A stretch of 64,000 nt of DNA, from positions 62,001-126,000 of the forward strand of contig JALHNM010000001.1 of NCBI GenBank assembly GCA_022843485.1, written 5' to 3'. Shown one piece after another: positions 1 to 64,000 of this stretch. Below the pieces are notes generated by a model, which saw only the letters and a list, made by a program, of their open reading frames with translations, ran no database searches and was not told the DNA's origin. Position numbers and translations under genes: made by a program. Numbering within the stretch: the first letter of the stretch is position 1; each line of letters begins with the position of its first letter. The DNA is from Fimbriimonadaceae bacterium. GTDB lineage: Bacteria > Armatimonadota > Fimbriimonadia > Fimbriimonadales > Fimbriimonadaceae.

Positions 1-23
1 GCGGCGATCCCCTCGCATGCGAG

Positions 24-209
24 TCACGTGAACGCGGGTTTCGCTGCCCCGGCCCGGTCGAGCTCTCGGTGACGGGCCACCCGGAGCCCGATCAGGCCGG
101 CGGCGACCACCCCGAGCGCGGGCCACGACCAACTCGCCCCGGGAAGGAGGAGGCCGACCCCGACGAGCCCGAAGAACGCCACCCGAAGCCCGATCACGAG
201 CCAGCGCAT
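24..209 (-). CDS. small two-helix membrane protein, hypothetical
   Basis: A 61-residue protein with two hydrophobic stretches (about residues 3-22 and 27-43) and a basic C-terminus, so probably a small inner-membrane protein. I recognise no family. The start is supported by the hexamer TACAGT ending 6 bases upstream of the ATG with no Shine-Dalgarno, the leaderless-promoter pattern seen at many genes here. It diverges from the exported protein at 324. Function unknown; the call rests on hydrophobicity plus the promoter signal. Confidence 0.5.
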   Translation of the reverse strand: MRWLVIGLRVAFFGLVGVGLLLPGASWSWPALGVVAAGLIGLRVARHRELDRAGAAKPAFT

Positions 210-215
210 GCCTTC

Positions 216-221
216 ACTGTA
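216..221 (-). promoter_or_regulatory. leaderless-type -10 element TACAGT
   Basis: TACAGT on the minus strand ends 6 bases before the ATG at 209. Transcription starting about 7 bases downstream would begin at or next to the start codon. No Shine-Dalgarno lies in between. Confidence 0.45.
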
Positions 222-323
222 CCCTTGGGACCCTGAGGTTTCAGCTCAGCGGACGTTGGACCCGGCAAACCTGGACGACCGGCCCGTATCGGCCAGGATA
301 ACAGTCGGAAGGTCGCACTCGCT

Positions 324-1817
324 ATGACAGCGCTCCTTGCGCTCCTCGCGCTCTACCCCCCCGCGGGGCCGCTCCCCCTCGCCGATCAAGACCGGGTCGT
401 CCAAGGGACGAAACCCCTCGCCGGAGACGAGGTCAAGGTCGGCCAGACCGTGACCCTCGGTGACCCGAAGCGGGACGCGGTCAATGTGACGGTCCGCAGC
501 GTGGGGTACAGCATCGACGCCTTCCGCCACGGCGCCCGGGTCTACGCCACCCGCGGCGACTCGAAGTGGGTGGTCGTGCGGTACACGCTCCAGAACCCAC
601 TCCCGAAGGACCTCCAAGTCAACTGGAGCACCCTCGCCTGGACGCTCGTCGACGCCGAGGACACCAACTTCGAGACTCCCAACGAAGCGTTCGTCGAGTC
701 GTCCGGGGCCCCGTTGACCCAGGATCTGAAGCCCGGTCAGAAGATCGACGTCGTCCGCTACTTCCTAGTCGGGGCGAAATCGCAGATCGCGAAGCTGATC
801 GTTCGGCCCGCTTCCGGCAAGGTCGCCCGCGTGCCGTTGAGCACCGCGATCACTGCCCTTCCCGAGGCCTTTGCTGAACCGGGCCAGGGGCACGTCGCCC
901 TCGAAACGGTGCCCGCCGAGTTCGGTCGGGCCTACCCGGCCGGCAGCTACACCGTGACCGTCGACTCGGTCGCCTACTCCGGGCCGAAGTACGGGAGGGA
1001 TCGAACTGCCAACCCGGGCGAATCGGTCTTGACGGTACAGATGAAGGTCGCCACGAACGCCGATCCCGACCGCACCTCGCAGCCGGTGTCGGGCGTCCGG
1101 CTCGAGGTCATCGACGAGGACGGCCAGAGGGTTCGTGACACGGGGACGCCGTGGGGAGGCAGGGACGACCGGCCGTTCTCCGGATCGCTCCCGAGCGACC
1201 GAACCCCGGTGGGGCTCCGGTACCAGATCGTCGTGCCGAACTCGACTCGACCGGGTGCCCTCGCCGTCTGGGACGACCTCGTCTCCCCGCCGAGGCGGTA
1301 CCTGTTCTCGCTCGCCGGCGTGACCCCTCCGGGCTCGACGACCCCCGACACCGAGTTCCTGTCGATGACGGTGAGCCCCCAGCCGACAGCGATGCGGCCG
1401 GGACAGAGCCAAGTCTTCAAGGCGACCCTCACCCCGCTCGGGGGATACGCGGGCACGGTCGAAGTCTCGGCGGTGCGGATCTTCGTGGGTCGGATCCTCG
1501 GGGAAGAGAGGCAGCCGGTCGAGTTGGACGAGGTCCTCGTCACGCAGATCGGAGGGCTCTTCGGCCGGAAGTTCGGGTCTCGTCCCACGCTGCTCGCGGG
1601 CCGTCACCGTGTGGCCATCACGGACCCGGCCACGGGCTCCGCGACCGAGGGAACCGTCCGTTTGAACTTGACCGGGCCGGTCGAACTCACTTTCGTGGTC
1701 GACCTGACTCAGCTGTCCGGCGGACAGCTCTTGGGGGCTTCACAGAGCTTCGGCCTCATGGCGATCGACCCTTCGACCGGCCAGCGGCGGGTCGCCCTGG
1801 TCCGCTTGGTCCCCTGA
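324..1817 (+). CDS. exported protein of unknown function
   Basis: A 497-residue protein. The N-terminus (MTALLALLALYPPAGPLPLA) is hydrophobic and looks like a signal peptide, so export is likely. Residues about 40-170 and 195-330 look like two beta-rich modules resembling the immunoglobulin-like DUF4352 style of extracellular domain; that is only an impression from hydrophobic alternation and phrases such as WVVVRYTLQNP. No catalytic motif is evident. It stands alone between a divergent small membrane gene and the convergent Ro-like gene. The reading frame is clean, but the start has neither a Shine-Dalgarno nor a nearby TAnnnT hexamer. Confidence 0.75.
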   Translation: MTALLALLALYPPAGPLPLADQDRVVQGTKPLAGDEVKVGQTVTLGDPKRDAVNVTVRSVGYSIDAFRHGARVYATRGDSKWVVVRYTLQNPLPKDLQVNWSTLAWTLVDAEDTNFETPNEAFVESSGAPLTQDLKPGQKIDVVRYFLVGAKSQIAKLIVRPASGKVARVPLSTAITALPEAFAEPGQGHVALETVPAEFGRAYPAGSYTVTVDSVAYSGPKYGRDRTANPGESVLTVQMKVATNADPDRTSQPVSGVRLEVIDEDGQRVRDTGTPWGGRDDRPFSGSLPSDRTPVGLRYQIVVPNSTRPGALAVWDDLVSPPRRYLFSLAGVTPPGSTTPDTEFLSMTVSPQPTAMRPGQSQVFKATLTPLGGYAGTVEVSAVRIFVGRILGEERQPVELDEVLVTQIGGLFGRKFGSRPTLLAGRHRVAITDPATGSATEGTVRLNLTGPVELTFVVDLTQLSGGQLLGASQSFGLMAIDPSTGQRRVALVRLVP

Positions 1818-1864
1818 ACCCCGGCGGGATGATCCGGCGGCGGGGGGTCGGCCCTCGCCGCCGC

Positions 1865-3400
1865 CTAGGGCGAACTGAGGGCGAACTCGCGTACGGCGAG
1901 CGGGACGGCCGGGTCGAAGCCGACGACGTCGAGCATGCCCGGGTCGCCGGGGTCGGCGATCTGGAACGGTTCGCCCGCGAGCCCGACGACGACCAGGCGC
2001 GCGGCGACCCCGGTGCGCTGGCGGTAGTCAGCGAGGGCCCGGGCGGGGTGGACGTCCCCGAACCAGGTCTCGCGGTCGGTCAAGACCATGAAGGCGTCGA
2101 CCTCGATGCGCTTGCGGGTCGCGTGGAGGATCGGGAGGGCGCAGTCGGTCGCCCCGAAGTCGGACCCCACTCCGAGGCCCATGGCTTCGGTGAGGGTGGT
2201 CCGCGACGAGACCGGCAGCGGGCGGACGCCGTCCTCGAGCGCGGTGACGGTCGTGGCCGCATCGACCCGGGCCGTGAGCAGGGCCATCGCAAGGGCCGCC
2301 TCGCGTGCCTTGAGCGGGCTCGCGGCGACCGTACAGGCGTCCATCGAGCCCGAGACGTCCGCCGCGACGAACCACCGGCGCCCGGTCGGTTCGAGGGCCT
2401 CGGTCGCGAGGTCGAACGCACGGTCGAGGGCGGCCAAGACCTCGGGCACAGGCTCCCAAGAGGCCCCGCAGGAGTAGGAGGCCCGGGCGAGGAGGAACGA
2501 GACCGGGTGAACCCGCGCCCGGCGGATGAGGGCCGCGTTGCCCAGCCGATCGACGACCTCGCGCACGGAAGCCGAACCCGGGGTCAGGAGCCCGACCCGG
2601 GTCATGTTGCCGAGGTTGCGGGCGAGGCCCGTGAGCGACATCTCGACGAGCAGAGCCTCCCAGACCAAGGGCGAGCGGAGCAGTGAGATCGGAACGCACT
2701 CCCGAACGAGCCGGTGCTCGCGCACGATTCGCGCTGCCTCGACGGCTTGGCCCTCGCTCAGCCGGCTCAGAGCCTCCGCCGCTTCGATCCGTGGGTTCGC
2801 GCCGGTGAGCTCCCCGTCGACGATCCACTTATAGAGGACCCGGTGGGCTTCGTCCGGGGGCTTGGGGTGGGCCAGGCGGAGGAGGTCGCGGTGCGACCAC
2901 CCCCCACGGCGTCGATCCTTGAGGGCTTGCAGAGCGAGGTCGTCTACGTCTGCGCGGGCGTACCAGTCGCCGACGGCCCGTCGCATCCCACGCCCCCACC
3001 CGCGCAGGGCGCTCGCCTCTTGTACGAACTCGATCAGGTCGGCGCCGGTGCGACAGACGGTGGGGAGGGCGTCGAAGGCCGCCCGGCGGGTCTCGGCGTC
3101 CCCAAAGCTCGCGGCGAGGGCCAGGGTGTAGACCGCGGGACCGTTCTTGGGAGCGCGGCCAGAACGGCTCACGTCGGCACACCGGGCGACGACCTGGAGC
3201 CCCTCGGACTTGATGAGGGTCACGGCATTGAGGGCCTGGTCGGGTGTCAGCCGGGGGGCCGAGGCATGGTACGTCCCTGCCTCCGTCCCGAAGAGCAGGA
3301 AGCGATCCAGCAGGGGCCACGGGTCAAGGGCTGCCGGCGAGACTCCCGCGGGGGCCGAGGCTCTCTTCTTGATCAGGCTGGAGGGGAACCGCATGGACAT
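1865..3400 (-). CDS. rsr: TROVE/Ro60-like RNA-binding protein
   Basis: A 511-residue orthologue of the Ro 60-kDa ring protein (bacterial Rsr), close to the usual 510-540 residues. The N-terminal two thirds are the HEAT-like TROVE ring, with typical stretches such as TLALAASFGD, GWGRGMRRAV and GGWSHRDLLRLAHPKP. The C-terminal third is a von Willebrand A domain with an intact metal site: DVSGSMD near residue 347, the Thr of GATDCALP, and the Asp of LTDRETW. Ro proteins bind misfolded RNAs and Y RNAs and work with 3'-5' exonucleases in RNA decay and stress survival. The frame stays open 54 codons further upstream, to 3562, but that part is Pro/Arg-rich and unlike the family. I chose the Met at 3400; the Met at 3394 is possible. 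The upstream gap could encode its RNA partner. Confidence 0.93.
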   Translation of the reverse strand: MSMRFPSSLIKKRASAPAGVSPAALDPWPLLDRFLLFGTEAGTYHASAPRLTPDQALNAVTLIKSEGLQVVARCADVSRSGRAPKNGPAVYTLALAASFGDAETRRAAFDALPTVCRTGADLIEFVQEASALRGWGRGMRRAVGDWYARADVDDLALQALKDRRRGGWSHRDLLRLAHPKPPDEAHRVLYKWIVDGELTGANPRIEAAEALSRLSEGQAVEAARIVREHRLVRECVPISLLRSPLVWEALLVEMSLTGLARNLGNMTRVGLLTPGSASVREVVDRLGNAALIRRARVHPVSFLLARASYSCGASWEPVPEVLAALDRAFDLATEALEPTGRRWFVAADVSGSMDACTVAASPLKAREAALAMALLTARVDAATTVTALEDGVRPLPVSSRTTLTEAMGLGVGSDFGATDCALPILHATRKRIEVDAFMVLTDRETWFGDVHPARALADYRQRTGVAARLVVVGLAGEPFQIADPGDPGMLDVVGFDPAVPLAVREFALSSP

Positions 3401-4100
3401 GCTTTGGGCGATGCGCCGTCTCCATGACGGGTGGGCGGGCCGACTCGGTCCACCCTTGGGGTCATGACGGCGAACGGAGGGGGCCAAGGCCCGGAAGGGC
3501 CCCGCACGGGCCACCTCGGGCGCCGCGATGCCCTGGGCAAAGGTTGGGTCTCGGGGCGACACGTGGTCGCGTCCCGGCCCATGCGGCCCAGGGTTCGCCG
3601 GCGTCGAGGGGCGTGACCCGCCCGATCGCGTGATCAGCGCGACCGGAAGGTGCCCGTGCCGTTCTCAGGTCGAGTCCGGGCGTCGTCGCCCGGGGATGGG
3701 AATGGATCGGGAAGGGAGACCCGGGGGCGACCTTCGCCCACGTCGCCTCAGGCCCCCAAACGCCACCGCTCCGGCGGGCCATGGCCCCGCAGGAACGTTC
3801 GCGCGTACCGGTTGTCAGGTCAGGGGGACAGGGGCCTTGCCATCGGCCCTGCCCGCGCTCTCAGGTTCTGAGCGCAGGCTTGGTGGGGACAAGCTGGCTC
3901 AGAAGGAGGCTACGCTCAGGGAGCGCAGCGACGGGGTTCGGTGTGCGTCCGCCCAAAGGGCGTCGTTTGCCTTGGTTTCCATCGTCTCGACTTCTGCGTC
4001 CTGTTCGGTCAGGACGAACCGCTAGAATAGCACGTCGCGTACGCCTTGGTGAACCAATGCGTACGCAAACCTTTCACAATTGGGCCCTTCGGCGTTGCTT
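3401..4100. other. gene-free, hairpin-rich intergenic region upstream of the Ro gene
   Basis: About 700 bases without a convincing gene; the open frames here are short, mutually overlapping and of poor composition. Several hairpins are visible: 3829-3851 (CAG..GGCC/GGCC..CTG), 3855-3875 (GCGCTC/GAGCGC), 3878-3894 (GCTTG, 7-base loop, CAAGC), 3910-3930 (8 of 9 pairs) and 3997-4016 (CGTCCTG/CAGGACG). On the minus strand a -10-like TATTCT (4024-4029) sits 7 bases before the outer edge of the 3997-4016 hairpin. A transcript could therefore begin there and run toward the Ro gene. In other bacteria the Y RNA gene lies just upstream of rsr, so this is where one would look. I cannot assign RNA boundaries or recognise the Y RNA consensus by eye. 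Confidence 0.5.
4037..4066 (-). terminator. candidate hairpin terminator after fabH
   Basis: Inverted repeat of GCGTACGC arms extended by TTGG/CCAA with one mismatch and a tight 4-base loop, starting about 35 bases after the fabH stop. No U-run follows, so it may be Rho-assisted or simply a structured 3' end. Confidence 0.4.
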
Positions 4101-5081
4101 TCACCAGCGGATCAGGTTCGCGCCCCAGACCAGCCCTGCGCCGAACCCAACGGTGAGAACGAGGGCGCCCGGTTTGAGGCGCCCGCTCCTTTCGGCCTCG
4201 TAGAGCGCCAGCGGGATGGAACCGCCACTCGTGTTGCCATAGTGCTGGACGTTCACGAACACCCGGTCGTCGGTGAGCCCGAGCCGTTCTTGGCTCGCCC
4301 GAATGATGCGCAGGTTCGCCTGGTGGGGCACGAACAGGTCGACGTCGCTGGGTTGGAGCCCGGCTTCGGCGAGGACCCGGAGGCAGGCGTCGCCCATAGC
4401 CCGCACGGCGAACCGGTACACCTCGGCCCCGTTCATGGCGACGGCGGGACGCCGACCCTGGGCTTCGGGGGAGCCGTGGGGGTACCGGGAGCCCCCGACC
4501 TGGAAGTCGATGTGGGGGGCGCCGTTCCCGTCGCTGAGCAAAACGGTCTTGATCACCCCTCGGTCGCCTTCGCCGGGTCGGAGGACGGCGGCCCCGGCCC
4601 CGTCCCCGAAGAGGACCGCGGTCGAGCGGTCGCCCCAATCGACGAACTTGGTCAGGACGTCGACCCCGATCACGAGCACGGTCTCGGCCTGACCCGACTC
4701 GACGAAGGCCGACCCGATCGCGAGGGAGTAGATGAAGCCGGCACAGGCAGCTCCGACGTCGAACGCCCCGGCCTTGGTCGCCCCGATCCCGGCCTGGACG
4801 AAGCAGGCGGTCGAGGGGAACGGCATGTCGCCGGTGACCGTGCCGCACACGACGAGGTCGAGACTCTCGGCCGCTACCCCGGCACGTTCGACGGCTTCGC
4901 GGGCAGCGACTATCGCGAGGTCGCTGGCAGCCTGGCCCGGGACGGAAATCCGTCGCTCGCAGATCCCCGTCCGCTGGCGGATCCACTCGTCGGACGTATC
5001 CATCATCGCCTCGAGGTGGGCGTTGGAAAGGACTTTGTCGGGAACGCAATGCCCGAGCCCGGCGAGGACGGCCCGTCTCAC
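4101..5081 (-). CDS. fabH: 3-oxoacyl-ACP synthase III
   Basis: A 326-residue FabH of normal length. It condenses acetyl- or branched acyl-CoA with malonyl-ACP to start fatty acid synthesis in the cytosol. The catalytic triad is intact: Cys113 in DVGAACAGF, His252 in VPHQANLRII, and Asn282 in QHYGNTSGG. The N-terminal TSDEWIRQRTGI is also typical. It overlaps the end of plsX by four bases (ATGA), so the two are translationally coupled. It is last in the order yceD–plsX–fabH, a common arrangement that joins phospholipid and fatty acid initiation. A hairpin follows the stop. Confidence 0.97.
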   Translation of the reverse strand: MRRAVLAGLGHCVPDKVLSNAHLEAMMDTSDEWIRQRTGICERRISVPGQAASDLAIVAAREAVERAGVAAESLDLVVCGTVTGDMPFPSTACFVQAGIGATKAGAFDVGAACAGFIYSLAIGSAFVESGQAETVLVIGVDVLTKFVDWGDRSTAVLFGDGAGAAVLRPGEGDRGVIKTVLLSDGNGAPHIDFQVGGSRYPHGSPEAQGRRPAVAMNGAEVYRFAVRAMGDACLRVLAEAGLQPSDVDLFVPHQANLRIIRASQERLGLTDDRVFVNVQHYGNTSGGSIPLALYEAERSGRLKPGALVLTVGFGAGLVWGANLIRW

Positions 5082-6073
5082 TGGGCGAGCCCCTCGCGCT
5101 CGGCGAGGACGCTACGCCGGATCGTCTCGACGACGTCGCCTTCGACGGCCTTCACCGCGCTGAGGACCGCGTTCTTGATCGCCTTCGCGTTGCTCCGACC
5201 GTGGCTAATGACGCAGACCCCGTTCAACCCCAGGAGCGGGGAGCCTCCATATTCGGCGTAGTCCATTTTCTTCTTGAGCGGCCCGAGGGCCGCTTTGAGG
5301 GGCAAGAACAGCAGTTTCGCGGGGCCGGTAGGAACCGCGCTCCGGATCTCTTCGACGATGAACTCGGCCACCCCCTCGGCCGTCTTCAGCGCGATGTTGC
5401 CGACGAAGGCATCGCAGACGACCACGTCGCAGCCACCCTGGAACATCTCCTTACCCTCGATGTTGCCGGCGAACCAGTCGTGTCCGACCATCAGCTCGTG
5501 GGCCCTTTTGGCGAAGGCGTTGCCCTTGCCCGGCTCCTCGCCGATGTTGACGAGGTGGACCTTGGGGTTGGTGCGGCCCATGACCTGGCTGGCATAGGCC
5601 CGGCCCATGAGTGCGAACTCGACGAGGTGTTCGGGGTCGACGTCCGGTGAGGCCCCCGCGTCGAGGAGTAGGAAGTCGCCCCGTCGCGCGGGCATGACGG
5701 TCGCGATCGCGGGCCGGTGGACGCCGTCGATCTGGCGCCACGCGAGCAGGGCGGCGGCGGTCGCGGCCCCGGTGTTCCCCGCCGACACGACCGCGTCGGC
5801 CTCCCCCTCGGTGACGAGGCGGACGGCCACGAGCAGCGAGGAGTCCTTCTTCTTCCGCAGGGCGTCGGTGGGCTTCTCGTGCATCTCGACCACCTGCGAT
5901 GCCGGGTGGACGTGGACGTTGGAAGGGAGCGGGCCGCGCAGGCAGGCCTGAATCCGGGTGGGGTCACCGACGAGGACGAGGGTGTGCGGCACGAGTTGGG
6001 CCGCCCAGACGGCGCCCTCGACGATCTGTTGCGGGGCGTGGTCGCCGCCCATCGCGTCGACGGCGATCCTCAC
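5078..6073 (-). CDS. plsX: phosphate acyltransferase PlsX
   Basis: A 331-residue PlsX, the usual size. It converts acyl-ACP to acyl-phosphate, the acyl donor for PlsY in phosphatidic acid synthesis, as a peripheral protein on the cytoplasmic membrane. Family signatures are clear: N-terminal MRIAVDAMGGDHAP, SAGNTGA in the middle, and VVCDAFVGNIALKT toward the C-terminus. The start overlaps the yceD stop (6070-6073) and its end overlaps the fabH start, so the three genes are one unit. Lipid synthesis through PlsX/PlsY fits with the plsC-like gene at 59989. Confidence 0.97.
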   Translation of the reverse strand: MRIAVDAMGGDHAPQQIVEGAVWAAQLVPHTLVLVGDPTRIQACLRGPLPSNVHVHPASQVVEMHEKPTDALRKKKDSSLLVAVRLVTEGEADAVVSAGNTGAATAAALLAWRQIDGVHRPAIATVMPARRGDFLLLDAGASPDVDPEHLVEFALMGRAYASQVMGRTNPKVHLVNIGEEPGKGNAFAKRAHELMVGHDWFAGNIEGKEMFQGGCDVVVCDAFVGNIALKTAEGVAEFIVEEIRSAVPTGPAKLLFLPLKAALGPLKKKMDYAEYGGSPLLGLNGVCVISHGRSNAKAIKNAVLSAVKAVEGDVVETIRRSVLAEREGLAQ

Positions 6074-6597
6074 GGGGCCTCCCGGTCGATGAGGCGCGAG
6101 AGGCCCTCGAACGCGGGGTGGACGGCCTCGCCGCCCCTATGGCCGGTGTCGACGGACTCTTGGCAGACCCCGTCCCACCCCCCGGAGCAGAGCGGCTGTT
6201 CGGGCAGGTTGAGGAGCAGGCCCTGGCGGACGTAGGCGTCGAGGATCAAGGCGTTCTGGACGAAGATCGGCACAGGCTCGTCCGTGACGACCTCGGCGTA
6301 GCTGTCGGAGGCGAAGGAGCTCGGCACGCCCTCGACGTCGAACTCGTCCTCCATCGTGAACTCGAGGTCAGTCTCGACGGGGGCGGCGCAGCGAGCGCAC
6401 TCGAGCACCGCCCGCGTCCGCAGCGTGGTCTTGACGAGGAGGAGGTTGCCGGTGCTGACAGCGCTGAGTTCCCCACGCAGGGGTTCCACGAGGTCCAGAT
6501 CCTCCTCCTGGCCCAGTTCGGTCTCGACCTTGAAGACGAGCTTCTTGCCGGGGTGCTGGACGGCCTCGTTCAGATCGAGCAGGCCCTCGCGTCTCAT
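6070..6597 (-). CDS. yceD: YceD/DUF177 family protein
   Basis: A 175-residue DUF177 (YceD) protein, the family linked to 23S rRNA accumulation and usually found next to rpmF and plsX. The characteristic cysteine pair is present in ECARCAAPVETDLEF, and a second pair appears later in CSGGWDGVC. The frame is open much further upstream, to 7020, but that part is antisense to the lipoprotein gene. The ATG at 6597 is favoured because TAGAAT lies 11 bases before it. Oddly, rpmF (ribosomal protein L32), which normally sits between yceD and plsX, is missing: the yceD stop overlaps the plsX start. Confidence 0.88.
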   Translation of the reverse strand: MRREGLLDLNEAVQHPGKKLVFKVETELGQEEDLDLVEPLRGELSAVSTGNLLLVKTTLRTRAVLECARCAAPVETDLEFTMEDEFDVEGVPSSFASDSYAEVVTDEPVPIFVQNALILDAYVRQGLLLNLPEQPLCSGGWDGVCQESVDTGHRGGEAVHPAFEGLSRLIDREAP

Positions 6598-6608
6598 CGT
6601 CGCCGGGG

Positions 6609-6614
6609 ATTCTA
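6609..6614 (-). promoter_or_regulatory. -10-like element TAGAAT for yceD–plsX–fabH
   Basis: TAGAAT on the minus strand ends 11 bases before the yceD ATG, implying a leader of only a few bases. No Shine-Dalgarno is visible. Confidence 0.4.
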
Positions 6615-6744
6615 CTCGCCAAGCCGGGAGGGCCCGCGGCGACCGAACGTTCGGGAGCCGCGGGGCGTCCAATGGGAGCGGGCCCCCATTGGGCGCGTCC
6701 GCCAGGTATCGTACCGGTTGCCTAGGTTTTCCGAGGTGGTGAGA

Positions 6745-8043
6745 TTGAAGAACTGGATCGCAGCGTTTCTGGTGTGCGCCCTTATTGTCGGGTGCGGTGG
6801 CGGTGGCTCGGGCACGGGCGGGACTAGCGGTGGCACGGGTGGCACCGGCGGCACGAGCGGGGGACGCGGGATCCCCACCGTGAACCTCGGGACCGCGTCT
6901 CAGGTCCAGGTGCTCTACCTCTCGGGCCAGGGCCGACGCGCGCCGGGGTCGCAGATCGCCGAGTTGGGGCCGATCCAGGTCCAGAACGGGCCGGCCGACT
7001 TCGCCCCGACCGAGCAGCAAGGCTCGGGCTCAGCGGTGCGGATCCAGCTCGACGGCTACACTCTGAACCAGTTCGTGTTCTCCGTGACCGTCTCCCCGGA
7101 TCAGCCGTTCAAGGAGTACACGGAATTCCCGCTTTCGATCGCGAAGATCGACGAGGACACGGGCTCCGGGTTCACGACCGTTTACTCGGGCCCCACCTTT
7201 ACCGAGTCGCCGCCGTTCAGCGCTGACGTCCGCGTGTTCCCGGGCCGCCAAACGACGCTCCAGGTCAACTTGAACGACGCGATGCTCCGGTTCGACCCGA
7301 GCGACGGCCTCGTCTTCGACCGGTTCCAGTTCGAGTCGGAGAACTACGCGCCGTTCAACGACAAGGTCAACGGGTTCTTGAGCGACCTGGTCGCGTTCGA
7401 CATCACGGGCCTCTCGAACGCCTCCCGCCCGCTCATGGAGAACGGCAGCCGCGCCGAGCAGATCTTCTTCAGCGGCGACCTGATCGCGCTCTCCGCCGGC
7501 TTCGAGACGGAGGGCTCGTTCGAGCTCCTCGACCCGATCGTCATCGTCGAGACGGGCATCATCAAGCCGCCGACGAACCTGGGCGGGACGCCCGCTCCGG
7601 GGACGTACCTCGCCAAGGAGTTGGACCCGCGCAACTCGGACCCGAACGTGGACGTGCGCATCTCCGCCCTTCAAGGCTTCTACCGACCGTACACCGAGGT
7701 GCTCGGCAACCTAAGCGACTTTGGAGCGGTGGCGTTCCCGAACTCCCGTAGCGAGCTCGGCATCGGCGACCTCTTCGACGTCGTGTTCTTCAACCGGAAC
7801 GCGGCGGGGCAGATCACCGCCCTCTGGCAGGGGATCGTCTCGTTCGACACCGATACCCAGGGCGTGATCGAGCTTTGGCCGATCTCGAACATCAAGGACG
7901 GCGTCGCGGACCCGCTCGGGTCGGGCACGATCACCTACACCAAAGTCAACGGAGTCGTGAAGCAGGGCACGTTCTCGATCACGACGTCCACCGAGGCGTT
8001 CCCGTTCCCGCGGTCGGGCGGGTTCGTCGTGTTCCGGAACTGA
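6745..8043 (+). CDS. lipoprotein of unknown function
   Basis: About 432 residues. The frame is open far upstream, but the real start is most likely the TTG at 6745: it is preceded by the Shine-Dalgarno-like GAGGTGGT and gives the lipoprotein signal LKNWIAAFLVCALIVGC with lipobox LIVG|C. GTG codons at 6736 and 6739 are alternatives. After the lipid-anchored Cys comes a Gly/Thr/Ser-rich linker (about 25 residues), then a beta-rich body of about 380 residues without a recognisable catalytic motif. It ends one base before dop, so it may share transcription with the proteasome genes, but nothing else links its role to them. Confidence 0.8.
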   Translation: MKNWIAAFLVCALIVGCGGGGSGTGGTSGGTGGTGGTSGGRGIPTVNLGTASQVQVLYLSGQGRRAPGSQIAELGPIQVQNGPADFAPTEQQGSGSAVRIQLDGYTLNQFVFSVTVSPDQPFKEYTEFPLSIAKIDEDTGSGFTTVYSGPTFTESPPFSADVRVFPGRQTTLQVNLNDAMLRFDPSDGLVFDRFQFESENYAPFNDKVNGFLSDLVAFDITGLSNASRPLMENGSRAEQIFFSGDLIALSAGFETEGSFELLDPIVIVETGIIKPPTNLGGTPAPGTYLAKELDPRNSDPNVDVRISALQGFYRPYTEVLGNLSDFGAVAFPNSRSELGIGDLFDVVFFNRNAAGQITALWQGIVSFDTDTQGVIELWPISNIKDGVADPLGSGTITYTKVNGVVKQGTFSITTSTEAFPFPRSGGFVVFRN

Positions 8044-8044
8044 C

Positions 8045-9532
8045 ATGCCCCGCGTCCTGGCCGGCATCGAGACCGAGTACGGCCTCGCGGTCGAGGGGCG
8101 CGGACCGGAAGACCAGGTCGAAGACGCGACCGCAGTAGTGAAGGCCTCCCCCCGGGAGGCCTTCACCGGTTGGGACACCCGGTTCGAGTCGCCGCGGAGC
8201 GACCTTCGGGGGTTCCGGCTCGACCGCCTCGCCTTCGACCCGGAGGACGCCCGGTACGACACCGGCCGGGCCCGCGGACCCGAGGCGGAGGTGCGGGCGG
8301 ACCGCGTGCTGACGAACGGTGCCCGGTTCTACAACGACCACGGCCACCCCGAGTACGCCACCCCTGAGTGTTGGAGCCTGCACGAGTTGGTCCTCCACGA
8401 CCTCGCGGGCGAGCTGGTCGTGCGCGAAGCAGCGCTCGCGTTCGAGCGGGCCAGCGGGCGACGCGTCACCGTCCTCAAGAACAACTCCGACGGCCACGGC
8501 GCCTCCTACGGGACGCACGAGAGCTACCTCGCCCCGCGGGGGCTCGGGTTCGAGCGCCTCTATCGGGCGGTCATGCCGTTGCTCATCGCCCGGACCGTGC
8601 TCTGCGGGGCGGGCAAGGTGGGGAGCGAGACCGGCGATCCCTGCCCGCTCCAAATGAGCCAGCGGGCCGACTTTTTCGCCGAACCCGCGAACGCCGAGAC
8701 CCTATACCGGCGGCCGGTCTTCAATACGCGGGACGAGCCCCACGCCGACCCGGGCGAGTGGATCCGACTCCACGTCATCGCGGGGGACGCCAACATGGAC
8801 CCGGGCTGCACCCGGCGCAAGGTCGCGTTGGTGAAGCTGGCACTGCTCCTCGAGTCGGTCGGCCAGAGTCCGGTCTGGCGGGTCGCGGACCCGCCCCGGG
8901 CTGCCCGATCCGTGAGCCGGGATTTGAGCGGGAACGGCCGGATCGACCTCGAAGGCGGGAGCTGGACGGAGCCTAGGCCGGTGCTGGAGTCGTACCTCGA
9001 CGCTTTCGAACGGGCGTTCCCCGCGGGCGAGCCCGACACCGATGAGCTGCTGGGGACCGTCGAGGAGTGCCGGCGTCTGCTCGAGGACCTCGTCTCGAGC
9101 CCGACCGCCTTCGCACGGCAGGTCGATTGGGCCGCGAAACGGGCGATGATCGAGGGGTTTCTGGAAGAGGAGGGCGGCGACTGGCGGGACCCCCGGCTCA
9201 AGGCGTTCGACCTGGCCTACCACGACCTCGATCCAGACAACGGGCTCTATTGGGCTTTGCTGGAGGCTGGGGCGGTCGCCCCCCGGCCGGCCGACGAGGA
9301 GATCCAAGCCCGGGTCGAAGGCGTCTTTGAGCGCAGCCGGGCCTGGGCCCGCTCGCTCGCGGTGCGGGGACAGAAGTCCGGCCTCAAGGGAGTATCCTGG
9401 GGAACGCTGACGTTAGAAGAGGGAGGGCGCGAGACCACCGTGCCGCTGGCCCCGGATCGGGAGTACCCCGACTCCTTGGCCCACGCGGCCGAACCCGGTG
9501 AGTTCCTCCGCCTCTTGCGAGACACGAAATGA
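8045..9532 (+). CDS. dop: Dop-type deamidase/depupylase of the UBact system
   Basis: A 495-residue Dop, a carboxylate-amine ligase-fold enzyme that removes the small modifier from lysines of tagged proteins. Metal-binding glutamates are Glu9 and Glu11 in GIETEYG. The catalytic Asp98 lies in FYNDHGHPEYATPEC. Other Dop-like blocks are LKNNSDGHGASYGTHESYL, NTRDEPHAD and HVIAGDANM. It resembles Dop more than the ligase PafA, notably in the DHxHPEY block. Because the neighbouring modifier already ends in Glu, deamidation should not be needed, so depupylation is the likely job. Its stop overlaps the ubact start by four bases. No pafA ligase gene is in the window. Confidence 0.93.
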   Translation: MPRVLAGIETEYGLAVEGRGPEDQVEDATAVVKASPREAFTGWDTRFESPRSDLRGFRLDRLAFDPEDARYDTGRARGPEAEVRADRVLTNGARFYNDHGHPEYATPECWSLHELVLHDLAGELVVREAALAFERASGRRVTVLKNNSDGHGASYGTHESYLAPRGLGFERLYRAVMPLLIARTVLCGAGKVGSETGDPCPLQMSQRADFFAEPANAETLYRRPVFNTRDEPHADPGEWIRLHVIAGDANMDPGCTRRKVALVKLALLLESVGQSPVWRVADPPRAARSVSRDLSGNGRIDLEGGSWTEPRPVLESYLDAFERAFPAGEPDTDELLGTVEECRRLLEDLVSSPTAFARQVDWAAKRAMIEGFLEEEGGDWRDPRLKAFDLAYHDLDPDNGLYWALLEAGAVAPRPADEEIQARVEGVFERSRAWARSLAVRGQKSGLKGVSWGTLTLEEGGRETTVPLAPDREYPDSLAHAAEPGEFLRLLRDTK

Positions 9533-9714
9533 CCTGGAACGCGGACAGAACCTTACGGCGGGAGTCGTCGGAGCCGGAGCGGAGGCTCGGCGACGATGAG
9601 GGCCCGAGCAAACCGGACATCGGCCGACCGGACGGCCCGAACGAGCTTCTCCGGCGGATGAAGCGGATCGACCCCGACCAGGCGAAGAAGTACCGTCAAA
9701 GGTCGGGCGAGTGA
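9529..9714 (+). CDS. ubact: UBact, Pup-like protein modifier
   Basis: A 61-residue, highly charged, Pro/Gly-rich and probably disordered protein ending in KKYRQRSGE. The C-terminal Gly-Glu is the hallmark of Pup/UBact modifiers: the Glu side chain is ligated to target lysines by a PafA-type ligase. The segment LLRRMKRIDPDQAKKYRQRS matches the UBact type described for Armatimonadota and Nitrospirota, not actinobacterial Pup, which ends GGQ. Since it already ends in Glu, no prior deamidation is needed. It overlaps dop upstream (ATGA) and prcB downstream (GTGA), so all three are translationally coupled. Confidence 0.93.
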   Translation: MTWNADRTLRRESSEPERRLGDDEGPSKPDIGRPDGPNELLRRMKRIDPDQAKKYRQRSGE

Positions 9715-10448
9715 TGTTCCCGGCCACGGGCACGTTCGCGGAGTTGGTCGGCTACCGGCCTCAGCCGAGCGAGGTCGACGTCACCCACGGAACGACCGTC
9801 ATCGCCCTCCGCTATGACCAGGGCTGCCTCATCCTGGCCGACCGACGGGCCACAATGGGCAACCTGATCATGTTCGAGCACGCGGAGAAGGTCATCGCGC
9901 TCGACCAGGAGACGGTCGTCGCGGTGAGCGGGGCCTATGCGAAGGCGCTCGAGGTCTCGCGCTACCTGCGCCACGCCTTTAAGTACTACGAGCGGCTCAA
10001 CTTGGTCGAGATCTCGGCCGAAGGCAAGCTCATGGAGATCTCGCGGGCCCTGCAGGGCAACCTTCCCGCCGCCATGAACGGGGGCCTGTTCCTGCCGATC
10101 GCCTCGGTCTACGACCGTCGGGCCGACTCGTTCGGCGTGTTCTTCTTCGACGCGGCGGGGGCACGGTTCCAGAGCGCTGACTACGCGACTGCGGGCTCGG
10201 GGTCCGAGCGTATCCGTGGGGTGTTCGAGTACCTGATCCGCACGAAGGGGCCTTGGGGCATGCGGTCGTTCGAGGAGGTGCTCCTCGACGGGCTCCAGAT
10301 GCTTGACATCGCCGCTGACCTCGATTCGGCCACGGGCGGATTTCGGAAGACGCCCCCCGCTGCGGTCGTACTCGATCGGGACGGGGTTCGGACGATGACG
10401 GACGACGAGTTGCGCCCGAACTTAGACCGAGTGCTCTCGCCCGCCTAA
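9711..10448 (+). CDS. prcB: 20S proteasome beta subunit
   Basis: A 245-residue proteasome beta subunit, the proteolytic part of the bacterial 20S core. A 27-residue propeptide precedes the cleavage site HG|TTVIAL, giving catalytic Thr1 at residue 28. Counting from that Thr, Asp17 (LADRRAT), Lys33 (HAEKVIAL) and Asp166 fall exactly at the canonical positions, so the site is intact. DSATGG near the C-terminus is also typical. The start is GTG 9711 or ATG 9714. The usual neighbours prcA, pafA and the ARC/Mpa ATPase are absent here: the next gene is on the other strand. They must lie elsewhere, or the core is unusual. Confidence 0.95.
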   Translation: MMFPATGTFAELVGYRPQPSEVDVTHGTTVIALRYDQGCLILADRRATMGNLIMFEHAEKVIALDQETVVAVSGAYAKALEVSRYLRHAFKYYERLNLVEISAEGKLMEISRALQGNLPAAMNGGLFLPIASVYDRRADSFGVFFFDAAGARFQSADYATAGSGSERIRGVFEYLIRTKGPWGMRSFEEVLLDGLQMLDIAADLDSATGGFRKTPPAAVVLDRDGVRTMTDDELRPNLDRVLSPA

Positions 10449-10450
10449 CC

Positions 10451-10480
10451 GAGGCCCCGGGGTCGGTCCCCCAGGGCCTC
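10451..10480. terminator. bidirectional hairpin between prcB and the convergent gene
   Basis: GAGGCCC (10451-10457) pairs with GGGCCTC (10474-10480), with an inner GGGG/CCCC stem and a short loop. It sits three bases after the prcB stop and 11 bases from the stop of the convergent outer-membrane protein gene. No T-run follows. Confidence 0.5.
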
Positions 10481-10491
10481 TCGGAGGCTGG

Positions 10492-10998
10492 TCAGAAGCG
10501 GTAACCGAAGTGGAACCCGATGTTCGAGGCCCGGGCCCCGTTCGCGTTGTCGCTGTGCACGAGCGTGATCTCGCCGAACAGCTTCTCGCTGAACTCGCGG
10601 CCGACACCGACGCGGGCGGCGAGGACGGTCTTGGAGTCGGTCACGTCGACCACGGCGATGCCCGCCCCGGCGAAGAAGTAGTTCCGGCTGAACTCGTCCT
10701 CGCCCCGGCTCGGGCCGTAGAAGCGCTGGTTGAGCAGGATCGGGAACACGTTGCCCTTGGACCCGCTGCTGCTCTTGCCGAGCCAGTCCACGGAAAGGGT
10801 GGTCTCGCCGCCGGGCAACAGGCTGCGGTCGAAGTAGTAGTCGAAACCGACGCCGATGAAGTTCCGGACGACGTCGCGGGTCGTGTCGTCGAGCGGATAG
10901 GCGAAGCCGATCCGGAGCGAAACGTTAGTGGGCGCCTCGATCTGCGCCGAAGCGACCGTGGCCGACGCCAGCGCCGCTGCAATGAGCAAGTTCCTCAT
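10492..10998 (-). CDS. small outer-membrane beta-barrel-like protein
   Basis: A 168-residue protein with a clear signal peptide (MRNLLIAAALASATVASAQ) and a body of alternating hydrophobic strands ending in aromatic GFHFGYRF, as expected for an outer-membrane barrel. The open frame extends to 12006, but that is antisense to glyS. The ATG at 10998 has a strong Shine-Dalgarno (AGGAGG, spacing about 6). A -10-like TATGAT at 11047-11052 on the minus strand would give a leader of roughly 40 bases. Function unknown. The exported protein at 59375 has a similar layout. Confidence 0.82.
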   Translation of the reverse strand: MRNLLIAAALASATVASAQIEAPTNVSLRIGFAYPLDDTTRDVVRNFIGVGFDYYFDRSLLPGGETTLSVDWLGKSSSGSKGNVFPILLNQRFYGPSRGEDEFSRNYFFAGAGIAVVDVTDSKTVLAARVGVGREFSEKLFGEITLVHSDNANGARASNIGFHFGYRF

Positions 10999-11046
10999 CT
11001 GTCCTCCTGAGCCTCTGTGAATCGCCCTTCCTAGTGGGCGGCCCCT

Positions 11047-11052
11047 ATCATA
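11047..11052 (-). promoter_or_regulatory. -10-like element TATGAT
   Basis: TATGAT upstream of the gene at 10998, in the AT-richer spot of the divergent gap with glyS. Unlike the leaderless cases, this gene has a leader and a Shine-Dalgarno. No clear -35 is visible. Confidence 0.35.
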
Positions 11053-11095
11053 CTTGCTCGACCGAGGGTCAGAGGGACGCTTCGGGGGCGGACGG

Positions 11096-11101
11096 TAGAC
11101 T
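11096..11101 (+). promoter_or_regulatory. leaderless-type -10 element TAGACT for glyS
   Basis: TAGACT ends 8 bases before the glyS ATG, and no Shine-Dalgarno precedes that ATG. Confidence 0.5.
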
Positions 11102-11109
11102 CGGCGGTC

Positions 11110-13173
11110 ATGCCGCACCTCCTGTTCGAGCTTGGTTGCGAGGAGCTCCCCGCCTCCTCGATCCGCCGCGCCGCCGCCCAGCTCGAGTCGGAGATCGTCA
11201 AGCGCCTCGACGCCGCCTCGGTGCCGCGGGGGGCCTCGCGGTCCCTCGGCACCCCTCGACGGCTCATCGTGGGGGTCGACGACGTCGCGGCTCAGCAACC
11301 CGACCTCCCCCGCGAGCAGCGCGGACCGGCCGTGAAAGCGGCCTTCGACGCCGACGGCAAGCCCACGAAGGCGCTCGAAGGCTTTTGCCGGGGTCAGGGG
11401 GTGGACCCTAGCGCGGTCGAGGTCGAAGGCGACTACGTCTGGGTGCGCCAGACCGTGCCTGGCCGGCCGACGCGGGAGATCCTCGCCGAAGCGCTCGAGG
11501 CGGCGGTCCGGGCCGTATCCTTCGACAAGACGATGCGCTGGGCGCACGGTCGGTTCCGGTTCGCGAGGCCGATCCGCTGGATGTTGGCCTGCTTCGGCGG
11601 CGAGCTCGTGCAAGTCGAGATCGAGGGGGTGAGTTCGGGGCTCAAGAGTCGGGGCCACCGCTTCAATCACCCAGGCGAGTTCGAGGCCCGCTCGTTCGAG
11701 GAGCTCTTGGTCGAGTTGCGGGCCAGGGACGTGGAGCCCGACCCGGCTGAGCGCGAACGGCTTATCCGTGAGGGGGCACATCGGGCGGCGACCGGGGAAC
11801 CTGTCATGTCCGCCGCCCTCGTCGAGGAGAACGTGTTCCTCGGCGAATGGCCGACCCCGCTCGAGGGGGAGTTCCCGGCCGAGTACCTCGAGCTGCCGGA
11901 GCCCGTGCTCGTCACGGTCATGGCGAAGCACGAGCGGTTCTTCCCCGTCCGGGGGGCCGATGGCCGGCTCACGAACCGGTTCGTGTCGGTTCGGAACGGC
12001 GGCCAAGAGGCGGACGTGCGCAAGGGCAACCAGTGGGTGCTCAACGCTCGCTTCAACGACGCCCGGTTCTTCTTCGAAGAGGACAAGAAGGCGCTGCTGG
12101 ACGACTTCCTCGCCCGGACTGAGGCGATGTCGTTCCAGGTGAAGCTAGGGTCCGTCCGTCGGCGCTGCGACCGGCTCGAGCACTTGGCCCGTTCGGTCGC
12201 GGAGTGGAGCGGCGCGGACGAGAGCGAGGCGAGCCTGGCGGCAGAGGCGGGGCTCTACGCAAAGGCGGACCTCGCGACGGGCCTCGTGAGCGAGCTCGAC
12301 GAGTTGCAAGGTCAGGTCGGCGCCGAGTATGCCCGGCGGGAGAGCCGATCGGACGCAGTGTGCGCCGCGCTCGCCGGACAGTACGGCCTCGGGCCTTGGG
12401 AGTCGCCCACGACGGCCGGAGACCGGACGGCCCTTCGCCTCGTCATGGCCGACCACTTGGACAAGCTCGCTGGCTACCTGGGGCTCGGCTTCGCCCCGAG
12501 CGGGTCGAGCGACCCTTACGGGCTGCGACGGTCGGTGACGGTGCTCATCGAGGTGGCCTGGGCGTGGGGGGGCAGGATCCCCGGGTTCGAGCCCGTGTTC
12601 GAGGCTGCGCTGGCCGGATATGCGGGCCAGGGGGTCGAGCTCGACGCCGAGAAGGCGAGGGCCTCGCTCGCCGAGGTGTTCGCGGGACGGTACGAGTCGC
12701 TGCTCGCGAGCCATCGGTACGACCTCGTCCAGGCTGCCTGCCTGCCGGGTGCGCTTCTGACCCCGCGGGAAGTCCTTACCCGGCTCCGGGCTTTGGAGAA
12801 GGCGTGCGCCGACCCCGCGTTCGTCCAAACCGCGACCCGACCGAGCAACATCCTGGCGGCAGCGGCGAAGAACGGGGTCGACTTCGACGGGTGGGACCGC
12901 TCCCGGCTCGGTTCCGCCGAGGCAGAGGCCCTGTTGGCTGCCGCCGAGGCGCAACTCCCGCTCACCCGCTCCGCGCTCGCGGCCGAGGACCCGGCGGGGC
13001 TCGTCGGCGCCGTGCTGCCGCTCGTGTCGGTGGTGAACGCCTTCTTCGACGCCACGATGGTCATGGTCGAGGACACGGCGGTGCGGGACGCTCGGCTCGG
13101 TGCGCTCGGGGTGGCCCGGCAGGCGTTCGAGACGATCGGCGATTTCACCAAGGTCGTGGTCGAGGGTCGCTAA
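11110..13173 (+). CDS. glyS: glycine--tRNA ligase beta subunit
   Basis: A 687-residue beta subunit of the heterotetrameric glycyl-tRNA synthetase, within the usual 680-700. It binds tRNA-Gly and completes the active site carried by the alpha subunit GlyQ. Diagnostic blocks are the N-terminal LLFELGCEELPAS, KTMRWAHGRFRFARPIRWML, and VMAKHERFFPV in the middle; the C-terminal third is the DALR-type anticodon domain. glyQ is not adjacent, which is unusual because the two subunits are often neighbours or fused. The last four bases overlap the convergent ribE gene. Confidence 0.96.
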   Translation: MPHLLFELGCEELPASSIRRAAAQLESEIVKRLDAASVPRGASRSLGTPRRLIVGVDDVAAQQPDLPREQRGPAVKAAFDADGKPTKALEGFCRGQGVDPSAVEVEGDYVWVRQTVPGRPTREILAEALEAAVRAVSFDKTMRWAHGRFRFARPIRWMLACFGGELVQVEIEGVSSGLKSRGHRFNHPGEFEARSFEELLVELRARDVEPDPAERERLIREGAHRAATGEPVMSAALVEENVFLGEWPTPLEGEFPAEYLELPEPVLVTVMAKHERFFPVRGADGRLTNRFVSVRNGGQEADVRKGNQWVLNARFNDARFFFEEDKKALLDDFLARTEAMSFQVKLGSVRRRCDRLEHLARSVAEWSGADESEASLAAEAGLYAKADLATGLVSELDELQGQVGAEYARRESRSDAVCAALAGQYGLGPWESPTTAGDRTALRLVMADHLDKLAGYLGLGFAPSGSSDPYGLRRSVTVLIEVAWAWGGRIPGFEPVFEAALAGYAGQGVELDAEKARASLAEVFAGRYESLLASHRYDLVQAACLPGALLTPREVLTRLRALEKACADPAFVQTATRPSNILAAAAKNGVDFDGWDRSRLGSAEAEALLAAAEAQLPLTRSALAAEDPAGLVGAVLPLVSVVNAFFDATMVMVEDTAVRDARLGALGVARQAFETIGDFTKVVVEGR

Positions 13174-13751
13174 CCCTCGTCCCGAGCCGCGAGGAGCCGC
13201 TCGACGTACTTGGCGAGGACGTCGTACTCGAGGTTCACAGGGTCCCCGGCTGCCCGTTGGTGCAGGCTCGTATGGGCATAGGTGTGTGGGATGACCCAGA
13301 CGTCGAACTCGCCTCCCTCCGGCCGGACGACGGTGAGGCTCACCCCATCGATCGTGACCGACCCTTTGTCGATCAGGTAACGCGAGCCCTCGCACGCGAA
13401 GCGGAACACCCAGGATTCCCCCTCCGGGCGCACGGACACGACGCGACCGATCCCGTCCACGTGTCCTTGGACGATGTGCCCGCCGAACCGGTCGCTCGGG
13501 CGCATGGCCCGTTCGAGGTTCACTGCTGAGCCGGTTCGCAGAGCGCCGAGGGACGTTCGGGCGAGCGTCTCCGGGCTGAGGTCGAAGGCTAGGCCGCCTT
13601 CTTGGTCGACGAGGGTAAGGCAACACCCGCTGACCGCGACACTCTCGCCGATGGCCCAGGGCTCGTCGATGAACGAGGGGGCCTCAAGCGTGAGGCGCCC
13701 GCCTTCGAACCCCTTGACCTTGACCACAGCCTGCACGATCCCCGTGAACAT
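13170..13751 (-). CDS. ribE: riboflavin synthase alpha chain
   Basis: A 193-residue riboflavin synthase, which dismutates two 6,7-dimethyl-8-ribityllumazine molecules in the last step of riboflavin synthesis. It begins with the family-typical MFTGIVQAV and contains two lumazine-binding barrel repeats (about residues 1-88 and 95-185), seen in the paired phrases VAVSGCCLTLV and VTIDGVSLTVV. The start is supported by TAGACT nine bases upstream and no Shine-Dalgarno. No other rib genes are adjacent, and no FMN riboswitch is apparent in the 130-base gap before rpoN. Confidence 0.95.
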   Translation of the reverse strand: MFTGIVQAVVKVKGFEGGRLTLEAPSFIDEPWAIGESVAVSGCCLTLVDQEGGLAFDLSPETLARTSLGALRTGSAVNLERAMRPSDRFGGHIVQGHVDGIGRVVSVRPEGESWVFRFACEGSRYLIDKGSVTIDGVSLTVVRPEGGEFDVWVIPHTYAHTSLHQRAAGDPVNLEYDVLAKYVERLLAARDEG

Positions 13752-13760
13752 CCGGGCCCG

Positions 13761-13766
13761 AGTCTA
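13761..13766 (-). promoter_or_regulatory. leaderless-type -10 element TAGACT for ribE
   Basis: TAGACT on the minus strand ends 9 bases upstream of the ribE ATG. Confidence 0.48.
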
Positions 13767-13882
13767 CGTCGAGGGCCGCGGGTAGGGGCGGGCACCCCTA
13801 TTCTTGGGCCCTTTCCAGCAGTTTTCGGGACGAGGGGGCGGTCTGGACTCCCGATGATTCGAGTGTCAGGACGGACACGGGT

Positions 13883-15256
13883 ATGGCGAAGGGACTCGGC
13901 AACCAGATCGGACTCAAGACGGGCACGTCGCTCCGGATCGACCCACGGGTGATCCTCGGGGCGCAGATGCTCCAGTGCAGCCAACTCGAGCTCGAGCAGA
14001 CGCTCGAATCGGAGTTGGCCGAGAACCCGGCCCTCGAACGGGTCGAGCAGGGCGAGGCCGCACCGACCCGGGACGAGATCCTCAAGTCGCTGGCCCCGGT
14101 GGAGTTGCGGCCGAGCGGGGGGGACAACGAGCTCTGGCGCTCGCTCCCGCACGACGGCGAGGATTCCGACTGGACCGACTTCGCGGGGGCGTCCGATTCG
14201 TTGGCCGACCACCTGCGGGCGCAAATGTTCTCGTCGTTCCCCGGGTCGCCGACGGTGGTCGAGTACCTCGTGGGCAGCGTCAACGACCGTGGGTACCTCA
14301 GCGTCACACCCGATGAGGTCGCCATGGACTGTGGGTGTTCCTTGGACGAAGCCGAGGAGGCCGTTCGCGCCTTGAAGCAGTGTGAGCCGCCGGGGGTGGG
14401 GGCCTCGAACCTGCAGGAGTGTCTCGTCCTCCAGCTCCGGACGGCCGAGACCGACGCCGAACGGCTCGCCCGGCGAGTGCTGCAAGACGACTGGGAGCTC
14501 CTCGTCCAACGCGACCTCCACGCGATTCGTCGCCGGTACCGGACGACCGTCGAGCGGGTCAAGGAGGCGTTCGAGGTCGTGCTCGGCTTGAACCCGTTCC
14601 CCGGGGAAGGGTTCCGGCCCCACCCGATGCCTGGGTCATCGCGCCCGGCCGCCGCCCGTGCGGACCTCGTCCTCGCTCGGGACGAGTTCGGGTGGTCGAT
14701 CGAGGTGCCGGGCCCGTCCCCCCTCACACTGCGCTTGAACCGGAGCTACGAGAAACGGCATACCGAACTCGCCGGCAACCGGCGGCCCTCGGACGAGAAG
14801 CGACACGTGACCGAGTACGTCCAGCGGGCGAAGCAGTTCATCGACGCGCTCGGGCAGAGGCGGCGGCTCATGGGCGAATTGGGGCGGTACCTTGTCGAGC
14901 ACCAGCCGGGGTTCCTCGCGACGGGGGACGTCAAGTTCCTGACTCCGATGACTCGGGCTCTCCTGGCCGCCTCGCTGGGCGTCCACGAAAGCACGGTGAG
15001 CCGGGCGACCTCGGGCAAGTTCGTCCAGATCGCCACGGGGGAGGTCCTCGCGTTCGACGTCTTCTTCAAGCCGGCGCTGCGAGTCCAGAAAATGATCGAG
15101 GAGATCCTTTCGACCGAGAATCCCGGGCGGCCGCTGAGCGATGAGGCGATCGCCAAGCTGCTCAAGGACCGGGGGGTCGATGTGGCCCGCCGGACGGTGA
15201 ACAAGTACCGCGACCGCACCAAGCTGCTCTCTAGCCGCCGTCGGAAGTCGGCCTAG
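13883..15256 (+). CDS. rpoN: RNA polymerase sigma-54 factor
   Basis: A 457-residue sigma-54, the alternative sigma factor that reads -24/-12 promoters and needs AAA+ activators. Region I (activator-interacting) is at the N-terminus, with QMLQCSQLELEQTLESELAE. An acidic linker follows (EDSDWTDF), then the core-binding region. The helix-turn-helix block contains ASLGVHESTVSRATSGK. The C-terminus carries the RpoN box, ARRTVNKYRDRTKLLSS, which contacts the -24 element. No bEBP activator, hpf or PTS-Ntr gene sits next to it, so the context does not show what it controls. The start lacks both a Shine-Dalgarno and a nearby TAnnnT hexamer. Confidence 0.95.
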   Translation: MAKGLGNQIGLKTGTSLRIDPRVILGAQMLQCSQLELEQTLESELAENPALERVEQGEAAPTRDEILKSLAPVELRPSGGDNELWRSLPHDGEDSDWTDFAGASDSLADHLRAQMFSSFPGSPTVVEYLVGSVNDRGYLSVTPDEVAMDCGCSLDEAEEAVRALKQCEPPGVGASNLQECLVLQLRTAETDAERLARRVLQDDWELLVQRDLHAIRRRYRTTVERVKEAFEVVLGLNPFPGEGFRPHPMPGSSRPAAARADLVLARDEFGWSIEVPGPSPLTLRLNRSYEKRHTELAGNRRPSDEKRHVTEYVQRAKQFIDALGQRRRLMGELGRYLVEHQPGFLATGDVKFLTPMTRALLAASLGVHESTVSRATSGKFVQIATGEVLAFDVFFKPALRVQKMIEEILSTENPGRPLSDEAIAKLLKDRGVDVARRTVNKYRDRTKLLSSRRRKSA

Positions 15257-15294
15257 CGGCCGGGCCCGAACGGTCTGGTCCGGGGCCTGGGAAA

Positions 15295-15316
15295 GGTCGG
15301 TATAGTCCTGCCGACC
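15295..15316 (+). promoter_or_regulatory. inverted repeat around a TATAGT -10-like element
   Basis: GGTCGG (15295-15300) and CCGACC (15311-15316) flank TATAGT at 15301-15306, about 35 bases before the dehydrogenase ATG at 15342. A repressor binding this repeat would cover the promoter. This is inference from position only. Confidence 0.3.
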
Positions 15317-15341
15317 CCTCCTACGGCACGGTGGCGCGACG

Positions 15342-16514
15342 ATGCAGAACACGTTCGGAATCCTTGGATCAGGCATGCAGGGCACGGCGGCGGCCTACGA
15401 CTTGGCGAAGTTCGCCGGGCCCGCCCGAATCTTCGTCGGCGACGTCGACACGAAGCAGGCCCACCGTTGCGCCGACCGCGTGAACGCCCTGGCTGGCGAC
15501 CTGATCTGCGAGCCGGTCGCCGTCGACGGGCTCGACCCGGCGAGCCTGGCGGACTTCGCGAACAAGTCGGACATCGTGCTGAGCTGCGTGCCGTACTGGA
15601 TGCACCCGAAGGTGGCGGCCGTCTGCATCGACACCATGACGGACATGGTCGACCTGGGTGGGAACACGGACGTCACGATGCAGACCCTCGACCTCGACGT
15701 GAAGGCGAAGGAGGCGGACGTGACGATCGTGCCTGACACGGGACTTGCGCCGGGGCTGGTCAACAACCTTGGGTGCTACGTGATCGAGTCGCTCGACACG
15801 TGCGAGTCGGTTAAGCTCTATTGCGGGGTCTTGCCCCAGAACCCGAAGCCGCCGTTCAACTATAAGCTGACCTTCAATATGGAGGGGCTCGTGACAGAGT
15901 ACGACTACCAGGCCGTCGCCCTTCGGGACGGGGAGATCGTGAAGATCGACACATTGACGGAGGTCGAGGACCTTGTGGTCGACGAGCTCGGGCAGATGGA
16001 GGCGTTCGTCACGAGCGGGGGGACGAGCACAGCTCCCTACACGTTCCACGGTAAGGTTCGCGACTACGAGTATAAGACGATCCGGTTCCCTGGGCATGCC
16101 CATCTGATGAAGATCTTTAAGGACTTCGGGTTTTGGAACGAGTCCGAGATCAACGTACGCGCCACGAAGGTCGTGCCGAAGGAGGTCTTCAACGCGGTGT
16201 TCGGGCCTGAGCTCGCGAAGTTCGAGGATCTGGACCAGTGCGCGGTGCGCGCGGTCGGGCTCGGCGTGCGGGCGGGCCGGCCCACTCGGATCCAGATCGA
16301 CATCTTCGACCGGCAAGACCCGCACACGGGCTTCACCTCGATGGAGCGCCTCACCGGCTTTTCGATGTCGATCATCGCGCAAGAGGTCGTGAACGGTCGG
16401 GTCGCGAAGGGCTGCGTGCGGTACGAGAACGCGATGACGGGCAAGGATTTCGTCCGAGAACTGCGGCGGCGCGACATCCAGATCAAGGCGAGGGAAACGG
16501 TCCAGCTCGACTAA
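15342..16514 (+). CDS. saccharopine dehydrogenase-family oxidoreductase (lysine 6-dehydrogenase-like)
   Basis: A 390-residue NAD(P)-dependent oxidoreductase. The Rossmann motif GILGSGMQGTAAAYDLAKF opens the protein and DVDTKQ follows strand 2. The second half has blocks strongly reminiscent of L-lysine 6-dehydrogenases: PDTGLAPGLVNNLGCYV, PQNPKPPFNYKLTFNMEGL, EAFVTSGGTST, and EYKTIRFPGHAHLMK. That enzyme deaminates the lysine epsilon amine to allysine; saccharopine reductases share the fold, so the substrate is not proven. The gene stands alone upstream of lepA with its own TATAGT element. GC content dips slightly here compared with neighbours. Confidence 0.8.
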   Translation: MQNTFGILGSGMQGTAAAYDLAKFAGPARIFVGDVDTKQAHRCADRVNALAGDLICEPVAVDGLDPASLADFANKSDIVLSCVPYWMHPKVAAVCIDTMTDMVDLGGNTDVTMQTLDLDVKAKEADVTIVPDTGLAPGLVNNLGCYVIESLDTCESVKLYCGVLPQNPKPPFNYKLTFNMEGLVTEYDYQAVALRDGEIVKIDTLTEVEDLVVDELGQMEAFVTSGGTSTAPYTFHGKVRDYEYKTIRFPGHAHLMKIFKDFGFWNESEINVRATKVVPKEVFNAVFGPELAKFEDLDQCAVRAVGLGVRAGRPTRIQIDIFDRQDPHTGFTSMERLTGFSMSIIAQEVVNGRVAKGCVRYENAMTGKDFVRELRRRDIQIKARETVQLD

Positions 16515-16562
16515 CGGCCCGGAGTTGCCCGGGCTCGGCTGAGGCACGGGTGCCCCGAGCGG

Positions 16563-16568
16563 TAGAAT
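16563..16568 (+). promoter_or_regulatory. -10-like element TAGAAT for lepA
   Basis: TAGAAT ends 18 bases upstream of the lepA ATG, and a weak purine run (AGAGGG) lies between, so a short leader is likely here. Confidence 0.4.
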
Positions 16569-16586
16569 CCAGAGGGTCACCCCGAG

Positions 16587-18383
16587 ATGGATCAGTCTCA
16601 CATCCGTAACTTCTGCATTATCGCGCACATCGATCACGGGAAGTCGACCTTGGCCGACCGGATCCTCGAGAAGTGCGGGCTGGTGCGCGGCGAGGCCCAG
16701 GAGCAGATGCTCGACACGATGGACCTCGAGCGTGAGCGCGGGATCACGATCAAGATGACGGCCGTCCGGCTGTCTTATCGCGCAAGGAACGGGGAAGAGT
16801 ACCAGTTCAACCTCATCGACACGCCCGGGCACGTGGACTTCACTTACGAGGTTTCAAGGGCGCTTTACGCGTGTGAAGGTGCACTGCTCGTGGTCGATGC
16901 GACGCAGGGGGTGGAGGCGCAAACCATCGCGAACGCCGCGATGGCGATGAACCAAAACCTTGAGATCATCCCCGTGATCAACAAGATGGATCTTCCCCAC
17001 GCCGACCCTGAAATGGCCCGGGAAGAGATCGAGAACGCCCTCGCTCTCGACGCGACCGACGCCATCCCGTGTTCCGCGAAGTCGGGGATGGGGGTCGAAG
17101 AGATCCTTGAGGCCGTCGTAGCGCGTATCCCGTCGCCCAAAGGCGACCCGAAGGCACCGCTCCGGGCTCTCATCTTCGACTCTCACTTCGACACATACCA
17201 GGGCGCGGTCGCCTACATCCGGGTGAAGGACGGGAGCGTGAAACCCGGCGACCGGATCCAGATGATGTCGACCGGAAAGACGTTCGACATCGACGAGGTC
17301 GGGGTGTTCCGTCCGAAGCTCGAACGCGGCACGGAGCTCGCGACGGGCGAGGTCGGGTTCATCACTGGGGCGATCAAAACGATCGGCGACGCTTCGGTCG
17401 GCGACACCGTCACGGCCGCGTCGAACCCAGCCCCGGAGCCCCTACCCGGTTATCGCCAGGCCAAGCCTATGGTCTTTTGCGGTCTCTACCCGACCGACGG
17501 CGACCAGTATAACGACCTCAGGGACGCGATCGAAAAGCTTCAGATGAACGATGCGTCCATCAGCTTTACCATGGAGACGTCTGCCGCTCTCGGGTTCGGG
17601 TTCCGGTGCGGGTTCCTTGGGTTGCTTCACATGGACATCGCTCGGGAACGGCTGGAGCGAGAGTTCGGGCTCGACCTTATCCTGACGGCCCCTAGCGTCG
17701 ACTACATCGTCCACATGACCGACGGGAGCAACCAGCACATCAGCAACCCGAGCGAGATGCCGGACCCGAACCATACAGACTTCATCGAAGAGCCTACCGT
17801 CGAAGCGACGATCATGGTGCCTACCGAGTACGTGGGCGTCGTCATGACCCTCTGCCAGGACCGACGGGGAACCTACAAGAAAACCGAGTGGCCGACCCCG
17901 AACCGCGCGATCGTCTACTACACCCTCCCGCTCGCAGAGATCCTGCTCGACTTCTTCGATAAACTGAAGTCGATGACCCGAGGGTACGCCAGCTTCGACT
18001 ACGACTTAAGCGAGTATCAGCAATCGGAGCTCGTCAAGGTCGATATCCTCTTGAACGGCGACCCAGTCGACGCTCTATCGTTCATCGTGAACAAACAGTT
18101 CTCCTACCCACGGGGCAAGGCGATCGTCGAACAGTTGCGGAAGGTGGTCCCTCGTCAGCAGTACGAGGTGAAGATCCAAGCCGCCATCGGATCGCGGGTC
18201 ATCGCCGCGGACGTGATCAAGCCGTTCCGCAAGAACGTGATCGCGAAGTGCTACGGCGGCGACGTCAGCCGAAAACGAAAGCTGCTTGACAAGCAAAAAG
18301 AGGGTAAGAAGAGGATGAAGAACATCGGCGCCATCGAAGTGCCGCAGGAAGCGTTCCTCAGCGTCCTCAAGGTCGCGGAGTAG
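16587..18383 (+). CDS. lepA: elongation factor 4 (LepA)
   Basis: A 598-residue translational GTPase of standard LepA length. It back-translocates or remodels stalled ribosomes and helps ribosome assembly. GTPase motifs are intact: G1 [11 protein letters not shown]2 RERGITIK, G3 DTPGHVDF, G4 NKMDLP and G5 SAKSG. The C-terminal domain unique to LepA is present, with [22 protein letters not shown] and KEGKKRMK. Here lepA is alone, without the lepB signal peptidase gene often found next to it. Confidence 0.98.
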
Positions 18384-18435
18384 GGGGAGGCCCGGATCCG
18401 GCGCGCCGTTGGGCCGTTCGGTGCTCTTCAGTCCG

Positions 18436-18669
18436 TCAGCGGACGAGGGTCGGGGTCGTCGAGACGACCGAGGTCAACGGGGCCGAGCTTTCCGTGTCGT
18501 AGGCCACCGGCTGAACCGGCTGGCTCTCGGAGCGACGGAACGACTCAAGGTCGGACGGCATGACGGCCGACGACGTGACGCTGCCGTTCGAGAGCGACGA
18601 GCTCTCGCAACCTCCCAGTGCAATGAGGGCAACGCCCACAATCGCGATCAGCAAAGTGAAGGATCGCAT
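18436..18669 (-). CDS. small lipoprotein
   Basis: A 77-residue protein with the signal MRSFTLLIAIVGVALIALGGC, in which the lipobox LGG|C predicts lipid anchoring. The mature part is about 55 Ser/Thr-rich residues without recognisable fold. The frame extends upstream to 18765, but the Met at 18669 is preferred: it starts the lipoprotein signal and has TACTTT ending seven bases upstream. Function unknown. Confidence 0.65.
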   Translation of the reverse strand: MRSFTLLIAIVGVALIALGGCESSSLSNGSVTSSAVMPSDLESFRRSESQPVQPVAYDTESSAPLTSVVSTTPTLVR

Positions 18670-18676
18670 GACTCTC

Positions 18677-18682
18677 AAAGTA
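18677..18682 (-). promoter_or_regulatory. leaderless-type -10 element TACTTT
   Basis: TACTTT on the minus strand ends 7 bases before the lipoprotein ATG at 18669. Confidence 0.4.
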
Positions 18683-18820
18683 TGTTCAAGAATCGTGCGC
18701 GATGTGACGTCCCCACAGGGCGAAAGGAGAAAATGGGCCGACAGTCCATGGGCGTTCCTTAACATGTCGTCCAGGACTTTTCTCCTTCATGACTCGAAAT
18801 TGAACCTGATTCGCTCTGAA

Positions 18821-18843
18821 AACCTCATAAAGTACGTGAGGTT
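18821..18843. promoter_or_regulatory. 7-bp inverted repeat in an AT-rich gap
   Basis: AACCTCA and TGAGGTT arms are separated by nine bases in the roughly 290-base gap between the small lipoprotein and the hydrolase gene. The gap is AT-richer than its surroundings. It could be an operator for either divergent gene or a hairpin. Nothing else was recognised in this gap. Confidence 0.25.
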
Positions 18844-18957
18844 TGGCCCGCTTTCCGGCTCCGAGGGATACCGGGTCGTTAGACGTTAACGTAGACGGCG
18901 TCTTGCTGGGCCTAGGGCCCGAGTGAACCCAAGCGACGTCGGCTCGTCACCCCCGGT

Positions 18958-19908
18958 GTGACCACGACCATCGCCCTCAGCCTCGTACTCATGGCACCCT
19001 ACACACCCGCCGTCGGACCGCTGGAGACCGTCTCCATCGGTGGCGTGAAGCTCGAACGCGGCTCGGACCGGCCCTTGGAACTCCGAGTGACCTTCCCGAA
19101 ATCGGGCGGGCCCTACCCGGTCATCGTCCATTCCCACGGCATGTACGGCTCCGGGGACGGCGTCCGCCCCCTGACCGATGCCTTCGCCCGCCACGGCTAC
19201 GTCGTGGTCGCACCTACCCACGGCGACTCGATGAGGTACGCCGACGCCGAGACCCGCCGCCGGGCGCTCGGTGGGAGCCTCGACAACACCAAGAGCTGGG
19301 ACGAACGCCCGAAGGAGGTCAGTCTCATCATCGACCGACTCGCCGAGCTCGAAGACAAGGTCGAGGGACTCAAGGGCAAGGTTGACACGACCAAGGTCGG
19401 CGTGGGCGGCCACTCGTTCGGGGCATGGACGACTCAGGTCGTGTCGGGCATGACTCTCGGCCGAGGGGCGATTTCGATGTCCGACCCTCGTCCGATCGCC
19501 TTCCTCGTGATCTCCCCCAGTGGGATCGGCGGGGGCGTGACGAAGGAGTCGTTCGCCGCGATGCGCGGCCCCATGCTGATGGTGTCCGGCGACAACGACC
19601 GGGGGCGGTTCGAAGGCGACCCGGGCGACTATCGTCGACAGGCCTTCCAGCACGCGACGCCCGGGGACAAGACGCTCGTCTGGATCAAGGACGCGGACCA
19701 CGGCTTCGGCGGCATCAACGGCCGGTCGGGGGCCCGCCTCTCAGCCGGCCGCCTGGGTGGCCGCTCGAACCCGCGACACGTCGATATCGTCCATCAGGCA
19801 TCGCTCGCGTTCTGGGACTCCACCTTGCGCGGCGACGCCCGAGCCAAGGCCTGGCTCGCCTCCGACGCGATCTCGGGTCAGGGCGACGTCACGGTGAGCC
19901 GCAAGTAG
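18958..19908 (+). CDS. exported alpha/beta hydrolase (chlorophyllase/dienelactone hydrolase-like)
   Basis: A 316-residue protein starting with a hydrophobic signal-like segment (MTTTIALSLVLMAPYTPA), so probably exported. The body is an alpha/beta-hydrolase: oxyanion-hole strand YPVIVHSHGMYGSGDG, nucleophile elbow VGVGGHSFGAWTT with the Ser in GHSFG, and a late Asp and His, the latter in KDADHGFGG. Closest in layout to platelet-activating-factor acetylhydrolase, chlorophyllase or polyester-hydrolase types; the substrate is unknown. GTG start at 18958; the ATG at 18991 would shorten the signal sequence. Its end nearly abuts the convergent GH172-like gene. Confidence 0.78.
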   Translation: MTTTIALSLVLMAPYTPAVGPLETVSIGGVKLERGSDRPLELRVTFPKSGGPYPVIVHSHGMYGSGDGVRPLTDAFARHGYVVVAPTHGDSMRYADAETRRRALGGSLDNTKSWDERPKEVSLIIDRLAELEDKVEGLKGKVDTTKVGVGGHSFGAWTTQVVSGMTLGRGAISMSDPRPIAFLVISPSGIGGGVTKESFAAMRGPMLMVSGDNDRGRFEGDPGDYRRQAFQHATPGDKTLVWIKDADHGFGGINGRSGARLSAGRLGGRSNPRHVDIVHQASLAFWDSTLRGDARAKAWLASDAISGQGDVTVSRK

Positions 19909-19909
19909 G

Positions 19910-21040
19910 CTAGGCCTCGTCCCCCCAGAGCGGCCGTCCTCCGTGGGCCTCGCGCCAACCGTGGCGCCACCGGTGGACGGCCTCGACCCGCTGAACCGGT
20001 CGCGGGCGACGCTGGTCCGCGGGCGGGATCGGCGGGAACGGCCGCCCAGGCAGGCGTTGGTACCAGTAGGCGACGCTCGCCATCTCGAGTTCAAGCCCGT
20101 TCGCGTGCCCGTGCTCGATGCTCGCCCGCAAGCTGCGCTGGAACCGGACGGCGTCGTCGAGGTGGAACCGGTAGTAGTGCATCCGCCCGAGCCACCCAAA
20201 GCGCGGCTCGTCGTTCTCGACCCCCGAGACCCGGGCGATGCCGAAGTAAGGGTGGTCGAACCGCTGATCCGGCCCCCAGGCCGTGTTGAAGTAGTCCTCG
20301 GTGCCGGTGCCGTGGAGCCCGGGCCAGGGCTCCCCGTCGATGAGGAACATGTCGTCCCCTTCGCCAGGCCAGGGCGGGCTGGGGGAGTGGACGTAGAGGT
20401 TGACCCCCACGAAGTGCCCCTCCCCCTCGGCTTCGCAGAACAGGTAGTTGTCGCGGTCCGAAGGGTTCTTGGGGTCGGGGGAGTCGTCGATCCAGGCGTT
20501 TTCCTTGCCGTCGGGCGACTCGCACACCGTGAGCTCTTGGTTGTACCAAGCGTGGAACCGGCCCTCGTCCTCGCCCACGGGCCCGAGTTCGTAGTCGACG
20601 TAGAAGTAGACCCGGTCGCAGTCCGTGGGCCCGTCGTTGGCGAGTTCGATCCGGGCGTGAGAGCCGAACGGCATCGGGAAGTAGCAGGACAGGGCCTTCC
20701 CATCGCGCGGGGCGGCGGCGAGCGGCAAGGACCGGAAGAGGTAGTCGAGCCCCCAGCCCTGGCCGAAGAAGTCGCCCACTGGCGCCTCCACGCTCGGGTG
20801 GGCCTGGCCGTCCCACCAAGCGCGAAGGACGAGGTTGCGCTTGACGAGCGGCTCGTGCTCGGCCAGGAGGGTGCACCAGATGTGGGTGACCCGGCCTGGT
20901 CCCGCGGTGTCGAGCAGCGTGAGCGACCCGCCCGCGGGCAAAGGCATCCAATCGTCGTTCCCTCCCGAGCGGTCGTAGCTGCTCGATCGGCGCGAACGGG
21001 CGGGGACGATGCGGGACAGGGCGTCGAGCGGGCCGGGCAC
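19910..21040 (-). CDS. DUF2961/GH172-like protein
   Basis: A 376-residue DUF2961 protein, the domain that founded glycoside hydrolase family GH172 (difructose-anhydride and fructofuranosidase-type enzymes, and others). Family blocks are visible: SYDRSGGNDDW near the start, GPGRVTHIWCTL, the aromatic FFGQGWGLDYLF, and GTGTEDYFNTAWGP. The last is the strongest signature. The open frame runs to 21256 but overlaps the cyclase. I chose the GTG at 21040, five bases beyond the cyclase stop, because sequence similarity to the family seems to begin there. No signal peptide is seen. It appears co-transcribed with the cyclase. The sugar substrate cannot be read from the sequence. Confidence 0.82.
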   Translation of the reverse strand: MPGPLDALSRIVPARSRRSSSYDRSGGNDDWMPLPAGGSLTLLDTAGPGRVTHIWCTLLAEHEPLVKRNLVLRAWWDGQAHPSVEAPVGDFFGQGWGLDYLFRSLPLAAAPRDGKALSCYFPMPFGSHARIELANDGPTDCDRVYFYVDYELGPVGEDEGRFHAWYNQELTVCESPDGKENAWIDDSPDPKNPSDRDNYLFCEAEGEGHFVGVNLYVHSPSPPWPGEGDDMFLIDGEPWPGLHGTGTEDYFNTAWGPDQRFDHPYFGIARVSGVENDEPRFGWLGRMHYYRFHLDDAVRFQRSLRASIEHGHANGLELEMASVAYWYQRLPGRPFPPIPPADQRRPRPVQRVEAVHRWRHGWREAHGGRPLWGDEA

Positions 21041-21044
21041 GACG

Positions 21045-23192
21045 CTATTGTCCCCGGTCCAGGCCGAGCCCGGGGCGAGGGATACTCTCGGCGGCCTCTT
21101 CGGGCGGGAGCGATCGCCACTCCACTGCCCGGGCCAGGAGCGTCCGAACCGCCTGGTCGTTCGGCCGACTCGCGAGCAGGGCGGTGAACGCGGCCTGGGC
21201 CTCCGCATAGCGCCCCGACTCGATGAGGCGGACGCCCTCCGCGTGGGCGAGGGCAAGGTCCAAGACGTCCGGGGGGGCGCCCTCCCTGAGGCAGAGCAGT
21301 TCGTAGACGGGTTCCCGCTCCGCCCGCCCTTCGACGTCGGCCCAGTCGACGAGCCGGGTCACGATCCTGTCCCCGGCCTCCCGCTGGGTCTGCTCCGAGA
21401 CCAGGATCTCCGTGCCGTACCGCTTGTTGAGCCCCTGCAGACGGCTGGCCAGGTTGACGGCGTCGCCGATCACGGTGTAGTTCATCCGCTGCCGGCTCCC
21501 GACGTTCCCGACGACCACGTCGCCGGTCGAGACGCCGAACGACGCCCGGAGGGTCGGGATCCCGCGGGCGGCCCAGTCGCCGCGCAGTTGGGCAAGGGTG
21601 GCCTGGCTCTGGAGCGCGGCACGGCAGGCGGTGAACGCATGGTCGGGTGAGGCGGCGGGGGCCCCCCAGAACGCCATGACGTCGTCGCCGTTGAACTTAT
21701 CGACCGTCCCCCCGGCCCGGAGCACTTCGCTGCTCAAGACGTCGAGGTACTCGGCGAGGACTTGGACGAGGTCCTCCGGGGCCATGCGCTCGCTGAGCGC
21801 CGTAAACCCGACGATGTCGGCGAAGTAGGTGGTGATGTGCCTGCGCTCACCGCCGAGGCGGGCCTCTTGGCCGGACCGGACCAGCCACCGGGCGTACTCG
21901 GCGGGGACGAGCTTCTCGAACGACCGCAGCCCCGTCTTCATCTGCTCCATCCCCACCGCGAGGGCGTCGATTTCCCGGATCCCGCTCGGAGGCACCGCCC
22001 GTGCGGCGAGGTCGAACTCGCGCACGAGGGCAGTCTCCTCGGCCAATCGCTGAAGGGGACGGGCCACGCTCCGGGCGAGCAGCAGCGAGAGCAACACCCC
22101 GACCCCGAGCGCCCCGAACCCGAGCAGGGCGAACTCACGGCCAGCCTGCCAGACCCCGGCGGTGAACTCCTCGTCGCGGACGAGGACTGCCATGACCCAG
22201 GAGGGACGCCGGTCGCCCCCGACAGCTTGGTAGGCCCCCACCCACGCTGCCCCCCCGGCCGAGAACGCGGTTCGGACGGGCTCGTCGACCCGGAGCGGGG
22301 CGGCCTCCGCCGAGAGCAGGTCCAGCAGCCGGGCGACGGCCGGGTCGGCGAACTCGTCGACCGTCGCGAGCCGCTCCCGGCCCGCGCTCGCGATCAGCAG
22401 CCGATTGGCGTCCGGGTGGGCCACGAGCCGGAGGGAGCGGTCGGCGGCCCGCTCGACAAGGAACGCGCTGCCCGTCCGGCCGACCTGGATCGTCTGGAGG
22501 AACCGGCTGAGCTCGGTCACCGTGAACTCCACGGTCACCGCCCCGAGGAACCGGTTGTCGGGGCCGAAGACGGGGGTGGCGCAAGTCACCCGGGGCGTCT
22601 CGCCCCCGTTCGGGAGCGGGGCGAGCGTGGTCTCGGCCCATGCCTGTTCGCCCTCGGCCCGAACCCACCCGTACCAAGGGGTCTGGCGGAGGTCGCGCAG
22701 CCGGGGAACGGCCTCGGCGACCGGCTCGAGTTGGTCACCGAAGGGCCGGAACGCCTGGACGGACATGCTGCCGTTCGCGCCGATCCGGCCGAGGTAGACG
22801 GTGAGCTCCCCGTTCGCCCGACGCACGGTCTGGACGGACTCGCCGGTCCGATCGAGGGTGTACGTCACCGCGCCGAACTCAGCGTTCGCCGCCATGACGG
22901 TCAGGCTCCGCTTGGCTAGAGCGAGGAACGCGCTCGCATCGGTGGCCGCTTGGCCGCCGCCGAGGCCCGGGGCGACGAGCCCGGCCATGAGCCTCCCTTG
23001 GCTCTCCGCTTGGTCCAGCAGGCCCGTGATCCGTTGCCGAGTGAGCCGCGCCGAGAGCGAGACGACCCTGCCAGAGAGGTCCCCGACGCTCTCCCGGGCG
23101 CGAAGGAAGGCCACGGCGGCCAGGACGAGCAGCGTGCCCGCGAGGAGGAGGACGATCTTGACCGTGAGGTTGGCTCGGAGCGAGAGTTCCAT
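21045..23192 (-). CDS. membrane-bound class III adenylate/guanylate cyclase with Cache-like sensor and HAMP
   Basis: About 715 residues. A first membrane helix (LTVKIVLLLAGTLLVLAAVA) is followed by a roughly 300-residue periplasmic sensor resembling dCache domains, a second helix (FALLGFGALGVGVLLSLLLA) and HAMP. The catalytic domain has metal-binding Asp in TTYFADIVGFTALS and FNGDDVMAFWG, substrate-selecting Lys in VDKFNGDD, and Asp/Asn/Arg in GDAVNLASRL, so it should be active, probably making cAMP. A TPR-like tail of about 70 residues follows. Thus an outside signal could control cyclic nucleotide production. The start may be the ATG at 23192, or GTGs at 23201 and 23216. The GH172-like gene follows five bases after its stop. 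Confidence 0.9.
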   Translation of the reverse strand: MELSLRANLTVKIVLLLAGTLLVLAAVAFLRARESVGDLSGRVVSLSARLTRQRITGLLDQAESQGRLMAGLVAPGLGGGQAATDASAFLALAKRSLTVMAANAEFGAVTYTLDRTGESVQTVRRANGELTVYLGRIGANGSMSVQAFRPFGDQLEPVAEAVPRLRDLRQTPWYGWVRAEGEQAWAETTLAPLPNGGETPRVTCATPVFGPDNRFLGAVTVEFTVTELSRFLQTIQVGRTGSAFLVERAADRSLRLVAHPDANRLLIASAGRERLATVDEFADPAVARLLDLLSAEAAPLRVDEPVRTAFSAGGAAWVGAYQAVGGDRRPSWVMAVLVRDEEFTAGVWQAGREFALLGFGALGVGVLLSLLLARSVARPLQRLAEETALVREFDLAARAVPPSGIREIDALAVGMEQMKTGLRSFEKLVPAEYARWLVRSGQEARLGGERRHITTYFADIVGFTALSERMAPEDLVQVLAEYLDVLSSEVLRAGGTVDKFNGDDVMAFWGAPAASPDHAFTACRAALQSQATLAQLRGDWAARGIPTLRASFGVSTGDVVVGNVGSRQRMNYTVIGDAVNLASRLQGLNKRYGTEILVSEQTQREAGDRIVTRLVDWADVEGRAEREPVYELLCLREGAPPDVLDLALAHAEGVRLIESGRYAEAQAAFTALLASRPNDQAVRTLLARAVEWRSLPPEEAAESIPRPGLGLDRGQ

Positions 23193-23283
23193 CCGGCTCA
23201 CACGCGAGTGTGACACGACCGTCTCGACGCCCAGGCCCGACCCATCGTGTTGACGCTGGTTCGGCCGGGTCGCGGCGAGCGGC

Positions 23284-25605
23284 CTAGCGACCGGCCGCGT
23301 AGACCAACGCCGCGATGAGGAAGGACTCCTCTACGGGGCTCTCGGCAAGAGCGGCTAGTTCGGGGCGCGACCGGGCCGACCCGAGGAGCCGGACCGCCGC
23401 GGCCTCGTCCCCTCGGCTGAACGCCTGGACGGCCTCCCGCAGCCGCTTGCTCCGGGAGTAGGCGGGGCGGAGCTGAGCCATCAACTCGGTGTCCCGCGAG
23501 AAGCCGTCGAGCATCATGAGACGGTACGTGGGCGCCTCGACACCGAAGAGGCGGGCGAGCCCGAGGAGACACCTTCGCCGGATCGTGGACCCCGGGGCCT
23601 GGGCGGCGGCGGCGAGGATGAGCGGGGCGTCTTCGACCGTGCCAACGCACCCCAAGGCGTAGGCGATCTCGCTCGCGACCGTCGTCCCGGGCTGGGCCAA
23701 CGCCTCGCGGAGGCGGGGGGCGAGCGCCTTGAGCTCCAGTTCCCCGACCGCCTCGGCCGCCGCGGTGCGGACGCTCGGGTGTGGGTCGAGGAGGGCGTCG
23801 GCGATGGCGGGGGCCGCCTCGGTAGCGCCCAGAAGGCGGAGGGCCTGGATGGCGGCGCGGCGCAGCTCGGGGTCGGCCGGGTCGCCCGCCGCCTGGCAGA
23901 GGGGGAGCACGGCGTCGGTCGAACCGAGCCGCCCGAGAGTCTTGGCCGCCTGCCGCCGCAGGAGCGAACGGGGGTCCTGGAGGAACCGGGCTACGACCGG
24001 CACCGCCCCGCCCGCCTGCAAGTCGCCGAGGGCCTCGAGAGTCTCCTCTTCCACGAGCTCCGGGTGGGCCTGGACGAACTTGATCAGCGAGCGGGATGAG
24101 CCTGGGTCCTGGAGCTTGGCGAGGGCCGCCGCCGCCTGGCGACGGACCCGGGGCGAGGGGTCGCCCAGGGCCTTGAGCAGCTCGTCGGCCCCGAAGGTGA
24201 ACCGAGCCGCCCCGACGGTGGCCATCGCCTCCTCGCGTTCGGCGAGGTCGGCCGTCTTGCTCATCTTGGCGAGCGCCCGGGCCCCCCGGGGGCTGAAGCG
24301 TCGGAGCTGGCCGATCGCCTCGCCCAGCCGCACTGCGCCCTCCTCCCGGACGGGCAACAAGGACACCCAAGCCAGGACCCGGATCCCGATGACGATCCAG
24401 AAGACGGTCTTGTAGGCGTCCACGACCGGCATCGCCCCGCGGAACGCGTTCATCACGAACGCCCCGACCATGGGGGCGATCCCGCCGACGAGCGCCTGGA
24501 CGGCCAGCGCCATCCCCAGGTAGTTCGCCCGGTCCTTCTCGTCCGAGGTCGCGATGAAGAGGTTGAGCTGGCAAACCGCGACCCCCGACCAGACGATCCC
24601 GTTGTAGACGTGGCCGACGGTCAGGATGATCGTCGAGCCGACGGTGTCGCCCGGTTGGCAGAACAGCCAGATCGCGGGCGTGAAGGTGACGCCGGCCATC
24701 AGGATGACGAGGACAGGCTTGTTGCCGTATTTGTCCGCGAGGCGCCCCCAGAACCCGGCCGCCGCAACGGTGCCCACGGCGTGGGCGACCTGGGTGAGCT
24801 GGAGTTGGGTGTAGCTGAGCTTCAGGCTCTCCAGCGCGAACGCGGCGTAGAGGCCGCCTGCGAACGTCGCCCCGACCATGAAGAGAACCGTGAACCAGAG
24901 GACCTTTTGGAACCCACTGTCCCTCAACGGCTTGGTCATGAGCCCGACCGAGTCGCGGAGGCGCATTTTGATCGGCTCGGCGCGGACGGTGTCCTGCATG
25001 CGCAGGAAAAACACCATGCTGACGATCGCGCAGACGAAGCCGAGACCGAAGAGGAGCGAGAACCCGGTCGCTTCCCGGCCCAGGGCCCGGAAGTGGTCGA
25101 GCATCACGCCGCCGAGGAACGCCACGGCCATCGCCACCGCGGTCGAAATGGCGGTGCGCCGGGCGAAGTACCATCCCCGGCTGTTGGCCGGGACGAGCTC
25201 GGCGATCCAGTCGTTGTAGATCGGGCTCACGATCTGGACGGCCGCCGTCGCCAGCAGCACGCACACCGCGAGCACGACCAGCCGCACGTCGCCCGAGAGG
25301 GCAAGCAGGGGCAGGACGATGAGCGGGGCGTAGAGCAGCCTCCACACCCACCCGCCGGGCGCGATAAAGCGCTTGTAGTGAGGGTACGCCCGGCCCCAGA
25401 CCGCCCCCGGGATCTGCATGAGGCCCATGATGCTGGGCAGGGCGACCATGAGCTGGACCCAGTAGTCGCCCCCGCCCAGGAACTGGATGAACCCGATGAG
25501 GAAGGTGCCGCCGACCAGAGTGCCGAACGCGCTCGCGAACGCGACGTCGACGTTCGCGGTCTGGAGGTTCTTCAGGTTCTCGAGGCGGCTGGTCGCGGTG
25601 GCCAA
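23284..25605 (-). CDS. MFS-type transporter fused to HEAT repeats
   Basis: About 773 residues in two parts. Residues 1-430 form about 12 membrane helices of major-facilitator type, with a loop GRLADKYGNKPVL that matches the MFS motif between helices 2-3 or 8-9. Residues 470-770 are helical HEAT/PBS-lyase-like repeats, each with a pattern such as DPSPRVRRQAAAALAKL, facing the cytoplasm. The fusion is unusual: the repeats may bind a partner or sense load. The frame is open to an ATG at 25686, but that codon lies inside the TATCAT promoter of the divergent lipoprotein gene. I therefore favour the TTG at 25605, which has a GAAGG-like Shine-Dalgarno. Substrate unknown. Confidence 0.8.
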   Translation of the reverse strand: MATATSRLENLKNLQTANVDVAFASAFGTLVGGTFLIGFIQFLGGGDYWVQLMVALPSIMGLMQIPGAVWGRAYPHYKRFIAPGGWVWRLLYAPLIVLPLLALSGDVRLVVLAVCVLLATAAVQIVSPIYNDWIAELVPANSRGWYFARRTAISTAVAMAVAFLGGVMLDHFRALGREATGFSLLFGLGFVCAIVSMVFFLRMQDTVRAEPIKMRLRDSVGLMTKPLRDSGFQKVLWFTVLFMVGATFAGGLYAAFALESLKLSYTQLQLTQVAHAVGTVAAAGFWGRLADKYGNKPVLVILMAGVTFTPAIWLFCQPGDTVGSTIILTVGHVYNGIVWSGVAVCQLNLFIATSDEKDRANYLGMALAVQALVGGIAPMVGAFVMNAFRGAMPVVDAYKTVFWIVIGIRVLAWVSLLPVREEGAVRLGEAIGQLRRFSPRGARALAKMSKTADLAEREEAMATVGAARFTFGADELLKALGDPSPRVRRQAAAALAKLQDPGSSRSLIKFVQAHPELVEEETLEALGDLQAGGAVPVVARFLQDPRSLLRRQAAKTLGRLGSTDAVLPLCQAAGDPADPELRRAAIQALRLLGATEAAPAIADALLDPHPSVRTAAAEAVGELELKALAPRLREALAQPGTTVASEIAYALGCVGTVEDAPLILAAAAQAPGSTIRRRCLLGLARLFGVEAPTYRLMMLDGFSRDTELMAQLRPAYSRSKRLREAVQAFSRGDEAAAVRLLGSARSRPELAALAESPVEESFLIAALVYAAGR

Positions 25606-25680
25606 GGGAGTGCCTTCGATTCTGAGGCCCGGGCCGGGTCCGGTCTGGGTCAGGCCGCGCCGTTCGGCGGTGACCGCCCG

Positions 25681-25686
25681 TATCAT
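25681..25686 (+). promoter_or_regulatory. leaderless-type -10 element TATCAT
   Basis: TATCAT ends 6 bases before the GTG start of the lipoprotein gene at 25693, and no Shine-Dalgarno intervenes. Confidence 0.45.
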
Positions 25687-25692
25687 GGGGGT

Positions 25693-26010
25693 GTGAGGAA
25701 CCTACTCGTCGCCCTCTTCGCCCTTTCCGTCGTCGCCTGGGGGTGTGGGGACACGTCTTCGACCGAGACGACCGCCGAGACCAAGCCGACCGAGGCCGCC
25801 GGCACCGAGCCCACGAGCGGGACGGCCTCGGGCTCGGGGGTGCAGATCCACGGCGGGGCGGCCGGGGCTGCGGCACCGGTGACGGGTACGGAGTCGCTCC
25901 AGGGCGGCGGCAGCGGGGTCGGATCCGCGGCGAAGGACGCCGCCCGCGGGGCCGCCGCGAAGGCGGCGGGCGGGTCGGTCGGTACCGAGGGTGCGACCGA
26001 CGGCAACTGA
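25693..26010 (+). CDS. small low-complexity lipoprotein
   Basis: A 105-residue protein with lipoprotein signal MRNLLVALFALSVVAWGC, so Cys18 should be lipidated. The mature part is low-complexity, rich in Thr, Glu, Gly and Ala, and probably disordered. The GTG start is supported by TATCAT six bases upstream. It diverges from the MFS–HEAT gene and overlaps the following membrane-protein gene by about 20 bases. Function unknown. Confidence 0.65.
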   Translation: MRNLLVALFALSVVAWGCGDTSSTETTAETKPTEAAGTEPTSGTASGSGVQIHGGAAGAAAPVTGTESLQGGGSGVGSAAKDAARGAAAKAAGGSVGTEGATDGN

Positions 26011-26383
26011 CCCGAACCCCCCGCTCGGGCCGCGAGTCGCTTCGGTGCTCGTGGCGTTCGTCGCGGGGTCGTTCGTCGCCGCGATGGTGACCATGATGGC
26101 GGGCCGCTTGCTCCTACCGGAACGGGTGGGGCCGGCCCCGGACGGGCTCGGCGCGATCCAGGTCGGGGCGCTCGCCTTCGAGGCGGCGTTTCGAAAGTGG
26201 AAAGTCTGGGGCACGCGTCCAGAGCGGGCTCTCGCCGGCGTCGCAGCCGTGCTCTTCGGGGCGTCGGTCTGGCGGGACGCCGCCCTGCCTTGGGGTTGGG
26301 TCTCGATCCTCGGCCAAGCGGGGTGCTGCGTGGTGGGGGCGTTCGCCGTGGGGCGCCTGTGCCGGCGTGCTTGGGGCGGCTAA
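25991..26383 (+). CDS. small membrane protein, hypothetical
   Basis: A 130-residue protein with about three hydrophobic segments (roughly residues 17-41, 80-92, 102-122), so probably in the inner membrane. No family recognised. The frame overlaps the upstream lipoprotein by 20 bases, consistent with coupling. The last three codons and the TAA stop lie antisense to the 3' end of the tRNA-His gene. Confidence 0.5.
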   Translation: MRPTATDPNPPLGPRVASVLVAFVAGSFVAAMVTMMAGRLLLPERVGPAPDGLGAIQVGALAFEAAFRKWKVWGTRPERALAGVAAVLFGASVWRDAALPWGWVSILGQAGCCVVGAFAVGRLCRRAWGG

Positions 26384-26449
26384 CGGGAATTGAACCCGTG
26401 ACCTCCAGAATCACAATCTGGCGCTCTAACCGACTGAGCTATAACCGCC
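26375..26449 (-). tRNA. tRNA-His (GTG anticodon)
   Basis: A complete cloverleaf on the minus strand. The acceptor GCGGTTA pairs with TAGCCGC. The anticodon stem CCAGA/TCTGG closes the loop TTGTGAT, giving anticodon GTG. The T arm is ACGGG-TTCAATT-CCCGT. The extra 5' G(-1) faces discriminator C73, the identity element of tRNA-His, and is encoded in the gene. The next three bases (26372-26374) read CCA, so the 3' CCA also appears to be encoded. Confidence 0.97.
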
Positions 26450-26542
26450 GTTCTCCCACCATTATGTCCGACGCAGGTAGGGCGAGGCCCCGGTGACCTA
26501 TAGGACTCGTCCGACCAAGGGCCGCACCAAGGGGTCGGAGGT

Positions 26543-26548
26543 CATACT
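26543..26548 (+). promoter_or_regulatory. -10-like element CATACT for rnhB
   Basis: CATACT, a near match to the TAnnnT pattern, ends 6 bases before the rnhB ATG. Confidence 0.35.
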
Positions 26549-26554
26549 CGATTC

Positions 26555-27160
26555 ATGAGGGCGCTCCCGTTCGAGCCGGGCGTCGCGGGCTGCGACGAGG
26601 CGGGCCGGGGTCCACTTGCTGGGCCAGTCGTGTGCGCCGCCGTGGTCTTGCCCGCCGGGTTCGACGCCCGCGGGCTCGACGACTCGAAGAAGCTCGATGC
26701 CCCCCGCCGGGCAATGCTCGCGAACCGGGTCCGGGACGGGGCCGTCTGGGCGGTCGAGGTCGTACCGGCGGACGAGGTGGACCGCCTGAACGTTCTGTGG
26801 GCTTCGCTCGCGGGCATGGAGCGGGCCCTTGCCCGGCTCGACCCGGCCCCCCGGGCCGCCCTGATCGACGGCCACACGCCGCCCAGGGAGCCCTGCGTCC
26901 CGGTGACCTGCCTCGTGAAGGGGGACGGGAAGGACGCGGCCATCGCCGCCGCCTCGATCCTGGCGAAGACCGTGCGCGACGGCCTCATGGTCGAGTTGGC
27001 GGCCGAGTTCCCCAAGTACGGGTTCGACCGACACTTCGGGTACCCCACCCCGGACCATCTCGCCGCCTTGCGGGAGCACGGCCCGTGCCCTGCCCATCGC
27101 CGGAGCTTCGGCCCGGTGCGCGACCTTCTGGAGCAGCCGTGTCTGGGGTTCGACGGCTAG
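26555..27160 (+). CDS. rnhB: ribonuclease HII
   Basis: A 201-residue RNase HII, which removes ribonucleotides from RNA:DNA hybrids and single misincorporated ribonucleotides. The signature GVAGCDEAGRGPLAGPVV carries catalytic Asp14 and Glu15; DSKKL follows, and further acidic residues appear in LIDGH and DGKDAAIAAASI. The KTVRD block and a C-terminal HFGYPTPDH complete the family pattern. It overlaps yraN by 22 bases, a very common rnhB–yraN pairing. Confidence 0.97.
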   Translation: MRALPFEPGVAGCDEAGRGPLAGPVVCAAVVLPAGFDARGLDDSKKLDAPRRAMLANRVRDGAVWAVEVVPADEVDRLNVLWASLAGMERALARLDPAPRAALIDGHTPPREPCVPVTCLVKGDGKDAAIAAASILAKTVRDGLMVELAAEFPKYGFDRHFGYPTPDHLAALREHGPCPAHRRSFGPVRDLLEQPCLGFDG

Positions 27161-27477
27161 GGGCGGACGTCGAGGACGCCGCCGCGCGCTACCTCCTGGC
27201 GAAGGGGTATACGCTGGTGGCCCGTCGCGTGAAGACCCGGTCCGGGGAGATCGACATCGTGGCCCTCGACGGGGAGGTGCTCGTCTGTGTGGAGGTGAAA
27301 TTCCGGGCGAGGGGGGCACCGGAACTGGCGGTCGACGACCGCAAGACGGCCCGTTTCCACGCCGCGGTCGAGGAGTACCTCGCCAAGGCAGGCGGGCCCG
27401 ACCGTCCCGTCCGGTACGACCTCATCGCGGTGTCGCCGGACGAGCTGCGACACCACGAGGACGCTTTTCGAGGCTAG
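27139..27477 (+). CDS. yraN: YraN/UPF0102 family nuclease-like protein
   Basis: A 112-residue UPF0102 protein. It has an endonuclease-like (Holliday-junction-resolvase) fold with acidic and Lys residues in the blocks RSGEIDIVALDGEVLVCVEVK, shown as GEIDIVA..VEVK. It starts with GTG inside the end of rnhB. The longer open frame upstream is antisense or out-of-frame to rnhB and is not used. The biochemical role of the family is not settled. Its end overlaps the convergent diguanylate cyclase gene by four bases. Confidence 0.9.
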   Translation: MSGVRRLGADVEDAAARYLLAKGYTLVARRVKTRSGEIDIVALDGEVLVCVEVKFRARGAPELAVDDRKTARFHAAVEEYLAKAGGPDRPVRYDLIAVSPDELRHHEDAFRG

Positions 27478-28361
27478 CCGACGGCGGCCTCGTCCCTGAC
27501 GAGCGGAAGAGGGACGAGCGTCCGGTCCGCCATCGCCCGGCATACGGTCATGATCTCGCCCCGTCGCCGCTTGGAGGCGTACATCTGCTCGTCCGCCCGC
27601 TTGAGGACGGTGTCGCGTCCATGATCCGAGTGGGCGGCGCCGATCGTGGCGGTCAAGCCGACCTCGCGACCACAGAGCTCGATCGAGAACTGGAGCGTTC
27701 GGCGGATACGCTCGCGCAAGGATAGGAGGGCCGCTTCCTCGACCCCCGGCAGGACCACGGCGAACTCGTCGCCCCCCACCCGGGCCACGATGTCGCCTGC
27801 CCGCAAGGTGTCTTGGAGTCGCCGGGCCACCGCGATCAGGGCCTCGTCCCCGCCCGCATGGCCGAACCCGTCGTTGACCTGCTTGAAGTCGTCGACGTCG
27901 ATGAGGAGCACTCCGAACCGGGCGTTGGGATCCTCCTGGATGCGGTTCAGGGCCTCGGCAAAGCCACGGCGGTTGTGAACGCCGGTGAGCTCGTCCTCCC
28001 CAGCGATGCGGGCCATGCGGGTGACTTCGTCGAGGAGGGCCCTGTTCAGCGCTTGGCCCACGGAGAGGTCCTGGAACAGTTGGACGAGGGGGCCGCCCTC
28101 CGACTCGGTGGTGGTGACCCGTACCCGTCGCCGGATCCCGGTGGTCGAGACGAGTTCGCCCTCGCACCGTCCGTCGAGGGGCCTTCGAGTGGGAAGGGAC
28201 AGATGGTCGGAGCTGGCTGCCGGCGGCTCGTTCGTCTCGAGCCATCGCCGCATCGTGCGGTTCGTGCTCAGGACGCGGCCGTCGGCGGCTACGACCCAGA
28301 CGCCTTGCTCGGCGTCGTCGAGGAGTGTCGCGATTTGGTGGGGCGTGAGGTGGTTCTGCAT
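27474..28361 (-). CDS. diguanylate cyclase with N-terminal PAS-like domain
   Basis: A 295-residue protein. Residues about 5-120 look like a PAS-type sensor (QGVWVVAADGRVLSTNRTMR). A GGDEF domain follows, with DELTGVHNRRGF, DVDDFKQVNDGFGHAGGD and the intact active-site loop RVGGDEFAVV. The inhibitory I-site RxxD (RAGD) lies exactly five residues before GGDEF, so product feedback is expected. It makes cyclic di-GMP from two GTP. No membrane helix is seen, so the sensor is cytoplasmic. The frame is open to 28448; I chose the Met at 28361, where the PAS-like part begins. Confidence 0.9.
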   Translation of the reverse strand: MQNHLTPHQIATLLDDAEQGVWVVAADGRVLSTNRTMRRWLETNEPPAASSDHLSLPTRRPLDGRCEGELVSTTGIRRRVRVTTTESEGGPLVQLFQDLSVGQALNRALLDEVTRMARIAGEDELTGVHNRRGFAEALNRIQEDPNARFGVLLIDVDDFKQVNDGFGHAGGDEALIAVARRLQDTLRAGDIVARVGGDEFAVVLPGVEEAALLSLRERIRRTLQFSIELCGREVGLTATIGAAHSDHGRDTVLKRADEQMYASKRRRGEIMTVCRAMADRTLVPLPLVRDEAAVG

Positions 28362-28550
28362 CGGCCAGTCCTGCCTTGCTGCGATCGAGCACCAGGGCCT
28401 CAGGGCCGGGCTCGATTCGTTAGGATTGAGGTTCGGGAGCCTCTGCAAACCTGTCAGGTTCGATGGGACCTTTGGGCCATGCTCGAAATTGCGATACGTA
28501 ACGCATCACTTGTATTTCTGACTGAACGCCGACCCCCGACGGGTCCGGGC

Positions 28551-30482
28551 TCAGTGGACGCTCGTGCCGTCGGGGGCTTCGGACTCGGGTTGGAGCAGGA
28601 TGGCGCCCCCGTCGGGGCCGTCGGCGGCGAGCAGCATGCCCTGGCTGACTTGGCCCATGAGTTTGGCGGGCTTCAGGTTCGCCACGAGCACGACCTGGCG
28701 GCCGATCAGGTCGATCGGGGCGTAACTCTTGGCGATCCCGGCGAGAACCTGGCGCTTCTCCTCGCCGACGGTGATCTGTAGGCGCAGGAGCTTCTCGCTG
28801 CCTTCGACCGTCTCGGCCTCGACGACTCGGGCGATCCGGAGCTGGACCTTCATGACGTCCCCGATCTCGATCTCGGCGGGGGGCTCGAACTTCGGCTTCT
28901 CCTTCTTGGCCGGGGGGGCCTCCTTGGCGGGAGGCGCGGGGTCGGCGGGGGCCTTCTTCTCGAGCCGGGGGAACATCGGGACGGGCTGGCCGAGGGTGTG
29001 GCCCGCCGGCAGCGTGGCCTCGTCGCCGACCTGGCCCCAATCGGTAACCGCGGGGAGCTGGAGTTGGGCCGCGATGGCGTCGGACGTGGCGGGCGCGAAG
29101 GGCCGGACCATCCCTTCCGCCGCCCGGAGGCAAAGGAGCATCGACCGCACGACGGCGCCGAGAGTGGGGTCGCCCGCTTTGGCGAGCGCCCACGGGGCCC
29201 GGGTGTCGATGTACTTGTTGAGGAACCGGACGACCCCCACGGCTGCGTCGACCGCTTCGTCGAGCCGGTGGACGTCCATCGCCGCCTCGAACCGCGCCTT
29301 CCCTTCGGCGACCGCCGCCCTGGCCTCAGCCTCGGCCTCCCCCGTGGGCACGACCCCCGCGACGAACTTGTGGGCCATGCTGAGCGAGCGGTTGAGGGCG
29401 TTCCCGAGGTCGTTGGCGAGGTCGCTGTTGTAGATCCGGTCGATCTCCTCGCGGGTGAAGTTCGTGTCGTTCTCGTAGGGGAGGGCCCGGGCGAGGGCGA
29501 ACCGGACGACGTCCACGGCCAGTTCCCGCCGACAGCCCGCCTCTTCGAACGCGGCGACTAGTTCGGCGGGCTTGAGCACGTTGCCGAGCGACTTGCTCAT
29601 CTTGGAGTCGTTGAAGGTGAACCAGCCATGTGCGATCACCGTCTTCGGGAGCGGCAGCCCCGCGCCCATCAGCATGGCGGGCCAGAGGGTCGCGTGGAAG
29701 CGGGTGAAGATCTCTTTGGCCATCCAGTGCACGTCCGCGGGCCAGGTCTTGTCCCAATCCGGGTCGTCCGGCCATCCCGTGGCGGCGAGGTAGTTCACCA
29801 GGGCGTCGAACCAGACGTAGACGACCTTGGAGTCGTCGCCCGGCACCGGGATGCCCCAGCCCGGGTTCTGGCGGGTGACGCAGAGGTCGCGAAGGCCCTG
29901 CTTGATGAAGCTGACGACCTCGTTCTTGCGGCTCTCGGGGAGGAGGAACCCGGGGTTCGCCTCGATGTGTTCGAGGAGACGGTCCCCGAACGCGCTCAGA
30001 CGGAAGAAGTCGTTCTCCTCGCTCACCCAGCGGACCTCGTTGCCGTCGGGGCTCTTGCCGTCCACGAGGTCGCTCTCCTTGACGAACGTCTCGGCGCTCA
30101 CGTCGTACCACCCCTCGTAGGTGTCGGTGTAGATGTGGCCGTTCTCCCGGAGCACCTCGAAGATGCGCTGGACGGCACGGCGGTGCTCGGGGCTGGTCGT
30201 GCGGATGAAGACGTCGTAGTCGAAGTGGAGCAGGTCGGCGACGTCGCGGAATGTGCGGCTGATCCGGTCGACGAACGCCATCGGGTCCTCGCCCGCGGCC
30301 TCGGCCGCCTCCTTGACCTTGAGCCCGTTCTCGTCGGTGCCGGTCAGGAACACGACCTCCTCGCCCCGCATGCGCCTGTACCTCTTGGTCGCGTCGCAGA
30401 CCAGCATCGTCAACGCGTGCCCCACGTGGGGGGTGCTGTTGACGTAATAGATGGGCGTGGTGATGTAGGTCCGCTTGGCCAT
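28551..30482 (-). CDS. metG: methionine--tRNA ligase with C-terminal tRNA-binding domain
   Basis: A 643-residue methionyl-tRNA synthetase. The class I motifs are present: HVGH (the HIGH box) in TPIYYVNSTPHVGHAL, and KMSKSLGN. The connective region reads YEGWYDVSAETFV and lacks the zinc-binding cysteines of many homologues (YCVSCE in those). After the anticodon-binding domain, an acidic/Pro/Lys linker leads to a C-terminal tRNA-binding OB fold (about residues 545-643) with VLAGIAKSY and SQGMLLAA. The open frame to 30632 is antisense to non-coding sequence; the Met at 30482 begins the family match. The upstream side faces the accessory island. Confidence 0.96.
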   Translation of the reverse strand: MAKRTYITTPIYYVNSTPHVGHALTMLVCDATKRYRRMRGEEVVFLTGTDENGLKVKEAAEAAGEDPMAFVDRISRTFRDVADLLHFDYDVFIRTTSPEHRRAVQRIFEVLRENGHIYTDTYEGWYDVSAETFVKESDLVDGKSPDGNEVRWVSEENDFFRLSAFGDRLLEHIEANPGFLLPESRKNEVVSFIKQGLRDLCVTRQNPGWGIPVPGDDSKVVYVWFDALVNYLAATGWPDDPDWDKTWPADVHWMAKEIFTRFHATLWPAMLMGAGLPLPKTVIAHGWFTFNDSKMSKSLGNVLKPAELVAAFEEAGCRRELAVDVVRFALARALPYENDTNFTREEIDRIYNSDLANDLGNALNRSLSMAHKFVAGVVPTGEAEAEARAAVAEGKARFEAAMDVHRLDEAVDAAVGVVRFLNKYIDTRAPWALAKAGDPTLGAVVRSMLLCLRAAEGMVRPFAPATSDAIAAQLQLPAVTDWGQVGDEATLPAGHTLGQPVPMFPRLEKKAPADPAPPAKEAPPAKKEKPKFEPPAEIEIGDVMKVQLRIARVVEAETVEGSEKLLRLQITVGEEKRQVLAGIAKSYAPIDLIGRQVVLVANLKPAKLMGQVSQGMLLAADGPDGGAILLQPESEAPDGTSVH

Positions 30483-30535
30483 GGGGGCGGGCCTATTCTG
30501 GCACGACCCGATTCTCGGGGCGGCCCGGTGGGCGG

Positions 30536-30658
30536 GCGGGTGGCCCTGCCTGACCCGAAGGGCAGGCCGGGGTGTTGGGGCTCGAGTACTGTCCCTAGAG
30601 AGCGTGAACCAGGGTGGCCGGGCACGAACCATCCCGTCACCCAGGCCACCCGCCCGAC
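30536..30658. repeat. intergenic repeat, copy A (left border of island)
   Basis: The first part, 30536-30624, matches 34751-34840 over its whole length: GCGGGTGGCC, TGACC, GCAGGCCGGGG, and then GCGTGAACCAGGGTGGCCGGG. The second part, 30611-30658, matches the element at 33003-33056 and contains GGGTGGCC and GGCCACCC arms that can pair. Located between metG and the transglutaminase-like gene. Confidence 0.6.
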
Positions 30659-32092
30659 GGCGAAGGAGGGGTTAACTGGGGGGAAGCTCCCCGCTTCATC
30701 TTCATCGAGGCGACAAACCCTTCGGTGCGGTTGCGGGTCCGTTGGACAGGTTTCGGGCCAGCGCCTAGCCAAGCCTGGTTCCGGGTTCGTGCGGCCGCCG
30801 CTGTCGGAGGAGCAGGCTCAGCGCCTGTTTACCAGGTCGATAACGGCTTCGGAAGCCCCTCTGCATTCGAGGAGATTCCAGAAATACAATTCTGGAGTGC
30901 ATGGAGCGGGGGGGAGAGGCTCGTTCAGTTCGTGAACACGGGAGCAGGCGTCTTCATGAGTCCCGAGTATCGGCCGCAGCTGTATGGAGCGACACATGGC
31001 GACAACTGTGGCGGTACGATCGAGTTCGAAGTCTACGGACCACCCAGCCTGCGCATCGAGGGCTTGACCATGAAGTACCAGCCCGAGCAAGTCGTGACCC
31101 GGCTGACCACACGCTTCGGTGAGGCAGGAACCCCTTCAGATTTGAACGGTTACAGCTCGGATCCGCTTCAAGTTGCTGGACACATTCTCGCCAGCAAGGG
31201 TCAGAGCATCACGATCGAGTCAAAGACGAAGCTCTCCTGGAAGGACGCCCAGAGCCTACAGCACTTTGGGGTTGTACCGAACTTCACGTACAACCTTTCT
31301 GGGTCAAGTGCGGGGTTCTTTTATCCTAGTCAGGCCGTCGCAGGTAACAGTGCGTACGTAGTGGCTACCCACGTGACCTCGTCTGCCCTACCCAATTCGG
31401 TCGGACAACGCGTCGAGCAAGCGGAGTGGGGGGCGACTTCCTCCACGACTTTTTCAGATGTCTGGACGCTAGTTTACGGGCCAATCAAGTTCTACTACAC
31501 CTGGGCTCCGCCGCTTGGGGACGAGCCGCCCGCGACGAAGCGTCTTGATTGGGTGACTCAGGCCGCTCATGGGAAGGCGACCGAAGAAGCGTGTGCCGAC
31601 GGGGTCCACTCCGCTCTCGCGCAGACTCCTCCCTACGAACCTGGCAACAAGCCCATACTTCCCGCAGGTCAGAACGAGTGGCAGTTACTCGATCATGACA
31701 CCTCATACAGCGGCGAGTGCGACGAACAAGCGAGATTGATGACGCGGGCGATGCGCCTACTTGGAATCCCCGCCACAACATCACTCGTGCATGCCTCCAC
31801 CAACACAATCGTCACGGATCGAGAATTCACAAGCTCATACGGTGGGCAAGCCTTCCTGTTTCTAAGCTTTGGTAACAATACTTACGACATCGGCAGCTGG
31901 AATCTGTTTGAGGGAGTCTGCAATGTCGCCTCGAAAACGTACGCCGTTTGGCCGTCACTCAAGGCAGACAGCGAGTTGGACATGCTCAGACTGTTAAATG
32001 CCGGGCAGTACTACGTTCACGTCTTCTGGCATGGACCCACTAACTGGCAGTTCCTCGGAGTTGCCGACTTTACGGAGATCCCTAAACCATGA
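30614..32092 (+). CDS. transglutaminase-like protein, start uncertain
   Basis: Up to 492 residues, in DNA of lower GC than its surroundings. Residues about 30-290 are beta-rich and unrecognised. The C-terminal part resembles a transglutaminase core: a helix region VHSALAQTPPYEP, then SGECDEQARLMTRAMRLLGI with the presumed nucleophilic Cys, and later NNTYDIGSWN where the catalytic Asp would be. The expected His (usually HAW) is not obvious, so activity is doubtful. The only early in-frame start is a GTG inside the repeat. There is no signal peptide, although a strong purine tract (GAAGGAGGGG, 30662-30671) precedes coding sequence with no start codon after it. The 5' end may be lost. The next gene overlaps its stop (ATGA). 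Confidence 0.6.
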   Translation: MAGHEPSRHPGHPPDGEGGVNWGEAPRFIFIEATNPSVRLRVRWTGFGPAPSQAWFRVRAAAAVGGAGSAPVYQVDNGFGSPSAFEEIPEIQFWSAWSGGERLVQFVNTGAGVFMSPEYRPQLYGATHGDNCGGTIEFEVYGPPSLRIEGLTMKYQPEQVVTRLTTRFGEAGTPSDLNGYSSDPLQVAGHILASKGQSITIESKTKLSWKDAQSLQHFGVVPNFTYNLSGSSAGFFYPSQAVAGNSAYVVATHVTSSALPNSVGQRVEQAEWGATSSTTFSDVWTLVYGPIKFYYTWAPPLGDEPPATKRLDWVTQAAHGKATEEACADGVHSALAQTPPYEPGNKPILPAGQNEWQLLDHDTSYSGECDEQARLMTRAMRLLGIPATTSLVHASTNTIVTDREFTSSYGGQAFLFLSFGNNTYDIGSWNLFEGVCNVASKTYAVWPSLKADSELDMLRLLNAGQYYVHVFWHGPTNWQFLGVADFTEIPKP

Positions 32093-32883
32093 ACCAATCC
32101 AAGAATCTCGAATGCTCGCGCTCAGTTGGACGCTTCCTCACCGTCCTTCTGTGTGCGTGTTTCGTCACGTCACATTGCGCCTCGCAACACGAGAGAATCG
32201 TTCTCGCGCCGGACGATGAGCACTGGTTGCGCGCCAACGCACCCATGCATGCTTTGTGGCTTGAGGGGGCCATGGTGGGAGGGGACGTTTGGAGCAAGGA
32301 CAGACTGCCTCGGCCACTGCTCGACGAGGTGCACGGGCGGGCTGCGTTAGCCCTCAAAGCGACTCATCTGCCTCCAAGGGGGGAGGCGGCCTGGTACGGA
32401 ATCGATGGGTTTGCCCGGTTCACCCAGCCAGTGGCCCTCGATCTCGGGGCGAGTTCGGAGTTTGGCGAAGTCAGTTGGATCGACCTTGACAGCCCTTCTT
32501 CGTGCATAGTAGCCTTTGACGTCCCCGGCGGTGTGCAGATCTCAGATCCTTCGGCGTTGCGCACGATTGTGATGCGCTTGCTTGAGACTTACACGAACCT
32601 TCCTCTGCCGACCAGTGAGTACAAGTCGGTCGGATGGTCTTTCCGAGATAAGGATGGCAAGCGAACGCTTGCAACCGGCTTCGTTCAGCCATCGGATAAA
32701 GAATTGATTCGTTTGCGCGATATCCCGGAAAGTGTCTGGGCCGGTTACGTGCTGGTCTTCTCGGACGGGAAGAACCTCATGGTCGGGTTCGACTGGGTGA
32801 CGACGAGCGAAGCCGAAAGACGTTTCAAGGACTCTCCCCGATCAAGAGAGGCGAAGAACGTTCGTCGTTTCGGATCGGGCTAA
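32089..32883 (+). CDS. exported protein, tandem paralogue 1
   Basis: A 264-residue protein of a family I do not recognise. The N-terminus is basic then hydrophobic (RFLTVLLCACFVTSHC), so exported and possibly a lipoprotein. It shares with the next two genes an N-terminal W(L/V)R block, a central AWYGIDGFARFTQPVALDLG, then SWIDL about 10 residues later, and a closing RRFG. These could be a structural core; no catalytic set is obvious. Its ATG overlaps the stop of the transglutaminase-like gene, so the two are translationally coupled. Base composition is clearly lower in GC than the flanking chromosome, suggesting acquisition. Confidence 0.75.
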   Translation: MNQSKNLECSRSVGRFLTVLLCACFVTSHCASQHERIVLAPDDEHWLRANAPMHALWLEGAMVGGDVWSKDRLPRPLLDEVHGRAALALKATHLPPRGEAAWYGIDGFARFTQPVALDLGASSEFGEVSWIDLDSPSSCIVAFDVPGGVQISDPSALRTIVMRLLETYTNLPLPTSEYKSVGWSFRDKDGKRTLATGFVQPSDKELIRLRDIPESVWAGYVLVFSDGKNLMVGFDWVTTSEAERRFKDSPRSREAKNVRRFGSG

Positions 32884-33002
32884 CGACGTTGGGGAGAAAG
32901 ACATAATCGCGGCCGATGGCTCGCGCATCGTCCCTAGAGGGGTGCGAATCCGAGTCGCCGTCTGCAGCCGCTTCATTGCACCTGCATCAAGCGTGTTTTT
33001 GA

Positions 33003-33056
33003 GGTGGGTGGCCGGGAGCGACCGTCGACTCACCCTGGCCACCCGGCCGGTAACCT
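33003..33056. repeat. intergenic repeat, copy C (inside island)
   Basis: GGGTGGCCGGG followed by CACCCTGGCCACCCGGCC, matching 30611-30658 in copy A. The GGGTGGCC and GGCCACCC arms are perfect complements over eight bases. A further short match, GTCCCTAGAG, is shared between 32930 and 30591. The rest of the 250-base gap holds nothing I recognise. Confidence 0.5.
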
Positions 33057-33135
33057 AGGCCAGGGTTCCGAGGAAACTTGGGCCCACCAGGCGCTTCACC
33101 CGGCCACACGCCGAGCGTATTCCAGTACCAGAGCC

Positions 33136-33909
33136 ATGAAACCCACGAAGCTCACCTCGAACGCCCGAAGACTGATGGCAGGGCTCGCCATCGCTGGTCT
33201 CGCCACTACCGCAGCCATAGCTCAGACCAGCATGGTCACGTTTACTCCGCAGGACATATCCTGGTTAAGAGAGAACTTCGAGATTGGAGCGTTCAGTGTA
33301 GAAGCTACTCTCTTAGAAGGGCCAGTTTGGGACAAGGGACGACTTCCCGCCAAGCTTCTACAGGAAGCCAACCGGGTCGTGAGGAAGGTTGTCAGGCCAG
33401 AGCGTTTACCTTCGGAACCTGAACCGAACTGGACAGGAATCGACGCCTTCGCACGTTTCACCCAGCCCTTGCTCTTAGAGCTCGGCAAACAACAGACCGC
33501 CCGGGGCGCGACATGGATAGACCTCGCGGGAGGGAGCTGCCTGGTGCTCCGCGAACTTTCCCGGCCGCTTGATCTGAACGATGAGCCTCAACTCAGCAGG
33601 CAAGCACCGGAGATCCTTGGCGAGTTCACATCGCTTCCCTTGCTTCCAATGGACTATGAGGCTCGCTGGCAGTACCGGATAGCCGGAGACAAGCGCGTCT
33701 TTGCCGCTGGCACGCTCTCGGCCTCGAACGGCCGGTGGCGGGGGCTGATGGAGAGTGAAGAAACCGTCTGGGCAGGCAACGTGCTGTGCATGACGGACGG
33801 GCAGACGGTCGTCTATGCCTTTAGCTGGCTCATGCCCTCAAAACTGAAGGATATGACGCTTGAGCGCGACCCCAACAAGATGTACCGTCGGTTCGGGGGA
33901 GAGAACTAA
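33136..33909 (+). CDS. exported protein, tandem paralogue 2
   Basis: A 257-residue protein with a clear signal peptide (RRLMAGLAIAGLATTAAIAQ). It has the family blocks WLREN, NWTGIDAFARFTQPLLLELG, ATWIDL, VWAGNVLCMTDG and final YRRFG. It is much diverged from its neighbours, so the duplications are old or fast-evolving. The frame is open from 33004, but that stretch is repeat sequence; the Met at 33136 starts the signal peptide. Function unknown. Confidence 0.75.
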   Translation: MKPTKLTSNARRLMAGLAIAGLATTAAIAQTSMVTFTPQDISWLRENFEIGAFSVEATLLEGPVWDKGRLPAKLLQEANRVVRKVVRPERLPSEPEPNWTGIDAFARFTQPLLLELGKQQTARGATWIDLAGGSCLVLRELSRPLDLNDEPQLSRQAPEILGEFTSLPLLPMDYEARWQYRIAGDKRVFAAGTLSASNGRWRGLMESEETVWAGNVLCMTDGQTVVYAFSWLMPSKLKDMTLERDPNKMYRRFGGEN

Positions 33910-33970
33910 CCTGGCGGGCGGCTGAAAGGGCTCTCAGATTACACCCCAGTGCCCCTCCCGTAAGCCCAAA

Positions 33971-34738
33971 ATGGAAAGACGATCAGTAAGCCTGCGAACG
34001 CTCGTGTTCGCCCTCGTAGTTAGCTCCTTAGCGCCTTCTGCGTCTTCGCAGGACAAGCTCATCGGCCTGACCAGTAGAGAAGAGTCTTGGGTGCGCGAGA
34101 CGGCGTACTTCCAGTGGGTCGAGGCGGCGATGGTGCGTGGGCCGTTGTTCGCCCGTGACGCTTTGCCCTCCGAGCTGGTCATAGAAGTTCAGAACCGGAT
34201 CGAGCTCGCCATCCGGGAAAGCATGTTACCGCCTCGCGAAACGGCGGCGTGGTATGGCATAGATACGTTCGTCCGCTCGACTCAACCACTCCGCTTGGAT
34301 TTGGGCAGAGACGACACGTGGGGTGATTTGACCTGGATCGATCTAGGCTGGCCGGCATCCGTTCTGGTGAGTTTCGACAGACCATGTGGCTGGCCTCTAG
34401 AGGATAAGGGGTTGCTGCAGGAGAAGCTCTTAGACCTCGTCGAGCGCACTACCGTGGCCCCGATTCACAGGGACAAGTACGTACTTTCGAACGTTGACTT
34501 CTACGAAGAAGGCGGCGTTCGACGGCTTGCCGTCGCATCCCTTCACGCCGAACCGGAAACCTTCCAGATCTACGTGAACGACGAGGCGAGGGCATGGGCG
34601 ACCAACATCAGAGTCATCCTAACGCCTAGACATGCGGTCTTGGGCCTCTACTGGGTGACTCCCGCCCTCGCTCAGAAGCACCTGGCCCACCACCCAAAAC
34701 CGGGCAGTCCCAACGAGCGCCGCTTCGGAAAGCAGTAG
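33971..34738 (+). CDS. exported protein, tandem paralogue 3
   Basis: A 255-residue protein with a signal peptide (LRTLVFALVVSSLAPSASSQ). Shared family blocks are WVRET, AAWYGIDTFVRSTQPLRLDLG, LTWIDLG and closing ERRFGKQ. It has the same length and block spacing as paralogues 1 and 2. It lies 61 bases after paralogue 2 and is the last gene before the right-hand repeat. Function unknown; the conserved aromatic/Asp/Arg block is the natural place to look for an active or binding site. Confidence 0.75.
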   Translation: MERRSVSLRTLVFALVVSSLAPSASSQDKLIGLTSREESWVRETAYFQWVEAAMVRGPLFARDALPSELVIEVQNRIELAIRESMLPPRETAAWYGIDTFVRSTQPLRLDLGRDDTWGDLTWIDLGWPASVLVSFDRPCGWPLEDKGLLQEKLLDLVERTTVAPIHRDKYVLSNVDFYEEGGVRRLAVASLHAEPETFQIYVNDEARAWATNIRVILTPRHAVLGLYWVTPALAQKHLAHHPKPGSPNERRFGKQ

Positions 34739-34750
34739 AGCTCGTGAGAG

Positions 34751-34840
34751 GCGGGGGGCCTGGTCTGACCGGGAGCGCAGGCCGGGGGACAGGGGGCATC
34801 GCGGCGTCCCCCCAAGGCGTGAACCAGGGCGGCCGGGGCG
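34751..34840. repeat. intergenic repeat, copy B (right border of island)
   Basis: Imperfect direct repeat of 30536-30624. Shared blocks in the same order are GGCC, TGACC, GCAGGCCGGGG and GCGTGAACCAGGG(C/T)GGCCGGG. It follows the last island gene. The remainder of the gap to 35006 shows no other feature. Confidence 0.6.
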
Positions 34841-35006
34841 GGCTCGGAGGCTCCGAACGCGATTCCTAGTGAGTTTTCCTGGTCATGGGCAGACTGTTTC
34901 GCATCCCACTGATGTAGCATCGAAGGGGGTGCGGGCCTGTTTCGGGTCCGTGCGATCCACATTGCGTGGGGCCGGGGTCGGTCCGGCTCCGCTGAGGAAA
35001 ACCAAC

Positions 35007-35699
35007 ATGCGATTGATCCAATGGATTCTCGTCCTCGCGGCGTCGGCGGTGGTCGTCGGCTGCACCGGGGGTGGGTTCACTTCGTCGAACCCAGCGGGCG
35101 CCGGTGGCGCCAGCCCGGTGGAGAACTACAAGGAAGCACGGATGAGGGAGGCCCTCCGCGGCCTCGACTACTCGTCCGGTCTCGTGACCCTCAGCCCGGA
35201 GGCGCGCGAGATCGCCGCCGAAGGGACGCTGGCGGACGGGGCCCGGCTCGCAGCCGAGGCCGACGCCGTCATGCAGACCAACGACTTCCCCGCCGCCATC
35301 GCGGCGTACACCAAGGCCGTGATCGTCGCCCCGAACCGGGCGGCGACCTACCTCTCGCTCGCCCAGGCCCTCCAGCCGAAGGGGCGCAGCACCGAGGCTG
35401 AGGCCGCGATCCGCACGGCGATCCGGCTCGAGCCGAAGAGCCTGGACGCGAACCTGGCCCTCGCCCGACTCATCGACACGCGAGGCGACTCGGCGGCGAC
35501 GGTCTCGGCCTGGCAGGCCGTGCTCGCGCTGGACTCCAAGGTCGCCGAAGCCCACGGTCGCATCGCGATCGCCACCTACTACCAGGGCGACACCGCCGGG
35601 GCGGCGAAGCACATCGACGCCTGCGAGAAGCTCGGCGGGAACGTCCCGTCGCAGTTCAAGGACATGGTCGTGGCGGAGGCCCGCTCGGCCAAGCCGTGA
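35007..35699 (+). CDS. TPR-repeat lipoprotein
   Basis: A 230-residue protein with lipoprotein signal MRLIQWILVLAASAVVVGC (lipobox VVG|C) and then a Gly/Ser-rich linker. Three to four tetratricopeptide repeats follow, with phrases such as NDFPAAIAAYTKAVIVAPN, STEAEAAIRTAIRLEP and AAGAAKHIDA-like helices. Such proteins scaffold periplasmic complexes. The Met at 35007 has TGAGGA nearby upstream. It is followed 20 bases later by the BNR-repeat gene, which has its own strong Shine-Dalgarno, so the two may form an operon. Confidence 0.85.
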   Translation: MRLIQWILVLAASAVVVGCTGGGFTSSNPAGAGGASPVENYKEARMREALRGLDYSSGLVTLSPEAREIAAEGTLADGARLAAEADAVMQTNDFPAAIAAYTKAVIVAPNRAATYLSLAQALQPKGRSTEAEAAIRTAIRLEPKSLDANLALARLIDTRGDSAATVSAWQAVLALDSKVAEAHGRIAIATYYQGDTAGAAKHIDACEKLGGNVPSQFKDMVVAEARSAKP

Positions 35700-35719
35700 C
35701 CCAAGGAGGAGATGGACTC

Positions 35720-37501
35720 ATGAACCGCATTCACACTTTCACCCGTCCGAGCCTCACGCTCCTCGTCGCCCTCGCGGCGACGTGGGCGTCGGCCCAGGAC
35801 GTCATCGTCGGCCCGCCCGTCCGCACGGACGTCGGCAGGGGCACCTTTGCCGCGAACGAGACCAGCGCCGCCTCGGTCGGCGACCTTGGCAACGAGGTCG
35901 TCACGAGCTGGAACGACTGGAGCGAGAGCGTCGGCCAGACGGAGATCATCCGGTGCGGCGTCGGCGTCAGCAGCAACGGCGGCGTGACCTGGAACGACTT
36001 CACCCTCCGACCCCCGGCCGGCAACCAAACCACGGTCGAGGGCGACCCCTTCACGATCTACGACTACCGGACGAACAACGTTTGGGTCGGGGCGATCAGC
36101 TTCGCCGGGAACGGGGGCGTCTACATCGCCCGCAAGAACCCGGGTGTCAACACGTTCCAGCCGAGCGTGATGGTCCAGACGGCGAGCGGGACGGACAAGG
36201 TTTGGGGGACGGCGGGGCCGATCCCGGGCGACCCGAACACGACCCGGCTGTACGTGGCCTATAACTTCGGGGTCGCCCGCTCCGACACCCTCGGTACCAC
36301 GTGGTCGCCGCCGGTGTCGCTCGGCCAGGGCCTCGGCTTCAACCCGCGCGTCGGGCCGGAGGGCAACGTCTACGTCTCGTTCTGGAACTTCAACGCGAAC
36401 ACGTTCCAGCTCCGCCGCAGCACCAACGGCGGCACGTCCTACCTTGCGGCGCAGACCCTTCTGACCCGAGTCGGCACGTGGGGAACGGGCGACTGTCCGA
36501 TCATCCCGGGGAACTTCCGCGTCCCCGCCCTCCCCGCGATCGCCGTCGACCCGGTGAGCGGCGTCGTCTACTGCGTCAGCTTCGACTCGGGCAACCTCGT
36601 CGGCGCGAACCGCAACAGCGACCTCTTCTTCCAGAAGTCGACGGACGGCGGCGCGACGTTCTCGGCCCCGACCCCGCTCTTCCGGACCACGACGCTCTCT
36701 CGCGACCACTTCTTCCCTTGGGTCGAGGTCGATCGCACCGGGCGGATCCACGTGCTCTACTACAGCACGGAGGCCGTCGCCCAGAACGACACGAACACGG
36801 TTAGCTGCATCGGCGACGCCTGGTACGCCTATAGCGACGACGGCGGCGCGACCTGGGCTCGGGAGCGGCTCACGCCGGTCTCGTTCGACATGATGAACGA
36901 CGGCCTCAACCGGAGCGGAGCGTTCTACGGGGACTATAACGGCATGGGTTGGGGCGGCCAGCGGGTCTACCCGCACTACGTCGCGAGCTGGCCGAACAAC
37001 GACCCGGACAACTACGTGAACGTGGTGGTCAACCCGTTCACCGCGGCGACCCAGGCGGTCACCTTCGGAGGCATCCTCCAGGGCGGGAACGTGAATTCGA
37101 CCTGCCAGGTCGATGGGAACCGCTATGAAGTCCGGAACGGCCCGGCCTTCGTCCAAGGCGGCCCGAACGCAGGCGCGAACCTGACGTTCGTCACGGGCCT
37201 CACGTCCGTGAACTCGCTGAGCCTCGACATCACGGGTTCGACGACGGCCCTCCCGGTCGCCTCGATCGAGCAGAAGGTCGAGCTGTTCAACGTCCAGACG
37301 AACGCCTGGGAGGTCGTGGACACCCGTACGCCCACTTCGGCGGACACGCGGATCACGATCGCCGTTGGCGGCTCGGTGGCTCGGTTCTTCGACGCCCCGA
37401 ACCGACGGGTTCGGGCACGGATCGGATGGCGGCCGACCGGCCCGCTGTCGACGGGCACGTGGACCGGTCGCATCGACCGGTTCCTCGTCGTGGCCCGCTA
37501 G
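35720..37501 (+). CDS. secreted BNR/Asp-box repeat protein (sialidase-fold)
   Basis: A 593-residue protein with signal peptide (FTRPSLTLLVALAATWASAQ). At least four Asp-box (BNR) motifs are visible: SSNGGVTWNDF, STNGGTSYLAA, STDGGATFSAP and SDDGGATWARE. They mark the turns of a six-bladed sialidase-type propeller. The arginine triad that defines true sialidases is not evident to me, so a binding protein or another glycosidase is as likely. About 130 C-terminal residues form a separate beta domain. The ATG at 35720 follows AAGGAGGAGAT. A strong hairpin terminator follows the stop. Confidence 0.85.
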   Translation: MNRIHTFTRPSLTLLVALAATWASAQDVIVGPPVRTDVGRGTFAANETSAASVGDLGNEVVTSWNDWSESVGQTEIIRCGVGVSSNGGVTWNDFTLRPPAGNQTTVEGDPFTIYDYRTNNVWVGAISFAGNGGVYIARKNPGVNTFQPSVMVQTASGTDKVWGTAGPIPGDPNTTRLYVAYNFGVARSDTLGTTWSPPVSLGQGLGFNPRVGPEGNVYVSFWNFNANTFQLRRSTNGGTSYLAAQTLLTRVGTWGTGDCPIIPGNFRVPALPAIAVDPVSGVVYCVSFDSGNLVGANRNSDLFFQKSTDGGATFSAPTPLFRTTTLSRDHFFPWVEVDRTGRIHVLYYSTEAVAQNDTNTVSCIGDAWYAYSDDGGATWARERLTPVSFDMMNDGLNRSGAFYGDYNGMGWGGQRVYPHYVASWPNNDPDNYVNVVVNPFTAATQAVTFGGILQGGNVNSTCQVDGNRYEVRNGPAFVQGGPNAGANLTFVTGLTSVNSLSLDITGSTTALPVASIEQKVELFNVQTNAWEVVDTRTPTSADTRITIAVGGSVARFFDAPNRRVRARIGWRPTGPLSTGTWTGRIDRFLVVAR

Positions 37502-37520
37502 TCAGGCCATAGCCCCCATC

Positions 37521-37559
37521 CGGCCCCCTGGTCTCGCCGACCGGGGGGCCGCTTCCTTT
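37521..37559 (+). terminator. rho-independent terminator after the BNR-repeat gene
   Basis: CGGCCCCC-TGGTC pairs with GACC-GGGGGGCCG across a five-base loop and is followed by CTTCCTTT. It lies about 20 bases after the stop codon. Confidence 0.7.
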
Positions 37560-37566
37560 GGGGAGG

Positions 37567-37572
37567 TACTTT
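37567..37572 (+). promoter_or_regulatory. leaderless-type -10 element TACTTT for ktrA
   Basis: TACTTT ends 8 bases before the ktrA ATG, just beyond the terminator of the upstream gene. Confidence 0.45.
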
Positions 37573-37580
37573 CTCGGGCG

Positions 37581-38243
37581 ATGCCAAAGCGTAGGTCAGA
37601 GGTCGCGGTCGTCGGGCTGGGGCGGTTCGGGGCCAGTCTCTGCCGGACCCTCGTCGAGAACGGAGTGTCGGTCCTCGGGATCGACCGAGATCCGGGGCTC
37701 GTCCAACGCTACAGCCACGAGATCACCCAAACGGTGGCGCTCGACTCGACTGACGAGGAGGCCCTTAGAGAGGCGGGGATCGAGGCCTACAACCCGGTCG
37801 TCGTGGCGATCGGCGACAACTTCGAGGCCAGTCTTATGACCTGCGTGGCCCTGAAGGCGGTGAAGGTACCGACAGTGGTCTGTAAGGCGGCCACCGCTGT
37901 CCACCGCGACGTCCTGCGAAAGGTCGGGGCGGACCGGGTCATCCTCCCCGAGCACGAGGCTGGGCAGCGGCTCGGGCTCGAGCTCGCGCAGCCCGGGTTC
38001 TTGGGCGAGATCGAGCTCTGTAGCGACACGGCCGTCACCAAGGTCCGTGCGCCTGCCTCGCTCGTCGGGCTCACGCTTGAAGAGTCGAGGGTGAACGAGG
38101 AGTACGGGCTCCGAGTGGTGGCCATCGTCCGGGGCGGCCGCGCGATCGCCCTGCCTTCGAAGATCGAGCGGATCGAGTCAGGGGACCAGCTCGTCCTGAT
38201 CGGGGCGACGGCCCGTGCGACCGAGTTGGCGAGCCGTGGCTAA
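37581..38243 (+). CDS. ktrA: potassium uptake regulatory subunit, KtrA/TrkA type
   Basis: A 220-residue RCK protein. The N-terminal nucleotide-binding fold has VVGLGRFGASLCRTL and the ribose-binding acid in GIDRD. The C-terminal RCK_C domain spans about residues 140-220. It forms a cytoplasmic ring that gates the membrane subunit in response to ATP/ADP or NAD(H). A single RCK unit makes it KtrA-like rather than the double-unit TrkA. The next gene starts with GTG inside its last codons (overlap of eight bases), so the pair is translationally coupled. Confidence 0.92.
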   Translation: MPKRRSEVAVVGLGRFGASLCRTLVENGVSVLGIDRDPGLVQRYSHEITQTVALDSTDEEALREAGIEAYNPVVVAIGDNFEASLMTCVALKAVKVPTVVCKAATAVHRDVLRKVGADRVILPEHEAGQRLGLELAQPGFLGEIELCSDTAVTKVRAPASLVGLTLEESRVNEEYGLRVVAIVRGGRAIALPSKIERIESGDQLVLIGATARATELASRG

Positions 38244-39573
38244 GGACTTCGGACGCCGGATTCCGGTGGTCGCCCGCCTGGTCGGGAGCCTCCTCGTGCT
38301 CATGCTCCTCGGGACTGGTCTTTTGATGCTCCCAGGCATGAGCACGCGGGGGCTGGCCTTTAATGACGCGGCGTTCATGGCCGTCTCGGCGATCACGGTG
38401 ACGGGGCTGGCGACCGTCAACGTGGCGACCGACCTCACGCTCGCCGGGCAGGTCGTGCTGCTCCTCTTGACCCAGTTCGGGGGGGTGGGCTACATCGTCG
38501 TCGCGGTGACGGTGTTCAGCCTCCTCGGCCGGCAGGTCAGTCTGACGGACCGGGTGGCGCTCCAGGACGCGCTGGGTGACGTATCCCCTCGCGGGCTAGT
38601 CCAGTTGGGCCGCCGCGTCTTCTTGGGGGTCGTCGTGTTCGAAGGGCTTGGGGCGCTTCTGCTGTACGCCCATTGGAGCCGCTTCATCGACGACCCCATG
38701 CTGCCGTTCAAGGCGGTGTTCACGTCGGTGGTGTCGTTCTGCAACGCCGGGTTCGACCCGTTCACGGGTGACCCAAGGTACTCGGCAGGGATGCCGACGG
38801 ACGGGACGACGCTCCTCATCATGGGCTCGCTCATCGTGCTCGGGGGGATCGGCTTCCCTGTGCTCCACGAGGTGTTCGTCGAGCGGGGGCGCAAGCGGTT
38901 CTCTCTCCATACCCGGCTCACGCTCATCGTATCGGCAGGCCTGATTGTCTGGGGGGCGTTCGGGCTCATGCTGAGCGAGACGGGGCCGGGTCGCATCCTT
39001 CACGGCGAGACGCTGGTGCGGCAGCTCGAGTTGACCACGTTCCAGTCGGTCTCGGCAAGGACGGCCGGGTTTGTAGGGATGCCGCGGTTCGAGACGCTCG
39101 ACCCCGCGAGCCAGATGATGATCTTGACGCTCATGTTCGTCGGGAGTTCGCCGGCCTCGATGGGAGGCGGGGCGACGACGGGGACGTTCGTGGTGATGGT
39201 GTTGGCCCTTTTCGCCTACCTCCGGGGCCAGTCTGCGCCGGTCGTGGGCGGTAGGGCGATCCCGGGGGCGATGGTGCGCAAGGCGGCCGCGGTGCTCACG
39301 ATCTCGCTGTTCGTGGTCCTGACGTCGGCCTGGCTCCTCATGCTCACCCATCCGGTGTCGCTCGACCGGGCCGTGTTCGAGTCCGTGTCCGCGTTCGCGA
39401 CCTGCGGGCTGAGCCTAGGGTTCACGACCGAGTTGAACTGGTTCGGCCAGGCCGTCGTCATGGTCACGATGCTTTGGGGGCGGCTGGGGGCGCTCACCCT
39501 CCTCGTCATCCTTACCCGGCGAGACCGGCCGACCCGGCTCTTCTACCCGGAGGAGCGCGTGCTCATCGGCTAG
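38236..39573 (+). CDS. ktrB: potassium transporter membrane subunit, KtrB/TrkH type
   Basis: About 445 residues with four repeated helix-pore-helix units of the SKT superfamily. The four selectivity-filter strands can be seen: TVTGLATVN, FCNAGFDPF, ARTAGFVGM and ATCGLSLGF, each with the key Gly. It conducts K+ (or Na+-coupled K+) across the inner membrane under control of KtrA. The frame is open from 38215; GTG at 38236 is the likely start. Its stop overlaps the convergent membrane gene by four bases. Confidence 0.93.
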   Translation: MAKDFGRRIPVVARLVGSLLVLMLLGTGLLMLPGMSTRGLAFNDAAFMAVSAITVTGLATVNVATDLTLAGQVVLLLLTQFGGVGYIVVAVTVFSLLGRQVSLTDRVALQDALGDVSPRGLVQLGRRVFLGVVVFEGLGALLLYAHWSRFIDDPMLPFKAVFTSVVSFCNAGFDPFTGDPRYSAGMPTDGTTLLIMGSLIVLGGIGFPVLHEVFVERGRKRFSLHTRLTLIVSAGLIVWGAFGLMLSETGPGRILHGETLVRQLELTTFQSVSARTAGFVGMPRFETLDPASQMMILTLMFVGSSPASMGGGATTGTFVVMVLALFAYLRGQSAPVVGGRAIPGAMVRKAAAVLTISLFVVLTSAWLLMLTHPVSLDRAVFESVSAFATCGLSLGFTTELNWFGQAVVMVTMLWGRLGALTLLVILTRRDRPTRLFYPEERVLIG

Positions 39574-40322
39574 CCGTTCGAGGCGACTTTCTTGTGGACC
39601 CCGTTCATCGGTCGCCAGTGGCGGTGGGCGATGCGGTCCGACTCGTGCTCGAAGAGGTCCCCCATCAGCCGGATGAGGGTGGCGTGGACGAAGACGATCT
39701 CGAGCCCGGTGAGCAAGGGGGCAATCGGGATCACGGCCACGACCTTGGGGAACACGTTCTCGAAGAGGGCCACCAACCCGATGATCGCCGGAAGTAGGAC
39801 GGCGTTGGCGGTGGCCCAGAGCTTGATCCCGTGCCACTGCATCGGCAAGATGTCCCGCCAGAGGTTCGCGATGCGGCGGCCGATATGGCCCCCTTCGTCC
39901 GCGTAGAGGCGCCGGTGGGCCCAAGCCCAGATCACTTGGAACCCGAGCATGGCGCCGAGGTTCCCGACGACGACCGTGACGATGAGCGAGAGCAGGCCCT
40001 TGAACGGGACGTCGCCGGAGCTGTACTGGAACACGAGGCCGGCCAGGATCCCGAGGAACCCGAATGGGCCGACCATGAAGTAGCACGCGAACATGCGGCC
40101 CCGAAAGGCCTTCGTGAGCGAGTCGAGGTCGTGGCGGATGGTCTCGAGGTCGCGGTTCTCGAGGGCGTGGCGACTGGCCCGGAAGTCTTCTCGAAGCTTG
40201 AGGAAGTGGTAGCGCGGGTTCGCGAGGTCCCGGAGGTAGCGCAGTGTCTCCGCCGGGGACCGCCGTCGCCGGGGCGGTGGCACTGCCGGGTCGACTGGGA
40301 CTTCGGAGGGTTGGGGGCGCAT
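39570..40322 (-). CDS. membrane protein, hypothetical
   Basis: A 250-residue protein with an N-terminal cytoplasmic, charged helical region (about 1-80) and four hydrophobic segments (about 83-100, 111-131, 168-187, 193-213). I do not recognise a family. The N-terminus is Pro/Arg-rich. A TATAGT element on the minus strand (40355-40360) lies about 32 bases upstream of the ATG. It converges on ktrB with a four-base overlap. Confidence 0.65.
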   Translation of the reverse strand: MRPQPSEVPVDPAVPPPRRRRSPAETLRYLRDLANPRYHFLKLREDFRASRHALENRDLETIRHDLDSLTKAFRGRMFACYFMVGPFGFLGILAGLVFQYSSGDVPFKGLLSLIVTVVVGNLGAMLGFQVIWAWAHRRLYADEGGHIGRRIANLWRDILPMQWHGIKLWATANAVLLPAIIGLVALFENVFPKVVAVIPIAPLLTGLEIVFVHATLIRLMGDLFEHESDRIAHRHWRPMNGVHKKVASNG

Positions 40323-40592
40323 GGGGAGGCCGGGGGCGGGCGGCTCGGATCACGACTATACCGGGGCGGGGGTGCCGGGTCCCGGCCGCTGGAGCGACGA
40401 TTCGCCCAAGCTACGGCGTCTCTACGGCTAGGGCCCACGGGCCGTTCCAAAGGGCAAGGCAGACGGATGGGCAGGCGCAACGGACACCGGCACAAGCTCG
40501 GGGGTGGTTACGCCTCGCACCGGGCCCGATGGACGTCCAGTACGGCGCGTCAGGGACTGACGACAGTCCGCCAAGCTGTCCAGGGTGACGCG

Positions 40593-42119
40593 GTGTCCCA
40601 GCGCCGGCTCGCTGCGGTCCTTCTGTCGCCGGCGGTGGCCCTCCCCCTGGGCCTCCTCGTGCTCCACCTCGTCTGTCTGACCCAGTACGGGTTCTTCCGG
40701 GACGAGCTCTACTACTTGGCCTGCGCGAAGGCGCTAGCCTGGGGGTACGTCGACCACCCTCCGTTCTCGGTGGCCTTGTTAGCGGCGGTGACGAGCGTCT
40801 TCGGGGACGCGCTCGCCGTCGTGCGCGCTCCGGTCGTGCTGGCGGGGGCGGGCACGGTGGCGATGTGCGTGCTCACGGCCCGTCGGATCGGGGCGACGGG
40901 GTGGGCCCTGTGGCTCGCCGGGCTCTGCCCCGCCCTCGCGGGGATGTACCTGGTCGGATTCCACATGTACACGATGAACGGGCTGGAGATCTTCCTGTGG
41001 TCGTGCGTGGCGTACGTGGTGGCAGACGGACTCGAGGAGCCCCGTACCGGGCACTGGGTCTGGCTGGGGATCCTGCTCGGGATCGCCTTGTTGAACAAGT
41101 ACAGCGCGCTCTGGATGATCGGCGGGCTGTTCGTCGGCTTGGTGCTGTCCCCGCGCCGTAGCCTTCTGGCGACTCCTGGACCCTGGGCCGCGCTCGGGCT
41201 CGCGGCGCTGATCTTCTCCCCCCACGTCGCGTGGCAAGTGGCTCACGGCTGGCCGACCCTGGAGTTCGCCCGGAACTCGCAGGACCTCAAGCTCTTGCCA
41301 GTGCCGCCGCTCGAGTTCTTGGCCCAGCAGGCCGTGGTGATGAACATCGCCACAGTGCCCGTCCTGGTGGCGGGGGTGGTGATGGGGGCGGCGGGGAGGT
41401 TGGGCGAGCGGGGCCGGGTGATGACGTGGGTCTTCTTGACCGTGGTCGCGATCCTGCTCGTGAACGGTCGGTCCCGCGTCAACTACTTGGCCCCTGCTTA
41501 CGCGTTCCTCATCCCCGTCGCGGCTCTGGCGGCCCAGAGGCTCCTGGCCGGGCGGAGGCTGTCGCCGACGTGGGTCCTCGCCCCCGTGACGGCGTCGGGG
41601 CTGGTGACGCTGCCGTTGGGCCTGCCGTTGCTCCCGGTCGACACGCTCACGCAGATCGCGACGCTCAGCCCCGTCCAGCCGCCTGCGGAGCAGAAAGGGG
41701 AGCGCGCCCCCATCCAGGGGTACGCCGATATGTTCGGCTGGCCCGAACTCGCCCAAGAGGTCTCGCGGGTCTACCTCTCGTTGCCCGAAGAGGATCGGCG
41801 ACGGGTGGTCGTGATCGCCCATAACTACGGCGAGGCGGCGGCGCTCCGGTACTTCGCAAGCCAGATCCCGTTGCCTCCTTCCATCTCGGGGCACAACCAG
41901 TTTTGGCTCTGGGGGCCGGGGGCGTGGGACGGTTCGGTGGCGATCGTGCTGAACGAGCACCAGTCCGAGCTCGCAGGCCGGTTCGAGAGCTTCGAGCCGG
42001 TCGGCCGGGTGAACGCCCCCCACGCGATGCCCGAACAGGACGGTTCCCCCGTCTGGCTCGCCCGTGGCCTCCGCGAGCCGGTGCCCGAGTTCTGGCTGAC
42101 GATGCGGCGGTACTTCTAG
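40593..42119 (+). CDS. ArnT/PMT-like glycosyltransferase, GT39-type membrane protein
   Basis: About 508 residues with many membrane helices. The first periplasmic loop has FFRDELYYLACAKALAWGYVDHPP, shown here as RDELYYL..GYVDHPP; the Asp-Glu pair is the catalytic signature of the PMT/ArnT fold (dolichyl- or undecaprenyl-phosphate-sugar transferases). The second loop has GFHMYTMNGLEIF. A soluble C-terminal periplasmic domain of about 130 residues follows. It transfers a sugar from a lipid carrier to lipid or protein in the periplasm; the acceptor is unknown. The frame is open from 39831, but the GTG at 40593 begins the first helix. Confidence 0.85.
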   Translation: MSQRRLAAVLLSPAVALPLGLLVLHLVCLTQYGFFRDELYYLACAKALAWGYVDHPPFSVALLAAVTSVFGDALAVVRAPVVLAGAGTVAMCVLTARRIGATGWALWLAGLCPALAGMYLVGFHMYTMNGLEIFLWSCVAYVVADGLEEPRTGHWVWLGILLGIALLNKYSALWMIGGLFVGLVLSPRRSLLATPGPWAALGLAALIFSPHVAWQVAHGWPTLEFARNSQDLKLLPVPPLEFLAQQAVVMNIATVPVLVAGVVMGAAGRLGERGRVMTWVFLTVVAILLVNGRSRVNYLAPAYAFLIPVAALAAQRLLAGRRLSPTWVLAPVTASGLVTLPLGLPLLPVDTLTQIATLSPVQPPAEQKGERAPIQGYADMFGWPELAQEVSRVYLSLPEEDRRRVVVIAHNYGEAAALRYFASQIPLPPSISGHNQFWLWGPGAWDGSVAIVLNEHQSELAGRFESFEPVGRVNAPHAMPEQDGSPVWLARGLREPVPEFWLTMRRYF

Positions 42120-42186
42120 GACACCGGGAGTGGAACGCCTGCGAGCCCGGTCATCGCACCTGTAGCCCGGCGGGGGTGGGCCCTGC

Positions 42187-42192
42187 CATACT
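42187..42192 (+). promoter_or_regulatory. -10-like element CATACT
   Basis: CATACT ends 11 bases before the ATG of the deiminase-like gene at 42204. This is a weaker match to the pattern seen elsewhere. Confidence 0.3.
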
Positions 42193-42203
42193 CGTCAGAC
42201 CCC

Positions 42204-44087
42204 ATGAGCCGATCCCCACTCCTTTTCCTGTTGCTGGCAGTGGTCGCGCCCGCGCTCGCCCAGCCTTTGCAGCGCTACGCCGAGGGCACCGACACCCCGC
42301 GGTACATGACCGAGCTCGAGCGGCGGATCTGGGAGTCGCAACCCCAGGCCGACCCGCCCTCCACTCCGCCCCCCACCGGCCCCGTGCGGACGGTGGCCGA
42401 GTACGAACCGATGGACGGCCTCACCCTCGTCTACGACGGTTCGACCGGCCAGAACCTCGCCTTGACGAACATCGCCCGGCTGATCACCACCCTCGACACC
42501 GGCCGCGCCTACGTGTTCGCCGACACGACCGGCGAGCGGGACTCGATCCGCGCCTCGCTCGAGGCGAACGGGGTCGATATGAGCCGCGTGGAGTTCCTCG
42601 TCGCGACCACGGACACGATCTGGTGCCGGGATTACGGGCCCCGGTACGTCTACCAAGGGGACGTCCGCGTCATCGTCGACCACAAGTACAACCGGCCCCG
42701 GCCGAACGACGACGCGATGCCGTTCCGGTTCGCCGAGTACAAGGGCCACAACCTCCACCAGATCCCGATTATCCACGGCGGAGGCAACTTCCACCTCGAC
42801 GCCAACGGGAACGGCCACGCGACCCGGCTCATCGTCAACGAGAACCCCCAGACGAACGAGGCCACGATCCTGCAGCTGTGGCGTGACTACCAGCGGCTCG
42901 AGACGCGCCTGTGGGACGCCTTCCCGACGAGCGTCGACCTCACCCAGCACATCGACATGTGGATGCAGGTCGCGGGGGACGACAGGATCGTGATCAGCTA
43001 CTGGCCTCTCGAACCTGCTTCGATCCAGGCCCAGATCTGCGACACCGCGGCTGCGTTCTTCCAGGGTCAGGGGTGGCAGGTGTTCCGAACCCCCGCGTTC
43101 CGGAGCGGCGGCACGCACTACACCTACACGAACGTCGTCATGTTCAACTCACTCGTGATCGTGCCGACCTTCGCGGTAGGCGGATACAACGCGGAGGCCC
43201 TCGCCGTGTGGCAGCTCGCTCGGCCCGATAAGCGGATCGAGCAGGTCAACGGCCAATCCCTCGTCACCTCGGCCGGTGTGTTCCACTGCGTCGTGATGCA
43301 CGTCCCGGCGCACAAGGGTGGGGTGAACCCAACCGCTTACGTGGCCTCGCCGACGACGGCGGTCCAACTCACGCCCGGGCAGGTCTTCCCGATCGGGTGG
43401 TCGAGCGACGACGACCGGAAGGTGACCTCGGTGGACATCCTGCTCTCGACCGACGGAGGGGCGACGTTCCCGACCGTCATCGCGAGCATGGCGAACCCGG
43501 TCGGGCCGTTCAACTGGACCGTGCCCGACATCGGCACGACCCGGGCCCGGATCCGCGTCGTCGCCCGCGACCTCGACGGCAACACGGGGCAGGACACGAG
43601 CGACGTCGACTTCACGATCCTCGGGGCCCAGACGCTGACCCTCGACCAACTCGACCTCGTCCGGGGGATCTTCAACTCGGGCGGCATCGAGCAGGTGCGC
43701 GAAGTCGACCAGCAGTACTACGTCGTCGACCGTGCGATCCCGAACCAACCCGGTGCCTTCAGCCGGCCCCAGATCGAGATCGACTTCGGCGCCGCGAGCA
43801 CCTTGGCCCAGCCGGGGACGATCGACCTTGAGGTCGTGACCCGTTCGGTGACGGGCACCGAGGCGAAGCTCTTCCTGCGCAACTGGACGACGAACGAGTA
43901 CGACCAGGTCGGGCAATGGACCGTGGCCGGAAGCGACCTTCGCTTCACGGTGACGGGCGTGGCGGCGGCGAACTACGTGCGGGGCGACGGGCGCATCCTA
44001 GCCCGGATCACGAACCGCCAGATCGCCCCGGCGTTCTCCACGTACCGCTCGTTCTTCGACCTCCTGCGCATCAAGGTCCGGCCCTGA
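42204..44087 (+). CDS. secreted peptidylarginine/agmatine deiminase-like protein
   Basis: A 627-residue protein with a signal peptide (LLFLLLAVVAPALAQ). Residues about 60-375 are a PAD_porph-type guanidino deiminase with the full active site: Asp143 in WCRDYGP, the HGGGNFHLD block, His249 and Asp251 in TQHIDMW, and Cys362 in GVFHCVVMHVP. Spacing closely follows the Porphyromonas peptidylarginine deiminase (Asp130, His236, Asp238, Cys351). It would hydrolyse arginine side chains to citrulline in exported or foreign proteins, or agmatine if the peptide-binding residues differ. About 250 C-terminal residues form beta domains, perhaps for secretion or anchoring. Confidence 0.88.
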   Translation: MSRSPLLFLLLAVVAPALAQPLQRYAEGTDTPRYMTELERRIWESQPQADPPSTPPPTGPVRTVAEYEPMDGLTLVYDGSTGQNLALTNIARLITTLDTGRAYVFADTTGERDSIRASLEANGVDMSRVEFLVATTDTIWCRDYGPRYVYQGDVRVIVDHKYNRPRPNDDAMPFRFAEYKGHNLHQIPIIHGGGNFHLDANGNGHATRLIVNENPQTNEATILQLWRDYQRLETRLWDAFPTSVDLTQHIDMWMQVAGDDRIVISYWPLEPASIQAQICDTAAAFFQGQGWQVFRTPAFRSGGTHYTYTNVVMFNSLVIVPTFAVGGYNAEALAVWQLARPDKRIEQVNGQSLVTSAGVFHCVVMHVPAHKGGVNPTAYVASPTTAVQLTPGQVFPIGWSSDDDRKVTSVDILLSTDGGATFPTVIASMANPVGPFNWTVPDIGTTRARIRVVARDLDGNTGQDTSDVDFTILGAQTLTLDQLDLVRGIFNSGGIEQVREVDQQYYVVDRAIPNQPGAFSRPQIEIDFGAASTLAQPGTIDLEVVTRSVTGTEAKLFLRNWTTNEYDQVGQWTVAGSDLRFTVTGVAAANYVRGDGRILARITNRQIAPAFSTYRSFFDLLRIKVRP

Positions 44088-44119
44088 GCGCGGGGCGGCC
44101 GCTGCCGTTCCGGGGGACG

Positions 44120-44836
44120 GTGCTCAACACGGGCACCGTCCTCCTCGGGGCGTCGGTGGGGCTCCTGCTCGGCTCGCGGCTCCCCCCTGACCTCCAGACC
44201 ATCGCCCTCAGCGGGATCGGCCTCGTCACCGTCGCGATCGCCCTCAAGATGGCCTTCGCGACCAAGAACGTGCTCATCGTAGCGGCGGCGGTGGCGCTGG
44301 GAGGCGTGATCGGGAAGGCGATGGGGATCGACGTCGGCCTGGCCCAGGTGGCGGAGTGGGCGCGGGGGATGACGGGAGGGGCGGACGCACGGTTCAACGA
44401 CGGGCTCGTGACGGCCTCGGTGCTCTTCTGCGTCGGGCCGATGACCGTGCTCGGCTGCGTCCAGGACGGAGTCGAGCGCAAGATCGACCTCCTGACGCTG
44501 AAGTCACTTCTGGACGGCATCGCCTCGGTGTTCCTGGCGGCGGCGTCGCCGGCGTTCGGGGCCGGGGTGCTCTGCTCGGCGGCGGTCGTCCTCGTGGTGC
44601 AAGGGGCGATGACAGCGTGCGCCCGACCCCTCGAACCGCTCACCCGGCGGGGGCACATCATGGACGAACTCACGGCCGCGGGCGGGGCGATGACGCTGGC
44701 GATCGGGTTGAGCTTGCTCGAAGTGGCCCCGGTCAAGGACCTGCCGAAGGAGGTCTACTTGCCTGCGCTCCTCATCGCGCCCGCCATGGCCGCCCTCTTC
44801 CCTTCGACCCCACCTCCCACCGAATCGCCCCTATGA
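44120..44836 (+). CDS. DUF554 membrane protein
   Basis: About 238 residues with seven or so membrane helices and the DUF554 (YdfK-like) pattern: GTVLNTGTVLLGASVGLLLG at the start, GLVTASVLFCVGPMTVLGCV in the middle and HIMDELTAAGGAMTLAIGLS near the end. Function in bacteria is unknown. The family similarity seems to begin a few residues before the GTG at 44120, where no good start codon exists; a CTG at 44084, touching the deiminase stop, is an alternative. Its stop overlaps the peptidase start (ATGA). Confidence 0.82.
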   Translation: MLNTGTVLLGASVGLLLGSRLPPDLQTIALSGIGLVTVAIALKMAFATKNVLIVAAAVALGGVIGKAMGIDVGLAQVAEWARGMTGGADARFNDGLVTASVLFCVGPMTVLGCVQDGVERKIDLLTLKSLLDGIASVFLAAASPAFGAGVLCSAAVVLVVQGAMTACARPLEPLTRRGHIMDELTAAGGAMTLAIGLSLLEVAPVKDLPKEVYLPALLIAPAMAALFPSTPPPTESPL

Positions 44837-46947
44837 GACCCCTCACCCTTTTCCTCCTCGCCGCGGCCCTTGGCCCATCGGTGGCCCTGGCCCAAGAGCG
44901 GGTGCGGGCAACGCCCTTGTTCGCCGAGTACGAACGGTTCAGAGCCGAGGTGGACGCGGGGTACCGGGGGCCGAACGCTCAGGCCGAGTGGCTCGACGCG
45001 AACCGCCTGGTGTACCGCGACGGCGAGGAGTGGGTCACTTTCGAGCCCCGGAGCGGCCGGGAGACTCGGTCAAAGGAACGGCCGCGCCGGATCGTCCCAA
45101 CCGGCCCAACCGATCCGAACGCCCGTCGGCGCAACCCCGGTCGAGCCGCCCAGTTCACCGAGTCGTTCAGCGCGGACGGGAAGGTGCGGGCGTTCACCCG
45201 CGGCGGGAACGTTTGGGTCGAACGAGAGGGAAGCGAGGCGAAGGCGATCACGGATGAGGCGACCACCGACGGCAAGGTCCGGTACGGGACGGCGACGTGG
45301 GTGTACGGGGAGGAGCTCTACCAACGCGAGGGCCTCGGGGTCTCGCCCGACGGAACCCGGGTGTGGTTCTACCGGTTCGACGAGCGGGCAGTCCCGTTCA
45401 ACATGATCGTCGGGGGGCAGCGAACTTATCGGGCAACGTTCGAGCCGCAGGCCTACCCGAAACCGGGCGACCCGAACCCGGTGGTCGATCTGTTCGTGTC
45501 GGACCTGGCGACGGGGGCGCGCCGCCCAGTGCAGGTGCGACCCGGCCAATTCGACGACGGGGTCGGGCACTACGTGTACGACATCCAGTGGGCGGCGGAC
45601 GGGTCCGAGCTCTTGTTCCGCCGCACAGACCGGCGGCAGCGGACCATGCAGCTTTGCGCCGCGAACCCTGCGACCGGGGCCGTGCGGGTGGTCGTCGAGG
45701 AGACGGCGCCCACCTACACCGAGAACCGGCTCGGCCTCCAGTTGCTTGACCGGCACGAGCAGATCGGACAGGCTCCCCGGTTCCGTGGCAAGGCCCTTTA
45801 CGAGACCGAGCGGAACGGCTTCGTGAACCTCTCACTGCTCGACCTTCGGACCGGTCAGCTGACGCCCCTCACCCAGAACCGGTTCGACCTGAACGCGGTC
45901 GAGCGGGTGGACCTGGCCGATGGGCGGGTGTGGTACCTCGCGGGGAGCGAACGGAACCCGGCCCTGCGCCAGCTGTGGGTGGTAGGGCTCGACGGGCGAG
46001 GCAACCGGAGAGTGACAGACCCGGCATGGCACCATTCCGTCGAACTTTCGCGGGACGGGGCGTTCTTCGTCGACACGGTCCAGCGGCTCGACGAGCCCCC
46101 CGTCGTGCGGCTCGTCCGGGCGGACGGAACCCTCGTGAAGACTCTCGCCAAGGGGAGCGATGAGGGCTGGCAGAAGGCCGGGATCCAGCGGGTCGAGCGG
46201 TTCGAATACCTGGCCGCGGACGGGGTGACGACCCTCTTCGGCCGCCTCAACCGCCCGGCTGGGTTCGACCCGAGCCGGCGGTACCCAGTGCTGGTCTCGA
46301 TTTACGGCGGGCCGCTCGACCCCCGCTCCGGCGACCACAGCGAGACGTTCCAGCGGCCCGAGAGCCTGTGCGGGTTCGGATTCATTGTGGTCGAGCTCAC
46401 GAACCGGGGGACCGGGGGTCGGGGTAAGGCCCACCGCGACGCCCTCTACGGGAAGATGGGGGTCACCGAGATCGACGACATCGCGGCGGGCGTGCGCGAG
46501 CTCGTCAAGCGGCCCTACATCGATGCGAGTCGGTTGGGGATTTTCGGCACGTCCTACGGCGGGTACGCGTCGCTCCTCTCGATCTTGCGCTACCCGGACC
46601 TCTACCGGGCGGCGTCCGTTTCGAGCTGCGTGAGCGACTGGCGCCACTACGACTCGATCTATACGGAACGGTACATGGGTCTGCTCGGGGAGAACGAGGA
46701 AGCCTATAAGGCGGGCTCAGCGATGACCTACCTCGACGCACTCAAGGGCTGGGTTCTTTTCTACTTCGGGACCTCGGACGAGAACACGCTGCCGGCGAAC
46801 GCGCTCCAGGTGATGTCCGGGCTCAACCGGCGGGGGAAGGCGTACGACCTTGTAGTCGGGGTCGACGAAGGGCACAGCGGGGTCAACACGCTGCGGATGG
46901 TCGAGTTCTTCCTCGACCGGATGGCGATACTTCGACTCGACCCCTAG
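44833..46947 (+). CDS. exported prolyl oligopeptidase/DPP-IV family peptidase (S9)
   Basis: A 704-residue protein with signal peptide (LTLFLLAAALGPSVALAQ). An eight-bladed propeller (about 40-450) with N-terminal DPP-IV features (DGKVRYGTATWVYGEELYQ) is followed by an alpha/beta-hydrolase domain. The catalytic Ser574 is in FGTSYGGYAS, with Asp in GTSDENTLPANA and His in DEGHSG. It should release X-Pro or X-Ala dipeptides in the periplasm. The EE motif that fixes the substrate N-terminus is suggested by YGEELYQ. It is coupled to the DUF554 gene by ATGA. Confidence 0.95.
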   Translation: MRPLTLFLLAAALGPSVALAQERVRATPLFAEYERFRAEVDAGYRGPNAQAEWLDANRLVYRDGEEWVTFEPRSGRETRSKERPRRIVPTGPTDPNARRRNPGRAAQFTESFSADGKVRAFTRGGNVWVEREGSEAKAITDEATTDGKVRYGTATWVYGEELYQREGLGVSPDGTRVWFYRFDERAVPFNMIVGGQRTYRATFEPQAYPKPGDPNPVVDLFVSDLATGARRPVQVRPGQFDDGVGHYVYDIQWAADGSELLFRRTDRRQRTMQLCAANPATGAVRVVVEETAPTYTENRLGLQLLDRHEQIGQAPRFRGKALYETERNGFVNLSLLDLRTGQLTPLTQNRFDLNAVERVDLADGRVWYLAGSERNPALRQLWVVGLDGRGNRRVTDPAWHHSVELSRDGAFFVDTVQRLDEPPVVRLVRADGTLVKTLAKGSDEGWQKAGIQRVERFEYLAADGVTTLFGRLNRPAGFDPSRRYPVLVSIYGGPLDPRSGDHSETFQRPESLCGFGFIVVELTNRGTGGRGKAHRDALYGKMGVTEIDDIAAGVRELVKRPYIDASRLGIFGTSYGGYASLLSILRYPDLYRAASVSSCVSDWRHYDSIYTERYMGLLGENEEAYKAGSAMTYLDALKGWVLFYFGTSDENTLPANALQVMSGLNRRGKAYDLVVGVDEGHSGVNTLRMVEFFLDRMAILRLDP

Positions 46948-46954
46948 CGTCCAA

Positions 46955-47200
46955 TCACGACTCGTCGCAGGCTTCGAGGCACTCGCGGAGGCGGGCCATC
47001 AGATCCTCTGGACAAGCACTGGCGGCGAGCTTCAGGCGTACGGTCTCGAAGACGGACTCCTCGAACACGAACCCTCGGGCGCAGGGGGGGCAGTAGTCGA
47101 GGTGGGCCTTCACCGCCTCGACCTCGTCGGGGTTGAGCTCGCGGTCGAGGTACTCCTGCACTCGCGCGAAGACCTCGGCGCAGGACATGTCCTTAGGCAC
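46955..47200 (-). CDS. zinc-binding anti-sigma factor
   Basis: An 81-residue protein with the ZAS signature HLDYCPPC (His-x3-Cys-x2-Cys), typical of anti-sigma factors that hold an ECF sigma factor inactive, often until redox stress. An upstream Cys is in MSCAEVF. No membrane segment is present, so it is soluble like RsrA. I chose the GTG at 47200, which has GGAGGG five bases upstream and overlaps the sigma-factor stop; the ATG at 47188 is an alternative. The C-terminus (CLEACDES) carries more cysteines. Confidence 0.87.
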   Translation of the reverse strand: MPKDMSCAEVFARVQEYLDRELNPDEVEAVKAHLDYCPPCARGFVFEESVFETVRLKLAASACPEDLMARLRECLEACDES

Positions 47201-47792
47201 CGGCGCCCTCCGGGCCGTCCCCATGGACGAGGCCGCGCTGCTTGGCGACGTCCCATAGCGCCCTCTGCAGGATCTTCCGACCCCGGTGGAGCCGTGAGCG
47301 AACGGTGCCGACGGGCACGCCGAGCACATCGGCGATCTGGTCGTAGCTGAAGTCGTTGAGGAAGTACATGACGGCGGCGTCCCGAAACTCGTCGGGCAGG
47401 CGGTCGAGGGCCGCTTCCACAGCCTCGACGTCGAACCTATCGAGCACAAGCCGGGCGGGGTCGTCATCGTTCCCGAGCAGTCCCGCACGGGCGGCCTGGC
47501 GGTAGAGGAACACGTCCTCGGCCTCGTCGATCGGGGTGGTCTCGACCCGGCCCCGCTTCCTCGACTTGTAGAACCGGTTCGTCAGGATGCGGAGGAACCA
47601 AGCCCGGAAGTTACTGCCCTTCTGGAAGGTGTCGAACGAGCGGAACGCGGCGACCGTGGAGTCTTGGACGAGGTCCATGGCGTCCTCGGCGTTACGGGTG
47701 AAGTTGTAAGCCACCCGGTAGGCGACCGTTGCTACGGGCTCGAGCAGGCTCTCGAACTCCCGCCGGGCGTCGAGGGCGGGGGTCACACTCAC
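47193..47792 (-). CDS. ECF-family RNA polymerase sigma factor
   Basis: A 199-residue sigma-70 of the ECF group. Region 2 reads RNAEDAMDLVQDSTVAAFRS..FRAWFLRILTNRFY, and region 4 has LPDEFRDAAVMYFLNDFSYDQIADVLGVPVGTVRSRLHRGR, both typical. The GTG at 47792 follows GGAGGG, and the open frame beyond it is antisense. The next gene is its likely anti-sigma factor, coupled by an eight-base overlap. Together they are expected to form a self-contained stress switch, perhaps redox because of the zinc site. The regulon cannot be read here. Confidence 0.92.
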   Translation of the reverse strand: MSVTPALDARREFESLLEPVATVAYRVAYNFTRNAEDAMDLVQDSTVAAFRSFDTFQKGSNFRAWFLRILTNRFYKSRKRGRVETTPIDEAEDVFLYRQAARAGLLGNDDDPARLVLDRFDVEAVEAALDRLPDEFRDAAVMYFLNDFSYDQIADVLGVPVGTVRSRLHRGRKILQRALWDVAKQRGLVHGDGPEGAGA

Positions 47793-48397
47793 GGGATCCC
47801 TCCGGGCTGGGGCAGAGCGGCCCACTCTTCGAGCCGCTTCTTGAGCCCCGTCGTGGCTCGCATGTTGCCGAGGAGCGTCGATCTTGACCTGGGTTCGACG
47901 TCCAGGCGGACGGGTCGGCCGGACGATGTCCCCTCGACCGAGACCCACCGTCCAAGCCCGACCCAGGTGTGCGGGTTGGCGCGGAACCGCACCCGCGTGA
48001 CGTCGCCCCGGGGCATCTCGACTTGGTGCACGGCTCCGAAGAACTCGAGCCGGTCGGGGTGGAAGAGCAGGTAGCCCACGTCCTCGTGCGGGTCGAGCAG
48101 GCCCCCGTAGCCGGGGCGGGCGAACCCGACGAACACCCGCTCGGTCGCGTCGAAGGGGGTACGGGAGTGGAGCCTGCGGCCCATTTCGTCCCTCATCCCG
48201 CGGTCACCGAGGGGCACGAGCAGGTTAGTCGCGAGCCACGCGGCGAGGGGGAAGCCCGCGATCCAGGCGGCCGCTTCGAGGGAGGGTCCGCCGAGGGCCA
48301 CCTGCCGGAGACCGACCACGGCGAACGGCGCCCCGACGACCAGCGGGAGAGCGTTCGCCACCAGCTGTCGGCCGGTGGTCCAAAGAGGCCTCGCCAC
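47789..48397 (-). CDS. membrane protein with cytoplasmic domain, hypothetical
   Basis: A 202-residue protein with two hydrophobic segments near the N-terminus (about 12-35 and 42-62), followed by a basic, beta-rich soluble domain of about 130 residues that reads like a PH-like or YcxB-like module (VGYLLFHPDRLEFFG). No confident family. The GTG start is supported by TACACT seven bases upstream. Its end overlaps the sigma-factor start by four bases (GTGA), so it is first in a three-gene operon with the sigma/anti-sigma pair. Confidence 0.7.
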   Translation of the reverse strand: MARPLWTTGRQLVANALPLVVGAPFAVVGLRQVALGGPSLEAAAWIAGFPLAAWLATNLLVPLGDRGMRDEMGRRLHSRTPFDATERVFVGFARPGYGGLLDPHEDVGYLLFHPDRLEFFGAVHQVEMPRGDVTRVRFRANPHTWVGLGRWVSVEGTSSGRPVRLDVEPRSRSTLLGNMRATTGLKKRLEEWAALPQPGGIP

Positions 48398-48404
48398 GCG
48401 AGAG

Positions 48405-48410
48405 AGTGTA
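48405..48410 (-). promoter_or_regulatory. leaderless-type -10 element TACACT
   Basis: TACACT on the minus strand ends 7 bases before the GTG at 48397. It overlaps the plus-strand element at 48409-48414 by two bases. Confidence 0.5.
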
Positions 48411-48414
48411 ACAT
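48409..48414 (+). promoter_or_regulatory. leaderless-type -10 element TAACAT
   Basis: TAACAT ends 6 bases before the ATG at 48421. It is part of a back-to-back divergent promoter of about 10 bases. Confidence 0.5.
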
Positions 48415-48420
48415 GCCCGC

Positions 48421-51321
48421 ATGCCCGCGAGTCGGCTCCGTGTCGTCGGAGTGCCCCCGGGTGGAGCCGGATTGGCGGTTGGGCTGGGGGTCTGCGCCCG
48501 CCCCGGAGCGGTGGTCACGGCCTTCGACGACGGGGTGTTGCGGGTCGCACGCGGGCTGGTGGACGAGGACGTCGAGATCGTGCCCCTGGGCGACCTCCTC
48601 GGACGGTTTCTGCTGATGATGGGGCAGTCGGCGGCCCGTATCCCCCCTCGCGGGCAGCGGGAAGCGATGGTGGCCCTCGCCGCGGCCTCGCTGGGTTCGG
48701 AGACGGCGCTCGCCCGGTCGGCCCGCCATCGGGGGACGGTGCGACTGCTCGAAGACCGGCTCGGGGAGCTCCGCGACTGGGGGGTCGAGGTCGAGGAGCT
48801 TCGCTGGTTGGCCGGGCAAGCGTCCGAAGGGTTGGCCGAGAAACTCGCGACGATGGCCGAGGTCGCGCTCCTGATGAGGGACTCGATGGACGCGGCGGGT
48901 CGAGAGTTCGGGACGGACCGCGTGAGGCAGATCCGTGATGCCGGCTACGACGGGCCACTCCCGGTCTCGCACGTCGTGGTCCTGACAGGGGAGGAGGAGC
49001 GGCCGGTCTACGAGGAGTGGCTCCTCTGGTGCGCCCGGCAGGGGTTACGGGTCGACGTGGTCGTCGAGCACGTCGCGGAGAGGCCGGATCTGTTCCTGTT
49101 GGGGCGCCGGGCGGCAGCGCGGTTGGGCGTGCCGATCGAGCCAGTGGGCTCGACGTGGGCGGCCCATGTCTTCGGCCCCGGGGTCGCGGAGGACGCACCC
49201 AGGGTCGAGGCCTTCTCGGCGAGCGACCCGCTGGCCGAGTGCGAGTGGACGATGCGGCGGTGCCGGGCCCTGACCGACTCGGGCGTGGAGCCCGGCCAGA
49301 TCGGGGTCTATGCGAGGGACGCCGAGGGGTACGGCCCCCTGCTCGCGGTGGCGGCCGCCCGGATGGGGGTGCGGTTGACGGTGAGCCGGACGGCGCCGCT
49401 CCTGAGCAGTGGGTTCGCGGACCTGGTCGTGCGATTGCTCGAGGCCCTGGTGGGGCGGGACGTCCGCCGACTGGCCAAGGTGGCCGAGAGCGCTGTCTTC
49501 GGCTGCTCCAAGGCCGAGCGGGAAGCGGTTTGGGACGCGGTGAACGAGGCGTCGCGGCTGGGGCTGTCCCGGTCACCGCTCGGCCAGGGGGCGGGCGAAG
49601 CGGAGGGTGGCGACCCGTGGGCGCACCTGGCGCGGTGGGCCGAGGAGCGGGCCGGCACTTTGGCGTGGATCGGGAGGGCCCTGGCCTGGCGAGAGACGGC
49701 CGTCCACGGGTCGGCTCGGCTTGGCGAGTGGGCGGCACGGTTCCGGGAGTTGGTGGGGGAGACGGTCGTCGGCGAGCGATCACCGGCCGCAGACCCCGAG
49801 GTTCAGGAGCGGGACGAACGGGCCGCGACGGTCTTGCAGGCGACCCTGTCGGAGTACGCCTTCGTCCACGACACGGCGGGCCAGGCCGACCTCACGTTCC
49901 GCGAGTTCACCGCGCTCGCGAAGCGGCTTTGGGAGGATCGGACCCTTGCGCTCCCGGCGACGGCAGGGGGTGTGCGCGTCGAGAGCCGGGCCGGGGCGCT
50001 CGCTGAAGTCGACTTCGTCTTCGCCCTTGGGCTGCTCGAAGGGACGCTGCCCCGGCGTCGGCGCGAGGACCCCATTCTGAGCGACGAGGACCGGCAGGAG
50101 GTCAACGCCCTCGGCGGGATTGCGCTGCGAGACTCGTTCGAATCGAGCCGGGAGGAGCAGGACGAGCTCGTCAGGCTCTGCTCGGCCGCCCGGGTGACGC
50201 TCGTGATGAGCACGCCGCTCACGGACGGGGATCGGGACACGATCCCTGCCTTCGCGATCGAGGAGGTCTTCCGGGCGGCGGGGCGACCGTTCGAAGTCCG
50301 GACTTACGGCCGGTCCGAACCGGTCCCGCCGCTCGAAGAGTGCGCGACCGACGCCGAGCGGGAGCTCCGGCAAGCGCTCGACGGCCCGCGGGAGCCGGCG
50401 CCCGCCACGGTCGTGCACTCGGCGGAGCTCCGGGCGCGGATCCGACCGGACTTCGAAGCGGGCGTGACGATCCGGCAGCTCGTGAGCGGGCTCACCTGCC
50501 CTTTCCAAGCTGGCACCCGGTACGGTCTTGGGCTTCGGGGCCCGGCGGCGACGCAGGGCCTGGGGCTGTTACGCCGGGTACCCGTGGACGCAGGGCTGGC
50601 CCTTGCCGCGACACCCGAGGCGGCGGCCGCCTCGTTACGGGCCGAGCTCGAGGCCACGCTCGACCGACATTGGCCCCGGCTCGAGGACTGGGAGGTCGCT
50701 GTGCTGCGGTCCGCGGGCGAGCGCCTCGTCGGACAGTGGGTGGCGAAAGAGTTCGGGGCGCGCAAGGTGTGGCCGCGCGAGCCGGGGTCTGTTCGACTGG
50801 ACGTCGATCTCGCGGAGGCTGGCCTTCAGGACCGGAAGAAGATCGACGGGGTCGAGGTCGTTCTCAAGGACCGGCTCGGCGGCTTAGCCAGAGTAGAGGG
50901 GGGCTCGGTCGCGCTCGTCTACACGCAGGGCTCGCTCGAGGAGTTCAACGAGCTTCAGTCGGGTCCCGTACGGGCGAGGACGTTGGAGGCGGGGCTCGCG
51001 TTGTTCGTCCAGCACAAGCGGGCGGCGTGGTCCGGCGTCGAAGTGGAGTCGCTCTCGGACGATCGGTTACTGATCCTAGTGGGTTCATCGCCGAACCTGC
51101 CCGGCTCGGTTCAAACGGGAAACAAACGGCTCCGGATCGAGGACTGGGAGCGGCTCTTCAAATCGGTGGTCGAGGCGTTCCGCACGTCGGTGGGGAACCT
51201 GCGGAGGGGCGACATGCGGGCCACACCCGGCGACCACTGCGACGGGTGCGACCTTGCCGAGCTCTGCCGGTCCGCTCCGACTCTGGCCGAAGACGACCCT
51301 TGGGAGAGCGAGCCGGCGTGA
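48421..51321 (+). CDS. AddB-like double-strand-break repair protein with degenerate nuclease domain
   Basis: A 966-residue protein. The first two thirds look like the inactive helicase-like half of AddB. The C-terminal third resembles the PD-(D/E)XK/iron-sulfur domain, with the four-cysteine pattern intact: Cys693 in LTCPFQAGTRY and Cys940, 943 and 949 in HCDGCDLAELC (C-x2-C-x5-C, as in AddB). Yet the catalytic block, normally (V/I)DYK(T/S), reads ALVYTQGS: both the Asp and the Lys are absent. So nuclease activity is probably lost while the structural cluster stays. The GTG-starting helicase overlaps its stop by four bases, indicating a complex like AddAB. Confidence 0.8.
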   Translation: MPASRLRVVGVPPGGAGLAVGLGVCARPGAVVTAFDDGVLRVARGLVDEDVEIVPLGDLLGRFLLMMGQSAARIPPRGQREAMVALAAASLGSETALARSARHRGTVRLLEDRLGELRDWGVEVEELRWLAGQASEGLAEKLATMAEVALLMRDSMDAAGREFGTDRVRQIRDAGYDGPLPVSHVVVLTGEEERPVYEEWLLWCARQGLRVDVVVEHVAERPDLFLLGRRAAARLGVPIEPVGSTWAAHVFGPGVAEDAPRVEAFSASDPLAECEWTMRRCRALTDSGVEPGQIGVYARDAEGYGPLLAVAAARMGVRLTVSRTAPLLSSGFADLVVRLLEALVGRDVRRLAKVAESAVFGCSKAEREAVWDAVNEASRLGLSRSPLGQGAGEAEGGDPWAHLARWAEERAGTLAWIGRALAWRETAVHGSARLGEWAARFRELVGETVVGERSPAADPEVQERDERAATVLQATLSEYAFVHDTAGQADLTFREFTALAKRLWEDRTLALPATAGGVRVESRAGALAEVDFVFALGLLEGTLPRRRREDPILSDEDRQEVNALGGIALRDSFESSREEQDELVRLCSAARVTLVMSTPLTDGDRDTIPAFAIEEVFRAAGRPFEVRTYGRSEPVPPLEECATDAERELRQALDGPREPAPATVVHSAELRARIRPDFEAGVTIRQLVSGLTCPFQAGTRYGLGLRGPAATQGLGLLRRVPVDAGLALAATPEAAAASLRAELEATLDRHWPRLEDWEVAVLRSAGERLVGQWVAKEFGARKVWPREPGSVRLDVDLAEAGLQDRKKIDGVEVVLKDRLGGLARVEGGSVALVYTQGSLEEFNELQSGPVRARTLEAGLALFVQHKRAAWSGVEVESLSDDRLLILVGSSPNLPGSVQTGNKRLRIEDWERLFKSVVEAFRTSVGNLRRGDMRATPGDHCDGCDLAELCRSAPTLAEDDPWESEPA

Positions 51322-53636
51322 GGCTGACCGAGGAACAAGAACGGGTGGTGTTGGCCGACGTCCCCGCGTTCACGGTGCGGGCGGCGGCAGGGTCGGGCAA
51401 GACGAGCGTGCTCGTGCTCCGCTACCTCGAGCACGTCGTCACCCAGGGCCTACGGCCGGATCAGGTCTACGCGGTGACCTTTACGAGGAAGGCCGCGGCG
51501 GAGATGAAGCGCCGGGTCGTGAGCCGCCTTCGTGCGGACGGGCGGGCGGAAGACGCCCGGCTCGCGGAGACGGGCCCGATCCAGACCATCCACGGCCTTT
51601 GTGAGCGGCTGCTTCGGGAGAACGCGCTCGAGGCGGGGGTTGACCCAGAGTTCACGGTGCTTGAGGGGCCCCTCCGGACGACGGTTCAGGAGGAGGCGGT
51701 GCGGCACGCGATCCGCGTCGCCCCGGACGAGTCACCGGAGGCGGCAGCGCTGCTCCAGTTGCTGGGCGGAAAGCGGTCGTTCCGGGGGCCGGGCGGGCTG
51801 CACGCGGCCCTCCGGCAGCACGTGACGGGGCTCCTCGACGCCCTCCGGTCGTCTGGGTTGACCCGGGAGCGCCTGGAAGCGGACTACGCCACGCCGGAAG
51901 TGACGGTCGCGACCTGGGCGGCGGCGATGGCCGAGGACGTCCCCGCCCTGATCGCGGAGGTCGCGGGGGCGTTCGACGGCGGGTGGCTGGACCGGGCGAC
52001 GGCGGCGAAGGGGACGACAAAGGCCCCGGCCTGGCTGCGCCCGACGATTGCGGAGGACTTGGAGGCCACGGCGAGGGACACGTGCGGTCTGATGCGGTAC
52101 GTGCTGGAGGCGTGGGCCGCACTCGACAGCGAAATGGAGGCGCGCCAGGCCTTCGACTTCGCCCTGCTCGAGGCCAAGACGGTGCGGGCACTAGAGGGTA
52201 ACCCGACGGTGCGGGAGCGAGTGCGGCGCCAGGTGCGGGCCGTGCTGGTGGACGAGGCGCAGGACGTCAACCCGGTTCAGTACCGGCTGCTCGACGCGCT
52301 GGGGGCGGATCGGGTGATGATGGTGGGCGACCCCCAGCAGTCGATCTACGGGTTCCGGATGACGGACCGGCGGCTGTTCATCGACCGGTCGGAGCGCCAG
52401 GAGTGCTTCGACCTCTCCGTCAACCACCGGTCACGGCCGGGGGTCCTTGCGTTCGTGGACAAGGTGTTCCAGCAGGAATGGGGGGAGGGGTATCGGCCGA
52501 TGCTGGCCCCCGTGGCGTCGACCGGGGACGACCCGTTCGCGGTCGTGAGCCCGCCGATGCTGGGCGTGGAACTCTGGCCGATGGAGGCGAAGGCCACGCC
52601 CGCCCTTGCCGAGCGGGTCGCGGAGGTCGTCGAGGAGTTGGGCGACGCGAACCGGGTCGCGGTCTTGATGCGGGGCAACCGGGAGTTGTCCGAGATCGCC
52701 CGGCACCTCTCACTCCGCAGGATCGACTCTCGCCGGACCGGGGGCGGCGAGCGCTTCTACGCCCGGATGGAAGTGCGGGACGTCGCGAACGCCCTCCAAG
52801 CGCTGTGCGACCCGTACGACGACTACACCCTGCTGTGCCTGCTGCGGAGCCCGTTCGTGGGGCTCTCGATGGACGGCGTGGTCCAGTTGGCCGATCGGAG
52901 ACCCGTCTTCGACGCCTTGGCCGAGTACGGCCAGGGGAGCGACCCGGACCGCGTCCGAGTCGCGAGGTTCTTAGCCTGGTTCGAGCCCCTTCGGCAGCGA
53001 GCGGATCGGGTGCCGGCTTGGGAGACGATCGGCCCCCTGCTCGACCGTTCGCCGTATCTACCGACGGTGGCGAAGCGACGGTTCGGGCGGCAGACGGTCG
53101 CGAACGTGCGCAAGCTGCTCTCGTTGGCGGCGGGCGAGCCGGGGACGGGGGCGAGGGCGTTCGCCGAGCACGTTCGGACGATCCAGCGGCTCGACCACCG
53201 AGAGGGGGAGGCATTGGCGGTCGACGACGACACCCCGGCGGTGACCCTGAGCACGGTACACGGGGCCAAGGGGCTTGAGTGGGACACCGTTATCGTTGGG
53301 GACACACTCGCTCGGCTCGGAAAGCCCCGGCCCGACGAGATCTCGCGCGACGCCCGACGGGGGCTTGTGGAGGCAAGGCTGCGTGGGAAGGGCACGGCGA
53401 TGGGCGATTACCTGCGGTCGCGCGAGAAGGAGTCGGCGGTGGAGGAGGATTTGCGGTTGCTCTACGTCGCGATGACCCGGGCTCGGGAGCGGCTGTGCGT
53501 CGTCGTGGGCCCGGGGCCGGGGCAGGACACCCTGGCGGGGCGGGTGGCCAGGGCCGTGGGCTTCCCCGACCGGCTTGCGGAGGGGATCCGGGTGAGAGAG
53601 GGTTCGAAACGGCCGCAGGTAGACTCGCCCGGATGA
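51318..53636 (+). CDS. UvrD/AddA-like superfamily 1 helicase
   Basis: A 772-residue SF1A helicase with all motifs: Walker A AAAGSGKTSVL, Walker B VDEAQDVN, motif III GDPQQSIYGFR, motif IV NHRSRPG, motif V STVHGAKGLEWD and motif VI LYVAMTRARERL. It unwinds DNA 3' to 5'. It lacks the roughly 300-residue C-terminal nuclease domain of full-length AddA (about 1200 residues). Its partner upstream seems nuclease-dead, so the pair may need another nuclease or only unwind. GTG start overlapping the AddB-like stop. The open frame from 50340 is a different frame within that gene and is not used. Confidence 0.9.
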   Translation: MRLTEEQERVVLADVPAFTVRAAAGSGKTSVLVLRYLEHVVTQGLRPDQVYAVTFTRKAAAEMKRRVVSRLRADGRAEDARLAETGPIQTIHGLCERLLRENALEAGVDPEFTVLEGPLRTTVQEEAVRHAIRVAPDESPEAAALLQLLGGKRSFRGPGGLHAALRQHVTGLLDALRSSGLTRERLEADYATPEVTVATWAAAMAEDVPALIAEVAGAFDGGWLDRATAAKGTTKAPAWLRPTIAEDLEATARDTCGLMRYVLEAWAALDSEMEARQAFDFALLEAKTVRALEGNPTVRERVRRQVRAVLVDEAQDVNPVQYRLLDALGADRVMMVGDPQQSIYGFRMTDRRLFIDRSERQECFDLSVNHRSRPGVLAFVDKVFQQEWGEGYRPMLAPVASTGDDPFAVVSPPMLGVELWPMEAKATPALAERVAEVVEELGDANRVAVLMRGNRELSEIARHLSLRRIDSRRTGGGERFYARMEVRDVANALQALCDPYDDYTLLCLLRSPFVGLSMDGVVQLADRRPVFDALAEYGQGSDPDRVRVARFLAWFEPLRQRADRVPAWETIGPLLDRSPYLPTVAKRRFGRQTVANVRKLLSLAAGEPGTGARAFAEHVRTIQRLDHREGEALAVDDDTPAVTLSTVHGAKGLEWDTVIVGDTLARLGKPRPDEISRDARRGLVEARLRGKGTAMGDYLRSREKESAVEEDLRLLYVAMTRARERLCVVVGPGPGQDTLAGRVARAVGFPDRLAEGIRVREGSKRPQVDSPG
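53620..53625 (+). promoter_or_regulatory. leaderless-type -10 element TAGACT inside the helicase 3' end
   Basis: TAGACT ends 7 bases before the nitrilase-family ATG at 53633. It lies within the last codons of the helicase gene, so the downstream gene may have its own promoter. Confidence 0.42.
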
Positions 53637-54493
53637 CGTTCACCCTGGCCGCGGCCCAGTTCGCCCCGACCAAAGGGGCCGTGGCGGCGAACCTCGATAG
53701 GGTCGCGGAAGCGACCCAGGCCGCAGTGGCGGAAGGGGCCGACGTCGTGGCCTTCCCCGAGAGCGTGGTCACCGGGTACTACCTGGAAGGCGGAGCGGAT
53801 CAGCGAGCGCTCTCGCCGGAGGAGCTACGCGAGGGGCTGGCAAAGCGGCTTTCGGGGCTCGAGCGCCCGGTCGACGTGCTCGTGGGGTTCTACGAGCGCG
53901 CCGTGGGGCAGCCGTTCAACAGCGCGGCCTACATGACCTTCTCAGGCGGGTTGGCCCAGACGGTGCACGTCTACCGCAAGTTCTTCCTCCCCACTTACGG
54001 GCTGTTCGACGAGGATCGGTTCCACCAGCGAGGGACGGAGCTCGGGGTGTTCGACACCCGTTTCGGCCGGTTCGGGGTGCTCATCTGCGAGGACGTCTGG
54101 CACTCGATCCTGGGGACGCTCCTCGCCCTGAACGGGGCCGAGGTGGTCTTCGTCCCAAGCGCCTCTCCCGTGCGGGGCTTGGCCGAGGGCAAGCCGGGGA
54201 ACGTGCTCCGTTACGAGCGGATGCTGCGGGAGTTGGCGGAGGAGCACGGGCTCTTCACCGTCGCTGCGATGCTGACGGGGCTGGAAGGGGGCAAGGCCTT
54301 GAGCGGGGGGAGCATGGTGTTCGACCCGTTCGGGGCGATGATGGTCCAGGCCCCGGTTGGTGAGGACGCGATCGTGATGGCGGAGGTCGATCTGGAGGTC
54401 GTGGCCTTGGCCCGGTCGAAGACGCCTCTGCTGGCCGACCTGCGATCCTCCTGGGGCTTGGTGAGCCGGCTCGTGGTGGAGACGGAGCCTTGA
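53633..54493 (+). CDS. nitrilase-superfamily amidohydrolase, NadE-glutaminase-like
   Basis: A 286-residue carbon-nitrogen hydrolase with the complete Glu-Lys-Cys triad: Glu43 in AFPES, Lys116 in YRKFFLPTYG and Cys152 in LICEDVWHS. The phrases FFLPTYGLFDEDR and CEDVWH closely resemble the glutaminase domain of glutamine-dependent NAD synthetases. Here no synthetase domain is attached, so it may be a stand-alone glutaminase/amidase supplying ammonia to a separate NadE, or another amidase. It overlaps the helicase stop (ATGA) but also has its own TAGACT element. A short membrane protein gene overlaps its end. Confidence 0.85.
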   Translation: MTFTLAAAQFAPTKGAVAANLDRVAEATQAAVAEGADVVAFPESVVTGYYLEGGADQRALSPEELREGLAKRLSGLERPVDVLVGFYERAVGQPFNSAAYMTFSGGLAQTVHVYRKFFLPTYGLFDEDRFHQRGTELGVFDTRFGRFGVLICEDVWHSILGTLLALNGAEVVFVPSASPVRGLAEGKPGNVLRYERMLRELAEEHGLFTVAAMLTGLEGGKALSGGSMVFDPFGAMMVQAPVGEDAIVMAEVDLEVVALARSKTPLLADLRSSWGLVSRLVVETEP

Positions 54494-55047
54494 CCCCGAT
54501 CGAGAGCGGGTGGTTCGAGGTCGATCCCCGCGAGGCCACGAGGCTCAACGTTCGGTTGTTCCTACCCTCGACGGCCGCGAACCTGGCCTTGACGGCGGTG
54601 GCCGTGGCGGCGGTGGTGTTCGCGGCCTTGGCTCTGGTGATGCAGCGTCCGGCAGGCTATTCGTTCGCGGTGGCGATCGGCGGGGCGACGCTGGGGTACC
54701 TCGTGTCGCTGGGGTTGTTCCTGGTCCGGTCGAGGATGGTGCCGAGGCACCGGGCGAACCGGGGTGTGCTCGGCCGGCGGCGGTTGGAGCTCCAGCCGGA
54801 CCGGCTCACAGGCGAGACGGAAGGGGGCATGCGGAGCGACGTGCCTTGGGGACAGTTCGTCCGGCGGGTCGACTTCGAGGACGGGTTGGCCCTGTTCGTC
54901 TCGCGGTATCAGTTCGTCTGGGTGCCGCGTGGCGCCTTCGACCCCGCGGATTGGGAGCGGGCCCGGTCGCTCATGGCGAGCCGGATCCCGCTCCAAGGTT
55001 CAGGTTCCGCAGGTCGCGGACCCGACCGCAACCTTAGTGGCCGCTGA
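54490..55047 (+). CDS. YcxB-like membrane protein
   Basis: A 185-residue protein with two membrane helices (about 28-50 and 59-80), then a soluble beta domain ending in a YcxB-like block (RVDFEDGLALFVSRYQFVWVPRGAF). Such proteins are small membrane proteins of unknown role. The TTG start at 54490 overlaps the stop of the nitrilase gene, so it is probably translationally coupled. The end overlaps the convergent rplA by 14 bases. Confidence 0.7.
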   Translation: MTPIESGWFEVDPREATRLNVRLFLPSTAANLALTAVAVAAVVFAALALVMQRPAGYSFAVAIGGATLGYLVSLGLFLVRSRMVPRHRANRGVLGRRRLELQPDRLTGETEGGMRSDVPWGQFVRRVDFEDGLALFVSRYQFVWVPRGAFDPADWERARSLMASRIPLQGSGSAGRGPDRNLSGR

Positions 55048-55756
55048 ACTTACTGGCGAGGCCGGGGTCGAGGGGGACACCGGGGCCCATGGTCGAACTG
55101 AGGGTCACGCTGACCAGGTAGCGGCCCTTCGACGAGGCAGGCTTGGCCCGGATGACAGCGTCGAGGGCGGCACGCACGTTGTCGGCGAGCTGCTCGGACG
55201 TGAAGTTGACCTTTCCGACGGGCATGTGGACGATGCCCGCCTTGTCCACTCGGTACTCGACGCGGGTCGCGCCCTTGATGTCCTTGACGGCCTGCTCGAT
55301 GGCGTCGGTGACCGTCCCGTTCTTCTTGTTCGGGGTGCGGGTGCCGAGGAACCGGCCGATCTTGCCGATCTGGGGGGCCATGTCGTTCGTCGCCAGCATC
55401 ACGTCGAAGTCCTTCCAACCCTCTTGGACCTTCTTGATGAGATCCTCGTCGCCGACGAAGTCGGCACCGGCGGCCTCGGCCTCTTTGGCCAAGTCGCCCT
55501 TAGCGAGGACGGCGACGGTCTTCGTCTTACCCGTCCCGTGGGGAAGGTTGGTCGTGCCACGGACGTTCTGGTCGCCCTTGCGGGGGTCGACGCCGAGACG
55601 GATGGAGAGGTCGACGCCCTCGACGAACTTGGCGGTGGCGGTCTCCTTGACCAGGGCCAGAGCCTCAGTGACTTCGTAGAGCTTGGACTTATCGACCTTC
55701 TGGATCACGGCCGCGAACCGGCCGGACTGCTTCGCTTTTCGGATGTTCTTGCGCAT
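55034..55756 (-). CDS. rplA: 50S ribosomal protein L1
   Basis: A 240-residue L1, the usual length. It forms the mobile stalk near the E site and, in many bacteria, represses its own operon. Family blocks are VDLSIRLGVDPRKGDQNVRGT, shown in part, AGADFVGDEDLIKKVQEGW, and the C-terminal KGRYLVSVTLSSTMGPGV. Unusually it stands alone: rplK is not upstream and rplJ/rplL are not downstream. TATAGT at 55811-55816 on the minus strand would give a leader of about 50 bases ending in GAGGAAAC, so this gene is leadered and might carry an L1-binding site. Confidence 0.97.
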   Translation of the reverse strand: MRKNIRKAKQSGRFAAVIQKVDKSKLYEVTEALALVKETATAKFVEGVDLSIRLGVDPRKGDQNVRGTTNLPHGTGKTKTVAVLAKGDLAKEAEAAGADFVGDEDLIKKVQEGWKDFDVMLATNDMAPQIGKIGRFLGTRTPNKKNGTVTDAIEQAVKDIKGATRVEYRVDKAGIVHMPVGKVNFTSEQLADNVRAALDAVIRAKPASSKGRYLVSVTLSSTMGPGVPLDPGLASKFSGH

Positions 55757-55810
55757 GTGGGGTTTCCTCGCGTGGTGTCTTGGCCGCGCTCAGCCTCCCA
55801 CGCGGGGCAG

Positions 55811-55816
55811 ACTATA
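55811..55816 (-). promoter_or_regulatory. -10-like element TATAGT for rplA
   Basis: TATAGT on the minus strand, about 54 bases before the rplA ATG. The leader contains GAGGAAAC close to the start codon. No clear -35 was seen. Confidence 0.42.
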
Positions 55817-55874
55817 CCCCCGGCGGGTCCCGTCTCGGGGACGAACGGGGTCGTGAGGAAGGTAAGAGGGGTCG

Positions 55875-57038
55875 ATGGTCACCTCGACGCTCATTGCCTT
55901 AGCGATAGCCCAAACGTCGGCCCCGTTCGAGCCAGGCCCCGCCTGGGACAAGATCGAGCGGGCGATCCGGACGACCTACTACGCCAGGTCGACGCAAAAG
56001 GACCGGATGGAGCGGCTCCTGGACACGGCCGAGCCCGGCGCCCGTCGGGCCACCACGCTTCCCGAGTTCCAGGAGCGAGTGCGAGCCATGATCTCCGAGT
56101 TCGGAGACTCGCACTTCGACCTGTACACCCGTTCGGACCAGGGCTTTTACACCTTCGACAGCCTCGTGCGGCGGGAACGGGCGGAAAAGATGCCCCACAT
56201 CGGCGCCTGGTTCCGCCGAACCAGCGAAGGGTACGCCATCCGGATGGTGCTGGACGGAGGCCCCGCGGCACAGGCAGGCCTACGGAAGGGGGACGTCGTG
56301 ACGACGATCGACGAGAGGCCCTTCAGCCCGATCGACGGCCTTCGGCCGTCTGTGGGCAAGCGGGTGTCGGTTCGGTACTTGCGAGCAGGGGTCGCCCGTC
56401 GGGCCGACGTCGCTGTGGTCTTTGAGCCCGCGTTAGACGCTTTCCTTGCCGCCTCCCGGGCCAGCGGCAAAGTGATCGAGCGAGACGGGGTGCGGATCGG
56501 TCATTGGAGACTGTGGGTGATGGTCGACGACCGTCAGCGAGCGGCCCTGCAAGGCTTCGTCCAGGGTCGGGCCCAAGAGACGGACGCGTTCGTGCTCGAC
56601 CTGCGGGACGGGTTCGGGGGGCGGCCGGAGGGGTACGCCGACCCGTTCTTCCGACCGGAAGTCACGCTCGAGTGGGGACCGCCGGGGCAAGGGTTGCGAC
56701 AGGCCTTTGGGTACCAGAAGCCCTTAGTGGTCTTGATCAACGAAGGGTCGCGAAGTGCGAAGGAGGTGTTGGCCTACATCCTCAAGCTCAGCGGACGAGC
56801 CACGCTCGTGGGCTCAACGACGGCGGGGGACGTGTTGGGGACGACGCCGAGCCCGCTCGGGGAGTGGGGCTACCTCGAGGTGCCGATGGTCGAGTTGAGG
56901 GTGGACGGGCAGCGGCTCGAGGGCAAAGGGGTGGCGCCTGACGTTTCGGTGGGTTCGGAGTTCGGCCCCGAGGGAGACGATCGGGCCCTCGAGCGGGCGT
57001 TGGAGGTAGCGGTGGAGAAGGCGAAGGGCTCGGGCTGA
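55875..57038 (+). CDS. S41-family peptidase with PDZ domain
   Basis: A 387-residue protein with a short hydrophobic N-terminus (VTSTLIALAIAQTSAP), perhaps a signal peptide. A PDZ-like domain (about 115-175) has YAIRMVLDGGPAAQAGLRKGDVV. The peptidase core follows, with AFVLDLRDGFGG and Ser294 in NEGSRSAKEVLAY as the likely nucleophile. The Lys that serves as base in CtpA/Prc (TFGKG) is replaced: here the block is STTAGDVLG, as in some S41 relatives outside the CtpA group. So the catalytic mechanism may differ. It probably acts in the periplasm. An AAGAGGGG purine run precedes the ATG. Confidence 0.83.
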   Translation: MVTSTLIALAIAQTSAPFEPGPAWDKIERAIRTTYYARSTQKDRMERLLDTAEPGARRATTLPEFQERVRAMISEFGDSHFDLYTRSDQGFYTFDSLVRRERAEKMPHIGAWFRRTSEGYAIRMVLDGGPAAQAGLRKGDVVTTIDERPFSPIDGLRPSVGKRVSVRYLRAGVARRADVAVVFEPALDAFLAASRASGKVIERDGVRIGHWRLWVMVDDRQRAALQGFVQGRAQETDAFVLDLRDGFGGRPEGYADPFFRPEVTLEWGPPGQGLRQAFGYQKPLVVLINEGSRSAKEVLAYILKLSGRATLVGSTTAGDVLGTTPSPLGEWGYLEVPMVELRVDGQRLEGKGVAPDVSVGSEFGPEGDDRALERALEVAVEKAKGSG

Positions 57039-57049
57039 AGGAGGCCAGG

Positions 57050-57095
57050 CTAGAAGCTTGGGACACCATCGGCTGGAAGCCGATGCTACGTAAGG
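57050..57095. repeat. intergenic hairpin element overlapping the tmk stop
   Basis: CATCGGCT-GGA-AGCCGATG is a perfect eight-base-pair hairpin (about 57067-57085), preceded by GGCTAGAAGCTTGGGACAC. On the minus strand the following TAG is the tmk stop codon. Elements of the type GGCTGGAAGCC are, to my knowledge, dispersed repeats in several environmental phyla. It may also end transcription of the S41 gene. Confidence 0.45.
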
Positions 57096-57670
57096 GCGGC
57101 GAGGCAGGCGGCGAGGACGGCGTCGGGGGGCTGGGTGGCGTCGACCGTCCGCCACCGGTCCGGCTCCAGGGCAGCCTCGGCGAGGAACCCGTCCCTGACT
57201 CTTTGGTGGAACTCGAGAGGCTCTCGGTCGATGCGGTCGGGGTCTTGGAGCCGGCCGAGACCGACCTCCGCCGGGACGTCAAGGAGGAGGGTCCGGTCGG
57301 GCCGGAGGCCTCCGGTGGCCAAGGTGTTCAGCTCTCGCAGCCGGACGACGTCGAGCCCCCGGGCGTGACCCTGGTAGACGACGGTCGAATCGGCGAACCG
57401 GTCGCAAAGTACGATGTGCCCGCGGCTGAGGGCGGGGCGCACGACGGTGGCGACGTGCTGGGTGCGGTCGGCGAGGAACAGGAAGACCTCGGCCCAGGAC
57501 TCGAGTCCGCCGCCGTCGAGGAGGATCGACCGGATCTTGGCCCCCGCGTCCCCGGATCCTGGCTCGCGGGTGAGGGTGACCTGGCGGCCCTGCCGCTGGA
57601 GGGCCTGGGCAAGACCCCGGAGCATCGTCGACTTGCCCGAACCTTCCGGCCCTTCCACGGTGACGAACAC
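57086..57670 (-). CDS. tmk: thymidylate kinase
   Basis: A 194-residue TMP kinase, slightly shorter than the usual 205-215. It phosphorylates dTMP to dTDP. The P-loop is EGPEGSGKSTM, with DRFADSTVVYQG (the DRY/H block), and a lid region DPDRIDREPLEFHQRVRDG. The GTG start is supported by TATCCT ending seven bases upstream and no Shine-Dalgarno. The open frame to 58012 is antisense to the next gene. The stop codon is supplied by the hairpin element at 57050-57095. Confidence 0.95.
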   Translation of the reverse strand: MFVTVEGPEGSGKSTMLRGLAQALQRQGRQVTLTREPGSGDAGAKIRSILLDGGGLESWAEVFLFLADRTQHVATVVRPALSRGHIVLCDRFADSTVVYQGHARGLDVVRLRELNTLATGGLRPDRTLLLDVPAEVGLGRLQDPDRIDREPLEFHQRVRDGFLAEAALEPDRWRTVDATQPPDAVLAACLAALT

Positions 57671-57677
57671 GGGTGGG

Positions 57678-57683
57678 AGGATA
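57678..57683 (-). promoter_or_regulatory. leaderless-type -10 element TATCCT for tmk
   Basis: TATCCT on the minus strand ends 7 bases before the tmk GTG. Confidence 0.45.
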
Positions 57684-57751
57684 CTTCCCTGTGCACGGCC
57701 GATGTCCAGTGAGGCGCAGGCTGGACCGGGGGCCGGGCGACGGCGGCGGAG

Positions 57752-57757
57752 TAACGT
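57752..57757 (+). promoter_or_regulatory. leaderless-type -10 element TAACGT
   Basis: TAACGT ends 7 bases before the ATG at 57765, and no Shine-Dalgarno is seen. Confidence 0.45.
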
Positions 57758-57764
57758 TGGCCCT

Positions 57765-58235
57765 ATGGAACCCGCCGCGCTCTCGACGATCAAGGACTGG
57801 TCCATCGTGCTCGCGGGCGCGATCGCCCTCGTGACCTTCGTGACCGGCACACTGGAGTACCGGCGCAGGGGGCGGTACGAACGGGCGCAGAACTTCGTCG
57901 AGATCCGCCGCCGGTTCCTCGACTCGCAGCTCTTCCGCGAGAACCTCCACCTGCTGACGGCCGACGACCCGGCACTAGCCGAGCTCCCGGTGCAGAACCG
58001 GCGGAGCTTCATCGGGTACCTGGAGGAGGTCGCGCTTATGGTGGAGTCGGGGCTGCTCGACCCCGGGGTGGCCAGCTATACGTTCGGCTACTACGTCCGC
58101 CTCGTCGCCGAGTCGAAGAACGTGTGGGTGGGATTGGACCCGGAGAGCCGGTACTGGGAGGTCTTCCATCGCTTCGCCACGACGATGCGCCAGGTCGAGT
58201 CGCACCCTTCACCCAGGCGGCTCCCCACGCTCTGA
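57765..58235 (+). CDS. single-pass membrane protein, hypothetical
   Basis: A 156-residue protein with one N-terminal membrane helix (about residues 11-30), then a charged helical cytoplasmic domain beginning EYRRRGRYERAQNFVEIRRRF. It resembles proteins annotated as DUF4760, but I cannot be sure. The ATG at 57765 is preferred over upstream in-frame codons because of the TAACGT element and the membrane helix. It stands alone between tmk and the acyl-CoA dehydrogenase gene. Confidence 0.68.
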   Translation: MEPAALSTIKDWSIVLAGAIALVTFVTGTLEYRRRGRYERAQNFVEIRRRFLDSQLFRENLHLLTADDPALAELPVQNRRSFIGYLEEVALMVESGLLDPGVASYTFGYYVRLVAESKNVWVGLDPESRYWEVFHRFATTMRQVESHPSPRRLPTL

Positions 58236-58277
58236 GGCCTATCGGCCTGGACCCGGGCGCCGCTGCTGCGGAGTCAG

Positions 58278-58283
58278 TAGGCT
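58278..58283 (+). promoter_or_regulatory. leaderless-type -10 element TAGGCT
   Basis: TAGGCT ends 6 bases before the ATG of the acyl-CoA dehydrogenase gene at 58290. Confidence 0.45.
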
Positions 58284-58289
58284 CCTTCC

Positions 58290-59366
58290 ATGACCGACGT
58301 CACGGTGGCCCTGCTCGAGGAGGCGCATCGGTACTTGCGCGAGGAGGTCGCACCCCAGGCGAACGCGATCGACCGTGACCCCGAGGCATTGCGCGAGGCG
58401 CTGCGGGGACTGTGCACGAGGGGGCTCATGTCGCTGCGTCGGCCGCGGGAGTTCGGCGGGCCGGAGGTGGGAGAGGTCGAGTTCCGGCTCTACCAAGAAG
58501 CGGTGGCCAGGGCGAGCGGGGCCCTCGCGTTCCTGCAGACCCAGCACCAGAGCGCGGTAGGGATGCTCGCCAAGTCGCAGAACGAAGCGCTTCGGGCCGA
58601 GACCCTTCCCCGGATGCACGACGGGACCAGGTTGGTGGGGATCGGGTTCAGCCAGCTCCGGCGACCGGGCGACCCGGTCATGCGGGCCACACCTGAGGAC
58701 GGGGGCTACCGGCTGGACGGACACGTGCCCTGGGTGACGGGGGCGGGGTTCTACCCGGAGTACCTGTTGGGGGCCTCCTTGCCGGACGGGCAGGCGGTGT
58801 TCGGCCTCGTCCCACTCGAGGATGGACCGGGGTGCCGAGTGAGCTCGCCGATGCGGCTCGCGGCCCTGGAGACGGCGATGACGGTCACGGTGGACTACGA
58901 CGGGGCGTTCTTGCCCGCCGAACGCGTCGCCTTCGTCCGCCCGGGGGGTTGGATCGCGGACAACGACCAGATCAACGTGACGCTCCAGGGGTTCTTCGCG
59001 CTCGGGTGCGCCCAGGCCGGGTTAGACGTCGTCTGGCGGGCCTTCGAGAAGCGGGGGGCGGCATTCATCCAGGCATCGTGGGAGCGGCTGAACGGCGAGC
59101 TCGAACGGTGTCGCCAGGCGATGGCGGCCTCGCTGGAGCCGGCCTCGGACCTGTCGGGCGAGGAGAAGCACCGGCTGCGGGCGTGGACGATCGACCTTGC
59201 GGCACGGTGTTCCCACGCCGGGGTTGTGGCGAGCAGCGGGGCGGCGAACGGAGTCGACCACGACGCCCAACGGGTCTACCGCGAGGCCCTTGTGTTCAGC
59301 GTCTCGGCCCAGACCTCGACGATCATGGAGGCGACTCTGGAGCGTTTGGTGGGTCGGGGCCAGTAG
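58290..59366 (+). CDS. acyl-CoA dehydrogenase family flavoprotein
   Basis: A 358-residue protein with the acyl-CoA dehydrogenase layout: a helical N-terminal domain (REEVAPQANAIDRDPEALR), a middle beta domain (GYRLDGHVPWVTGAGFYPEYLLGA and VDYDGAFLPAERVAFV, shown in parts), and a C-terminal helical bundle. It is somewhat shorter than typical enzymes (380-400), and the catalytic Glu cannot be placed with confidence, so it may be a divergent oxidoreductase using another acyl or amine substrate. It probably uses FAD. It is followed closely by an exported protein gene. Confidence 0.83.
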   Translation: MTDVTVALLEEAHRYLREEVAPQANAIDRDPEALREALRGLCTRGLMSLRRPREFGGPEVGEVEFRLYQEAVARASGALAFLQTQHQSAVGMLAKSQNEALRAETLPRMHDGTRLVGIGFSQLRRPGDPVMRATPEDGGYRLDGHVPWVTGAGFYPEYLLGASLPDGQAVFGLVPLEDGPGCRVSSPMRLAALETAMTVTVDYDGAFLPAERVAFVRPGGWIADNDQINVTLQGFFALGCAQAGLDVVWRAFEKRGAAFIQASWERLNGELERCRQAMAASLEPASDLSGEEKHRLRAWTIDLAARCSHAGVVASSGAANGVDHDAQRVYREALVFSVSAQTSTIMEATLERLVGRGQ

Positions 59367-59374
59367 AGGGCGGT

Positions 59375-59992
59375 ATGGTCGCCACCGTGCGTTGGCTGGC
59401 TCTCGTCGTGTCGCTCGGCCCTGCCCTGGCCTTGGCGGACCGGGAGATCACCGTTCCGATGGGGCGGAAGATCCGGGACGGCGAGGTCCGGCTCGAGGCC
59501 TTGAGCCTGCCTCGGGAGGATCGTACGACGGTCTGGTTCGGGACAGGGTTCGGGCAAGCGTACGAGGTCGAGGCCTCCCTGACCCAGACGGCCCGGCGGC
59601 AGTGGCGGGCCTCGCTCGATCTGTCCTACAACTTCGTGCCTCCGCTCACAGACATTGCACCGGGCATCAGCGTCGGCGTGTCGGACCTCATGAACCGGAC
59701 TCCTGAGCGGCGGTCGTTCTACCTGGCCACGACATACCGGTACGGCAACTTCGGGACGCAGAACCAGGACGTTCCGACCGAGTTCACGTTCGGCTTCTGG
59801 ACCCGGCCCGCGGGGGCGGTGTTCTTCGGGGCGAGCTTCCCCTTCACCGACCGGGTGCTCTTGATCGCGGAGCACAACTCGGTACGGATCGCCGGTGGGA
59901 TCGAACTGCGACCGACGCGCTGGGCGACGGCGAAGGTCGTGTTCGAGCCGGGGGCGACGCTGTACAGCCTGGCCCTGTCGCGACGGTTCTAA
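59375..59992 (+). CDS. exported beta-barrel-like protein
   Basis: A 205-residue protein with signal peptide (VRWLALVVSLGPALALA). The rest alternates hydrophobic and polar residues, with aromatic strand ends, and finishes in TLYSLALSRRF, like an outer-membrane barrel. No family recognised. The ATG lies eight bases after the acyl-CoA dehydrogenase stop, so the two may share a transcript. The frame is open upstream inside that gene but is not used. Its end overlaps the convergent plsC-like gene by four bases. Confidence 0.75.
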   Translation: MVATVRWLALVVSLGPALALADREITVPMGRKIRDGEVRLEALSLPREDRTTVWFGTGFGQAYEVEASLTQTARRQWRASLDLSYNFVPPLTDIAPGISVGVSDLMNRTPERRSFYLATTYRYGNFGTQNQDVPTEFTFGFWTRPAGAVFFGASFPFTDRVLLIAEHNSVRIAGGIELRPTRWATAKVVFEPGATLYSLALSRRF

Positions 59993-60669
59993 GCTGGGGT
60001 TTCGGGGGCGGGGGCGATGGGGTGGCCCGCCTCGACGCACGCGGCCTGGATCCGGCGGCCGAGTTCGGCGGCGAACGCCTTTCTGGCCTCCCGCTCGGTG
60101 AGGCCCTCGGCGACGTCCTCATACCGGAACGGGTGGCCGTAGGCGACGGTGACCCGGGCCCGGCGCGGGCGCGAGGCCCCCTTCGGCAGGACCTTCTCGG
60201 TGCCGGCGATGCCGACCGGGAGGATGGTTGCCCCGGTCCGCTTGGCGAGCATGGCCAGGCCGACCTGGATCGGCAGCATCGTCCGACCGTCGTTCCGGGT
60301 CCCCTCGGGGAATACGAGCACGGCCTCGCCGAGGCTGAGTCGCTCGAGGGCGAGGCGGATGGCGGCGGTGTCGTTCTCGCCCCGGCGGACGGGAAAGGCA
60401 CCTAGAGACCGGATGAGGTGCGACAGCCCGGGGGGGCGGAAGAGCTCCTCCTTCGCCATGAACCGCAGCGCCCGGGGGGATGTGCAGCCGAGCAATGGTG
60501 GGTCGAGCATGCTCATGTGGACGGGAGCGACCAGGACCGGGCCCTCCATCGGCACTCGCTCGCGGCCGAGAATGCGAACCCCACCGAGAAGGCGGAAGCC
60601 CACCTCCCGGGCGAGCCAGGCGATGAAGCGGTACCAGGGGGTGCCACGAGTGGGCTGGGGAGCGTCCAC
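59989..60669 (-). CDS. plsC: 1-acyl-sn-glycerol-3-phosphate acyltransferase
   Basis: A 226-residue acyltransferase of the PlsC/AGPAT family. Motif I is HMSMLD (His-x4-Asp, catalytic), motif II lies around FPVRRGEND, motif III is FPEGTRN and motif IV covers ILPVGIAG. It esterifies lysophosphatidic acid to phosphatidic acid at the cytoplasmic membrane, the step after PlsX/PlsY. A hydrophobic N-terminal helix (WYRFIAWLAREVGFRLLGG) anchors it. GTG start with CATAAT eight bases upstream. Confidence 0.93.
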   Translation of the reverse strand: MDAPQPTRGTPWYRFIAWLAREVGFRLLGGVRILGRERVPMEGPVLVAPVHMSMLDPPLLGCTSPRALRFMAKEELFRPPGLSHLIRSLGAFPVRRGENDTAAIRLALERLSLGEAVLVFPEGTRNDGRTMLPIQVGLAMLAKRTGATILPVGIAGTEKVLPKGASRPRRARVTVAYGHPFRYEDVAEGLTEREARKAFAAELGRRIQAACVEAGHPIAPAPETPA

Positions 60670-60677
60670 GGTGGACG

Positions 60678-60683
60678 ATTATG
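60678..60683 (-). promoter_or_regulatory. -10-like element CATAAT for plsC
   Basis: CATAAT on the minus strand ends 8 bases before the plsC GTG. This is a variant of the leaderless pattern. Confidence 0.35.
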
Positions 60684-60691
60684 GGGGATCG

Positions 60692-62128
60692 CTACGCCTT
60701 GAACAGGGCGATCGCACGAGCGCGTTGGACGTCGTGGTCGACGATGGGGTGGGGATAGCGCTCCCCGACGACGCACCCGGCCGCGATCTGCTCGAGGGGC
60801 CCCGTCGCCGAGGGCCAGTGGACGGAGTTCGCGTCATAGCCCTCGAGTTCGGGGCACCAGCGCTTGATGAAGGACCCGTCCGGGTCGAACTTGCGACTCT
60901 GGAGGACCGGGTTGAAGACCCGGAAGTAGGGTTGGGCGTCGACGCCGGTGCTGGCGCTCCACTGCCACCCTCCGTTATTGCTGGCGAGTTCAAAGTCGAG
61001 GAGCGTGCGGGCGAAGTAGGCCTCGCCGCGGCGGTAGTCGACGAGGAGGTCCTTGGTCAGGAACATCGCGGTGACCATCCGCAGGCGGTTGTGCATCCAG
61101 CCGGTCGCCTTGAAGCAGCGCATGGCCGCGTCGACGAACGGATAGCCCGTCTGGCCGTTCTCCCAGGCGTCGTGGTGGCCGTCGGTGCCGGGCCACTCGA
61201 TGTCGGCGTACTCCTCGCGGAAAGTGGTCTCGACGACGTGGGGGAAGTTGGCGAGGACCATGTGATAGAACTCGCGCCAGACCAACTCGTCGAGCCATTT
61301 GGCGGCGCCCTTCCCTTCGACGGCAAGGGCCGTCCGGAAGCACTCGCGCACGGAGACGGTGCCGTGACGCAGGTGGACGCTGAGTCCGCTCGTCCCCTCT
61401 TCGCCGGGGAAGTCGCGCCGGTCCTTGTACTCGGTGAGCCCGTGGGTGGCGAACGTTCGGAGTCGGGCATGGGCGGCCGTCTCTCCGGGCTCGAGCCAGA
61501 GGTCGGCGGGGCGGAATCCGACCTCCGCGAGCGGCAGGTTCCCCGGGTAGGCCCATCCGGGGAGCGGGATCGGGGCCCGGGCAAGGCGGGCGAGGTCGGA
61601 GATCCGTTCCGCAACCGCTTCGGGCGTGAGCAGCGCCCTCCACGCCCGGCTGTAGGGCGTGAAGACCCGGAATGGGGCCCCGGTCTGGCTGAGCACCTCT
61701 CGGCGCTCGAAGACGACGCAGTCCTTGTGCGAGTGGAAGGACCGGCCGTCCTTCGCCAGCGCCCCGGCGACTCTGGTGTCCCGCTCGAGGGCGTAGGGGT
61801 CGTCGTCGTGGGAGGCGAACACAGCCTCGGAGCCGGTGTGTTCGGCGAGGCGCGGGATCAGGTCCACGGGGTCGCCTTGGAGGGTGACAAGGTGGGAGCC
61901 GAGGGAGCGGAGCCCGGAATCGAGTTCGTCGAGCGAACGGCTGATGAACGTCAGGCGGCGGTCGTCGGGATCGGCGAGCGCATCGAGGATGGGCCGGTCG
62001 TAGACGAAGGCGACGATGACCTCGGCGGCGGCGGCGGCGGCCTCGGCGAGCGCGGTGTGGTCGGAGAGCCGAAGGTCGCGGCGGATCCAGCAGAGGGCGC
62101 GACGGTAGGTGGCCTCGGGCATGGGCAC
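60692..62128 (-). CDS. phr: deoxyribodipyrimidine photolyase
   Basis: A 478-residue class I photolyase of the cryptochrome/photolyase family. It uses blue light and FADH to split cyclobutane pyrimidine dimers. The N-terminal antenna-domain start is CWIRRDLRLSDHTAL. The FAD-binding domain has WREFYHMVLANFP, the block TGYPFVDAAMRCFKATGWMH (the key Glu position of DNA photolyases is not assessed), and ELASNNGGWQWSASTG with the flavin-contacting Asn/Trp. GTG at 62128 or ATG at 62122 are both possible starts. It lies alone with no lexA or other repair genes nearby. Confidence 0.94.
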   Translation of the reverse strand: MPMPEATYRRALCWIRRDLRLSDHTALAEAAAAAAEVIVAFVYDRPILDALADPDDRRLTFISRSLDELDSGLRSLGSHLVTLQGDPVDLIPRLAEHTGSEAVFASHDDDPYALERDTRVAGALAKDGRSFHSHKDCVVFERREVLSQTGAPFRVFTPYSRAWRALLTPEAVAERISDLARLARAPIPLPGWAYPGNLPLAEVGFRPADLWLEPGETAAHARLRTFATHGLTEYKDRRDFPGEEGTSGLSVHLRHGTVSVRECFRTALAVEGKGAAKWLDELVWREFYHMVLANFPHVVETTFREEYADIEWPGTDGHHDAWENGQTGYPFVDAAMRCFKATGWMHNRLRMVTAMFLTKDLLVDYRRGEAYFARTLLDFELASNNGGWQWSASTGVDAQPYFRVFNPVLQSRKFDPDGSFIKRWCPELEGYDANSVHWPSATGPLEQIAAGCVVGERYPHPIVDHDVQRARAIALFKA

Positions 62129-62178
62129 CTGGTGCTACGGGAGGGGCGGGCGGGCGTCGTCGCGGTCCTTGGGGCGCG

Positions 62179-63276
62179 TCAAGGGGTGGGTGACCAGTGC
62201 CAGCGGGGCCAGTCTTCGATCTTGCGCGTGCCGTCGACTAGGTCGGCGAGGAAGCGGCCCATCCACGGTCCGAACTTGAAGCCGTGGCCGCTGCAGGTAC
62301 TGGCGAGGAGGGTCTGGTCGCCGAGCCAGCCGATTTTGAAGTCGTCGTTCGGGGCGAGAGTGTAGAGACAAGCCCCGGACTCGACGATCTCTGGGTTCTT
62401 GACGTCGAACCGGCGGGTGGCGGCCTCTTTGATGGCGGCGAGGGCCTTGCGGTCCGGGGCGCGGGTCGGATTCTTGGGGTCGGTCTCGGGGCCCGGGGGG
62501 TGGTAGCCGATCTTAAAGTCGCCTCGGCCCTGCTCGGAGGGGAACCCGTAGCTATGGTCGCCGAACCCCTCGATCCAGACCGGACCGGAGTGCGTTCCGC
62601 GGACGTACCCAAACGTCTGGAGCGTCACCTGGAGGCGGTCGCCCGGACGGGCGCTGGAGGCACCGTAGACCGCGGAGGCCTCGGATGGGGATTGCACCTT
62701 AGTGGCCCACTCCGTGACCCAGGCGCCGGCGGTTACGACCACGCGATCGTGGCCTTCGGGGGCTTGACCCGGGGAAACTCGGCGGGTCTCGAACTGCGCA
62801 CCGGAGGCGAGTGCGAGCTTGGCCGTCTCCTCGAGGACGGCGGGGACGTCGGCCCAGCCCGCGTCCATCGTGTGGACGGCGACCTCGTCGGGCTCAAGGC
62901 GCATCTGGGGGTGTACGGCCTTCACATCGGCGGGCCCGAGGACACGATGGGGCACCTTGAGTTCCGAGAGCACGGCGACCTCTTGTTGCACTTCGTCCTC
63001 GTGCCGGGGGCCGACGTAGAGGAGCCCGACGCTGTGGACGAGGCGCTTGCCCGAGGCCATCTCGAGCTCTTGCCAAAGCTGGTGGCCTTCCAAGAGGACC
63101 TCGGTGTAGAGGCGGTCGGGGTAGGCCTGACGGACGATCCGTGACCGGCCGACGCTGCTCCCCAGCTTCGTGCCGGGCTCGTGCTGCTCGTAGACGGTGA
63201 CCCCGTGCCCGCGCTCGGCAAGGGCTCGGGCGGTCGAGAGCCCCATGATCCCCCCTCCGACGACGGCGACCTTCAT
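62179..63276 (-). CDS. sarcosine oxidase/N-methyltryptophan oxidase-like flavoenzyme
   Basis: A 365-residue DAO-family oxidase. The FAD motif VAVVGGGIMGLSTARALAERG opens the protein, with acidic YEQHEPG after strand 2. Cys303 in GACLYTLAPNDDF matches the residue that binds FAD covalently in monomeric sarcosine oxidase, and STCSGHGFKFGP near the end is also typical. It would oxidise an N-methylated or secondary amino acid, with release of hydrogen peroxide. The substrate is not certain. The start has a purine-rich CAGGGC upstream. It follows the ROK kinase gene in the same direction. Confidence 0.9.
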   Translation of the reverse strand: MKVAVVGGGIMGLSTARALAERGHGVTVYEQHEPGTKLGSSVGRSRIVRQAYPDRLYTEVLLEGHQLWQELEMASGKRLVHSVGLLYVGPRHEDEVQQEVAVLSELKVPHRVLGPADVKAVHPQMRLEPDEVAVHTMDAGWADVPAVLEETAKLALASGAQFETRRVSPGQAPEGHDRVVVTAGAWVTEWATKVQSPSEASAVYGASSARPGDRLQVTLQTFGYVRGTHSGPVWIEGFGDHSYGFPSEQGRGDFKIGYHPPGPETDPKNPTRAPDRKALAAIKEAATRRFDVKNPEIVESGACLYTLAPNDDFKIGWLGDQTLLASTCSGHGFKFGPWMGRFLADLVDGTRKIEDWPRWHWSPTP

Positions 63277-63290
63277 CGTTGCCCTGACTT

Positions 63291-64000
63291 TTACCAGAAA
63301 ACGTCGGCTGGGGGCCAGAAGGCGAGGGCCGCTGCCCCGTGGAGACCGGCGTCAGGTCCGTAGGGGCTGGGCTCGGCGAGGGGACGGACTGCGGGGTGGT
63401 CGGCGACTCGGAGCCCGACCCCGCCGGCGAGGACGACGGTCTCCGGGAGGACCACGTCGCGGAGGAGCGTGACGACGGTGGCGACGAGTCGGGCGACCCG
63501 TGCCCGCGCGTCAGCGTCGTCCCACCATCCCTCGCGGCGTGTCACTTCCCGGAGGGCCTCCTCTACGGTCGCGCCCTCGAACAGCGGCAGGTCGTTAACG
63601 CGGGGGTAGTCCCCGTTCGGGTTTGTGACGAGGCGGCCACGGACGACGAGCCCGGCCCCGACGCCAGTTCCGAGGGCCAGGGTGAGGGTCGTGCGGCCGA
63701 CGTGCCTCGGGTGGCACGCGTGGCCCCAAGCGGTGGCGAGGCCGTCGTTGAGCCCATAGATGGGGGCGCCGCAGGCCTCGGCTAGCCGCTCGTAGCCGAC
63801 GTTCTCCCCGATCGTGCCCTTTGTCGAGACGATGGCTTGGTCGGCGGGTCGCAGCACGCCCCCGGTCGAGAGCGCGACCCTTGTGACACTGTGGCGCTTG
63901 GCCCTTTCCGCCATCCAATCGATGCGACTCTGGTTCCCTAGGGGAACGGCGATGCTCTCGCTTTCCACCAAACGGTGGTCTCGGTCGAAGAGGCCGAAAC
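63291..64000 (-). CDS. ROK-family sugar kinase, 5' part cut off by the window end
   Basis: The frame is open through the right edge of the window: codons upstream of the GTG at 63971 read FGLFDRDHRLVESES, which continues the family pattern, so that GTG is not the real start. Visible parts are the nucleotide-binding block LALGTGVGAGLVVRGRL, VVLAGGVG near the end, and a NGDYPRVNDL region. It probably phosphorylates glucose or a related sugar with ATP. The zinc-binding cysteine cluster of many ROK proteins is not seen. The N-terminal phosphate loop lies outside the window. Confidence 0.8.
   Translation of the reverse strand, partial: FGLFDRDHRLVESESIAVPLGNQSRIDWMAERAKRHSVTRVALSTGGVLRPADQAIVSTKGTIGENVGYERLAEACGAPIYGLNDGLATAWGHACHPRHVGRTTLTLALGTGVGAGLVVRGRLVTNPNGDYPRVNDLPLFEGATVEEALREVTRREGWWDDADARARVARLVATVVTLLRDVVLPETVVLAGGVGLRVADHPAVRPLAEPSPYGPDAGLHGAAALAFWPPADVFW

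Follow-up and report, generated by a model that had tools for sequence, protein, structure and literature searches.

According to reviews, the genes for prokaryotic protein tagging follow a rigidly conserved order (PMC3511204) and Pup always adjoins a ligase gene (PMC2588565). A G[EQ] end of the modifier is already known (PMC2588565), both PupE and PupQ species have been described (PMC3511204), and actinobacterial Dop performs two reactions, deamidation and tag removal (PMC3511204, PMC8223512). At the proteasome, mycobacterial Mpa requires a C-terminal GQYL motif for opening its core (PMC8142254, PMC12288473); the interaction motif is also missing from the ATPases of actinobacteria that are devoid of proteasome genes (PMC3511204). 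Beyond Actinobacteria and Nitrospirae, a survey described Dop/PafA as very sporadic (PMC7947786). Here we analyse a locus lying in a 64,000-nucleotide stretch of a Fimbriimonadaceae genome (the window), which carries dop, a gene for a modifier of the UBact family and prcB. We regard it, with a probability of roughly 0.9, as belonging to a complete, dispersed UBact–proteasome system of a known kind, and as the remnant of an ancestral six-gene operon, arc–dop–ubact–prcB–prcA–pafA, that was disassembled stepwise.

The dop–ubact–prcB locus

Family profiles and direct reading of the sequence agree that dop, ubact and prcB are real, coupled genes at 8045-10448 on the + strand (Table 1), as an earlier, sequence-only reading of the window had proposed; the profiles are clear-cut for UBact and, as regards the other two proteins, for their broad class. 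The dop stop and the ubact ATG overlap in an ATGA (9529-9532), and the ubact stop is overlapped by a GTG at 9711, an alternative prcB start, and by the in-frame ATG at 9714 from which PrcB is numbered here. The dop product belongs to the PF03136 fold family (E 8.7e-121), contains a Dop-type N-terminal loop and scores better with the Dop model TIGR03688 (321 bits) than with the PafA model TIGR03686 (255 bits), both scores lying under cut-offs that are actinobacterial (492 bits for the Dop equivalog). Its top solved-structure match is Dop 4b0r (E 1.2e-74), and in a tree of 33 proteins it clusters with operon-encoded Dop, away from PafA, with a support of 100. Asp98, which aligns with the aspartate that is proposed to be catalytic in Dop, is the same residue in 6/6 aligned sequences. 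The modifier exceeds the curated NF033388 cut-off of 35 bits and ends, as previously claimed, in RQRSGE directly followed by the stop codon. For PrcB, the first-named solved-structure match is a bacterial 20S beta subunit, and residue 27, which follows the propeptide, is where the alignment with the mature beta chains of Mtb and other bacteria starts. The sequence-only reading had also listed four catalytic residues: Thr1, Asp17 and Lys33 (residues 27, 43 and 59) and, as the fourth, an aspartate called Asp166 there and corresponding to residue 204 in AADLDSATGG, are all invariant in approximately 150 homologous frames.

Neither prcA, pafA nor ARC adjoins dop–ubact–prcB in the window, and prcB is followed by a hairpin and then by a convergent gene, both in keeping with that reading. 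The hairpin lacks a T-run and 25/200 shuffled sequences fold equally well (z -1.25); it is therefore weak evidence for a terminator, and we did not retain it as one.

Table 1. Features of the locus and partner genes of the same genome (C, contig; L, fetched locus; unprefixed positions refer to the window)
Feature	Position	Strand	Remarks
Predicted lipoprotein gene	6745..8043	+	start codon TTG (inferred); lipobox IVGC-GGGG; probably opens the unit
dop	8045..9532	+	depupylase/deamidase homologue; putative de-UBact-ylase here
Codon of Dop Asp98 (FYND98HGHPEYATPEC)	8336..8338	+	aligned with proposed catalytic aspartate of Dop
ubact (modifier, 61 aa)	9529..9714	+	NF033388 74.4 bits; PF20513 E 1.8e-21
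UBact C-terminus RQRSGE	9694..9711	+	read directly; last codon GAG
prcB (20S beta subunit, 26-aa propeptide)	9714..10448	+	TIGR03690 E 1.2e-36
Codon of PrcB Thr1 nucleophile (precursor residue 27)	9792..9794	+	152/152 homologous frames
Hairpin 3' of prcB	10449..10484		-27 kcal/mol; weak terminator candidate
Outer-membrane-like protein gene	10492..10998	-	convergent to prcB; outside the unit
pafA	C2:86021-87379 (L009:6001-7452)		PF03136; tree position; no Dop-loop
prcA	C3:195500-196192		TIGR03691 E 3.8e-25
arc	C1:696659-698128 (L011:6603-8276)		TIGR03689 E 1.0e-134

The upstream lipoprotein gene

The sequence-only reading overlooked the predicted lipoprotein gene upstream of dop, whose stop lies one base before the dop start; lipoprotein, dop, ubact and prcB are probably co-transcribed. 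A profile made from 13 full-length homologues, which align over their full length with an invariant GCGG, places this gene as the same-strand upstream neighbour of dop in 67 of the 75 loci of the window's family. The exceptions are two loci cut by contig ends (G099, G131), two for which the fetched stretch contains no dop (G129, G130) and four in which the gene is absent next to dop (G109 and G147-149); L194, a record matching G129, carries the lipoprotein–dop pair. Note that L194 (JADZEW010000030.1) is titled Methanoregulaceae archaeon and displays a Fimbriimonadaceae-like lipoprotein–dop–ubact–prcB locus; the record is probably mislabelled or mixed. The divergent fabH–plsX–DUF177 block beside the lipoprotein gene is also conserved, which weakens the lipoprotein–dop linkage as evidence of a shared function; L186 and L194 keep the pair, but no such block was found there. 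The lipoprotein, specific to the family and encoded by a single-copy gene in the window's genome, has no Pfam match. Its predicted structure is beta-rich (pLDDT 81.5) and matches no PDB fold at E<=0.001, the best weak match being a Bacteroides fimbrial protein (E 0.015, TM 0.17/0.24).

The partner genes lie elsewhere in the genome

The sequence-only reading had suggested that the whole genome be searched with PafA, PrcA and ARC/Mpa profiles, and this search, carried out on the window's own assembly (98.8% complete, 20 contigs, 2.96 Mb), located the three genes on contigs 2, 3 and 1, respectively. (i) The genome contains two PF03136 genes, the second of which, on contig 2, is the PafA candidate. 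Its product scores 276 vs 273 bits with the two NCBIfam models, without reaching the NCBIfam cut-off; as these scores cannot separate it from Dop, the assignment is based on the missing Dop-loop and on the tree of 33 proteins, where it sits with all operon-encoded PafA, opposite all Dop (support 100). (ii) The contig 3 protein displays alpha-type homology and the activator-pocket lysine of a 20S alpha subunit; its best solved-structure match is Mtb PrcA and it is 69% identical to the PrcA of a same-genus relative. It scores 20.8 bits against a Pfam cut-off of 22.4 and also falls under the TIGR03691 cut-off, which means that routine annotation could overlook it. (iii) ARC is encoded on the same contig as dop (C1:70057), approximately 625 kb away. 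It reaches 449 bits with TIGR03689, under the actinobacterial cut-off of 505, and matches Mpa 5kwa, its best solved-structure match, over its full length (E 4.9e-101), with the coiled coil, OB and AAA architecture of ARC/Mpa. No Bpa activator was found in this genome, and none of its system genes is interrupted by a stop.

The genome thus contains a complete UBact–proteasome gene set, at four places. The sequence-only reading had offered two explanations for the bare locus, partners encoded elsewhere or an unusual core or ligase: the former is borne out and, with PrcA, PafA and ARC located, there is no reason to invoke the latter, so that a beta-only core and an absent ligase were discarded as candidates. 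The same reading had envisaged an intact prcBA–pafA–mpa locus elsewhere as speaking against it; the partners do exist, but at three separate places rather than in one locus.

Gene order and its break-up across relatives

Of the 291 genomes of the phylum, 167 contain UBact and 188 a member of the ligase family. The closest Dop proteins among named records come from Fimbriimonas, Fimbriimonadaceae and other Armatimonadetes, which makes Armatimonadota almost certainly the phylum in question. The full contiguous arrangement arc–dop–ubact–prcB–prcA–pafA is found outside the window's taxonomic order (e.g. G045 and G183), and also in most named Poribacteria and in several Nitrospirota and Verrucomicrobia loci. 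The cluster of the sister families f3 and f4 no longer includes arc but retains prcA and, sometimes, pafA; family f2 displays multiple, partly scattered arrangements; in f1, the window's own family, prcA, pafA and arc each lie elsewhere in every sampled genome and dop–ubact–prcB is the only part that stays linked. This dispersal holds in eight single-contig assemblies (G126, G077, G080, G119, G134, G135, G150 and G153), with dop, prcA, pafA and arc lying, for instance, at 506, 109, 1511 and 952 kb in G126, and is therefore not an effect of binning or assembly. Even the three-gene core is eroding in some relatives: approximately 0.6 kb separates ubact from the prcB frame in G139, and approximately 1.9 kb separates dop from ubact in L194.

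Other arrangements were met along the way. Four Nitrospinota loci (L222, L225, L242 and L263) display the altered order arc–dop–prcA–ubact–prcB–pafA, and in L229 and L246 (Verrucomicrobia) and L235 (Poribacteria) an arc–dop pair is present, and no ubact, prcB or prcA could be recognised downstream. Extra Pup-ligase-family paralogues occur in tandem, off the main cluster, in L182 (G055 C14:7000-17000), and one more is found in G008 (C2:704520-705437). Apparent Dop–UBact fusions, seen as long frames in G128 and G147-149, were rejected: they are stop-to-stop frames of GC-rich DNA, and Dop has its own stop.

Among 50 handpicked genomes, PrcA was found in 47, the same 47 have Dop/PafA and 46 of these have ARC, whereas the remaining three, including two 1.5-Mb relatives, contain no gene of the system. 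The two relatives, G132 and G133, are small genomes of the window's family from which the entire UBact–proteasome system is missing. The genes thus behave as one functional set that is kept or lost together though unlinked: the cluster dissolves yet the set is co-retained, which indicates that linkage and function are separable.

The last residue of UBact

UBact tails were collected by profile from 86 loci, 75 of them in the window's family. The tail reads RQRSG[EQ] followed by a stop in all 86, the last residue being Gln in 62 and Glu in 24 (58 and 17, respectively, in the window's family). Frequent flipping between these two states within one order is new here. Mapped on a tree of 82 Dop proteins, the last residue requires at least 17 changes, of which at least 10 are imposed by branches with good support; its clustering barely exceeds that of shuffled labels (mean 19.4 changes; 52 of 500 shuffles as low). 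G082 and G089 have near-identical UBact with opposite last residues, and the window's genome has a Glu end where its same-genus relative G126 has Gln. The flips (e.g. L048, L111, L117) concern the initial base of the final codon and often leave the ATGA overlap with prcB in place (CAA-TGA in 48 loci, GAA-TGA in 11).

With such frequent flipping, the Glu end of one genome says little about what the Dop of the lineage can do. The sequence-only reading had taken Dop to remove tags rather than to prepare them. This fits the Glu end of the window's genome but does not carry over to the locus as a type, since UBact ends in Gln in the same-genus relative and in the majority of the family and the state flips many times; the claim that Dop is restricted to tag removal is thus weak. 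The Gln-ended UBact of relatives would need deamidation by Dop and, most relatives being Gln-ended, both Dop reactions are probably ancestral. Flips between such close relatives make it testable what the deamidase activity of Dop is needed for.

The ARC tail and possible docking to the 20S core

The C-terminus of ARC is [VI][IVML] in 71/71 complete UBact-lineage sequences, drawn from the window's phylum, Nitrospinota, Nitrospirota, Poribacteria and Verrucomicrobia, and a YL end occurs in none of them; the window's own ARC ends in KKTIV. The C-terminal GQYL of actinobacterial-type Mpa is thus absent, and it is not certain that ARC couples to the 20S core. On the side of the core, the alpha-pocket lysine, Lys48, which aligns with the pocket position of Mtb, is conserved in 83/83 PrcA. 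In other proteasomes, this alpha lysine binds activator C-termini. The simplest reading of these sequences is that the ARC tail may be a different C-terminal docking signal. More tentatively, at slightly less than even odds, we propose as a whole that the [VI][IV] end of ARC (rarely M/L) enters the alpha pocket in place of GQYL/HbYX, the lysine being kept, and that the system runs from four unlinked loci in the Fimbriimonadaceae-like family, with dop tied to the gene of a secreted lipoprotein. A GQYL-free ATPase beside an intact core makes the docking of proteasomal ATPases directly testable.

Proposed pathway and alternatives

The most likely function of the system would be conjugation and proteasomal degradation. 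By homology with the Pup system, PafA (contig 2) would attach the terminal glutamate of UBact to lysines of substrates and Dop would detach the modifier again, while ARC (contig 1) would recognise and unfold the tagged proteins and pass them to a 20S core in which PrcA (contig 3) is combined with the PrcB of the window. With the Glu end of UBact in the window's species, prior deamidation by Dop would be unnecessary.

In one alternative, which we consider improbable, the bacterium retains both ARC and tagging with UBact, yet ARC does not feed the proteasome: it would work by itself or help Dop, as has been suggested for actinobacteria that have no proteasome genes, with a 20S core operating independently. 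The GQYL motif is indeed missing from all 71 UBact-lineage ARC sequences, as it is from those actinobacterial ATPases (PMC3511204), the genome yielded no Bpa, and prcA no longer lies beside prcB or arc. However, the ARC tail is not degenerate, the same short signature being kept throughout several phyla, the alpha-pocket lysine is strictly conserved, and ARC, PrcA and the ligase family co-occur in nearly every genome.

The dissolved cluster and the two 1.5-Mb relatives without any system gene could also be taken as signs of a decaying, non-functional relic heading for loss. This is most unlikely: the genes of the window's genome have no internal stops, the catalytic residues of PrcB are invariant across deep divergence, the UBact tail is perfectly conserved and two overlapping start/stop junctions are kept. 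Finally, a genuine lack of prcA and pafA, leaving a proteasome of beta subunits only or a modification system with Dop only, is hardly conceivable: it draws on local gene order only and is already contradicted by the presence of PrcA, PafA and ARC in the window's genome and in one-contig relatives, and rescuing it would take contamination of the window's assembly that is repeated in dozens of relatives.

Comparison with known systems

Within the literature searched, where UBact receives passing mentions only, three points are new: the C-terminus of ARC, the dispersal of the genes and the link with the lipoprotein gene. The closest systems are the UBact systems of Gram-negative phyla (PF20513, NF033388), which share the modifier family, the enzymes, the core and the ATPase, as well as an RQRSG[EQ] or QRTG[EQ] tail; elsewhere, their genes form the single cluster arc–dop–ubact–prcB–prcA–pafA, whereas here only dop–ubact–prcB are linked and the other three genes are separate. 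The actinobacterial Pup–proteasome system has homologous Dop, PafA, ARC and 20S subunits and a small modifier with a G[EQ] end, but here the modifier is of the UBact family and not Pup, ARC ends in [VI][IVML] instead of GQYL, no Bpa was found in the window's genome, and the gene order called rigidly conserved (PMC3511204) is broken. Finally, corynebacterial pupylation without a proteasome likewise combines a Glu-ended modifier, a retained Dop and an ATPase without GQYL; in contrast to that situation, both prcA and prcB are present here, with their key residues.
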